Below, piece after piece: positions 1-39,616 of a stretch of DNA of 39,616 nucleotides. The notes under the pieces were generated by a model. That model ran no database searches, was not told where the DNA came from, and saw only the letters and a list, made by a program, of their open reading frames with translations. Positions within the stretch are counted from its first letter, which is position 1; every line of letters starts with the position of its first letter. The stretch is from positions 1 to 39,616 of the forward strand of contig VGZO01000040.1 in NCBI GenBank assembly GCA_016872555.1, read 5' to 3'. The translations under genes were made by a program, and so were the position numbers. Source of the stretch: Planctomycetota bacterium (GTDB taxonomy: Bacteria; Planctomycetota; Planctomycetia; Pirellulales; UBA1268).

Positions 1-178
1 CGCGAAAATCGCGGCCGAAGGGCCGCGCCCGATCCGCAGCAAAGCCGCCGCGCGAAAATCGCGGCCGAAGGGCCGCGCCCGATCCGCAGCAAAGCCGCCG
101 CGCGAAAATCGCGGCCGAAGGGCCGCGCCCGATCCGCAGCAAAGCCGCCGCGCGAAAATCGCGGCCGAAGGGCCGCGA
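1..178 (-). repeat. 50-bp tandem repeat, stacked terminator-like hairpins
   Basis: Three identical 50-bp units start at positions 1, 51 and 101, and a fourth partial unit starts at 151 and diverges after about position 177. Each unit contains a 7-bp GC stem (CGCGGCC/GGCCGCG) around a 4-nt loop. Read on the minus strand, each stem is followed by ATTTTCGCG, so each unit looks like an intrinsic terminator. The array lies directly downstream of the minus-strand tRNA-Lys. It runs off the left edge, so its full copy number is unknown. No unique spacers separate the units, so this is not a CRISPR array. The repeat is directly visible; the terminator role is inferred. Confidence 0.85.
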
Positions 179-191
179 CTAAAATAACCAA

Positions 192-265
192 TGCCCCGTC
201 TAGGACTCGAACCTAGAACCCTCTGATTAAGAGTCAGATGCTCTGACCAATTGAGCTAACGGGGC
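192..265 (-). tRNA. tRNA-Lys (anticodon CTT)
   Basis: The minus strand folds into a full cloverleaf with acceptor stem GCCCCGT/ACGGGGC, D arm, anticodon stem TCTGA/TCAGA with loop CTCTTAA, and T arm with the GGTTCGAGTCC pattern. The anticodon CTT (positions 229-231) reads lysine AAG codons. The discriminator base is A and CCA is not encoded. The tandem terminator-like repeat begins just downstream. Confidence 0.95.
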
Positions 266-420
266 CGAAGCAGTTTTCTACCGCCGGCGGGGCGGGGCGG
301 CAAGCGGCGGGGCGGCGTTGATGCCGCTCGCCGCGACCGGCTACATTCCGCTCCCTCTCCCTTCGGCCGCACCCCGCAAAACATTGAGCCGAAGGATCCC
401 TCCCCGCGGAGTCGCTTCCC

Positions 421-1248
421 ATGGGCCGATTCGCCGGAGCCAAGGGGCTCGTCCTCGGCGTCGCCAACGACCATTCGATCGCCTGGGCCATCGCCAAGGA
501 AATCCTCGCCGACGGCGGCCGGATCGGGTTTTCCCACCTCCCCGACCGCCCCGACGACGAGCGGCAGCGCAACCGGCGCCGCGTCGCCCAGCTCACCGAC
601 GGCCAGGCCGGCGCGGCGTTTCTCGTGCCGATGGACGTGTCGAGCGACGACCAGATCGCCGCGGTCATCGACCGGGCAAAGCAGGAATTCGGCACGATCG
701 ACTTCCTCGTCCACTCGATCGCCTACGCGCCGATGGAGGACCTCAAGGGGCCGACCACCGACTGCAGCCGCGAGGGCTTCCGGATCGCGATGGAGACCAG
801 CGCCTACAGCCTCCTGGCGGTCGCGCGGCTGGCGCGGCCGATCCTCGCGGCCGATGCCTCGATCCTCACGCTGACCTACTTCGGCGGCGAGAAGGTCGTG
901 CCCGGCTACAACATCATGGGTGTCTGCAAGGCGACGCTCGACGCCTGCGTGAAATACATGGCGTTCGACCTCGGCCCGGCCGGCGTCCGCGTCAACGCGA
1001 TCAGCGCCGGCCCGCTGCGCACGCTCGCCGGCCGCGGCGCCGGAGTCGAGGAGATGCTCGGACTCTACGAGCACATGTCGCCGATGGGGCGCAACATCAC
1101 CCACGAGGAGGTCGGCAAGGCCGGCGCGTGGCTGCTCTCCAAGGACTCGCTGGGGATCACCGGCGAGATCCTCCACGTCGATGCCGGCTACAACATCATG
1201 GGCTCCCCCGGGCGGCTGCTGAACCTCGTCCGCAAGCCGGGGGAGTGA
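421..1248 (+). CDS. fabI: Enoyl-[acyl-carrier-protein] reductase (FabI type)
   Basis: This 275-residue short-chain dehydrogenase matches the FabI family in length and motifs. FabI catalyses the last step of the fatty-acid elongation cycle, the NAD(P)H-dependent reduction of trans-2-enoyl-ACP, in the cytosol. The N-terminal nucleotide-binding region carries the FabI-style GVANDHSIAWAIA segment (residues 13-25) in place of the classical glycine motif. The catalytic Tyr-x6-Lys is Tyr163/Lys170, with the extra FabI tyrosine at 153. The C-terminal region GEILHVDAGYNIMG is also typical. The ATG at 421 starts directly at the conserved MGRFAGAKGLVLGVAND region. The gene is followed after 5 bp by a NUDIX gene and is probably co-transcribed with it. 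Confidence 0.95.
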   Translation: MGRFAGAKGLVLGVANDHSIAWAIAKEILADGGRIGFSHLPDRPDDERQRNRRRVAQLTDGQAGAAFLVPMDVSSDDQIAAVIDRAKQEFGTIDFLVHSIAYAPMEDLKGPTTDCSREGFRIAMETSAYSLLAVARLARPILAADASILTLTYFGGEKVVPGYNIMGVCKATLDACVKYMAFDLGPAGVRVNAISAGPLRTLAGRGAGVEEMLGLYEHMSPMGRNITHEEVGKAGAWLLSKDSLGITGEILHVDAGYNIMGSPGRLLNLVRKPGE

Positions 1249-1253
1249 CGGGG

Positions 1254-1685
1254 ATGGCGCGCGGGAGCGCGACGGCGATCGCCGTCGCGGTCGTGACCGA
1301 CGGTGAGATGGTGCTCGTCGGCCGCCGCAGTGCGGATGCCCGCGAGGCGCCGGGGCGCGCCGAGTTTCCCGGGGGCAAGCAACTCCCCGGCGAGGATCCG
1401 GCGACCGCGGCGGCGCGCGAGTGCTTCGAGGAGACCGGGATCGCGGTCGTCGTCGGCGCCGAGATCGCGCGGGTGCCGTCGGCGGCCGGTGACAGCGTGC
1501 TCGAGATCACGTTCGTCGCGGCCACGCCCGTCGATCGCGCCGCGGCGCCGCGGGCGCCATTTCGCTGGGTAGCGCGCGGCGACCTGGCCAGCCTGCCCTT
1601 CCCCGCCGCCAACGCGGCCGTCGTCGCCCGGCTCGTCGCCGCCGCCACTCACGGCGGGTCGTCGCCGCCGGGATGCCAGGGGTGA
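1254..1685 (+). CDS. NUDIX hydrolase (MutT-like)
   Basis: This 143-residue protein has a perfect Nudix box at residues 41-63 (G-x5-E-x7-RE-x2-EE-x-GI). Glu56, Glu59 and Glu60 are the expected metal-binding residues. The family hydrolyses nucleoside diphosphates linked to another moiety. The small single-domain form resembles MutT (8-oxo-dGTP) or related house-cleaning enzymes, but the substrate cannot be read from sequence. The ATG lies 5 bp after the fabI stop, within a purine-rich GGGGAGTGACGGGG stretch that can serve as ribosome binding site. The last 37 bp overlap the convergent yidD gene. Confidence 0.85.
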   Translation: MARGSATAIAVAVVTDGEMVLVGRRSADAREAPGRAEFPGGKQLPGEDPATAAARECFEETGIAVVVGAEIARVPSAAGDSVLEITFVAATPVDRAAAPRAPFRWVARGDLASLPFPAANAAVVARLVAAATHGGSSPPGCQG

Positions 1686-1897
1686 CAGCGAGCGATCCGC
1701 GCGAGGCCCCGCAACGAGCCCTTCACCAGGCCGTCGCGCTCGATGACGATCCGGACGTATTCGCTGCACGTGGGCCGAAACCGGCAGGTGGCGCCGAGGA
1801 GCGGGCTGAGGAGCCACTGATAACCGCGGATCGCGGCCACCACCAGCGCGACCAGCCCGTGATGCACGACCCGGCCGAGGCGGCGCGGCATGTCCAT
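1649..1897 (-). CDS. yidD: Membrane protein insertion efficiency factor YidD
   Basis: This 82-residue protein carries the YidD signature: an N-terminal amphipathic or hydrophobic segment, then IRGYQWLLSPLLG, CRFRPTCSEYV and a C-terminal RCHPWHPGGDDPP. YidD is a small peripheral inner-membrane protein that assists YidC-dependent insertion. A GTG at 1906 overlaps the rnpA stop, but a strong Shine-Dalgarno GGAGGTGA lies 5 nt before the ATG at 1897, which decides the start used here. It is the last gene of a coupled dnaJ-rnpA-yidD group. The usual rnpA-yidD adjacency is kept, but rpmH and yidC are absent from this locus. Confidence 0.9.
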   Translation of the reverse strand: MDMPRRLGRVVHHGLVALVVAAIRGYQWLLSPLLGATCRFRPTCSEYVRIVIERDGLVKGSLRGLARIARCHPWHPGGDDPP

Positions 1898-1902
1898 GGC
1901 CG

Positions 1903-2313
1903 TCACCTCCGTCGGCCCGCTGCCGGGGGCTCACCGCCGGGGCGCTCGCGCCGGCCGACGGCGCGGCGGCCGAGATCGACGAGCAACGTCTCGATTTCGC
2001 GCTGCCCCGCGGCCCCGGCCGGCACCGTGCTCGTTCGGACGACGACGCAGAAATCGTGATCGGCGGCCAGCGCGTGCGCGATCCGGCGAAAGGCCTCGCG
2101 AAGACGCCGCTTCCAGCGGTTGCGGACGACGGCATTGCCGACGCGGCGCGACACCGACAGGCCGAGCCGCGGACCGCCGGCCTCGTCGCGCCGGCGGACA
2201 TGGACGACCAGCCCGCCACCGGCCGCGGTCCGCCGGGCGGCGTAGACCCGTGCGAAGTCGGCGGCGCTGCGGAGGCGCGACGCACGCGGAAACGGTGCCG
2301 GCCGGTCGGTCAC
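1903..2313 (-). CDS. rnpA: Ribonuclease P protein component
   Basis: This 136-residue basic protein contains the RnpA signature RVGNAVVRNRWKRRLREAFR, with upstream SRLRSAADFARVY and RLGLSVSRR. It binds the RNase P RNA and aids removal of tRNA 5' leaders. The open frame extends further upstream, but the family's N terminus fits the GTG at 2313, which overlaps the dnaJ stop in a GTGA and implies translational coupling. The C-terminal 20 residues are Arg/Gly/Pro-rich and probably disordered. The partner RNA gene, rnpB, lies about 8.3 kb downstream in the window. The placement behind a dnaJ-like gene, not rpmH, is unusual. Confidence 0.9.
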   Translation of the reverse strand: MTDRPAPFPRASRLRSAADFARVYAARRTAAGGGLVVHVRRRDEAGGPRLGLSVSRRVGNAVVRNRWKRRLREAFRRIAHALAADHDFCVVVRTSTVPAGAAGQREIETLLVDLGRRAVGRRERPGGEPPAAGRRR

Positions 2314-3296
2314 CACTGGAGCCGCGACCGCGGCCCGCTCCCTGACGGCGGCTCGGCAGCGGCGGCCGCCTCGCGGAGGCGCTCGACCGCGGCGGCGTCG
2401 GCGCCCTCCGGCAGCATCACCTGGACCTCGGCGATCAGGTCGCCGCGCGTGCCGTCGCCATGGTGCACTCCCATCCCCGCGGCGCGGAGGCGGCGACCCG
2501 AACTGGTCAGCGGCGGCACGCGGAGGGTGATCGTGCCCCACGGGGTCGGCAGGTCGACCTTCGCCCCCGACAGTGCCTCGGAAAGCGACACCGGCAGCGG
2601 CACGGTGAGCGTGTCGCCGTCGCGCCGGTAGAGTGGATGGGGTTCGACCTTGACCTCGAGCAGCAAGTCACCGGCCGGTCCGCCGCCGGCACCGGGCATT
2701 CCCTGGCCACGCAGCCGCATCTTCGCGCCGTCGGCGATGCCCTGCGGGATCGTCACGCTGATCGTCTCCGCGCCTCCGCCACGGTCGACGCGGAGGTCGC
2801 TCTTACCCCCTTCGATCGCGAGCTTGAAGGGAACCACGAGCGCACTCTTGAGATCGTCGCCGGTGGCCTGGGTGGCGCGGCGGCGCGAGCGCGACTTCGA
2901 CCCGCCACCCCCTCCGGGGGCCGCTCCCTGGCCACCGAACAGGTCGGCGAAGCCGCCGCCGAACAGGCTCTCGAGATCGATCTCGCCGGTGTCGAAGCCG
3001 CCCCCCTCGCCTCCGGGAAACCCGGCGCCGGGAAACGGCCCCCGCCCACCGCGCCGTCCCCCTGCGGCCTGCGCGCCCTCGAACGCACTGCCGTAGCGGT
3101 CGTACATCTCGCGCTTGCCGGGATCGTTGAGGACGTCGAACGCCGTCTGGACGCGCTTGAATTTCTCCTTCGCCGCATCGTCGTCGGGATGGAGATCGGG
3201 GTGGTACTTCCGCGCCAATTCGCGGTAGGCCTTGCGGATCTCGTCGGCCGAGGCGGTCCGCGGGACACCGAGCGTCTGGTAATGGTCGTCGGCCAT
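2310..3296 (-). CDS. DnaJ-class co-chaperone without zinc finger (CbpA-like)
   Basis: This 328-residue protein has an N-terminal J domain (residues 5-70) with the HPD motif at 32-34. A Gly/Phe-rich linker (about 75-145, with a GGGFADLFGG segment) follows, then two DnaJ C-terminal beta-domains (about 165-315). No CxxCxGxG repeats are present, so it is a type II J protein like CbpA rather than canonical DnaJ. It stimulates DnaK ATPase and delivers substrates. The ATG at 3296 was chosen because the J domain begins there; upstream in-frame sequence lacks homology. An AGGCGG sequence sits 6 nt upstream. Its stop overlaps the rnpA start. Confidence 0.92.
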   Translation of the reverse strand: MADDHYQTLGVPRTASADEIRKAYRELARKYHPDLHPDDDAAKEKFKRVQTAFDVLNDPGKREMYDRYGSAFEGAQAAGGRRGGRGPFPGAGFPGGEGGGFDTGEIDLESLFGGGFADLFGGQGAAPGGGGGSKSRSRRRATQATGDDLKSALVVPFKLAIEGGKSDLRVDRGGGAETISVTIPQGIADGAKMRLRGQGMPGAGGGPAGDLLLEVKVEPHPLYRRDGDTLTVPLPVSLSEALSGAKVDLPTPWGTITLRVPPLTSSGRRLRAAGMGVHHGDGTRGDLIAEVQVMLPEGADAAAVERLREAAAAAEPPSGSGPRSRLQW

Positions 3297-3421
3297 CGCG
3301 AACCGCCTGGGGAAGCGCCGCGGACAGCCCAGCACCGCACGGGGGACGGGTGACCGATGGCAGAAAAGCTTCGGAAAAGCAGTGTAGGACCGGTGTTCGT
3401 CGGCGGGCAAGCCGCCGGCCG

Positions 3422-5641
3422 CTATCGCTGCCTTCCGCGCCGTTCACGGCGCGCAGCCCCCTCGCCACGCGGCTGCGCGCGCCGCCCACGCGGGACCGGG
3501 CCCGACGAAGGCTCGGCGGCGACCGCTCCCGAGTCGCCGTCAAGGAACATGCTCTGGCAGCGGATCGCGGGCTCTCCCGCAGGCGGCTGGCGGAGGTGAA
3601 ACGCCCCGTCGCTGTCCATCACCCGGGCGCGGGTGTTGTCGGCGAGGTAGACCGGCACGATCTCGCGGAGGATCCGGGCGACCAGATCGGGGCTCTCGAT
3701 CGGCACCATCACCTCGACGCGCCGGAAAAAGTTGCGCGGCATCCAGTCGGCGCTGGCGATGAACACCCGCGCGTCGTCGTCGGGGCCGAACACGTACAGC
3801 CGGCTGTGTTCGAGGAACCGGTCGACGATGCTCCGCACGCGGATCGTCTCGCTCAGGCCCGGCACCCCCGGCCGCAGCGCGCAGATGCCGCGGGCGATGA
3901 TGTCGATCGGCACCCCCGCCTGGCTGGCCCGGTACAGGGCGACGATCACCTCGCGGTCGACCAGCGCGTTGAGCTTGGCGACGATCCGCGCGGGCTTCCC
4001 TGCCCGGGCCCGCGCCGTCTGCCCGTCGATCAGCTCGAGCGTCCGCCGGTGGAGATCTGCCGGAGCGACCACCAATTTCCGCCACGCGTGCCCCTGCGAG
4101 TAGCCGGTGAGGAGATTGAACACCGCCGAGGCGTCCTCGGCGATCTGCTCGTCGGCGGTGAACAGGCCGAGGTCGGTGTACGACAGCGCGGTGGTGGGGT
4201 TGTAGTTGCCGGTGCCGAGGTGGACGTAGCGGCGCAGCCCCTGCCCCTCGGCGCGGATCACCAGCGACAGCTTGCAGTGTGTCTTCAGGTCGAGGAACCC
4301 GAACACGACGTGGACACCGGCCCGCTCCATGAGCCGTGCCCAGGAGACGTTGTTGGCCTCGTCGAACCGCGCCTTGAGCTCGACCAGTGCCGTGACGTGC
4401 TTGCCCGCCTCGGCCGCGGCGATCAGGGCGCGGGAGATCGGCGAATCGCCGCTGGTGCGGTAGAGCGTCTGCTTGATCGCCAGCACGCGCGGATCGGCGG
4501 CCGCCCGGGTGACGAATTCGACGACTGGATCGAACGACTCGAAGGGATGGTGGAGGAGGATGTCGCGCGCGGCGATCTCGGCGAACAGGTCGTCGCCACG
4601 GCGCTCGAGGCCGCGTGGCATCCGCGGCGTGAACGCCCGGTCGTGGAGCTGCGGGTATCCGGGGAGGCGGTGGAGCTCCCACAGGCAGGTCAGATCGAGC
4701 GGCCCGTCGATCCGGTAGACCTCGGAGTAGCCGTCTTCGCTCCCCTGCTGGAGCTCCTCTTCGTCGATGATCGCCCGGGCCACGGAGTCGTCGGCGGCGC
4801 GGGCCGAGACCTCGATCCGCACCGCCTGGCCGCGCTGCCGCGCCTTGAGCCGTTCCTCGATCAGTTTGAGCATGTCGTCCGATTCCTGCTCGAGCAGCTC
4901 GAGGTCGCTGTCGCGCGTGATCCGGAACGTCGTCCAGGACAGGACCCGGAAGCCACCGAACAGCTCCGAGAGCCGCGCCGCGACGAGGTCCTCGAGCAGC
5001 ACGAAGCGCAATTGCCCGGGAACGGCGCAGCCGACGTTGATGAACCGCGGCAGCACCTGCGGCACCTGGACGACGGCGAACAGGCGCTTCGGCCCGAGCC
5101 CCTGCTGGCGCTCGAGCTGGACGCCGATGTACAGCCCGCGGTTGTGGTAGCGCGGCGAGGGATGCGACGGGTCGATCGCCATCGGCGTGAGGATCGGCAG
5201 CGCGCGCTCGTAGAAGAAGCGGTCGATGGCCGCGCGCTGGTCGGCGTCGAGATCGGCGTGGCGCACCAGCCCGAATCCCTCGGCCGCCATCGCCGGGCCG
5301 ATGCTCTCGCGGAGGCAGCGGTATTGCCGGGCCACCAATTCCTGCGTGCGGACGCCGATCCGGCGGAGCTGTTCGACGGCGGGGAGCCCGTCCGGGGCCT
5401 CGTCCTGCGGAGCGCTCTCGCCGAACGCCTGTTCGCGGAGCCCCGCCACCCGGACCATGAAGAACTCGTCGAGGTTGGAGCTGACGATCGCCAGGAACTT
5501 CAGCCGCTCCATCAGCGGGTTGTCGGGGTTCTCGGCCTCCTCGAAGACGCGGAGGTTGAACTCCAGCCAACTCAACTCGCGGTTGATGAACGCCTCGGCG
5601 GCGGTGGGCTCGATGGCGGGTGGGGGGTCGGCGACTGACAT
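3422..5641 (-). CDS. ppk1: Polyphosphate kinase 1
   Basis: This 739-residue protein covers all Ppk1 regions. The N domain starts FINRELSWLEFNLRVFEEA, with the conserved SSNLDEFFMVRVAGL. The middle region contains SHPSPRYHNRGLYIGV and the kinase-like C domains. The catalytic region LKTHCKLSLVIR holds the histidine autophosphorylated in this family, followed by HLGTGNYNPTTALSYTDLGLFT. Ppk1 reversibly transfers the ATP gamma-phosphate to polyphosphate. The ATG at 5641 begins MSVADPPP shortly before the conserved N domain; the frame stays open for another 774 nt upstream with no homology. A roughly 30-residue Arg-rich tail ends the protein. It is transcribed divergently from the CitG-like gene. 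Confidence 0.95.
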   Translation of the reverse strand: MSVADPPPAIEPTAAEAFINRELSWLEFNLRVFEEAENPDNPLMERLKFLAIVSSNLDEFFMVRVAGLREQAFGESAPQDEAPDGLPAVEQLRRIGVRTQELVARQYRCLRESIGPAMAAEGFGLVRHADLDADQRAAIDRFFYERALPILTPMAIDPSHPSPRYHNRGLYIGVQLERQQGLGPKRLFAVVQVPQVLPRFINVGCAVPGQLRFVLLEDLVAARLSELFGGFRVLSWTTFRITRDSDLELLEQESDDMLKLIEERLKARQRGQAVRIEVSARAADDSVARAIIDEEELQQGSEDGYSEVYRIDGPLDLTCLWELHRLPGYPQLHDRAFTPRMPRGLERRGDDLFAEIAARDILLHHPFESFDPVVEFVTRAAADPRVLAIKQTLYRTSGDSPISRALIAAAEAGKHVTALVELKARFDEANNVSWARLMERAGVHVVFGFLDLKTHCKLSLVIRAEGQGLRRYVHLGTGNYNPTTALSYTDLGLFTADEQIAEDASAVFNLLTGYSQGHAWRKLVVAPADLHRRTLELIDGQTARARAGKPARIVAKLNALVDREVIVALYRASQAGVPIDIIARGICALRPGVPGLSETIRVRSIVDRFLEHSRLYVFGPDDDARVFIASADWMPRNFFRRVEVMVPIESPDLVARILREIVPVYLADNTRARVMDSDGAFHLRQPPAGEPAIRCQSMFLDGDSGAVAAEPSSGPVPRGRRAQPRGEGAARRERRGRQR

Positions 5642-5752
5642 GACAGACGTGGAGCCGTGGCGCGAGCAGTGATCCGGACGGTTGGAGGACGGCCTTGGGG
5701 AGTCTACCCTGCGCTCTCCCGGCCCGCCGTCCGGAGCCCCCGCAGCACCCCG

Positions 5753-6625
5753 ATGACCCGCCCAACTCCACCTCCCGTCCCGGCGCCGTCGCGCGGCCGC
5801 TGCATCGCTGCCGCCTGCCGGCTCGAGGCCAACGCGCCGAAGCCAGGCAACGTCCATCCCGGCGCGGCGTTTCCCGATCTCGACCACGGCGAGCTCGTCG
5901 CCGCGGGGCGGGCGCTGGCGGAGCCGTTCGACGCCGCCGCCGGGAGACCGCTCGGGAAGACGATCCTCGCCGGCGTCCGCGCGAGCCGGCGCGTCACGCG
6001 CTCCAACGCCAACCTCGGGATCGTGCTGGCGACCGCGCCGCTCGCCGCCACGCCTGGCGCGCCGGGCCCGCTCGACCCCGGCGCTGTCGAGGCGACGCTC
6101 GCCCACCTCACCCCCGCCGACGCCGCCGACGTCTGGGAGGCGATCCGCCTCGCCGCCCCGGGGGGCCTCGGGCGGCGGCCGGAACACGACCTCGCCGCCG
6201 CGCCCCCACCCGACCTGATGGCGGCGATGCGCGCCGCCGCCGGCCACGATCGGATCGCCCGGCTGTGGGCCGAGGGCTACCGGCCGCTGTACGACGGGCT
6301 CGTCGCCGACCTCGCCGCCGAGGTCGCGGCCGCGGCGACTCTCGACGACGCGATCGTGCGCGCCTTCCTCGGGCAACTCGCCCGCGAGCCCGATACCCAT
6401 GTCGCCCGGCGCCATGGCGCCGGCGTCGCGGACGACCTGTCACGCGCGGCGGCAGCCGTCCTCGCAGCGCCCGACTGGCGCTCCGCCGCCCGGCGCCTCG
6501 ACGCGCGGCTGCGGGCCCCGAACCGGATCAATCCCGGCACGACCGCCGATCTGGTCGCCACCGCCCTGTACATTCTCCTCTGGGAGGGCCGGTTGGCGAT
6601 CGACGCCGTCGGCGCCGCAGGATGA
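5753..6625 (+). CDS. CitG-like triphosphoribosyl-dephospho-CoA synthase family protein (candidate H4MPT biosynthesis gene)
   Basis: This 290-residue protein has the CitG/MdcB family motifs: EANAPKPGNVHPG near the N terminus (residues 25-37), SNANLGIVLA near 90, DTHVARRHG, and RINPGTTADLVATALYI near the C terminus. True CitG makes the prosthetic group of citrate lyase, but no citrate or malonate lyase genes are present here. A CitG homologue (COG1767, ORF5 in Methylobacterium, from memory) belongs to H4MPT C1 clusters, and mch follows 1.4 kb downstream. A role in making H4MPT is therefore the better inference. The ATG at 5753 was chosen because the upstream frame lies in the ppk divergent region. 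The PTPS-like gene follows after 18 bp. Confidence 0.8.
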   Translation: MTRPTPPPVPAPSRGRCIAAACRLEANAPKPGNVHPGAAFPDLDHGELVAAGRALAEPFDAAAGRPLGKTILAGVRASRRVTRSNANLGIVLATAPLAATPGAPGPLDPGAVEATLAHLTPADAADVWEAIRLAAPGGLGRRPEHDLAAAPPPDLMAAMRAAAGHDRIARLWAEGYRPLYDGLVADLAAEVAAAATLDDAIVRAFLGQLAREPDTHVARRHGAGVADDLSRAAAAVLAAPDWRSAARRLDARLRAPNRINPGTTADLVATALYILLWEGRLAIDAVGAAG

Positions 6626-6643
6626 ACCGCGGGGACCCGGCCG

Positions 6644-7138
6644 ATGGGTGAACAGTTCTCGGTCCGGCTCGAGAAGGCCGTCCACGTCTTCGCGGCGGGC
6701 CACTTCATCACGCTCACCGACGACCTCTGCGAGCCGGTCCACGGCCACAATTGGCGCGTCGCCGTCGAGTGGTCGGGAACACCCGATCGCCACGGCATGG
6801 TGGTCGACTTCATCTGGCTGCGCGACCGGCTCGCCGCGGTGCTGGCGCGGCTCGACCACCGGATGCTGCTGGCGACCGGCAACCCGCTGCTCCCGGTGGC
6901 GACGGCCACCGGCCCGCTCGGCGGCGCGGAGGTCACGGTGCGCTTCGCGAACCGGCGCTGGGTGTTTCCGGCGGAGGAGTGTGCGCTCCTCCCGGTGGCC
7001 AACACCACCGCCGAGTGGCTGGCGCGGTGGATCGGCGGCGAACTGCTCGCGACGGCGCCGGCGCGCCCAGAGCGGCTGAGCGTGGCGGTCGACGAGTGCC
7101 TCGATCAGTGGGGCACCTGGACATGGACGCCCGACTGA
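6644..7138 (+). CDS. 6-pyruvoyl-tetrahydropterin synthase / QueD family protein
   Basis: This 164-residue protein has the PTPS/QueD fold hallmarks. A zinc-binding His lies in the AAGHFI segment near residue 20. The CxxxHGH motif (CEPVHGHNWRV, about 29-39) supplies a catalytic Cys and two zinc histidines. MVVDF (52-56), LDHRML (90-95) and NTTAEWLARWI (119-129) are typical downstream motifs, and ECLDQW holds the late acidic residue. The family acts on dihydroneopterin triphosphate, yielding 6-pyruvoyl-tetrahydropterin or carboxytetrahydropterin for queuosine. No other queuosine genes are nearby. Its tight pairing with the CitG-like gene and proximity to mch suggest, as inference, a pterin step of H4MPT synthesis. 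Confidence 0.85.
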   Translation: MGEQFSVRLEKAVHVFAAGHFITLTDDLCEPVHGHNWRVAVEWSGTPDRHGMVVDFIWLRDRLAAVLARLDHRMLLATGNPLLPVATATGPLGGAEVTVRFANRRWVFPAEECALLPVANTTAEWLARWIGGELLATAPARPERLSVAVDECLDQWGTWTWTPD

Positions 7139-7168
7139 CCGGCGCTCCGCGTTGCCCTCGCGCCCGCG

Positions 7169-7855
7169 TCACGGTGCCGCAGCCGGCTCGTCGACGACGA
7201 ACAGCTTCGCCGCCGCGTCCCGCGCCAGGGCCACGCTCCCCCGTGGCACGCGGATCCGCATCAGGCCGCCGCCGTCGGCTTGGTGCTCGACCTCGCCGAC
7301 CGTGCCGATCGCCAGGCCCGCGTCGGTGAGGTAGCGGAGGAACTCGGCCGACTGGTCGATGACGCGCGCCAGCCGGAAGGTGACGCCGGTGTCGCAGTCG
7401 GCGAGCGGCCGCGGCGGCCCGCCCGCCGGAGCCGGCAGCGACTCGCCGTCGGCGCGCGGGATCGGATCGCCGTGGGGATCGACGTCGGGGTGGCCGAGCC
7501 AGGCGTCAATCCGGTCGACGAGCAGGTCGCTGACGGCGTGTTCCATGTGCTCCGCCTCGTCGTGGACCTCGTCCCAGGTCATGTCGAGGACGCGCATCAG
7601 GAACAACTCGAGGAGCCGATGGCGCCGCAGCACGCGCAGCGCCAGCACGCGACCCGCACGCGACAGCGACACGCCTTCGTAGGGCCGGTGGGTCGCGAGG
7701 CGGGCGACGTCGAGCGTCTTGAGCATGCTCGTCACCGTGCCCGGCGAGACTCGAAGCGCCGTGGCGAGCTGCCCGGTGGTCGCCGGCCGACCTCCCTGCG
7801 ACGAGGTGATCTGGTAGATCGTCTTGACGTAGTTCTCGACCGTCAGGCTGGGCAT
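7169..7855 (-). CDS. DtxR/MntR-family metal-dependent regulator with FeoA-like domain
   Basis: This 228-residue protein has the DtxR architecture. The winged helix-turn-helix (residues 1-62) includes SLTVENYVKTIYQI, ATTGQLATALRVSPGTVTSML and GVSLSRAGR. The metal-binding dimerisation domain (65-120) has HRLLELFLMRVLDMTWDEVHDEAEHMEHAVS. A C-terminal FeoA/SH3-like domain covers about 150-220. Such proteins repress or activate iron or manganese transport genes when metal is bound. The ATG at 7855 is preferred over the adjacent GTG at 7858 because a GGGAGAGG lies upstream at usable spacing. It is convergent with the PTPS gene and divergent from mch, so its operator may lie in the 148-bp gap shared with mch. 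Confidence 0.88.
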   Translation of the reverse strand: MPSLTVENYVKTIYQITSSQGGRPATTGQLATALRVSPGTVTSMLKTLDVARLATHRPYEGVSLSRAGRVLALRVLRRHRLLELFLMRVLDMTWDEVHDEAEHMEHAVSDLLVDRIDAWLGHPDVDPHGDPIPRADGESLPAPAGGPPRPLADCDTGVTFRLARVIDQSAEFLRYLTDAGLAIGTVGEVEHQADGGGLMRIRVPRGSVALARDAAAKLFVVDEPAAAP

Positions 7856-8003
7856 CACCCCTCTCCCGATCGCCGCGTGCCCCGGACGCCGTCATCCACC
7901 CGCGGCCATTGCCGGCCGGCGACCGCTGCCCGATGATCGGACGCAGCGGAAGCCGAGCCCAGATGGTACCCGCCCCGCCCCCACCCCGCCGGTGCGCCTC
8001 ACG

Positions 8004-8960
8004 ATGTCGCTCAACGCCGCTGCCCGGGCGATCGCCGCCGAGATCGAAGCGGGCGCGGCCGCACTTGGCGTCGCCGTACATCGCGTCGGCGGGGCGACCG
8101 TGCTCGACTGCGGTGTCGTCGCCCCCGGCAGCGACGCCGCCGGCCTGCTCGTGGCCCGCACGGCGCTCGGCGACCGCGGCCACGTCCGGCTCGACCCGGC
8201 GGGTACGGAGCCGCTCTGGCCCGGCTGCCCCTGGCCCGCGGTGGCTGTCTCCAGCGATGACCCGGTGACCGCCTGCCTGGCCGCACAGTACGCCGGGTGG
8301 AAGGTGTCGGTGGGAAAGTTCTTCGCGATGGCCAGCGGCCCGTTCCGTGCGCTGGTCGGGCGCGAGGCGCTGTACGACGACATCGGCCGGCGCGAACGCG
8401 ACGACGTCGCCGTGGCACTTCTCGAGGCGGGCAAGCTCCCCGCTGAAGACGTCTGCGCACGGCTCGCGGCCGACGCCGGTGTCTCTCCCGAGCGGCTCGC
8501 GATTCTCGTCGCCCGAACGGCGAGCCCGGCGGGGACGCTCCAGGTGATCGCCCGCTCGCTCGAGACGGCGCTCCACCGTCTCCATGTCGCGGGCTTCGAT
8601 CTCGAGCGGATCGTCCGCGGCAGCGGCCGTGCGCCCCTGGCCCCGGTGGCGGGCGACGACCTGGCCGCGATCGGCCTGACCAACGACGCGATTCTCTACG
8701 GCGGGCGCGTGGTCCTCGAGGTCGATGCCGACGACGACGCGCTCGCCGCGGTCGGACCGCAGGTCGTGAGCGCAGGCTCCCCCGCCTACGGAAGCCCGTT
8801 CCGCGAGGTCTTCACCCGCGCGGGGGGCGACTTCTACGCGATCGACCCGGCGCTGTTCGCGCCGGCCGAGGTGACGTTCGTCAACCGCGCCACGGGCCGG
8901 CGGCAGTCGTTCGGCCACCCCGCCCCCGAGATCGTCGCCCGGTCGTTCGCCGGCGCGTGA
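8004..8960 (+). CDS. mch: Methenyltetrahydromethanopterin cyclohydrolase
   Basis: This 318-residue protein matches Mch across its length. It has an N-terminal VLDCGVVAPGSDAAGLL, then VSSDDPVTACLAAQYAGWKVSVGKFFAMASGP, RALVGREALYDDIG, GTLQVIARSLETALHRLHVAGFDLERI, IGLTNDAILYGG and SPAYGSPFREVF. Mch reversibly hydrolyses methenyl-H4MPT to 5-formyl-H4MPT in the cytosol, between the Mtd step and the Fhc complex in formaldehyde oxidation. A GTG at 7992 is possible; the ATG at 8004 was chosen because family proteins begin with a short lead before the SLNAAA helix. Neither start has a clear Shine-Dalgarno. The ATP-grasp gene follows directly. Confidence 0.93.
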   Translation: MSLNAAARAIAAEIEAGAAALGVAVHRVGGATVLDCGVVAPGSDAAGLLVARTALGDRGHVRLDPAGTEPLWPGCPWPAVAVSSDDPVTACLAAQYAGWKVSVGKFFAMASGPFRALVGREALYDDIGRRERDDVAVALLEAGKLPAEDVCARLAADAGVSPERLAILVARTASPAGTLQVIARSLETALHRLHVAGFDLERIVRGSGRAPLAPVAGDDLAAIGLTNDAILYGGRVVLEVDADDDALAAVGPQVVSAGSPAYGSPFREVFTRAGGDFYAIDPALFAPAEVTFVNRATGRRQSFGHPAPEIVARSFAGA

Positions 8961-8977
8961 CGAGAGCAGCCCCTGCC

Positions 8978-9847
8978 ATGCGACTGGCGATCCTCGGCGA
9001 CCCGCGCGGCTGGCATGTCGGCGACCTGCTCCGTGCCGTCGCGGCGCGCGGCCGGGCGGCGACGGTCGTCGAGTGGCCCGCGGTGACCGCGACACTCGGG
9101 CGCGGCGATACGGCCGAGGTCTTCGGCCCGGCGGCGCTGGCCGATGCCGGGGCGATCCTCGTCCGGACGATGCCCACCGGCAGCCTCGAGGAGGTGATCG
9201 TCCGGATGGACATCCTCGGCCGCCTCGCCGCGACCGGCCGGCGCGTGATCAACGAGCCACGCGGCCTCGAGGTGGCGATCGACAAATACCTGTCGCTGGC
9301 GCGGATCGCGGCCGCCGGCCTGCCGGTGCCGCGGACGGTCGTCGTGCAGCGTCCCGACGACCTGGTCGGTGCCTGGGAGTCGCTCGGCGGCGACGCCGTC
9401 TCCAAGCCGCTGTTCGGCTCGCGTGGCCGAGGGATCGAGCGGGTCGATTCGCGCGATGCCCTCGCCGGGATGGCCGCCGGCCTGGCCGAGGGACGCGTGT
9501 GCTACCTGCAGGAATTCGTGCACCACGACGGCTGGGACGTGCGGATCCTGCTGGTGGGGGACCGGGCTTTTTCCATGCGGCGGGTGGCGACGGGGGACTG
9601 GCGGCTCAATCTCGCCCGCGGCGCCCGTGCCGAGACGTTCACGCCACCGGCAGCGTGGCTCTCCCTGGCGCGCCGGGCCGCGGCCGCCGTGGGAACGGCC
9701 GTGGCGGGGGTCGACCTTCTCCCCGATCGGGACGGGGGGCTGGTGGTCTTGGAGGTGAACGGCGTCCCTGGCTGGCGGGGGCTCCAGTCGGTCTGCGACA
9801 CCGACATCGCCGCCGCGGTCGTCGATCTCGCCTTGGCCGCCGGGTAG
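8978..9847 (+). CDS. RimK-like ATP-grasp ligase (H4MPT cluster ORF17-type)
   Basis: This 289-residue protein has an ATP-grasp layout like RimK. An N-terminal domain leads to RVINEPRGLEVAIDKYLSL, then LPVPRTVVV. The ATP-binding loop is SKPLFGSRGRGIERV, followed by YLQEFVHHDGWDVRILLVGD. The metal-binding end is VAGVDLLPDRDG..VLEVNGVPGW. ATP-grasp ligases join a carboxylate to an amine through an acyl phosphate. Next to mch, this resembles the RimK-like ORF17 of bacterial H4MPT clusters, thought to add a side-chain unit; its exact substrate is not known from sequence. A GTG at 8957 overlaps the mch stop (GTGA) and is the alternative start; the ATG at 8978 begins the conserved MRLAILGDP strand. 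Confidence 0.85.
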   Translation: MRLAILGDPRGWHVGDLLRAVAARGRAATVVEWPAVTATLGRGDTAEVFGPAALADAGAILVRTMPTGSLEEVIVRMDILGRLAATGRRVINEPRGLEVAIDKYLSLARIAAAGLPVPRTVVVQRPDDLVGAWESLGGDAVSKPLFGSRGRGIERVDSRDALAGMAAGLAEGRVCYLQEFVHHDGWDVRILLVGDRAFSMRRVATGDWRLNLARGARAETFTPPAAWLSLARRAAAAVGTAVAGVDLLPDRDGGLVVLEVNGVPGWRGLQSVCDTDIAAAVVDLALAAG

Positions 9848-9858
9848 CCCCCGCTTAT

Positions 9859-9881
9859 TCGGTTTCTTCCGAGAAAACCGA
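9859..9881 (+). terminator. Possible terminator stem-loop after the ATP-grasp gene
   Basis: A 7-bp stem TCGGTTT (9859-9865) / AAACCGA (9875-9881) begins 11 bp after the ATP-grasp stop codon. There is no T tract, so it may be a weak terminator or an mRNA 3' stabiliser. Confidence 0.35.
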
Positions 9882-9914
9882 CAAGGACAGTTGGCACGCT
9901 GAGACTCGGGGGAG

Positions 9915-9968
9915 CTGCCTCTTCTTTGGGCAGGCAACCCGTTGCCTTCCAACCAGGCACCTCTGCCT
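9915..9968. repeat. TGCCT/AGGCA inverted-repeat cluster
   Basis: Within 54 bp there are three consecutive hairpin-forming pairs: CTGCC (9915-9919)/GGCAG (9929-9933), AGGCAA (9932-9937)/TTGCCT (9942-9947) and AGGCA (9955-9959)/TGCCT (9964-9968). The same pentamer therefore appears six times in alternating orientation. It could be a multi-site operator or a structured RNA leader. It lies about 160-210 bp before the RHH-domain gene, and RHH proteins often bind short repeated operators, which makes autoregulation a testable inference. Confidence 0.45.
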
Positions 9969-10127
9969 GATCGCGAGCCAGTGTCGTCTCAATGGTCACA
10001 AACCCATGAATTGGAATGACTTCGTGCCATCACTTGACCGCTGCGCAAGCATCGGTGCGGTCGCTGGAGCGGTTCCATTCGTCTCCGACGGCGAGGTCTT
10101 CCCAGGTTCACAGTTCCCGAGGATTCC

Positions 10128-10568
10128 ATGGCACATCGGAACCATGCAGGCACGACAGCCCCCCCGGTTCGCGATCAGGCCGACACCGTTCTCCAGGTGG
10201 CCGAGCGACTCCACGCCATGGACCCCGACTGGGTCGTCTTCTTCCGGGAGGTCCTCGGGGTCGACGGGGTGATCCGCCGCAGCTTCCGCGATCCCGACTC
10301 GCTGGCGGAGTTCGAGTGCTCGCCGCAGCACGCCCGGATCCGCGACCTGCTCGACGACCTGCGGAGCCGGCAGAGGGACCGGCCCCCGGAACGGGAAGCC
10401 CAGCGGGTGGTCACGGTGCGGATGCCCCGCTCGCTCCACGAACAACTCAAGGCGGAGGCCGACGACCACCGGGTGAGCATCAACACCCTGTGCATCTCGA
10501 AGCTGTTGCGGATCCTCGACGACCGGGCCCGGCGCGAGCCGGGCAGCGGCGACGACAACGCGGATTGA
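10128..10568 (+). CDS. Ribbon-helix-helix (HicB/Arc-like) domain protein
   Basis: This 146-residue protein has a predicted alpha-helical N-terminal part (about residues 15-85, including WVVFFREVLGVDGVIRRSF) that I do not recognise. It ends with an RHH-type DNA-binding segment (about 93-125): VTVRMPRSLHEQLKAEA, then DDHRVSINTLCISKLLRIL. This matches the beta-strand, helix, helix pattern of HicB C-terminal or Arc-like domains. No toxin gene is adjacent, so it is more likely a stand-alone regulator than an antitoxin. The stop lies 2 bp before the 3' end of the oppositely transcribed rnpB. The TGCCT/AGGCA cluster upstream is a candidate operator. Confidence 0.72.
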   Translation: MAHRNHAGTTAPPVRDQADTVLQVAERLHAMDPDWVVFFREVLGVDGVIRRSFRDPDSLAEFECSPQHARIRDLLDDLRSRQRDRPPEREAQRVVTVRMPRSLHEQLKAEADDHRVSINTLCISKLLRILDDRARREPGSGDDNAD

Positions 10569-10570
10569 AC

Positions 10571-11012
10571 GGGCGGGACGGGACGGAGCGGACCTGTAAG
10601 CCGGGTTCTGTCCCGGCGGGGCGAACCCGCCGGTGACGGTCATGTCTCTCGGTCGCCGGTTGCCCGGCGACTCCAGCAGCCGACCCGGGGGTGGTCACGC
10701 CACGGGCCGTGGCGTGCCGGCCTTGCGGCCGATCTTCCCCCTGCTTGGCCTTGCTCCCGGTGGGGTTTGCCGAGCCGAACCGGTCACCCGGTCCGCTGGT
10801 GAGCTCTTACCTCACCGTTTCACCCTTACCGGCGGAAACCCGCCGGCGGTTTGCTTTCTGTGGCACTGTCCCTGGCCTCGCGACCGGTGGGCGTTACCCA
10901 CCACCGCGCCCTTGGAGCCCGGACTTTCCTCCGTCCGGGCGGTGTCCTCCGGCCGAAGCCGTCGGGCACCGCCGTGCGGCGACCGTCCGATCCACTCCGT
11001 CCCGTGCCGCCC
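10571..11012 (-). ncRNA. rnpB: RNase P RNA (bacterial type A)
   Basis: The minus strand shows the conserved RNase P RNA blocks: GGAGGAAAGTCCGGGCTCC near the 5' end, a CACAGAAAGCAAACCGCCGG region, ACCCCACCGGGAGCAAGG in the middle, and an AACCCGGCTTACAGG 3' block. The ends form an unusually long P1 helix: 15 continuous pairs between 10989-11003 and 10580-10594, extended to about 11012/10571 with one bulge. A weak -10-like TATCGT (minus strand, 11029-11024) could be its promoter. The RNA is the catalytic subunit that removes tRNA 5' leaders; its protein partner rnpA is also in this window. End positions are estimates from P1 pairing. Confidence 0.93.
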
Positions 11013-11222
11013 ATTCGTCAGCTACGATAGCATGCGCGTTCGCCGGGGAAGCGATCGCGATCCCATCGCTTGCCTTCGGCGAGGGCGACGGCAACACTAC
11101 CCTGCCGCAGGGGGAGTGCCTGGGATCCGGGTGATGGCGCGGGCCGTTCCCGGCGGGAGATGACGTGCCGCCGGGTGGCGGTGGGGCTCGGAAGTGGCGT
11201 TAGGCCACGGGAGAGCGGCCAG

Positions 11223-11633
11223 ATGTACGGCGAATTGCATCCGCGCGGTGGCGGTGACACGATCCCGTTGATGAAGAAGTTTCTCGTCGTCGGGCGTCGC
11301 GAGAGTTGCGACATCGTGCTCCGCTGGCCCAATGTCTCGGGGTCGCACTGCGAATTGTCGCTCGTCGACGGCTTCTGGTATGTCAAGGACCTTGCCAGCA
11401 GCAACGGCACCAAGGTCAATGGCACGCGGGTCGCCGAACGCCGGCTCGACCCCGGCGACACGCTGTCGATCGCCCGCCATGAATTCGAGATCGTTTATGA
11501 GCCGGTCCGGCTCGGCGCGACCGGTGCACCGGTCGACGACAACGCCGGCCGCGATCCCCTGAGCCGCAGCCTCCTCGAGGCCGCAGGTCTCGAACGGCGG
11601 CGTTCGCGGGACGATTCCCGTCCCCCGCGATGA
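11223..11633 (+). CDS. Small FHA-domain protein
   Basis: This 136-residue protein consists almost entirely of one forkhead-associated domain (about residues 18-95). It has the diagnostic motifs VVGRRESCDIVL, SGSHCELSLVDG and LASSNGTKVNGTRV, which supply the phosphothreonine-binding Arg, Ser, His and Asn residues. FHA domains bind phosphothreonine peptides in Ser/Thr kinase signalling. The start at 11223 (MYGELHPRGGGD) follows the form I know for planctomycete homologues; upstream in-frame sequence has no homology. The C-terminal 40 residues are charged and probably disordered. The stop overlaps the rsgA start by ATGA, so the three genes FHA-rsgA-hflX look translationally coupled. Confidence 0.88.
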   Translation: MYGELHPRGGGDTIPLMKKFLVVGRRESCDIVLRWPNVSGSHCELSLVDGFWYVKDLASSNGTKVNGTRVAERRLDPGDTLSIARHEFEIVYEPVRLGATGAPVDDNAGRDPLSRSLLEAAGLERRRSRDDSRPPR

Positions 11634-12796
11634 GCGGCCGGAGGCGCGATCGTGACCAGCCCGCCGGTCCTGGACCCGGCGACCTGCCCGGCAAGGGACG
11701 AACCCGGAAGTTCCGCGTCGAGCTGCGGAAGAACCGCGGGGTCCGGCGCCGCAACGGCGACCTGACGCGTGCGGTCGGCGGCGATCCCGACGCGGTGGCC
11801 GACGCCGCCGCCGGCGAACGGCTGTCGGGCAAGGGAGACCTGACGCGGAAGCGCACCGTCGTCGAACGCATCGACGACGGCGTTGCCACCTGGCGTGGGC
11901 GGGTGCTCCGCGTCCACGGGCTCGAGAGCCTCGTCCAAGCCGTCGACGGCGCGATCGTGCGCTGCACCACCAGCCGCGTCCTCCGCACGCTGTCGAGCAG
12001 CGCCCGCCATCCGATCGTCGCCGGTGACGACGTCGTCGTCCGCCCCGGCGGTGCCGGCGGCGCCGACCTGATCCAGGCGGTGGAGCCGCGCCGCACCGTC
12101 CTCTGCCGCTCGAGCCGCGGGCAGCAGCATGTCATCGTGGCCAACGTCGACCGCGTGGTGATCGTCGGCAGTGCTGCCGAGCCCGACCTCAAGCCGGGCC
12201 TCGTCGACCGCCTCCTGCTGGCCGCCGAGGGGGCGGGAATCCACCCGGTGGTCTGCATCAACAAGACCGACCTCGTCGACCGCGCCCGGCTCGTTCCCCT
12301 CGCCGGCGTGTACGCGCGGATGGGCTACCCGGTCCTTCTCTGCTCGACGTGCGACGGCACCGGCATCGCCCGGCTGCGACGTATCGTCGCCACGGGGATC
12401 ACCGCCGTCGTCGGCCAGAGCGGCGTCGGCAAGTCGTCGCTGCTCAACGCCATCGAGCCGGGCCTCGGCCTCGCGGTCGCCGCGGTCAGCACCGACAACG
12501 ACAAGGGGCGCCACACCACGACCACGTCGCGCCTCATCCCCCTCGCCCACGGTGGCGCGCTGGTCGACACGCCCGGCGTCCGCCAATTCCAACCGTGGCG
12601 GATCGTGCCGGCGGAGGTGCCGGCCGCATTCCGCGACCTACGGCCGTTCGCCAACCGGTGCCGGTTTCCCGATTGCACACACAGCCACGAGGCGGGGTGC
12701 GCGGTCAAGGACGGCGTCGCCGACGGCCTCCTCGACACGCGCCGTTGGGAGAGCTGCTGCCATCTCGCCGGGTCGACAGCCGAGGAGGAAGCATGA
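11630..12796 (+). CDS. rsgA: Ribosome small-subunit-dependent GTPase RsgA
   Basis: This 388-residue protein is a circularly permuted GTPase with motif order G4-G1-G3. NKTD is at 211-214, GQSGVGKS at 262-269 and DTPG at 313-316. The OB-like N domain is at about 85-150. A C-terminal zinc finger (about 344-357, CRFPDC..H.H..GC) completes the RsgA architecture. RsgA assists late maturation of the 30S subunit. It carries about 80 extra N-terminal residues, basic and low complexity, including a KFRVELRKNR segment seen in some RsgA proteins. It overlaps the FHA gene upstream and hflX downstream by 4 bp each. Confidence 0.95.
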   Translation: MSGRRRDRDQPAGPGPGDLPGKGRTRKFRVELRKNRGVRRRNGDLTRAVGGDPDAVADAAAGERLSGKGDLTRKRTVVERIDDGVATWRGRVLRVHGLESLVQAVDGAIVRCTTSRVLRTLSSSARHPIVAGDDVVVRPGGAGGADLIQAVEPRRTVLCRSSRGQQHVIVANVDRVVIVGSAAEPDLKPGLVDRLLLAAEGAGIHPVVCINKTDLVDRARLVPLAGVYARMGYPVLLCSTCDGTGIARLRRIVATGITAVVGQSGVGKSSLLNAIEPGLGLAVAAVSTDNDKGRHTTTTSRLIPLAHGGALVDTPGVRQFQPWRIVPAEVPAAFRDLRPFANRCRFPDCTHSHEAGCAVKDGVADGLLDTRRWESCCHLAGSTAEEEA

Positions 12797-14118
12797 GCGG
12801 CCCCGGACCGCGCAAGGGCGTGCAGGCGGAGCGGGCGGTCGTCGTCGGCGTGCTCCTCGACGAGCCGGCGGATCCCGAGCACCCGCTCGACGAGATCGGC
12901 GGCCTCGCCGAGACGGCCGGCGCGACGGTCGTCGCCGGCTTGACGCAACGCCGTGCCAGCCCCGACCAGACGACCTACCTCGGCAAGGGCAAGGTCACGG
13001 AGCTGGCGACGCTCGTCGCCGCCAACGACGCCGACGTGGTGATCTTCGACAACGACCTGTCCCCTGCCCAGACACGGAACCTCGAGAAAGCGCTGTCGAC
13101 GAAGGTCCTCGACCGTTCCGAGGTGATCCTCGACATCTTCGCCGCCCGCGCCCGGACCTACGAGGCACGGCTGGCAGTCGAACTGGCGCAGCTCGAATAC
13201 TCGCTCCCGCGCCTGAAGCGGATGTGGACCCATCTCTCGCGCCTCAAGATGGGGATCGGGATGCGCGGGCCCGGCGAGAAGCAACTCGAGGTCGACCGGC
13301 GTCTCGTCGAGAAGCGGATCCACGAATTGCGCGAGGAGCTGGCCGGGATCCATGGCCGCCGCGAGCGCCAGGTGGCCGCACGGCAGGATCATCTCACCGT
13401 GTCGCTCGTCGGCTACACCAACGCCGGCAAGAGCACGCTGCTCAACCGCCTCACCGGGTCCGACGAGCTCGCCGAGGACAAGCTGTTCGCGACGCTCGAC
13501 ACCCGCACGCGGCGCTGGCGGCTGCCGGGCTGGGGGCCGGTCCTGCTCAGCGACACGGTCGGCTTCATCCGCGACCTTCCCCACCGGCTGATCGCCAGCT
13601 TCAAAGCGACGCTCGAAGAGACGCGCCAGGCCGACCTGCTCCTCCACGTCGCCGATGCCTCGAGCCCGCTTGTCGACCGGCAGATCGCCGCAGTCCGCGC
13701 CGTGCTCGACGAGCTCGGAGTCGCCGACAAGGACACGCTCCTGGTCCTCAACAAGATCGACGCCATCGCCGAGCGGCCGGTGCTCGACGCGCTGCTCGAC
13801 CGGTATCCGCAGGCGGTCGCGGTCTCGGCGCGGTCGGGCACGGGGATCGCGAGGCTGGCCCGCGCGACCAGCGACAGTCTGGGGCGCAACTTCAGCGACA
13901 TCGACGTCGATACCGATCCGGGCAACGGCCGGTTGCTCGCCTGGATCGCCGCCCACGGCGAGGTGCTCTCGCGCCACTTCGCCGCCGAGCGCGTCACGAT
14001 CCACTGCCGGCTCCCCGCGGCGCTGCTGGGGAGGATCGACAGGGCCGAGGCGGTGGTCCGGCCCCATCGCGCTCCCCACGAGACCGGCGCCCCATCCGAC
14101 CGGCCAGCCGCCGAGTGA
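12793..14118 (+). CDS. hflX: GTPase HflX
   Basis: This 441-residue protein has the HflX N-terminal domain (DQTTYLGKGKVTEL; VVIFDNDLSPAQTRNLE; DRSEVILDIFAARA). The helical linker has LPRLKRMWTHLSR and the glycine-rich GIGMRGPGEKQLEVDRR. The G domain has GYTNAGKS at 207-214, DTVGFIRDLPHRLIASFKATLEE, then LNKID. HflX binds ribosomes, splits stalled 70S particles in some bacteria, and hydrolyses GTP. The ATG at 12793 overlaps the rsgA stop (ATGA), preceded by a GAGGAAG ribosome binding site. The gene ends 16 bp before the convergent mtd gene. Confidence 0.95.
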   Translation: MSGPGPRKGVQAERAVVVGVLLDEPADPEHPLDEIGGLAETAGATVVAGLTQRRASPDQTTYLGKGKVTELATLVAANDADVVIFDNDLSPAQTRNLEKALSTKVLDRSEVILDIFAARARTYEARLAVELAQLEYSLPRLKRMWTHLSRLKMGIGMRGPGEKQLEVDRRLVEKRIHELREELAGIHGRRERQVAARQDHLTVSLVGYTNAGKSTLLNRLTGSDELAEDKLFATLDTRTRRWRLPGWGPVLLSDTVGFIRDLPHRLIASFKATLEETRQADLLLHVADASSPLVDRQIAAVRAVLDELGVADKDTLLVLNKIDAIAERPVLDALLDRYPQAVAVSARSGTGIARLARATSDSLGRNFSDIDVDTDPGNGRLLAWIAAHGEVLSRHFAAERVTIHCRLPAALLGRIDRAEAVVRPHRAPHETGAPSDRPAAE

Positions 14119-14134
14119 GCGGCCGGCGGCCCGG

Positions 14135-15019
14135 TCACACCGTGGCGCCGATCGCCAGCAATTCCTCGGCGTCGAGGAACGGCGCGTCGGGGGCAAACAG
14201 CCGCGCGATCGCCGCCTTGTGGATCTTCATCTTCGTGCCACCGACGCCGAGGGCGCCGTAGCACACCGCCCGGCCGTCGGGGCGCGCCTTGTCGGTCGCG
14301 GCGATCCCCTCGATCCCCGCCGGCGGGACGGCGTTGAGGTCGATGTAGACCGCTGCGGAACAGCGCTCGCGGATCGCCCGCGGGAGGAGCGTGGCCCCGG
14401 TCGCGCCCGCCGCCACCACCAGCCCGGCCCGCGACAGCACGCCCCCGGCATCGCGCTCGAAATCGGCCACGGCGAGCGGTTCCACGGCTGCCCCGGGCCT
14501 GGCTTGGCCGATCCGCGCGGCCGCCGCGGCGGCGCGATCGCGATCCCGGGAGACGAGCGTGACAGCCGCGCCGCGCCCAGCGAGCAGCCGAGCCACGCGC
14601 TGGCCGACCGGTCCTGTGCCCCCGAGAACGACCGCCGCGACGCGCTCCTCGTTGGTGGCTGCATCGGCCGCCAGCGCGAGGTGACGGGCGGCGGCGATCA
14701 CCGCGGCGGCGGCGGTCGTGTTGGCACCCGACGGATCGAGGAGCACGCCGACCCGCACCGGTCCGAAAAACGTCGCGCTGACGCGCCGGCAGACCTCCTC
14801 CGCGGCGGCGACGTCGCTGCCACCGACGAAGATCGCCGTCGCGGCAAGGTCGGCGCCGCCCCGGGTGAACATCGCGCCGTGGACGAGCGGGACGACGTTG
14901 TCCGGTGTCACGCCGCCGTGCCGCAGCAGCACGTCGACGCCGGCATCGACCGCCACGACCGCGTCGAACGTGCTCGGTTGGGGATCGCAGTCGAGCTGGA
15001 TCAAGACCCGTCGGGGCAT
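14135..15019 (-). CDS. mtdB: Methylene-H4MPT dehydrogenase (MtdB/MtdC type)
   Basis: This 294-residue protein follows the MtdB/MtdC pattern. It has an N-terminal domain with STFDAVVAVDAGVD, GGVTPDNVVPLVHGAMFTRG and TAIFVGG, then FFGPVRVGVLLDPSGANTTA. A Rossmann fold carries GGTGPVG at 133-139. The C-terminal VYIDLNAVPPAGIEGI, ATDKA and GALGVGGTKMKIHKAAI are family-typical. The enzyme oxidises methylene-H4MPT to methenyl-H4MPT with NAD(P). Whether it is MtdB, MtdC or MtdA-like is not resolvable here, so the symbol is provisional. It lies downstream of fae on the same strand, with a strong hairpin between them, and ends convergently with hflX. The ATG at 15019 has no clear Shine-Dalgarno. Confidence 0.9.
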   Translation of the reverse strand: MPRRVLIQLDCDPQPSTFDAVVAVDAGVDVLLRHGGVTPDNVVPLVHGAMFTRGGADLAATAIFVGGSDVAAAEEVCRRVSATFFGPVRVGVLLDPSGANTTAAAAVIAAARHLALAADAATNEERVAAVVLGGTGPVGQRVARLLAGRGAAVTLVSRDRDRAAAAAARIGQARPGAAVEPLAVADFERDAGGVLSRAGLVVAAGATGATLLPRAIRERCSAAVYIDLNAVPPAGIEGIAATDKARPDGRAVCYGALGVGGTKMKIHKAAIARLFAPDAPFLDAEELLAIGATV

Positions 15020-15101
15020 GGTGATGGTCGCCGGGGCGGGAGCGGCTCGGCGGATCCGCCACGGGGGCGTCCGGCCGGAGACTGCAAGTCATGACACGCG
15101 C

Positions 15102-15134
15102 CGGGCCGCGCCGGACATGATCCGGCGCGGCCCG
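15102..15134 (-). terminator. Perfect 14-bp hairpin between fae and mtd
   Basis: Positions 15102-15115 and 15121-15134 are perfectly complementary around a 5-nt loop. The hairpin begins about 45 bp after the fae stop. On neither strand is it followed by a T tract. It may terminate fae transcription in part, or protect the fae mRNA 3' end so that fae is expressed above mtd. The latter is inference, suited to a gene whose product is usually abundant. Confidence 0.55.
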
Positions 15135-15178
15135 TGACACGACGAAAGGGAGCCGAGGGACTGCAGGCCCGCCCGGTC

Positions 15179-15676
15179 TCAGAACCCGCGGAACGGATGC
15201 GCCGCGGAATCCTTGCCGGCGATCATCTCGTCTGCCGACGGACTGCCCTTCATGGCGTTCTCGATCGCCTGCTTCGTGGCGGCGTAGTTGTAGTCGTAGA
15301 TCTTCTTGTCGTCGGTGGCACCCGGATGGATGAACACGCCGCAGACGATCACCAGATTCTCGGCGTCCGCCTTGCGGATGACGCCGGCAGCGACGGCATC
15401 GGCGACGGCCTTGGCGACCGCCGCCTGCGCGGGGCCGAACATCTGCACCGCCTGCCGCATCCCCTTGATCGTCACCTTGGTGACCATCACGGTGGCCGGC
15501 TTGACGGCGAGGTTCGGGGTCAGGACCGCGAGCAGGTTGGTGTGCCCTTCGCTCTGCCGCGCCAGGGCGTTGGCGAAGGCCACGCCGACCGGGCCGTCCT
15601 TGCTGCCGATCAGGAGATCGATGTGGGCGATCTCGTTGCCCTCGCCGCTGAGCGCCTCACCGATGAACATCGACAT
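15179..15676 (-). CDS. fae: Formaldehyde-activating enzyme
   Basis: This 165-residue protein matches Fae end to end. It has FIGEALSGEGNEIAHIDLL with the family's catalytic His at position 18, IGSKDGPVGVAFANAL, KPATVMVTKVTIKGMRQ, MFGPAQAAVAKAVADAV and VIVCGVFIHPGA. Fae catalyses condensation of formaldehyde with H4MPT to methylene-H4MPT. The ATG at 15676 follows a strong GAGGAGGT Shine-Dalgarno; an ATG two codons later is possible. The upstream in-frame extension lacks homology. It is divergent from the second ATP-grasp gene. The mtd gene downstream would take its product to methenyl-H4MPT, and mch, 6 kb away, completes the next step. Confidence 0.97.
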   Translation of the reverse strand: MSMFIGEALSGEGNEIAHIDLLIGSKDGPVGVAFANALARQSEGHTNLLAVLTPNLAVKPATVMVTKVTIKGMRQAVQMFGPAQAAVAKAVADAVAAGVIRKADAENLVIVCGVFIHPGATDDKKIYDYNYAATKQAIENAMKGSPSADEMIAGKDSAAHPFRGF

Positions 15677-15883
15677 GCTCGCTACCTCCTCGTGACACGT
15701 GATCCACCCAGCGCGGAGGCTCGACAGCCCCCACACCGTCGCGGCGCCCGGCGATCACCGCCGTCGCGACGCCGCGGAATGACACCCCGCGGACGGGCCG
15801 CAAGAATACCACGGTCACCGGCACCGACAAGCCGCGGCGGCACCCGCACCGAGCCGCTCCACCCCCCTGCGCCGAGCCCGTTC

Positions 15884-17167
15884 GTGCGTGTTCCCCGCCC
15901 CACCGCCGAGCCGCGCGCCGTCGTCGTCGTCGGCGCCAGCGCCCGGGCCTGGGCGGCATCGGCGGTGCGCGGCGGCTGGCGCGTGCATACGGTCGACCTG
16001 TTCGCCGACGGCGATCTGATCGCGCTTGCGGCATCGGCGACGCGCCTTGGAGAGGGTTATCCCACCGCGCTGCCGGCTGCCGTCGGCCGGCTGCCCGCCG
16101 GACCGCTGACCTACACCGGCGCCCTCGAGAACCATCCCGGCGTACTGGCGGCGCTGGCGCTCGACCGGCCCTTGGCGGGCGTGCCACCGGAGGCACTGGC
16201 AGCCGTCCGCACCCCGGCCGGTCTGGCACGCCTGGCGCGGGCGGCGCGGATGACGTTCCCTGCCACCCGCGCGAGCGCCCGTGGGTTGCCGCGCGACGGC
16301 AGTTGGCTGATCAAGCCGCTCCACGGCGCCGGTGGCGCGGGCATCGAGCCGTGGACCGGCCCCACGACCGCGCGGCCCGGCCCCGACTGCTGGCAGCGCA
16401 GGGTCGCGGGACGGGCCTGGGGGGCGACGTACCTGATCGCCCCGGCGGGACCGCGGTTGGTGGGCGTCGCCCGCCAGCTGCTCGGCCCCGCGCGGCGTGG
16501 CGCGGCGTCGTTCGCCTGGTGTGCCGGGGTCACGCGGCCGCCGCGCCATCTCCCCGGCGCGGTCCACACGGCGCTGGTCCGCCTCGGCGAGGCCCTGTGG
16601 AGGCGCGACGGCCTCCGCGGCATGATCGGCGTCGATTTCCTCGTCACGCCGGCCGGCGCACCGGTGCTGATCGAGATCAACCCGCGCCCCACGGCATCGG
16701 CCGAGCTCCACGAGCGCCACGACGGCCGGTCGCTCGCCGCCGCGCACCTGGAGTGCTTCGGCTACCCGGACGCCGGCCGCGCGACGCCACCCGAAGCGCT
16801 CCCCGGGGCGTGGGCCAAGGCGTTGGTCCGCACCCCCGCGCCCTGCCGGGCCGACGACCGGCTCGTCGACCGCGTCACGGCGCTCTCGGCGCGTTGGACT
16901 CGGCTCGACGGCGGCTGGCCGGCGCTGGCAGACATCCCCACCGCGGGGGCGGTGCTTCCGGACCACGGTCCGCTGCTGAGCGTGTTCGCCCACGGCCGGC
17001 ACGCGACGGCCGCCACGCGGGCCCTCGCGGCCCGGAGGAACGCGGTCGACGAACTCCTTCGCGACTGGCTCAGGCAGCGCGCCGCGGCACGGCCTCGACG
17101 ACCGCTCCGGAAGACAGGTACTGCATCAGGTACGCGTCCTCGGTCGAGTCCTGGTAGAAGTCCTTGA
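15884..17167 (+). CDS. ATP-grasp protein (H4MPT cluster ORFY-type)
   Basis: This protein of about 427 residues has an N-terminal Rossmann-like strand VVVVGASARAWAASAVRGGW. A TPAGLARLARAARMTFPATR stretch leads into the ATP-grasp core, with WLIKPLHGAGGAGIEPW as the ATP-binding loop. The metal-binding end is GMIGVDFLVTPAGAPVLIEINPRPTASAELHER. ORFY of bacterial H4MPT clusters is an ATP-grasp protein of this kind, and it sits divergent to fae, so a ligase step in cofactor synthesis is likely; the substrate is unknown. No ATG is near; the GTG at 15884 precedes the first conserved strand but lacks a clear ribosome binding site. Its last 98 bp overlap rimI on the other strand. Confidence 0.82.
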   Translation: MRVPRPTAEPRAVVVVGASARAWAASAVRGGWRVHTVDLFADGDLIALAASATRLGEGYPTALPAAVGRLPAGPLTYTGALENHPGVLAALALDRPLAGVPPEALAAVRTPAGLARLARAARMTFPATRASARGLPRDGSWLIKPLHGAGGAGIEPWTGPTTARPGPDCWQRRVAGRAWGATYLIAPAGPRLVGVARQLLGPARRGAASFAWCAGVTRPPRHLPGAVHTALVRLGEALWRRDGLRGMIGVDFLVTPAGAPVLIEINPRPTASAELHERHDGRSLAAAHLECFGYPDAGRATPPEALPGAWAKALVRTPAPCRADDRLVDRVTALSARWTRLDGGWPALADIPTAGAVLPDHGPLLSVFAHGRHATAATRALAARRNAVDELLRDWLRQRAAARPRRPLRKTGTASGTRPRSSPGRSP

Positions 17168-17573
17168 GGACCGCGATCGCCCGGTAGCCGAGCGAGCGGA
17201 AGAACAGCTGCGCGGGGAGATTGCGCTCGCGGACCTCGAGGAGGATCCGGTCGCGACGGTCCGGGGCGAGTTTGGCCGCCAATCGATCGAGCAGCAGCGT
17301 CCCCACGCCGAGCCGCCGGTGCGAGCGCCGGACGGCGAGATTGACGAGGTGGAGCCGGGAGCGGTGCAGCTCGTAGATCATGAACGCCACCACCGACTCG
17401 GCCATCTCCGCGACCATGCCGATGCAGTTGCGCTGGCGGAGGCAGCGGATGAAGTCGTCCTCGCTCCACGGGAACTCGAACGCCTCGTGTTCGATGTCGA
17501 GCACCTCGACGAGGTCGCGGCGGATCATCCACCGCACGTGCACCGCCGGCCGGGCCATTTCGACTTTCGTCAC
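17070..17573 (-). CDS. rimI: GNAT N-acetyltransferase, RimI type
   Basis: This 167-residue protein has the RimI pattern: RRDLVEVLDIEHEAFEFPWSED at the start, VAFMIYEL, LVNLAVRRSHRRLGVGTLLL with the acetyl-CoA-binding R-R-x-G-x-G, LEVRERNLPAQLFFRSLGY and the C-terminal AVLKDFYQDSTEDAYLM. RimI acetylates the N terminus of ribosomal protein S18 in E. coli. The GTG at 17573 was chosen because a GGGAG lies 9 nt upstream; an ATG at 17558 is the alternative. Its 3' end overlaps the convergent ATP-grasp gene by 98 bp. Confidence 0.88.
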   Translation of the reverse strand: MTKVEMARPAVHVRWMIRRDLVEVLDIEHEAFEFPWSEDDFIRCLRQRNCIGMVAEMAESVVAFMIYELHRSRLHLVNLAVRRSHRRLGVGTLLLDRLAAKLAPDRRDRILLEVRERNLPAQLFFRSLGYRAIAVLKDFYQDSTEDAYLMQYLSSGAVVEAVPRRAA

Positions 17574-17864
17574 GTCTGCTCGCTCCCGAGTGGCACGCCG
17601 CGCCGGGCCCTGGATCCCGTCCGCCGCGGGGGCGGCACCGTAGCAACGTGACGCCGCACCTCCAAGACGGTTCCGCCGCGGAGGTTTGCGGCTTTCCACC
17701 GTCCCCGGCTCGCCATCCTGCGGCGCTTGCCGCGCCGCGGCGGCTCCGTGGCGCGGCGGGCGCCGCACCACGATCCACCTTGACCGGCGGCGCCGGCATT
17801 CCTAGCCTCCCGCCCCGCCGGTTTTCCGGCACGTGCCCGACCTTCCCAGCGAGTGCGGTGAACG

Positions 17865-19550
17865 ATGGCGATCTCCCGTTCCCGGGCTGCGACCGCATGG
17901 TGCCTGACCGCCCTCGTCACGGCGCCGGGCTGCGCCGGCCCCGCGATCCGCAGCCAGAGCCCGGAAGTCGAGGCCCTGGTGACCCTCGACGCCGACACCA
18001 AGCTCGTCGGCGACTACACCACCCCGTACGGCACCGGACCGCTGCGCGTCGAACATGCGGCGCTCGTGACCGGCCTGGCGGGCACCGGCGGCGATCCCCC
18101 GCCGAGCAGCCAGCGGCAGATGCTCCTCGCCGACATGCAGGCGCGCGGCGTCGACGATCCGCAGACGCTCCTCGCCTCGCCGGCAACGTCGCTGGTCTGG
18201 GTGCGCGGCTACCTGCCGCCGGGCGTGCGCAAAGGGGACCGGTTCGACGTCTCCGTCGAGGTGCCCCCCGACAACGGCACCTCGAGCCTTGCCAACGGCT
18301 GGCTGATGGAGACGCGGCTCACCGAGATGGCGGTGCTCGGCAACCGGATCCGTGACGGCCGCGTCCTCGGTCTCGCCGAGGGCCCGCTGCTCGTCGACCC
18401 GGTCTCGGGCGGGACGCTCGATCCCCTCTCCCGGCTCCGCGCCCGCGTCCCCGGGGGCGGCGTGTCGACCACCAACCGCACGATCGGCCTGGCGATCACA
18501 CCGGAGCACCGCTCGGTAGCCCTCTCGAAGCGCGTCGGCGACGCGATCAACAAGCGCTTCCACGCGGTCATCAAGGGGACGAAGCGCGGCGTGGCGACGC
18601 CGAAGACCGACCGGTTCATCGAACTCGAAGTGCCACCGGCCTACGCCCGCAGCCTGGCGCACTACATCCGCGTCGTCCGCTGCGTGGCGGTGGTCGAACC
18701 CCCCGCCGGCCGCCACGCGCGGCTCGAGCTCCTCGCCCGGCAGCTCGACGACCCGGTGACGGCGCCGAGCGCGGCGATCCGCCTCGAGGCGGTGGGGCGC
18801 GACGCCGTGCCGATCCTCACCGCCGCCCTCGACTCGACCGATGCCGAGATCCGCTTCGTCGCCGCCGAGGCACTCGCCTACCTCGGTGAGTCGTCCGCCG
18901 CGCCCCACCTCGCCGAAGCCGCGGCGACGCTGCGCAGCGCCCGCCCTGCGGCGCTCGCCGCGCTGGCCGTGCTCGACGACGCCAACGGCATCGACGCCCT
19001 CCAGTCGCTCCTCGACAGCCCCAGCGCCGAGACGCGCTACGGAGCGTTCCGCGCCCTGTCGCACCTCGATCCCTCGCTGCCGATCGTCCGCGGCGAGCGG
19101 CTCGGCGACGCCTGCACCATCCACGTCGTCGACGTCGACGGCCCGCCGCTCGTCCACCTCACGCGCAGCCATCGCCCCGAGCTCGTCCTGTTCGGCACCC
19201 GTCATCCGCTCGGCGACGGCCTCCGCGCCGAAGCCGGCGGTTCGATCGTGGTCGTCGTCGCCGACGGCCAGGCGACGGTGAGCCGGTTCCTCCCCGGTGC
19301 CGAGGATCGCGTCGTCACGGTGGCGCCGAAGGTGGCCGACGTCGCCCGCTCGATCGTCGCCGTCGGGGGCACCTATCCCGACGTCGTGCAGTTCATCCAG
19401 CAAGCCTCCTCGAGCCGGAGCCTCGCCAGCCGACTGGCGTTCGACGCCCTGCCGGCCGAAGGCGATGGCCGCCTCTCGATCCACGACGAGGTCTCGACAC
19501 GCGAGCGCGACGACGAGGTCGACACCGTCGCCGTTAGCGACGAGTCGTGA
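17865..19550 (+). CDS. FlgI-like (P-ring) domain protein with HEAT repeats, likely lipoprotein
   Basis: This 561-residue protein begins with a short signal sequence and a lipobox-like Cys (TAPGC, Cys23), so it is probably an exported lipoprotein. Residues about 55-265 resemble flagellar P-ring protein FlgI: VTGLAGTGGD, a LLADMQARGV segment, WVRGYLPPGVRKGDRFDVSVEVP, then LMETRL and VLGLAEGPLLV. Residues about 285-400 hold HEAT/PBS-type repeats (RFVAAEALAYLGESSAAPHL, and LLDSPSAETRYGAFRALSHL). The C-terminal part is unassigned. No flagellar genes are nearby, so this is not assumed to be a true P ring. The ATG at 17865 has GGTGA just upstream. It is followed by smc after 16 bp. Confidence 0.75.
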   Translation: MAISRSRAATAWCLTALVTAPGCAGPAIRSQSPEVEALVTLDADTKLVGDYTTPYGTGPLRVEHAALVTGLAGTGGDPPPSSQRQMLLADMQARGVDDPQTLLASPATSLVWVRGYLPPGVRKGDRFDVSVEVPPDNGTSSLANGWLMETRLTEMAVLGNRIRDGRVLGLAEGPLLVDPVSGGTLDPLSRLRARVPGGGVSTTNRTIGLAITPEHRSVALSKRVGDAINKRFHAVIKGTKRGVATPKTDRFIELEVPPAYARSLAHYIRVVRCVAVVEPPAGRHARLELLARQLDDPVTAPSAAIRLEAVGRDAVPILTAALDSTDAEIRFVAAEALAYLGESSAAPHLAEAAATLRSARPAALAALAVLDDANGIDALQSLLDSPSAETRYGAFRALSHLDPSLPIVRGERLGDACTIHVVDVDGPPLVHLTRSHRPELVLFGTRHPLGDGLRAEAGGSIVVVVADGQATVSRFLPGAEDRVVTVAPKVADVARSIVAVGGTYPDVVQFIQQASSSRSLASRLAFDALPAEGDGRLSIHDEVSTRERDDEVDTVAVSDES

Positions 19551-19566
19551 CCGGCGGGCCCGACCC

Positions 19567-22500
19567 ATGACCAGGCTGACGGCGCTGGAACTGGCGGGCT
19601 TCAAGAGCTTCGCCGACCGCACGCGCTTCGAGTTCCCCCCCGGGATCACCGCGGTCGTCGGACCGAACGGTTCGGGGAAATCGAATGTCGTCGACGCGCT
19701 GAAGTGGGTGCTCGGCGAGCAGTCGGTCCGCAGCCTCCGTGGCCGCGACATGACCGACGTGATCTTCGCCGGCTCGGCCGGGCGCAGGCCGCTCAACGCC
19801 GCCGAGGTGACGCTGTCGTTCGACAACGCCGCCCGGGCGCTGGCCGTCGACGCCGCCGAGGTCCGGATCACGCGCCGCGTCTACCGCAGCGGCGAGGGGG
19901 AATACCTCATCAACGGCGAGGCCGCGCGGTTGCGCGACATCCGCGAGCTGTTCAGCGGCACTGGGGCAGCCACCGAGGCCTACAGCGTGATCGAGCAGGG
20001 GCGCGTCGACGCGCTCCTCGTCGCCTCCGGCCGCGACCGCCGCGCCGTCTTCGAGGAGGCGGCGGGGATCACGCGGTTCCGCGCCCGCCGGACGGAGGCA
20101 CTCCGACGGTTGGAGCGGACCGAACAGAACCGGCAACGTCTCGCCGACATCGTCGGCGAGCTCACCGCACGGCTCCAGACGGTGCGCACCCAAGCCGCCC
20201 GGGCGCGGACCTACCGCGACTCCAGCGCGCGGCTGCGGGCACTGCGGCTCTCGGCCGCGCGCCGCGACCTCGCCGCCGTCGCCACCGATGCCGAGACCGT
20301 GGCGGCGCGGATCACCGCGGCCTGCGCCGCGGCAGCCGCGGCGCAGGCCGCCGCCGACGCGGCGACGACCGCCGCGGCCGCGCTCGAGGACGAGCTGCTC
20401 TGCTCCGGGCCACTCCTCGACGAGCTCCGTGCCGAGGCACGGGGGCACGACCTCGCCGCCGCCACGGTTGCGGCGACCCTCGACGCCCTCCGCCGCCAGC
20501 GCGTTGCCGCGGACCACGAGTCTCGTGCGTTGGCCAGTGACCTGGCCGCCGCCGGCCGGCGCTCCGCCGGCGCCCGCACCGCCGCCGACCAGGCCGCCGC
20601 CGCCGTCGACGACGCCCTCCGCGACGAAGCCAGACTGGCCGCGGCCCTGGCCGACATGGAGCGCTCCGCCGCCGGAGGCCAGCAGCAGGCCACCGACCTC
20701 CGCACGAGCCTCGGGGCGCTCGCCGCGCGGGCGGAGTCGCTGGCACGTGAGCGGCTCCGGATCGTCGCCGACGGGCGTCGCGCCACCGACCGGGCCGACG
20801 CGGCGCGGTCGGTCCTCGTGGCGGCGCGGACGCGCGCCGAGGCGCTCCGTGGCCGACGCGCCGACACCGAACGGGCGCTGGCGACCCTCGACGGAGCGGT
20901 CACGGCCCTCGGTGACCGCGTCGCCGCCGCCACGACCGCCCTGGCGACGGCGGAGCGCGACAGCCTGGCGCGGAGCGAGGCGGTGGCCACCGCCGACCGC
21001 GACCTCGCCGCCTGGGAAACGACGCTCGGCGCCTGCCGCGAGCGCGTCGCCGTCCTCGGCGAATTGACGGCACGGCACGAGGGTGTCGCCGACGCGGTCC
21101 GCGAAGTGCTCGCCCTTCCGGGCGGCGGTGCGCTGCCGGACGCGACCGGCCTGCTCGCCGACACGCTCGACGTGCCGCTCGAGTGGGCGGCGCTGGTCGA
21201 TGTCGCCCTCGGGCCACTCCGTCACGGGATCGCCGTCGCGCCCGGCGTCGAGGCCTCCGCGGCGCTGGCAGCGTGGCTGGAAACGCCGGCGGGCCGATCG
21301 GCGCTCTCGGCCGGCGGCCGGGTGACGATCGTCGCCCCCGACCTCCTCCCGGCACCGGAAACCTGGGCGCCCGACGACACCGCAGGCGTCGTCGGCCGGC
21401 TCGACCGACTCGTCGCCGCCGACGGCCGCGACGATGACCGTGCCGCCCGGATCCTCGGCCATGTGTGGGTCGTCGACGATCTCATCGCCGCCCGGCGTTG
21501 CCTCACCGGGGCACCCGCCGGCACGATCGCCCTCACGCGCCGGGGGGAGGCGATCACCGGGCGCGCAGTGGCCGAGGTCGGCGACCAGGCTGCGGCGGTC
21601 GGGTTGGTGGCCCGCCGCGCCGAGCTCCGCGCGGCCCGGCTCCGGGCCGACGAATTGCTCGAGGCTGTCGGACGCGCCCGCGAGGCGCGCGACGAGGCCG
21701 CCGCGGCGGCCCGGGCGGCCGAGCAGTCGGCCCGGCTCGCCCGGACCCGCCGGGATCAGGCCGCGGCGGAGCTTGCCGATTGCCGGCTCGAGCGCGACCG
21801 GCGAGCGCACGACGCCGCCCGGGCGGATGACGAATGCACCGCCGCCGCGGCCGCAGTGGCGGCCGCCGAGCGGGACCTCGTCGCCTGTACCGAGGCGGAG
21901 CGTCTCGCGGCGGCCGACCTCGAGGCACACGGCCGCCTCGAAGCCGAGGCGGCCCACGAAGCGGAGCGGACCGCGGCCGAGCTGGCGGCCCTCGATCGCA
22001 CCCGCGGCAGCGTGGCCGAAGCGCTGGCCAGCCTCCGCGCCTCCAGGGACGCGGCCACCGAGCGCGTCGCTGCAGCCCGGACGGCCGCGGCCGGCGCCCA
22101 GGCAGAGGCCATGCGGCTCGCCGACGAACGTGGCGCCCTCGCCACCCGGTGGAGCGCCGCCGCCACCCGCCACGCCGAGCTCGAGGGGGAGGAGCTCTCG
22201 ACCGGCCAGGCGCTGGCCGCCGCGGCCCGGAGCGCCGAAGATGCCGCCCGCGCGGTGCGCACCGCCGCCGACCGTCGCGATGCCGATCTCGACACCCGTA
22301 GCCGCCTGGCGGCCACGGCTGCCGCCGAACGGGAACGCCTCGCCACCCTCCAAGCCGCCCTCCACGGCCATGAGCTCGAGGCGGGGGAGCTGCGCCACCG
22401 ACGTGAGCGGATCCTCGAACGCGTCCGCGAGGACTACGGCATCGATCCGCTCGACGCGGAACCGGATGCCGATGCCGACGCCGTCGCCGATCGCGTCGCC

Positions 22501-23169
22501 CTCGACGCCGAGATCGAACAGCTGCGCCGCCGGCTCGCGGCGATGGGTTCGGTCAACATGGAGGCGTTGGCGGAGGCCGACGCCCTGGCGGAGCGGCTCG
22601 CCACGCTCGATGGCCAACTCGCCGACCTGACGCGGGCGCGGCAGGCCATCGAGCAGCTGATCGGCCGGATCGACGAGGAGAGCCGTCGGCTCCTCGGCGA
22701 GACGATCGAGACGGTCCGGGGCCACTTCCGCGACCTGTTCACGAGGTTGTTCGGGGGCGGGCAGGCCGACATCGTCCTCGACCCCGCGCTCGATCTCCTC
22801 GAGACGTCGGTCGAGATCGTCGCCCGGCCGCCGGGCAAGGAGCCGCGCGGCATCGGCCTGCTGTCAGGCGGTGAGAAGACGATGACCTGCGTCGCCCTGC
22901 TGCTGGCGATCTTCCGCTCGCATCCGAGCCCGTTCTGCGTCCTCGACGAGGTCGACGCCGCCCTCGACGAGGCCAACGTCGACCGGTTCACCGCCGCCCT
23001 CGGCGGTTTCCGCGACACCCAGTTCATCGTCGTCACCCATTCAAAGAAGACGATGGCCGCCGCCGGCACGCTGTACGGCGTGACGATGGAGGAGTCAGGG
23101 GTCTCGAAACGGGTCGCGGTGCACCTCGAACGCCGGGCCGCGGAATCACGCCCCCGGGCCGCCGCCTGA
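19567..23169 (+). CDS. smc: Chromosome segregation protein SMC
   Basis: This 1200-residue protein has the complete SMC plan. The N-terminal head has LELAGFKSFADRTRF and Walker A GPNGSGKS (32-39). Two long Ala/Arg/Glu-rich coiled-coil arms follow. A hinge is near residues 500-650, with GVADAVREVL and TLDVPLEWAALVDVALG. The C-terminal head has LLSGGEKTM and Walker B PFCVLDEVDAALDEANV. SMC dimers organise and segregate the chromosome with ScpAB. The ATG at 19567 begins MTRLTALELAGFKSF, as expected. The coiled-coil arms are unusually rich in Ala and Arg, which follows from the high GC content. It is probably co-transcribed with the FlgI/HEAT gene. Confidence 0.97.
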   Translation: MTRLTALELAGFKSFADRTRFEFPPGITAVVGPNGSGKSNVVDALKWVLGEQSVRSLRGRDMTDVIFAGSAGRRPLNAAEVTLSFDNAARALAVDAAEVRITRRVYRSGEGEYLINGEAARLRDIRELFSGTGAATEAYSVIEQGRVDALLVASGRDRRAVFEEAAGITRFRARRTEALRRLERTEQNRQRLADIVGELTARLQTVRTQAARARTYRDSSARLRALRLSAARRDLAAVATDAETVAARITAACAAAAAAQAAADAATTAAAALEDELLCSGPLLDELRAEARGHDLAAATVAATLDALRRQRVAADHESRALASDLAAAGRRSAGARTAADQAAAAVDDALRDEARLAAALADMERSAAGGQQQATDLRTSLGALAARAESLARERLRIVADGRRATDRADAARSVLVAARTRAEALRGRRADTERALATLDGAVTALGDRVAAATTALATAERDSLARSEAVATADRDLAAWETTLGACRERVAVLGELTARHEGVADAVREVLALPGGGALPDATGLLADTLDVPLEWAALVDVALGPLRHGIAVAPGVEASAALAAWLETPAGRSALSAGGRVTIVAPDLLPAPETWAPDDTAGVVGRLDRLVAADGRDDDRAARILGHVWVVDDLIAARRCLTGAPAGTIALTRRGEAITGRAVAEVGDQAAAVGLVARRAELRAARLRADELLEAVGRAREARDEAAAAARAAEQSARLARTRRDQAAAELADCRLERDRRAHDAARADDECTAAAAAVAAAERDLVACTEAERLAAADLEAHGRLEAEAAHEAERTAAELAALDRTRGSVAEALASLRASRDAATERVAAARTAAAGAQAEAMRLADERGALATRWSAAATRHAELEGEELSTGQALAAAARSAEDAARAVRTAADRRDADLDTRSRLAATAAAERERLATLQAALHGHELEAGELRHRRERILERVREDYGIDPLDAEPDADADAVADRVALDAEIEQLRRRLAAMGSVNMEALAEADALAERLATLDGQLADLTRARQAIEQLIGRIDEESRRLLGETIETVRGHFRDLFTRLFGGGQADIVLDPALDLLETSVEIVARPPGKEPRGIGLLSGGEKTMTCVALLLAIFRSHPSPFCVLDEVDAALDEANVDRFTAALGGFRDTQFIVVTHSKKTMAAAGTLYGVTMEESGVSKRVAVHLERRAAESRPRAAA

Positions 23170-23558
23170 CCTTCTCGCGCCGCCGGCACAGGCCGGTCAC
23201 CCGCTCCGACCGCTGCCGCCGCGAAGAACGGCTCAAGTCCCACCGCGGGACCATTCGATCTACACGGGTGGACGGTCAGACCGCGATCGGGTTCCGGAAC
23301 ACGGGATCCGATCGCCGGGATGAAGCAGGGGGGGACACCTGCGAGTCGTGGCATCCGCCGGGGACGCGAAGCGTCTCCCGGACGCGGTGTGCCCATTCCA
23401 GCCCCCCCGGCGTTCTCCCGCCGGCCCTCGTGGGGTGCGACGACGCGGTCGTTTCCACGCTGCAGGTTCCGCGTCGGGGGGGCTGTGTCCGCGCTCGTGA
23501 GAGTGGGGGCTGGCCAAACGCGTTCCGGACACGAACGATTCACATGGAGTGCACGGTA
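23170..23558. other. 389-bp gap between smc and the HTH-receiver gene
   Basis: No coding sequence is supported here. A stem GCGATCGG (23283-23290) / CCGATCGC (23308-23315) encloses a 10-bp palindrome GTTCCGGAAC and could be a terminator or binding site. The motif TTCCGGA-CACG recurs at 23292 and 23523, the second copy about 25 bp before the downstream Shine-Dalgarno. The downstream gene probably has its own promoter here, but I cannot place one with confidence. Confidence 0.4.
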
Positions 23559-24131
23559 ATGAAGGTTTTCACGACGGGCCAGGTCGCCAAAATCTGTAAA
23601 GTCGCCCCCCGTACGGTGAGCAAGTGGTTCGACTCGGGACGCCTCAAGGGCTACCGCATCCCCGGGTCACAGGACCGGCGGATCCCGCGGGAGTACCTGA
23701 TCCGGTTCCTCAAGGAACACGGCATGCCGCTGGGTGACCTCGAGGACGAGGCGATGGCCAAGGTCCTCCTCGTGGGTCAGGACCAGGTGCTCATCGAAAA
23801 CCTCAAGAAGCACCTTCCCGTGGAGCGCTCGTTCAAGATCCAGGTGGCCGCCAGCGGGTTCGAGGCCGGCATCCAGGCGGAGAGTTTCCATCCCGACTGC
23901 ATCGTCGTCGATTACTCGATCGGCCGCATCGACGCCCAGCAGATCTGCCAAAATCTTCGCCGCAATCCCGAGTACGCCGACACGATCGTGATCGCACTGC
24001 TGCCCGACGACGGCTCGCAGATCACGGTCGACAGGGCCCACGTCAACGAGAGCTTCAAGAAGCCGTTCGACGTCGCCCTCCTCGCCGAGCGCCTGCGGAC
24101 GCTGATCGGCGCCCGCAAGGAACTCGTCTGA
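23559..24131 (+). CDS. HTH (MerR/excisionase-type) plus receiver-like domain regulator
   Basis: This 190-residue protein starts with a MerR/excisionase-type winged helix (residues 1-52: FTTGQVAKICKVAPRTVSKWF, then LKGYRIPGSQDRRIPREYL). It continues into a receiver-like domain (about 68-185): KVLLVGQDQVLIENL, CIVVDYSIG with the phospho-acceptor Asp position, and SFKKPF with the conserved Lys-Pro. The acidic pocket after the first strand is reduced to one Asp, so phosphorylation is uncertain. Having the DNA-binding domain N-terminal and the receiver C-terminal reverses the usual response-regulator order. The ATG at 23559 was chosen for the GGAG 9 nt upstream. No histidine kinase gene is adjacent. 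Confidence 0.82.
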   Translation: MKVFTTGQVAKICKVAPRTVSKWFDSGRLKGYRIPGSQDRRIPREYLIRFLKEHGMPLGDLEDEAMAKVLLVGQDQVLIENLKKHLPVERSFKIQVAASGFEAGIQAESFHPDCIVVDYSIGRIDAQQICQNLRRNPEYADTIVIALLPDDGSQITVDRAHVNESFKKPFDVALLAERLRTLIGARKELV

Positions 24132-24235
24132 CGCGGCCCCCGCGCGACACGACTCCATGGCCTGCGGGCCGGTGCGCCAGCCGCACCGGCCCGCGGTGCT
24201 TTCCGGGGACCGCGCCGGCAGGTATCCTCGCCGCC

Positions 24236-24691
24236 ATGTCCGGCCACGGCATCCGCATGATCGACGTCGCCGCCAAGCCGGTGACGGAACGCCGTGCCCG
24301 GGCCAGTGCCCGGGTCCGCTGCCTCGCGACGACGGTCGAGCGGCTCCGCAGCGGCTCGCTCGACAAGGGCGACGCCCTCGCCGTCGCCCGGCTGGCCGGC
24401 GTGATGGCGGCGAAGCGCACCGCCGATGTCGTGCCGCTGTGCCATCCGCTCCCGCTCGACGCGGTCGAGGTGACCGTGCTCCTCCCGCCGCCGGGCGACG
24501 CCATGGTGACCATCGAGGCGGTCGTCCGGGCGACGGCACGGACGGGGGTGGAGATGGAGGCTCTGGTGGCGGCGACGGCCGCCGCACTGGCGTTGTACGA
24601 CTGCTGCAAGTCGATCGACCGCGGGATGGTGATCGAGCAGGTGCAGCTCGACGAGAAGGAGGGGGGCCGGAGCGGCGCGTGGCGCCGTTAG
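24236..24691 (+). CDS. moaC: Cyclic pyranopterin monophosphate synthase MoaC
   Basis: This 151-residue protein has MoaC motifs: MIDVAAKPVTERRARA near the start, DKGDALAVARLAGVMAAKRTADVVPLCHPLPL in the middle, RTGVEMEALVAATAAALALYDCCKSIDRGM and a C-terminal LDEKEGGRSG. MoaC converts the GTP-derived 3',8-cyclo intermediate (made by MoaA) to cyclic pyranopterin monophosphate, an early molybdenum cofactor step. A MoCo-dependent oxidoreductase is encoded 8 kb downstream. The ATG at 24236 is used. The gene ends 30 bp from the convergent nrdR. Confidence 0.95.
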   Translation: MSGHGIRMIDVAAKPVTERRARASARVRCLATTVERLRSGSLDKGDALAVARLAGVMAAKRTADVVPLCHPLPLDAVEVTVLLPPPGDAMVTIEAVVRATARTGVEMEALVAATAAALALYDCCKSIDRGMVIEQVQLDEKEGGRSGAWRR

Positions 24692-24721
24692 CCACCGCCC
24701 TCCTGAACCGTACCGCGCCGG

Positions 24722-25228
24722 TCAGGCGTCGCCGCGCGGGACCGCGGCGGGCGGAAGACCGCCGGTCGGGAGGTTGGCCTCGGCGAGAATCGGCTCCAAC
24801 TCCTCGACGAAGGCGCGGACGTCCTTGAACTGCCGGTACACGCTGGCGAAGCGCACGAAGGCCACCTGGTCGAGACGCCGCAACGCCTCCATCAGCCGCT
24901 CGCCGATGACGCGGCTGGGGATCTCGCTCTCATAGCCGTCGGCGAACTCCGTCTCCAGCGCCGTCACCACCCCCTCGATATCGGCGTCGGTGACCGGGCG
25001 CTTCCAGCAGGCACGCGAAAGCCCGCGCTTGAGCTTGTCGCGGTCGAACGGCTCGCGCTCGCCCCCCTTCTTGACCACCGTGAGCTGCTGGCGCTCGACC
25101 CGCTCGTAGGTCGTGAACCGGCGCCGGCACGACAGGCACTCCCGGCGCCGCCGGATCGTGTTGCCGTCGTCTCCGGCGCGTGAATCGATGACCCGGTCGT
25201 TTTCGATCCGGCAAAACGGACAGCGCAC
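24722..25228 (-). CDS. nrdR: Transcriptional repressor NrdR
   Basis: This 168-residue protein has the NrdR zinc ribbon (CPFC at 3-6, CLSC near 32-35, and [11 protein letters not shown]) followed by an ATP-cone domain (about 49-139: [20 protein letters not shown] and [12 protein letters not shown]). NrdR senses ATP/dATP and represses ribonucleotide reductase genes by binding NrdR boxes. The start is GTG at 25228, 6 nt after a strong AGGAGG. It lies 57 bp downstream of rpoN on the same strand. Confidence 0.96.
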
Positions 25229-25285
25229 CGCGGTCCTCCTCCCTGCGAGCGTGTGCCGCTGGCGGCACGATCGACTTCCGATCCG

Positions 25286-26971
25286 TCAGCTGCCGATCAC
25301 CCCACCGTGGTCACCGTCGAATCGCGGCGGCAGCGCCGCCACGGCCGCCGGTTGGAACCCGTCGGCGAGGGGATCCGCGCGGTGGTCGATGCCGTCGTCG
25401 TCCCCCGCGCCGTCGGCCGGCGCGGCGTCGATCTCCTCGATCCCCTCGGGGAGCGGCTCGTCGGCCGCCGCCGGGGTCCGGTCGGAGCGGCGCGCGAGCG
25501 TCCAGTCACGACGCTGCCGCGAGCTGGGGATCTTCATCGCCTTGCGGTACTTGGTCACCGTCCGCCGCGCCAGCGTGATTCCCCGCGCCGCGAGCTGCTC
25601 GACGAGGTCGTCGTCGCTGTAGGGCGCGTCCTTCGGCTCGCCCTGGATGATCTCCTGAAGCTTGAGGCGGACGGTGTCCCAGGCGACCTCGTCGCCGTCG
25701 GCACTCACCGTCCCGCCGACGAAGAACCGCCGCAGCGCGTACAACCCGCGCGGCGTCTGCAGCCATTTGTCGTCGACCGCGCGGCTCACGGTGGTGACGT
25801 GCATCACGATCCGGTCGGCGATCTGCTGCATTTTGAGCGGCTCGATCGCCTCCGGCCCCTCGGTGAGAAACCGCGTCTGGTGGTCGACGATCGCCTGGGC
25901 CGTCTTGAGGAGCGTCGAGCGGCGCTGCTCGATCGACTCGATCAGCCACTGGGCGGCGTTGATCTTGCGCTTGATGTACTCGCGCGTGGCGGGTGTCGTG
26001 TCGGCGTCGGCGAGCATCGCCCGGTAGGTCGGGCTGATCCGCAGGTTCGGCAGGTCGACGTCCTCGAGGCGGACCTTCCACGTCCCGTCGGGCTGCTGCT
26101 CGACGTAGGCGTCGGGCTTCACCGCGGGCACCACCCGGACGATGAACGCCGCCCCGGGCTTCGGATTGAGCGAGTGGAGGAGGCGCCGCAGCCGCTCAAT
26201 CTCGGCGATGCTGAAGCCGGTCTTCTTCTCGATGAACGGGAGCCGGTTGGCCGCCAGATCCTCGAGGTGGTCGCCGACCAGCCGCCGCAGCTGCCGCGAG
26301 CAGGGGGTTTCGGGACGGATCTGGAGGAGCAGGCACTCGCGGAGATCGCGGGCCCCGACCCCGGTCGGATCCATGCTCTGCACGATTTCGAGGGCCTGAG
26401 TGAGATCAGCGAGTTGCCCCGCCGGCCCGTCGGGATCGATCAGTTCCTCGAGCGGCAACGGCAGGTACCCGTTGGCGTCGAGGTTGTTGATCACCCGTTC
26501 GGCGGCCTGGCGCTGCCCGGGGGTGAGGTCGTATCCGGAGAGCTGGTCGGAGAGGTGGTTGAACAGCGTTTCCGGCCGTTCCTCCATGTTGGCGATCGCG
26601 TCAAGGTAGCGATCGGAGGCCTCCTCGATCCGGCCGGCACTGGGGCGGCTGCGGTCGTCGTCGGAATCGGGGTATTCAGCCGCCCAATCGTAGGAGCGCT
26701 CGAAATCGGCCTGATTGGCATGCTCCTGGTCGACGACGAGGGGCTGCTCGTCGAGCGGCTTGCCCACCTCGGGAGCGGGGGCAACTTCCGCCACCGGAAG
26801 GTCTCCATCCCCCTCGTCGACCTCGAGCGTCTCGTTGTTCTGGATCTCCTGCTCGATCCGCTCCTCGAGGGCGAGCAACGGCAACTGCAGGATCTCCATC
26901 GACTGGATCATGCGCGGCGCAAGCACCTGCTTTTGCGCCATCCGCATTTCCTGGCCGAACGACATCCGCAT
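25286..26971 (-). CDS. rpoN: RNA polymerase sigma-54 factor
   Basis: This 561-residue protein has sigma-54 region I (MSFGQEMRMAQKQVLAP, SMEILQLPLLALEERI) and an acidic region II (about 60-115). The core-binding region includes LDANGYL, MDPTGVGARDLRECLLLQI and LNPKPG. The DNA-binding region ends in the RpoN box ARRTVTKYRKAMKIPSS. Sigma-54 needs AAA+ activators. The ATG at 26971 was chosen because GAGG sits 7 nt upstream; other in-frame ATGs lie at 26986 and 26965. About 70 acidic, low-complexity residues follow the RpoN box, which normally lies close to the C terminus. Confidence 0.96.
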   Translation of the reverse strand: MRMSFGQEMRMAQKQVLAPRMIQSMEILQLPLLALEERIEQEIQNNETLEVDEGDGDLPVAEVAPAPEVGKPLDEQPLVVDQEHANQADFERSYDWAAEYPDSDDDRSRPSAGRIEEASDRYLDAIANMEERPETLFNHLSDQLSGYDLTPGQRQAAERVINNLDANGYLPLPLEELIDPDGPAGQLADLTQALEIVQSMDPTGVGARDLRECLLLQIRPETPCSRQLRRLVGDHLEDLAANRLPFIEKKTGFSIAEIERLRRLLHSLNPKPGAAFIVRVVPAVKPDAYVEQQPDGTWKVRLEDVDLPNLRISPTYRAMLADADTTPATREYIKRKINAAQWLIESIEQRRSTLLKTAQAIVDHQTRFLTEGPEAIEPLKMQQIADRIVMHVTTVSRAVDDKWLQTPRGLYALRRFFVGGTVSADGDEVAWDTVRLKLQEIIQGEPKDAPYSDDDLVEQLAARGITLARRTVTKYRKAMKIPSSRQRRDWTLARRSDRTPAAADEPLPEGIEEIDAAPADGAGDDDGIDHRADPLADGFQPAAVAALPPRFDGDHGGVIGS

Positions 26972-27133
26972 CGCAGTGCCTCGCATCCGCCCCGGGGCCC
27001 GGCCCGAAAACGTGGCCTCAGGATACCCTGTTCGGTCGCCGGCGCCGCACCCTGGCGTTTTCCCGGCCGGGGGAGCAGCCGCTGGCACGATCACTGGCCG
27101 GACGACGACGGGAACGAAGCCCGACCGCGGGGC

Positions 27134-27790
27134 TCAGAAGGCGCGGCGTTCGGCCAGGGCGTCGGCGAGCATGTCACGATTGGCATGCTCGAGGGGGGTG
27201 CCGACCGTCAGCCCACGGGCCAGCCTGGTGATCGTCACGGGGAGCCCGGCGAGCCGCTGGACGACGGCCAGCGCCGTCGCATCCCCCTCGACGCTCGGCG
27301 TCGTCGCCATGATCACCTCGCGAACCGCGCCTCCCCGGATCCGGGCGACGAGGGACTCGATGGCGAGCCGCTCCGGACCGATGCCCGCCAGCGGCGACAG
27401 CCGGCCGCCGAGGACGTGGTAGACGCCACGGTAGTGCCCGGCTTCCTCGAAGGCCGCCAGGTCGCGGACCCGCTCGACGACGCAGATCGTGGCCAGGTCA
27501 CGGCGCGGATCGACGCAGATCGAGCAGCGTTCCTGCTCGCCGAGATTGCCACACACCGTGCAGGGGCGAAGGTCCTCACGCACGGCGCGGATGGCGTCGG
27601 CGAACGCCAGCGCCTCGGCGGCGGGCATCTGCAGGACATGGTGGGCGAGCCTCTCTGCCGACTTGCGGCCGATCCCCGGGAGCCCGGCGAAGGCGTCGAC
27701 CAGGCGCCCGATCGGCCCGCCGACACCCTCGGCCACGGCGCGCGGCGTGCGCCGCCCGGGCCGGTCCCGTGGGGCCTGCTCGTCAGCCAT
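27134..27790 (-). CDS. recR: Recombination protein RecR
   Basis: This 218-residue protein has the RecR order: helix-hairpin-helix (AFAGLPGIGRKSAERLAHHVL), C4 zinc finger (CTVCGNLGEQERCSIC), then a Toprim domain (TICVVERVRDLAAFEEAGHYRG, GIGPERLAI) and EVIMATTPSVEGDATA with a C-terminal Walker-like end. RecR works with RecF and RecO in loading RecA at gaps. The ATG at 27790 follows a strong AGGAGGGG and overlaps the dnaX stop by 8 bp. About 20 extra residues precede the usual N terminus. The adjacency to dnaX is widely conserved. Confidence 0.96.
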   Translation of the reverse strand: MADEQAPRDRPGRRTPRAVAEGVGGPIGRLVDAFAGLPGIGRKSAERLAHHVLQMPAAEALAFADAIRAVREDLRPCTVCGNLGEQERCSICVDPRRDLATICVVERVRDLAAFEEAGHYRGVYHVLGGRLSPLAGIGPERLAIESLVARIRGGAVREVIMATTPSVEGDATALAVVQRLAGLPVTITRLARGLTVGTPLEHANRDMLADALAERRAF

Positions 27791-29663
27791 CGGGCTCCCC
27801 TCCTGAGGCTTCCGCGGCCATCCCCACCGCATCGCCGCCCACGGGCTCCGTCGCCGGCACGACGGCGACCGCGGCACCGGTGCCGTCGACCTCGCGGGGC
27901 CGGGGCGGGTCGACCCGGCGGATGGAACCGTCGAAAAGTTCACACGCCTGTCGGACGAGCGGATGCGCGGTCGCGGCGCGGACCAGCGCCGCCTGCGAGA
28001 GCCCGGCGCCGCTCCCGGCGTCGGCCTTCGGGCCCGGGGACGAAGCCCCCCCGGCGTCCGCCTCGTCGGCGGCGAGGTCGACCGCGACGCTCGCAGGACG
28101 CCCGACGATCCCGACCAGCGCCCGCTGGAGCCCCGTGACCACGTCGGAACCACGGAGAAAGTCGAGCGCCATCCGCGCCCCGGCGGGCAACGTGACGGCG
28201 AGCCGGCCCTCGTGCCACACCGCCTGCACGGCGAGGTCGGCGAAATCGGCGGCCAGACCGCCGACGATCCGGCCACACTCGCGCCACACCACGAGCGGCT
28301 CGGCATCGGCACTGACTCCGGGGGCGACAGGCGCGGAGGCCGCAGGCGCTGCCGACGGCTGCGGCACGGCGAACGCCGGCGCTACCGCGTGCGGGGCCGG
28401 CACGGCCGCAGTCAGGTCAGCCGTTTTTTTTTCGCGCCGCTCCGGCGGGCCCGCGGCCGGGACCGCGCCCGCCGGTGCCGACAGCGTGCCGACGAGGGTG
28501 GCCAGCCCGTCGAGGTCCTCGAGTGCCGCCAACCGGACCACCGCCATCTCGGCGAGCACCGTCGGGTGGGCGCTCGAGCGCATCCGCGCCAGTGCCTGGT
28601 CGACGATCTGCAGCATCGCCAGGACCGTGGCCGTGCCGAGCCGGGGTCCGGCGTCGAGGAGATCGATCCCCAGGCCGTCCCCTTCCCGGAGCGCCTCGCG
28701 GCCGGAGCCGACGCTCGCCACCAGGCAGTCACGCAGCGCCCCGAGGATCTGCTCGAGCACGCCGCCGCAGTCGGCCCCGCCGCGGAGGGCGGCGTCGAGT
28801 CCGGCCAGCGCCGCGCGCGGATCGCGGTCGAAGATCGCGCGGAGGATAGCGCCGACCAGTTCGTCGCGGCCGGTGCCGATGAGGGCATGGACGTCGTCGA
28901 TCCCGATCTCGCGCGGCGTGCCGTCGCCCACGATGCCGCCGAGCAGCTGCTCGAGGAGCGACTGGCTGTCGCGCATGCTGCCGTTGGCCCGCCGGGCGAC
29001 GAGGTCGATCGCCGGGGCCGTGATCGCCATCCCCTCGGCCGCGACGATCTGCGCGAGCCGTCCGGCGATCGCCGGCGCGTCGACGACGTGGAAGTCGAAC
29101 CGCTGGCAGCGCGAGAGGATCGTCACCGGGAGTTTGTCGGGCTCGGTCGTGCAGAGGACGAACTTGACGTGCGGCGGCGGCTCCTCGAGCGTCTTGAGGA
29201 GGGCGTTGAACGCCTCGCGCGTGAGCATGTGGACTTCGTCGATGATGTACACCTTGAACCGCCCCCGCGCCGGCCGGACGGCGACGTTCTGGCGGAGCTG
29301 GCGGATCTCGTCGATGCCGCGGTTGCTGGCGGCGTCGATCTCGAGGACGTCGATGTCCTGGCCGCCGGCGATCGCCAGGCAGGCGTCGCAGGCGTCGCAC
29401 GGCTCGGCCGCCGGACCGCGCTGGCACTGCAGGGCCTTGGCGAGGATCCGCGCGGCACTGGTCTTGCCCACGCCGCGGGCGCCAGTGAACAGGTAGGCGT
29501 GCCCGACGCGCCCGGACTCGATCGCCCCCGAGAGGCCACGGGCGACGTGCTCCTGGCCGACGAGATCGGCGAAGCGCTGGGGCCGATAGCGGCGTGCGAC
29601 CACCCGGTACCCGGCCGCCTGCTCCCCCTCCCCGGCGACGGAGTTCCGATCGGGAGGGGGCAT
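27783..29663 (-). CDS. dnaX: DNA polymerase III subunit tau (gamma by slippage)
   Basis: This 626-residue clamp-loader ATPase has Walker A GARGVGKTS (61-69), a four-Cys zinc module (QCQRGPAAEPCDACDACL), Walker B IIDEVHML, and sensor regions CTTEPDKLPVTILSRCQRF and NGSMRDSQSLLEQ. The C-terminal tau-specific part is Ala/Pro-rich then ordered. The ATG at 29663 follows GAGGTGAT by 5 nt. Codons 411-414 contain a run of nine As (GAA AAA AAA ACG). A one-base insertion or deletion there leads to a stop within six codons, which would give a gamma-like product of about 415 residues. The gene lies between the SRP RNA and recR. Confidence 0.96.
   Translation of the reverse strand: MPPPDRNSVAGEGEQAAGYRVVARRYRPQRFADLVGQEHVARGLSGAIESGRVGHAYLFTGARGVGKTSAARILAKALQCQRGPAAEPCDACDACLAIAGGQDIDVLEIDAASNRGIDEIRQLRQNVAVRPARGRFKVYIIDEVHMLTREAFNALLKTLEEPPPHVKFVLCTTEPDKLPVTILSRCQRFDFHVVDAPAIAGRLAQIVAAEGMAITAPAIDLVARRANGSMRDSQSLLEQLLGGIVGDGTPREIGIDDVHALIGTGRDELVGAILRAIFDRDPRAALAGLDAALRGGADCGGVLEQILGALRDCLVASVGSGREALREGDGLGIDLLDAGPRLGTATVLAMLQIVDQALARMRSSAHPTVLAEMAVVRLAALEDLDGLATLVGTLSAPAGAVPAAGPPERREKKTADLTAAVPAPHAVAPAFAVPQPSAAPAASAPVAPGVSADAEPLVVWRECGRIVGGLAADFADLAVQAVWHEGRLAVTLPAGARMALDFLRGSDVVTGLQRALVGIVGRPASVAVDLAADEADAGGASSPGPKADAGSGAGLSQAALVRAATAHPLVRQACELFDGSIRRVDPPRPREVDGTGAAVAVVPATEPVGGDAVGMAAEASGGEPDG
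28424..28432 (-). promoter_or_regulatory. A9 slippery run in dnaX (candidate tau/gamma switch)
   Basis: Nine consecutive As on the coding strand encode Lys412-Lys413 and the adjoining codon bases. With one extra A the reading becomes E-K-K-N-G-stop; with one A missing it becomes E-K-K-R-L-T-stop. A GGAG lies about 7 nt upstream of the run. The arrangement parallels the A9 run in Thermus thermophilus dnaX (transcriptional slippage) and the A-AAA-AAG site in E. coli (ribosomal frameshifting). Confidence 0.8.
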
Positions 29664-29683
29664 GGCGGATCACCTCGGGGGCC

Positions 29684-29793
29684 GGATGCCGATGAGAGGC
29701 CCTCCGCACAAAGGAGCGACTGCTTATGGCTGCTGCGGTTAGGCCCTGACCAGGTTCGCAGGCCCCCATCGCAGGGGCCTCTCATCGGCATCC
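29684..29793 (-). ncRNA. ffs: Signal recognition particle RNA (small bacterial type)
   Basis: On the minus strand the sequence contains the SRP helix-8 core: GGTCAGG, then GCC-TAAC-CGC, then AGCAGCC. Its ends form a perfect 19-bp stem (29684-29702 with 29775-29793), giving a hairpin of about 110 nt like 4.5S RNA. It binds Ffh and directs membrane protein targeting. The location upstream of dnaX-recR is seen in many bacteria and supports the call. The apical loop reads UAAC rather than GGAA, with a C-C opposition below it. The ends are inferred from the stem. Confidence 0.9.
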
Positions 29794-29860
29794 GCACCCT
29801 CTCCGAACGGTTGTACGCGGCTCCCCACCCCCCGGTCAAAGGCTGCTACATTTCGCCCCC

Positions 29861-32404
29861 ATGTCGTCGCCGATGATGCAGCAGTTCGCCGCCGCCAAGG
29901 CCCGGTGCCCCGGGGCCCTGGTGCTGTTTCGGATGGGGGACTTCTACGAACTGTTCGGCGACGATGCCCGCGAGGCCGCCGCCCTCCTCGATCTCACGCT
30001 CACCAGCCGCGACAAGGGCCCCGACGCCCTGCCGATGGCCGGCTTTCCCTTTCACCAACTCGACACCCAACTGGCGCGGCTCGTCGCCGCCGGCCGGCGG
30101 GTGGCGATCTGCGAGCAGATCGACGACCCGAAGACGACCAAGGGGCTGCTCCGCCGCGAGGTGACGCGGATCGTCACGCCGGGCATCGCCGCCGACGAAT
30201 CGCTGCTCGCGGCCGACCGGCGCAACCACCTGCTGGCGCTGGTGCCAGCCGGCTCGGGAACACCGGCCGGCCTGGCCTGGATCGACGTCGCCGCCGGCCG
30301 CTTCGAGGCCGCCACCCTCCCCGGCGACGACGTCGCCGACCTCGTGCTGCGCCTCGCTCCCTCGGAGTGCCTGTGCGGCGAGGGGGACCGGGCCGCGGCC
30401 GCCGAAGCCGCGCGCGGCGGCGGCTTCGACCGGGCCCTGACGACGCGCCCGGACTGGTGGTTCGGGGCAGCCGAGGTGATGCGGGCGCTCGACGGCTGCC
30501 TCGGATGCCGGCTCGAGGGGCTCGGCTTCGACCTCCCCGCCGACCTTCCGGGGATCCGCGCCGCCGGAGCGATCGTCGCCTACCTCCGCGAGAACGATCC
30601 GGCGGCGGTGGCCCGGATCAACTCGCTGTCGCCGTGGCGGCCCGGGCACCGCCTCGAGATCGACGAGGCCTCGCGCCGGAGCCTCGAACTGCTCCGCTCG
30701 AGCACCACCGGGCTCCGCGCCGGGTCGCTCGTCGACGTCCTCGACCGGACGCGGACGGCGATGGGGGGCCGGCTCCTCGGCGAGTGGATCACCGCCCCGC
30801 TCGTCGACCGCGCTGCAATCGACGAGCGTCTCGACGCCGTCGCCGCGCTCGTCGCCGCGCCCGCGACGGCCGCCGCGCTCGCCGACGCCATCGCCGAGGT
30901 CGGCGATCTCGAGCGCCTCGTGGGGCGGGCCGTCGCGGGGCGCGCCGGCCCGCGCGACGTCGAGCGGATCGGACGCGCGGCGACGGCGCTGCCGGCGATC
31001 CGCACGGCGCTCGCCGCCGCCAGCGGACTGCTCGCCGAGCTGCGCGACGGGCTCGATCCCTGCGCGGACGTCGCCGAGCGGGTCGGGGCCACGTTCCGCG
31101 ACGGCTGCCCGGTGTCGGAACGCGACGGCGGCTTCATCCGCCCCGGCCGCGATCCGCGCCTCGACGAATTGACGGAGCTCGCCAGCGGCGGCAAGGCCTG
31201 GATCGCCGCCTACCAGGCGGAGCAGATCGCACGGACCGGGATCGCGTCGCTGAAAGTCGGCTTCAACCGCGTGTTCGGCTTCTTCCTCGAGGTCGGTCGG
31301 GCCCACGCCGGCAAGGTACCCGCCGACTACGTCCGCAAGCAGACGGTGAAGAACGCCGAGCGCTACACGACCCCCGAGCTCGACCAGCGCCAGCGCCAGG
31401 TGCTCTCGGCCGAAGACGACGCGCTGCGCCGCGAGCTGGAGCTGCTCGCCGAGTCGCGCGCGTTCGTCGCCGGCTGCCGCGAGCGCCTCGACCGGGCGGC
31501 GGCGATCGCGGCGATCCTCGACTGCCTCGGTAGCCTCGCTGCCGTGGCGCGCTCCGCCGGCTGGGTCCGCCCCGAGATCGGCGACGACGGGCGCCTCGAG
31601 ATCGTGGCCGGGCGACATCCGGTGCTCGAACGGCTCCTGCCGGCCGGGGCGCTGGTCGCCAACGACCTCTCGCTGTGGGGCGGCCCGGGCCGCGACCCGG
31701 CGACGGCGCCGAGCCTGGCGCTGGTTACCGGTCCCAACATGGGGGGCAAGAGCACGTTCATCCGCCAGGCGGCGATCCTCGTCGTCCTCGCCCAGGCGGG
31801 GAGCTTCGTCCCCGCCGACCGCGCCCGGGTCGGGATCGTCGACCGGCTGTTCGCCCGGATCGGGGCCGGCGACGACCTCGCCCGCGGTGCCAGCACGTTC
31901 CTGGTGGAGATGGCACAGACCGCGCGGATCCTCAACCGCGCGACTGCGGCGAGCCTCGTGATCCTCGACGAGGTCGGGCGCGGGACAAGCACGTTTGACG
32001 GCCTCGCCGTCGCCCAGGCGGTCGTCGAGGATCTCCACGACCGGGTCGGCTGCCGGACGCTGTTCGCCACCCACTACCTCCAGCTGGCGGCGCTCGAGCG
32101 TCTCCCGGGCGTGGCGAACCTCCAGGTACTCGTCGAGCAGCACGAGGGCGGGCTCGTGTTCCTCCACCGCGTGGCGCGCGGCGCGGCCGACCGCAGCTGG
32201 GGGGTCCACGTGGCGCGCCTCGCGGGAGTGCCCGAGCCGGTCATCGACCGGGCCTGCGACCTGCTGGCGGCGTTCGAAGGGGGCGCGACCGACGGCGCGG
32301 CCACGGCTGCCGCCCCCCTCGATGCCCCGCCGCGCGATTCCGCGCGCGGCAAGCGACGTTCCGCCCCCGACCCGGCCGCGGCACAGCGGACGCTGTTCGA
32401 CTGA
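29861..32404 (+). CDS. mutS: DNA mismatch repair protein MutS
   Basis: This 847-residue protein matches MutS. It has the N-terminal mismatch-binding domain with VLFRMGDFYELFGDDA and its Phe-x-Glu mismatch contact. The connector includes GLAWIDVAAGRF, followed by the lever and clamp domains. The ATPase has Walker A GPNMGGKST near residue 624, DDLARGASTFLVEM, Walker B LVILDEVGRGTSTFDG and the TLFATHY motif. MutS recognises mismatches and recruits MutL. The ATG at 29861 starts MSSPMMQQF, as in the family; there is no clear Shine-Dalgarno. It is divergent from the SRP RNA-dnaX-recR set and ends 12 bp before the convergent molybdoprotein gene. Confidence 0.97.
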   Translation: MSSPMMQQFAAAKARCPGALVLFRMGDFYELFGDDAREAAALLDLTLTSRDKGPDALPMAGFPFHQLDTQLARLVAAGRRVAICEQIDDPKTTKGLLRREVTRIVTPGIAADESLLAADRRNHLLALVPAGSGTPAGLAWIDVAAGRFEAATLPGDDVADLVLRLAPSECLCGEGDRAAAAEAARGGGFDRALTTRPDWWFGAAEVMRALDGCLGCRLEGLGFDLPADLPGIRAAGAIVAYLRENDPAAVARINSLSPWRPGHRLEIDEASRRSLELLRSSTTGLRAGSLVDVLDRTRTAMGGRLLGEWITAPLVDRAAIDERLDAVAALVAAPATAAALADAIAEVGDLERLVGRAVAGRAGPRDVERIGRAATALPAIRTALAAASGLLAELRDGLDPCADVAERVGATFRDGCPVSERDGGFIRPGRDPRLDELTELASGGKAWIAAYQAEQIARTGIASLKVGFNRVFGFFLEVGRAHAGKVPADYVRKQTVKNAERYTTPELDQRQRQVLSAEDDALRRELELLAESRAFVAGCRERLDRAAAIAAILDCLGSLAAVARSAGWVRPEIGDDGRLEIVAGRHPVLERLLPAGALVANDLSLWGGPGRDPATAPSLALVTGPNMGGKSTFIRQAAILVVLAQAGSFVPADRARVGIVDRLFARIGAGDDLARGASTFLVEMAQTARILNRATAASLVILDEVGRGTSTFDGLAVAQAVVEDLHDRVGCRTLFATHYLQLAALERLPGVANLQVLVEQHEGGLVFLHRVARGAADRSWGVHVARLAGVPEPVIDRACDLLAAFEGGATDGAATAAAPLDAPPRDSARGKRRSAPDPAAAQRTLFD

Positions 32405-32416
32405 CGGCCAGGCCGG

Positions 32417-34705
32417 TCAGCCGCACTGGATCATCTTCTCACGCGGCGTGCCCGGGGAACCGAGGGTGACCACCGGCCGGGTGGCCGTCGCCCCCACCGG
32501 CTCCTCCGCCGCGAGCGTGACCGCGACGCTCTTGTAGGCCGGCGTCCGCGACAGCGGGTCGGCCGCCGTCGGCACCAGGACGTTGCTCTCGGGGTAGTAC
32601 ATCGCCACGCAGCCGGGGCGGATCTGGTCGAACACCGACACCACCAGCCCGCGCATCTCGCCGACGGCGCTCGCGATCCGGCAGCGTCCGCCGGCGACGA
32701 GGCCGAGGCGGCGCGCGTCGTCGGGATGGACGAGGACGACGTCGCGGCGCGTCTGGTTGCGGTACAGGTCCTCCTCCTCGTAGACGACGGTGTTGAACTG
32801 CCCCTCGCTGCGGATCGTCATCAGCTGCAGGCCGGCCGGCGGCTCGGGCAGGTCGTGGACGAACAGCCGGGCCTTGCCGTCGGCGGTGGGGAAGCGCGGT
32901 GCGTCGAGCGCCCGGCCGGGGATCGGGAACTCCTTCTTGGTGCGGTCGATGTCGGCGATCGCCTCGAGCCCCGGCACGATCGCCGCGATCGCCCGGCGGA
33001 TTGTGGAGGCGTGGGCCATCGCCCGCCAGTCGACCGGTCCCTCCCCGTCGCCGAGCACCCGCAGCGCCAACTCGGCGATGATCGCGATCTCGCTGCGCGG
33101 GCCGGTCTCCGGCCCGACGGCATGGCGCGGGGCACCGCCGTCGGAGAGGCGTACGAAGCTGAACATGCTCTCCTGCGTCGATGGCTCCGGCTCCTCGTCA
33201 CGGGCCAGCACCGGGAGGATGACCGTCTCCCGGCGGCCGAGGCCGTGGGCATGGCCGGTGTTGAGCGACGTCGACAGGTAGACGACCGTGTCCACCTCCC
33301 CGAGGGCGCGGCGCGTGAAGTCGGCATCGGGGCTGGCGCCGTAGAGATTCCCGCCGAGGCACACCGCGACGCGCATCGCCCCGCGCTTCGCCGCCTCGAG
33401 GCACTCCAGCGTGTCGTAGCCCTTGGCCGTCGGGAGCGTCACGCCGAAGTGGCGCTCGAGGCGATCGAAGACCGCCTGCTTGAGCTGCGGCGTGACCCCG
33501 ACGGTGCCCATCCCCTGGATGTTGGAGTGGCCGCGGATCGGCTGGAGGCCGGCGCCGGGCCGGCCGACCATTCCGCGGACCAGCGCCAGCGCCGCGATCG
33601 CCTGGACCGTCGCCGCGCCGTGGAGGTGGTGCGTGACCCCCATCGTCCAGGCGAAGATCGCGCGCCGTGCCCGCCCGTACTGCGCGGCGACGTCGTCGAT
33701 CTCCGCCCGCGAGACCCCCGACTTGCGCACGATCTCGTCCCAGCCGAGGCCGTCGAGACGCGCCGCGAGCTCGGGCCAGCCGTGGACGTGGGCGGCGAGA
33801 TACGGTTCGTCGATCGCCGCCGATTCCCGGAGGCGCTTGAGCAGGCCGTAGACGAAGGCCAGATCGCCGCCGACGTGGGGCTGGACGTAGCTGCTGGCGA
33901 TCTCGCTCCCGAACACGAGGCTCCAGGGATCGCTGGGGACGGAAAAGTTGACCAGCCCCGTCTCCACGATCGGGTTCACGACCACGACCTTGCCGCCGCG
34001 GCGGCGGACCATCATCAAGGTCCGCATCATCCGCGGATGGTTGCTGGCCGGATTGCCGCCGATCAGCATCACGAAGTCGGCGTGCTCCATGTCGTCGAGC
34101 GTGATCGTGCCGGCCCCGGTGCCGATCGCGCTCGACAGCCCGACGCCACTGGCCTGGTGGCAGTAGTAGCTGCAGTTGTTGACGTGGTTGGTGCCGTAGA
34201 GCCGCGCGAACAACTGGAGGAGGAATCCCGCCTCGTTGCTCGAGCGCCCCGAGAAGTAGAAGAAGGTCTCGTCCGGCGCCGTCGCCCGGAGCCGCTCGGC
34301 GATCCGACCCAGCGCCTCCGACCAGTCGATCGGGCGGTAGTGCTGCGCGCCGGCTTCGAGCAGCGCCGGCTGGACGAGCCGGCCGGAGTGCTCGAGCTCG
34401 CGCGGCGTGAAGCGCTGCAGCTGCGGCGTGGAGTAGGTGGCGAAGAACTCCGGCTTCACCGCCCCCTGCATGTCGGCGACCATCGCCTGGAAGCTCTTCT
34501 TGCAGACCTCCGGGAAATGGCCCGCCTCGTTGACCATCCCGCCGGCCTGGCCGCCCATGCCCAGCGCGCAGGTCTTGCAGGCGTTGCGCGAGCGCATCGC
34601 GCGCCAGAAGGGGAGCAGCCCGCCGGCCTCCCGCGCCTTCTTGAAGGTGTAGCGGATCGCGCGCCAGCCGCCGCCGGTCGTCACGCGGCCGAAATACCTG
34701 CCCAT
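32417..34705 (-). CDS. FdhF/YdeP-family molybdopterin oxidoreductase (possible Fdh4A-like formate dehydrogenase)
   Basis: This 762-residue protein has the molybdopterin oxidoreductase fold. An N-terminal Cys cluster (Cys43, Cys46, Cys68) is not a full classical four-Cys 4Fe-4S motif. The FFYFSGRSSNEAGF and NNCSYYCHQASGVGL segments follow, with Cys182-His183 at the Mo-ligand position, then IGGNPASNHPRMMRTL and GRPGAGLQPIRGHSNIQGMG. The C-terminal MoCo-binding domain starts around residue 630. It fits the FdhF/YdeP subfamily. Methylobacterium Fdh4A is, from memory, of this type and oxidises formate; E. coli YdeP is linked to acid resistance. With H4MPT genes and moaC nearby, formate oxidation is a reasonable inference. 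A GGGAGGG precedes the start. Confidence 0.85.
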   Translation of the reverse strand: MGRYFGRVTTGGGWRAIRYTFKKAREAGGLLPFWRAMRSRNACKTCALGMGGQAGGMVNEAGHFPEVCKKSFQAMVADMQGAVKPEFFATYSTPQLQRFTPRELEHSGRLVQPALLEAGAQHYRPIDWSEALGRIAERLRATAPDETFFYFSGRSSNEAGFLLQLFARLYGTNHVNNCSYYCHQASGVGLSSAIGTGAGTITLDDMEHADFVMLIGGNPASNHPRMMRTLMMVRRRGGKVVVVNPIVETGLVNFSVPSDPWSLVFGSEIASSYVQPHVGGDLAFVYGLLKRLRESAAIDEPYLAAHVHGWPELAARLDGLGWDEIVRKSGVSRAEIDDVAAQYGRARRAIFAWTMGVTHHLHGAATVQAIAALALVRGMVGRPGAGLQPIRGHSNIQGMGTVGVTPQLKQAVFDRLERHFGVTLPTAKGYDTLECLEAAKRGAMRVAVCLGGNLYGASPDADFTRRALGEVDTVVYLSTSLNTGHAHGLGRRETVILPVLARDEEPEPSTQESMFSFVRLSDGGAPRHAVGPETGPRSEIAIIAELALRVLGDGEGPVDWRAMAHASTIRRAIAAIVPGLEAIADIDRTKKEFPIPGRALDAPRFPTADGKARLFVHDLPEPPAGLQLMTIRSEGQFNTVVYEEEDLYRNQTRRDVVLVHPDDARRLGLVAGGRCRIASAVGEMRGLVVSVFDQIRPGCVAMYYPESNVLVPTAADPLSRTPAYKSVAVTLAAEEPVGATATRPVVTLGSPGTPREKMIQCG

Positions 34706-34791
34706 CGGTCCCTCCCGTGCCCACGGTCCACCGCCAACCCGGTCCGCCCCGCTCCCGAGCGGTGCGCCGCAGGAGTGGGCGCGCCTCCCGC

Positions 34792-35604
34792 TCAGTCGAG
34801 CAATTGGATCTCGACGGTGCGGAATTCCACCGGGTGGCTCTCCGACTGCAGCGAGATCGTGCCGCGCGCGAGGAGCTTGTCGCCTCCCTGCCCCGCGATC
34901 AGTTCTTTGGCGTGGGGATCACGTTCGTCGAGTTGCGGCTGCTCGTACTCGAGCACCGTCTTGCCGTCGATCGCGTGGCGGATCCGCGTCGCCCCGTCGA
35001 CCTCGATCTCGACGGTGACCCACTGGTCGCCGCGGTAGGTCGCCGACGTGGAGTTGGTGCAATGCGGCGTGAACAGCTTGCCCCCCATGAAGACGTTGGT
35101 CCCCGGCGTGCAGAGATTGGCGGTCGTCCGCTCGCCCATCGCCGCCCCGCCGAGGAACTGGACCTCGATCGACGCCGGGAAGTCTTGGGCCAGCGCCATC
35201 CCGCGTGGATCCTCCCCATGGAGCATGACGCCCGAATTGCGCACCGCCCAGCCGGGGCCACCGGGGCACTGCGTGCCGGTGAACCGGTACTCGACCCGGA
35301 GCCGGTAGCGCGAGAACGCCTCGTCGTGGAACAGGTGGCCGAACTTCTCGCCGAACGACGGGTACTTCGCCGGGTCGTACACCACCTTGATGACGCCGTC
35401 CTCGACGCGAAACGTGTCGCCATAGTTCACGCCGACCGCCTCGCCGCGGATTTTCGGCGTCCAGCCGGCGAGATCCTTGCCGTTGAACAGCTTCCGCCAC
35501 GGCTGATCGGCACGCGCGCCGCGCGCCCCGGAGCCCACCGCGACAAGCACCAGCGCGACTGTCGCCTGCCACGGCAGCGACCCGACGAGTCGACCACGGA
35601 TCAT
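34792..35604 (-). CDS. Secreted DUF1080 (3-keto-disaccharide hydrolase-like) protein
   Basis: This 270-residue protein starts with a basic N terminus and hydrophobic core (residues 10-27), ending near ARADQ, a likely signal peptide. The rest is a DUF1080 domain: KLFNGKDLAGWTPK, IKVVYDPAKY, YRLRVEYRFTG, NSGVMLHGED, FPASIEVQFLGG, WVTVEIEVDG and ISLQSESHPVEFRTVEI. DUF1080 has a concanavalin-like fold, and some members hydrolyse 3-keto-glycosides. Many copies are typical of planctomycetes. It probably acts in the periplasm; its substrate cannot be told. An AAGGGGA ribosome binding site precedes the ATG at 35604. Confidence 0.88.
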   Translation of the reverse strand: MIRGRLVGSLPWQATVALVLVAVGSGARGARADQPWRKLFNGKDLAGWTPKIRGEAVGVNYGDTFRVEDGVIKVVYDPAKYPSFGEKFGHLFHDEAFSRYRLRVEYRFTGTQCPGGPGWAVRNSGVMLHGEDPRGMALAQDFPASIEVQFLGGAAMGERTTANLCTPGTNVFMGGKLFTPHCTNSTSATYRGDQWVTVEIEVDGATRIRHAIDGKTVLEYEQPQLDERDPHAKELIAGQGGDKLLARGTISLQSESHPVEFRTVEIQLLD

Positions 35605-35706
35605 CAGCGTCCCCTTCGCGTCACGCGAACCCCGGCCGGCACCCGGACGGGAGAAAAACCGCTGGTACGGGGCAACAACGCCTCGTCACCTTGACCCGAA
35701 AGCATA

Positions 35707-35758
35707 CCCCCCGGCGCTCCTCGCCGTGGCACTGAACGCGCCGGGGGGAGGGCGACGT
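35707..35758 (-). terminator. Stem-loop downstream of the aldehyde dehydrogenase
   Basis: An 11-bp perfect stem (35707-35717 with 35748-35758) has a 30-nt loop and lies about 50 bp past the aldehyde dehydrogenase stop on the minus strand. The following minus-strand sequence GTATGCTTTC is only weakly T-rich. It is a possible terminator separating this gene from the DUF1080 gene. Confidence 0.35.
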
Positions 35759-35808
35759 CATCGCGGTATCGGATCAAGCGGCTTCCGAACGTGCATCGCC
35801 GGCCCCGC

Positions 35809-37299
35809 CTACCGCGACGGCGGCGCGAGGCTCACGGTGACGGTCTTCGTCTCGAGGTAGGGCTCGAGGCCGCGCTCGCCGAGCTCGCGGCCGAAGCCCG
35901 ACTGCTTGAAGCCGCCGAACGGCGCCGCGGCGTCGAAGACGTCGTAGCAGTTGACCCACACCGTGCCGGCCCGGAGCCGGCGGGCCACGTCGTGGGCCCG
36001 CGCCACGTCGCGCGTCCACACGGCCGCGGCCAGACCGAACGTGGTGGCGTTGGCGCGCCGCACGAGCTCCTCCATGTCGGAGAAGCGGAGCACGGAGAGC
36101 ACGGGGCCGAAGATCTCGTCGCGGGCGATCGCCATCTCGTCCTTCACGTCGGTGAACACCGTCGGCTCGATGAAGAAGCCGCGGTCGCCGACGCGCTTGC
36201 CTCCGGTCGCGCAGGTCGCCCCTTCGCGCTTCCCGGACTCGATGTAGCCCATGATCTTGTCGAACTGCGCCTTGTCGACCTGCGGCCCCTGCTCGGTGGC
36301 CGGGTCGCGCGGATCGCCGACGCGGCGCTGCCGGCTCGCCGCCACGACCCGCGCGACGAACGCGTCGTGGATCGAATCCTCGACGAACAGCCGCGAGCCG
36401 GCGCAGCAGCACTGCCCCTGGTTGAGGTAGATGCCGACATGCGCCCCGGCCGCGGCCGCCTCCATGTCGGCGTCGGCGAACACGATGTTGGGGCTCTTGC
36501 CGCCGAGCTCGAACGTCAGCCGCTTCAGTTGGTCGGCGGCCTGCCGCATGATGATCTGCGCCGTCTCACCCGACCCGGTGAACGCCACCTTGTCGATGCC
36601 GGGGTGCTTGACGATCGCCGCCCCCGCGGTCGGCCCGTAGCCGGGGACGACGTTGATCACGCCGTCGGGAATCCCCGCCTTCTGTGCCAGGCGTGCCAGC
36701 CGCAGGCAGGTCAGCGGCGTCTGCTCCGCCGGCTTCATCACGATCGTGCAGCCCGCCGCCAGGGCCGGGCCCCACTTCCACGCCGTCATCAGGATCGGAA
36801 AGTTCCAGGGGATGATCTGCCCGGCGACACCGACCGGCTCGCGGCGCGTGTAGCAGAAGTAGTTGCCGTTGATCGGGATCGTCTGGCCGTGGATCTTGTC
36901 GGCCCAGCCGGCGTAGTAGCGCAGGCAATCGAGGGCCAGCGGGATGTCGCCCAGGCGGGCGTCGTTCACCGGCTTGCCGTTGTCGAGGCTCTCGAGCGCC
37001 GCCAGTTCGTCGATTTCCCCCTCGATCAGATCGCACAGCCGGAGCATGATCCGGCCGCGCTCGCGGGCGTCCATCCGCGGCCACGGGCCCTCGTCGAACG
37101 CCTTTCGTGCCGCCTTCACGGCCGCCTCGACGTCGGCGGCGTCCCCCTCGGCGACGTCGGCGATCGCCTCCTCGGTCGCGGGGTCGAACGTCGTGAATGT
37201 CTTGCCGCTGCGGGCCGGCACCCACTGGCCGCCGATGAACAGCTGCGTCTGACGGATCTGGGGCCGGACGACGGCCCGAGGAGCGGTGACGGTGGCCAT
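35809..37299 (-). CDS. NAD(P)-dependent aldehyde dehydrogenase
   Basis: This 496-residue protein matches class 1/2 aldehyde dehydrogenases. It has [31 protein letters not shown], the nucleotide-binding FTGSGETAQ, the general-base Glu in [12 protein letters not shown], the catalytic Cys in [15 protein letters not shown] and the C-terminal [15 protein letters not shown]. It oxidises aldehydes to acids in the cytosol. The substrate is not evident; in this C1-gene neighbourhood a detoxifying or alcohol-linked role is possible but unproved. The ATG at 37299 begins MATVTAPR with AGGGG 7 nt upstream; the frame stays open for another 714 nt upstream through non-homologous sequence. It is divergent from the thioredoxin-like gene. 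Confidence 0.95.
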
Positions 37300-37381
37300 C
37301 TGGGCACCCCTGGTAAGAATGGCGGGGAACGGTTCGCCCCATCGGCGCAGGGCTCCCCCGCGTGCCCCCGCCGCCGAATGA

Positions 37382-37411
37382 TTGTCGTCGAAATCGTAGC
37401 CGGGGTACGAT
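37382..37411 (+). promoter_or_regulatory. Candidate sigma-70-type promoter for the thioredoxin-like gene
   Basis: TTGTCG (37382-37387) and TACGAT (37406-37411) are separated by 18 bp, giving a plausible -35/-10 pair about 108 bp before the start codon. Each box matches consensus at four of six positions. It lies in the divergent gap shared with the aldehyde dehydrogenase. Confidence 0.35.
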
Positions 37412-37518
37412 GCAACCAACAAGCGAACCGGGCGGCAGGTGTCTGCCGTCGCGGATCCGACCGATTCCGGCCCTGCCGGAGACGGCTCGGTGCAAGTCCC
37501 CTCAGGAGTTTTCCAAAG

Positions 37519-38088
37519 ATGCGCAGTGCATGGTTGATCGCGGCGGCGCTGGTGTCCTTCGGCGCGGCCTCGGTCGCGACCGCGGAGCTGACCAGCGGCC
37601 CGCAGCCGGGTGATTCGGTGGGTGCGTTCACGGTGACGAAGGTCACCGGCAATGCCGACGACGGCGTCGCCGACGGCAAGAGCCTCTGCTACCGCTGCAA
37701 GATGGGCGCCCGGCCGGTGGTGATGGTGTTTGCCCGGTCGGCCGACGAGAAGCTCGCCAAGCTCCTCAAGAAGCTCGAAGGGGAGCTCGAGGAGCACGCC
37801 GACGAGAAGCTCACCGGCTTCGTCAACATGATCGGCACCGACGCCGACAGCCTGAAGAAGGCCGCCGGTGAGTTCGTGAAGAAGCACGAGATCAAGCGGA
37901 TCGCGTTCGTCGTCCCCGACGACGTCAAGAACGGTCCCGAAGAGTTCAAGATCGCCCCCGACGCCGACGTCACCATCGTCTGCTACAAGGGGGGCACCGT
38001 GAAGGCCAACCACGCCTTCGCCAAGGGTCAGCTGACCGACGAGAAGATCGACGCCGTCGTCAAGGCGTCGTGCAGCCTGGTCGAGTGA
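37519..38088 (+). CDS. Secreted thioredoxin-like protein
   Basis: This 189-residue protein begins with a classic signal peptide ([22 protein letters not shown]). The mature part has [17 protein letters not shown] and a Cys pair in [16 protein letters not shown] (a C-x2-C at the redox-site position). A charged Lys/Glu-rich helix (about 75-100) follows, then [20 protein letters not shown] and [10 protein letters not shown]. The layout resembles thioredoxin-fold redox proteins exported by planctomycetes. The specific role is unknown. A strong AGGAG precedes the ATG at 37519, and a strong intrinsic terminator follows about 70 bp after the stop, so it is probably a single-gene transcript. Confidence 0.78.
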
Positions 38089-38160
38089 GCCTGGCAGGAC
38101 CGGCGGACGCGGCTGTCCGGGTTCACCCGGCGGCCCGTCGGGCGGTCGAACGGATCGCGA

Positions 38161-38195
38161 AGCGGCCCGGGACGCGCGTCCCGGGCCGCTTTTTT
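38161..38195 (+). terminator. Strong intrinsic terminator
   Basis: A perfect 30-bp palindrome (38161-38190) forms a GC-rich stem and runs directly into six Ts (38190-38195). It is correctly placed and oriented to end the thioredoxin-like gene transcript. Confidence 0.92.
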
Positions 38196-38326
38196 CGTCT
38201 CCAGGCCAGCCGCTCGAAAAGCGACTGGCGCTGGCACTCCCTCGCGGCCCGGGGTGCAGTCCCGCCGATCGCGGGCTATATTTCGGTGTCCACCGGGTCC
38301 GTCCCAGATCACGGTCCCGGCGACGT

Positions 38327-38400
38327 GGCGGCGTAGCTCAGTTGGTTAGAGCACCGGCTTCATAAGCCGGGTGTCGCCGGTTCGAGTCCGGCCGCCGCTA
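38327..38400 (+). tRNA. tRNA-Met (anticodon CAT), elongator type
   Basis: A full cloverleaf is visible: acceptor GGCGGCG/CGCCGCT (first pair G-U), D arm TAGCTCAGTTGGTTAGAGC, anticodon stem CCGGC/GCCGG with loop TTCATAA (CAT at 38361-38363), T arm GCCGGTTCGAGTCCGGC and discriminator A. It lacks the C1-A72 mismatch and GGG/CCC anticodon stem of initiators, so it is elongator Met; a lysidine-modified tRNA-Ile cannot be excluded. CCA is not encoded. A TATATT (38277-38282) upstream may be its -10 box. Confidence 0.94.
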
Positions 38401-38444
38401 TTCCCGGTTTTCAACGAGGCCCACCGCGTCAGGATCCTGTTCGT

Positions 38445-38852
38445 CTACGCCAACCAGAGCGACGTCTGCCGCGATCTGCGGATCCGAACGTCATGTGTGG
38501 CCAACGGAAGCCTGCCGGCGCGGGCCGTGGCCACGATGAGTCGATCGGCTGGATCCTGGTGGAAGGTCGCCGGGAGGCGATTCATCTCGGCGACAACGGC
38601 GGGCGTGATGGGGACAAGCTCGACGGCGGACGGTGAGGCGGCGATCCGCAACCAATCCTCGAGGGCATCGTCGAGCCGCAGCCGACCAAGCTGCACGAGC
38701 ATCGCGACCTCCCACAGGCTGATGTCGCAGAGGCGAGGTCGCTGACCGCTCGGAAGATCGTCCAACGCCGTCCGCTCTCGGGCTGAAAGCCGGGTATCGC
38801 CCAGTATCCACCAGACCCACACGTGAGTATCGAGGAGCGGCGACTTCGTCAT
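38445..38852 (-). CDS. vapC: PIN-domain toxin (VapC family)
   Basis: This 135-residue protein is a PIN-domain ribonuclease. It has LLDTHVWVWW with the first catalytic Asp, ISLWEVAMLVQLGRL with the conserved Glu, and DPADRLIVATA plus LATHD with the later acidic residues. VapC toxins cleave RNA, commonly tRNA, when freed from antitoxin. The ATG at 38852 overlaps the antitoxin stop in an ATGA, so the two are coupled. It starts about 45 bp from tRNA-Met on the other side (convergent). Confidence 0.92.
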   Translation of the reverse strand: MTKSPLLDTHVWVWWILGDTRLSARERTALDDLPSGQRPRLCDISLWEVAMLVQLGRLRLDDALEDWLRIAASPSAVELVPITPAVVAEMNRLPATFHQDPADRLIVATARAGRLPLATHDVRIRRSRQTSLWLA

Positions 38853-39073
38853 CGCAAGACGTCGATCTCGGATTCCTCGACGACGCTGGCGAACGGATCT
38901 CCCTTGAAAGAACCCCGGCCGCGGAGGGCGAGCCACGGTCTGTCGTCGCGTGCCGGCACCAGACGGGCCACCGGCCGCCCGCGCTTGAGGATGACGATCT
39001 CCCCGCCGACTCGGCTGACCTCGTCGAGGAGCCGAAGGCAGCGGGCTTTGAACGCTGTTGCATTGATCTCCAT
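38849..39073 (-). CDS. Phd/YefM-family antitoxin
   Basis: This 74-residue protein begins MEINATAFKARCLRLLDEV and continues EIVILKRGRPVARLVP, the Phd/YefM DNA-binding fold. The C-terminal charged tail (about 45-74) would wrap the VapC toxin. Members repress their own operon and neutralise the toxin. The ATG at 39073 lies only 6 nt past a predicted -10 box, so the mRNA may lack a leader; no Shine-Dalgarno is visible. An ATG 36 nt upstream would begin inside the promoter and is less likely. Confidence 0.9.
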   Translation of the reverse strand: MEINATAFKARCLRLLDEVSRVGGEIVILKRGRPVARLVPARDDRPWLALRGRGSFKGDPFASVVEESEIDVLR

Positions 39074-39079
39074 GCGACC

Positions 39080-39109
39080 ACTGTACATGACCAGTGTACG
39101 CTCTGTCAA
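39080..39109 (-). promoter_or_regulatory. Promoter of the phd-vapC operon
   Basis: On the minus strand a perfect -35 box TTGACA (39109-39104) and -10-like TACAGT (39085-39080) are 18 bp apart. The predicted start point falls at or within a base or two of the antitoxin ATG, implying a leaderless transcript. Confidence 0.7.
39083..39099. promoter_or_regulatory. Candidate autoregulatory operator
   Basis: GTACA (39083-39087) and TGTAC (39095-39099) form an inverted repeat around 7 bp, within the spacer and overlapping the -10 box. Phd-type antitoxins bind short palindromes at their own promoters, so this is the likely site. Confidence 0.55.
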
Positions 39110-39115
39110 GGTTTC

Positions 39116-39173
39116 GGGTCAGACCCCATCACACGGCGACGCGCCGGGACGGAGAAGGTGTCAGACCGGCACC
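39116..39173. repeat. Two GTCAGACC quasi-palindromes at the pseudogene boundary
   Basis: GGGTCAGACCCC (39116-39127) and a related GGTGTCAGACCGGCACC (39157-39173) share TCAGACC and are nearly palindromic. They bracket the point where phenylalanine hydroxylase homology begins abruptly. They may be REP-like copies or scars of a rearrangement. Confidence 0.4.
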
Positions 39174-39616
39174 TCGGAGCCGCGACCGGGTGGGAGGTCG
39201 TCGCCGTGCCGGGGCTGATCGCCTCGCGGCCCTTCTTCTCGATGCTCGCCAACCGGCAATTCCCGGCCGGCACGTTCGTGCGCACCCCGGAGCAACTCGC
39301 CTCCCTCGAGGAGCCCGACATTTTCCACGACGTCTTCGGGCACGTGCCCCTGCTCACGCACCCGGCCTACCTGTCCGTGGACAAAGCCCTCCATGGCCTT
39401 TGTCCACTTGAGCGACCGCGGGAAACGCCGAGGGTTTCCCGGGTCGCCGTCGGCCGCATCCGGCGGCCGGTCACTTTTTCCACGGGCTGCTACGCGGCCT
39501 ACATGCAGGCCTACGGCCGTGCCGGTCTCGACGCGATCGATCTCAGGGGAGTGAAGTTCCTCGCCAGGCTCAATTGATACACGATCGAGTTCGGCCTCAT
39601 GCTCGTGGGTGGCCAC
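39158..39616 (+). pseudogene. phhA: Phenylalanine 4-hydroxylase, truncated and disrupted
   Basis: The sequence matches the catalytic core of pterin-dependent phenylalanine hydroxylase: AATGWEVVAVPGLIASRPFF, RQFPAGTFVRTPEQL, EEPDIFHDVFGHVPLLTHPAY with both iron-binding His residues, then YMQAYGRAGLDA and, after a stop, YTIEFGLML. Three defects are visible. The N terminus is missing, with GTCAGACC repeats at the break. A 119-bp inserted element splits HPAY from AAYMQAYG, although it keeps the frame. The expected Trp codon before YTIEFGL is TGA (39575-39577). The gene runs off the right edge. It once would have converted phenylalanine to tyrosine. Confidence 0.85.
39371..39489. mobile_element. 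119-bp MITE-like element with CTAC target duplication
   Basis: The insert has imperfect 16-bp terminal inverted repeats (39371-39386, and 39474-39489 on the opposite strand; 13 of 16 match) and is flanked by CTAC on both sides (39367-39370 and 39490-39493). Removing the element and one CTAC restores the expected hydroxylase reading HPAYAAYMQAYG. Inside are three hairpins: 39377-39386/39398-39407 (10 bp perfect), 39412-39426/39434-39447 (14 bp, one bulge) and 39451-39456/39464-39469. It encodes no protein and has no stop in the host frame. Confidence 0.8.

Follow-up and report, generated by a model that had tools for sequence, protein, structure and literature searches.

A run of nine adenines in the dnaX gene of a planctomycete of the order Pirellulales is probably a site of programmed transcriptional slippage, of the kind found in Thermus thermophilus dnaX. 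We put the probability of this reading at about 0.86, chiefly on comparative evidence from 159 dnaX genes of the class, which supports the slippage interpretation of the original prediction. The window, as we call the whole 39,616-nt stretch of DNA that was analyzed, reads gccgTTTTTTTTTcgcg on its plus strand, with T9 occupying exactly positions 28,424–28,432 and hence A9 on the minus strand, inside the dnaX reading frame (27,783–29,663, minus strand). The sense codons around it are CGC GAA AAA AAA ACG GCT GAC CTG, where R410, E411, K412, K413, and T414 are the residues at the run; the recoded counterpart of the intact run is GAGAAGAAGACG. Such a run had been called very unlikely by chance in coding sequence this rich in GC, and the counts agree: in this 72%-GC window it is the sole run of at least seven A's on either strand, 0.04 matches are expected by chance, and 0/100 shuffles reach it. 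The whole 4.47-Mb genome holds two A9/T9 sites, the dnaX run being one, and genomes across the order usually hold 2–20. The other site (L152 positions 1,501–1,509; C4:33,705–33,713 in its own genome) is a coding-strand T9 near the C terminus of a 474-aa secreted-looking protein (GAG GCT TTT TTT TTG AGG). Because A9 is also present in three genomes of the same genus (G013, G014, and G015), the dnaX run is not an artefact of a single assembly.

The gene encodes a 626-aa tau-like subunit gamma/tau of DNA polymerase III. It matches TIGR02397 at 1.6e-118 over residues 19–378, the Pfam AAA, lid, and domain III models, and the E. coli gamma/tau chains at 1e-82. Domain III (PF12169, residues 256–385; 28,509–28,898, minus strand), with which the part retained in gamma ends, stops 26 codons before the A run. 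Tau is a single uninterrupted reading frame that stays open for 638 nt past the run, and both other frames close almost at once. In the −1 frame, entered by a message with A10, a TGA lies 4 nt after the run (28,417–28,419, minus strand), so that GAA AAA AAA AAC GGC TGA would be read as ...KKNG* and give a gamma-like product of 415 residues. In the +1 frame, entered with A8 or A11, a TGA lies 9 nt after the run (28,412–28,414, minus strand), and the A8 message GAA AAA AAA CGG CTG ACC TGA would give ...KKRLT*, 416 residues. These counts bear out the earlier statement that both shifted products end within six codons at about residue 415, close to the size of E. coli gamma, which is annotated in MG1655 as a two-piece CDS of ~431 codons. 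The short products would lack the tau-specific C-terminal domain, whose core (28,068–28,313, minus strand; pLDDT about 97) has a KH-like arrangement in an AlphaFold2 model of the tau C-terminal part (model residues ~40–118, pLDDT 90–97). Profile and fold comparisons of this part gave weak matches to DnaA domain I, DciA, and the E. coli tau C-terminal domain, while Foldseek with the whole model returned no E-value below 0.001 and VIA Z-scores to many KH-like folds were middling. The modeled part fits a tau-specific domain, and its fold assignment is only suggestive.

In the proposed mechanism, RNA polymerase would slip on the T9 template and yield mRNAs with 8, 9, 10, 11, or more A's. Messages with nine A's, or nine plus any multiple of three, would be translated normally into the 626-residue tau, and any other number would lead the ribosome to one of the two TGA codons within 12 nt. 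The resulting gamma of 415–416 residues would retain the ATPase and domain III and lack the tau C-terminal domain. The run, the two stops, and the domain layout are read directly from the sequence; that slippage occurs, in what proportion it yields the two proteins, and what gamma does are inferred.

A close relative of this site is present in most dnaX genes of the class. We located dnaX in 72 genomes of the family, in further genomes of the order, class, and phylum, and in 80 named loci, and scored each gene by the length of the longest A run that its linker contains. An A9 or A10 occupies the same linker in 135/159 dnaX genes of the class, a set that includes complete single-contig genomes; five have A7 or A8 and none has 11 or more, so that the length distribution is sharply bimodal, with a gap at 7–8 and a ceiling at 10. 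Within the family to which the window belongs, 52/53 genes carry A9 or A10 (44 with A9, eight with A10, and one with A8), as do most of the 67 genes from other families of the order (35 A9, 16 A10) and most of the 39 from other orders of the class (20 A9, 12 A10). Among 39 genes from the rest of the phylum, four have a run of at least nine. The suggestion that an A run with close out-of-frame stops should be conserved in related planctomycetes thus proved strongly positive. Two of the named loci carry a site also seen in our genome sets: that of L004 (Pirellulales M30B53) is the same as that of L122 in the family, and the A9 of L009 (Gemmata sp. IIL30) is the same as that of L261 in the class. 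Of 63 named loci outside Planctomycetes, two have a run of at least nine. One, L062 from Ignavibacteria, has A9 at about codon 399, from which the shifted-frame stops are 6 and 10 nt away, and is a likely independent case; the other, L023 from Desulfobacterales, has A10 far downstream in dnaX.

Selection is seen not only on the run but also on the stops behind it. Stops in both shifted frames occur within 30 nt in 103/141 genes, whereas shuffling the downstream codons gave a mean of 9.2 such genes and a maximum of 17 over 300 rounds. Related sequences are not independent, which weighs against such counts. Dereplication at 70% identity left 42 genes, of which 34 have both stops within 30 nt (mean 3.6 and maximum 10 over 500 rounds of shuffling). 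The nearer stop in these 42 genes is in the +1 frame in 23 cases and in the −1 frame in 19, a near-even split as expected for polymerase slippage in two directions. Within the family, the conserved stop is the TGA 9 nt after the run: 47/51 genes have a +1 stop within 15 nt. A −1 stop at that distance is mildly enriched (11/51 genes versus 5.5 in shuffles), and one within 60 nt is general. Selection across the class, on the run itself and on the stops of either shifted frame, is what the comparison shows.

Two explanations would leave the run without a role in expression, and both fare poorly against these data. The first holds that it is a neutral or mutational accident, a product of replication slippage or of assembly error; homopolymers do grow by slippage, and many of the relatives are metagenome assemblies. 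Yet the same length recurs in an ORF-preserving state throughout the 135 genes, complete single-contig genomes among them, the genomes concerned contain few such runs at other places, and the stops in both frames are selected. We therefore rejected chance or assembly error on the conservation of the run and the rarity of A9 runs elsewhere, and give this explanation next to no credence. It is scarcely more credible that the run's only role is to code for a basic patch of Lys-Lys within the linker, with AAA codons arising by chance. Nearly all family members do have Lys-Lys here, but in the codon alignment both lysine columns are AAA in 52/52 family genes, as against 8–28% AAA at six other conserved lysine columns of the family's DnaX and a third-position A frequency of 9.6%. 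Relatives encoding the same Lys-Lys with AAG, which would have spoken against a slippery site, were accordingly not seen in the family. Depending on the lineage, the first A of the run falls at any of the three codon positions, with 18 phase changes on the dnaX tree, and the residues flanking it vary as well; because phase and flanking residues differ between lineages, conservation does not lie in the peptide. Nor does a protein constraint predict the strong enrichment of off-frame stops. The uniform AAA and the changing phase led us to reject constraint on Lys-Lys at the protein level.

The remaining alternatives involve the ribosome. In one, programmed −1 frameshifting of the type known from E. 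coli dnaX, ribosomes would slip on A_AAA_AAA and terminate at the −1 TGA to give gamma. An in-frame heptamer of this type lies inside the window's A9, as one does in any A9 run, the window's −1 stop comes only 4 nt later, and −1 stops are enriched class-wide. An A7 would suffice for such a mechanism, however, and A7–A8 runs are rare where A9–A10 is the rule; moreover, the +1 stop is selected equally and, in the family, more strongly. The original prediction had also pointed to GGAG (28,440–28,443, minus strand) as a possible Shine–Dalgarno stimulator. The motif is indeed present 7 nt before the run, but support for ribosomal frameshifting did not follow from it: among 141 relatives, Shine–Dalgarno-like motifs are not enriched over shuffles (30 versus 25 for matches of at least 4 nt; 1 versus 5.7 for at least 5 nt), and no hairpin stands out downstream. 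Folding of the downstream sequence gave z = +1.37 for the window and a mean z of −0.10 for 71 relatives in a test of low power, as the E. coli control itself reached just −0.77. Stops in both frames, a threshold at nine A's, unenriched Shine–Dalgarno motifs, and, as far as this weak test goes, unenriched hairpins together favor polymerase slippage over directional ribosomal frameshifting, which we consider unlikely as the source of gamma. A less improbable variant, though still a minority view in our estimate, is that transcriptional and ribosomal slipping act jointly and that gamma is the sum of the two routes. Long A runs are prone to both, as discussed for poly-A sites in one report (PMC3711429), and the heptamer is in place, but the ribosomal share is required by none of our results and the stimulators were not seen.

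Polymerase slippage at this site resembles, and departs from, several known ways of making two DnaX proteins. In T. thermophilus, slippage on A9 in dnaX, with stops in both frames, yields gamma and tau at ~1:1 (PMC5009743, PMC1088944), so that the parallel drawn in the original prediction rests on published work. As in Thermus, the window has nine sense-strand A's in dnaX, tau in one reading frame, and close stops in both others, and gamma is predicted to arise when translation terminates once the conserved clamp-loader part has been made. Unlike in Thermus, the site belongs to a different phylum and spans a whole class as A9 or A10 in all three codon phases, and its slippage is predicted. With E. 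coli it shares the gene and the predicted outcome, a short gamma of ~415–431 residues beside tau. E. coli uses −1 ribosomal frameshifting at A_AAA_AAG with a Shine–Dalgarno-like element and a stem-loop, whereas here the homopolymer is longer, selection favors stops in either shifted frame and not just in −1, and Shine–Dalgarno motifs are unenriched, as are hairpins in the low-power folding test. Our literature search on dnaX slippage, realignment, and frameshifting turned up the Thermus, E. coli, and GeneTack cases and none from a planctomycete, though GeneTack's list of nine species with 10 A's or a pilot study of recoding genes (Sharma 2011) may include one. The two-ORF dnaX genes found by GeneTack, reported from other phyla (PMC3711429), have a poly-A run of 10 at the same place in dnaX, and transcriptional realignment was proposed for them. 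There a slip is needed for tau; the window's dnaX encodes tau in frame, would need the slip for gamma, and has no 0-frame stop directly after the run. In Caulobacter, gamma comes from proteolysis of tau (PMC5009743), and the same final protein pair, predicted here, is reached without a sequence signal.

Among our genes, that reversed layout is seen in two planctomycetes outside the class alone. In both (L316 and L320), A10 precedes an in-frame stop 9–11 nt away and a reading frame of 170 or 218 codons in −1, which in L320 ends in a tau-like HPLI...FD-type motif. These two apparently need a slip for tau, and the run in Planctomycetes would thus serve gamma in some lineages and tau in others, which suggests that either protein can be made through it. 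Seven other planctomycetes outside the class (L315, L317–L319, and L321–L323) have short DnaX reading frames of 377–419 aa and no long A run; these may be gamma-only genes or use another kind of frameshift.

Beyond the family, roughly 20% of the class is without it: a run of at least nine is absent from 16/67 genes of the order's other families and from 7/39 genes of the class's other orders. L217, L224, and L229, with other members of the order, are among these run-less cases, having lost the run or never had it. No A_AAA_AAG was found in the linker of run-less relatives, which carry just GGGAAAG, TTTAAAC, AAATTTR, or short A7 sites, few of them with a −1 stop nearby. We identified no alternative mechanism for these relatives, most of which have no other slippery site in the linker, and gamma made by slippage therefore appears dispensable in some lineages. 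By analogy, proteolysis as in Caulobacter could be what they use. Over 201 genes the tree needs 24 changes of run state, so the site came and went repeatedly, gains and losses being indistinguishable on the tree. Sister pairs with and without the run are natural comparisons that might reveal the importance of gamma.

For dnaX, programmed slippage has been documented in Thermus, with predictions for a handful of further genera, and the short gamma subunit has long been debated as dispensable. The comparative signal described here, in which predicted dnaX slippage is the rule in a whole bacterial class, argues that gamma is under selection. Cultured members of the class, such as Gemmata, make slippage directly testable.

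The effects may extend to the next gene. The ATG of recR (27,134–27,790, minus strand; named from its protein sequence and gene order rather than by a family scan) overlaps the dnaX stop at 27,783–27,790 (ATGGCTGA), with no ybaB between the two, unlike in E. coli. The overlap suggests translational coupling, which gamma-producing mRNAs would lose. As off-frame mRNAs would end translation ~620 nt before the dnaX stop and recR start, slippage might also set RecR output. A broader and rather doubtful scenario is that an ancestral, class-wide Planctomycetia slippage site, drifting in phase, sets the tau:gamma ratio and, through this coupling, RecR output. If true, slippage would tie clamp-loader composition to recombination-repair capacity. 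On the other side of dnaX, directly upstream and on the same strand, lies a 4.5S SRP RNA gene (29,688–29,786, minus strand; Rfam RF00169, 49.1 bits), whose end is 25 nt from the start of dnaX.
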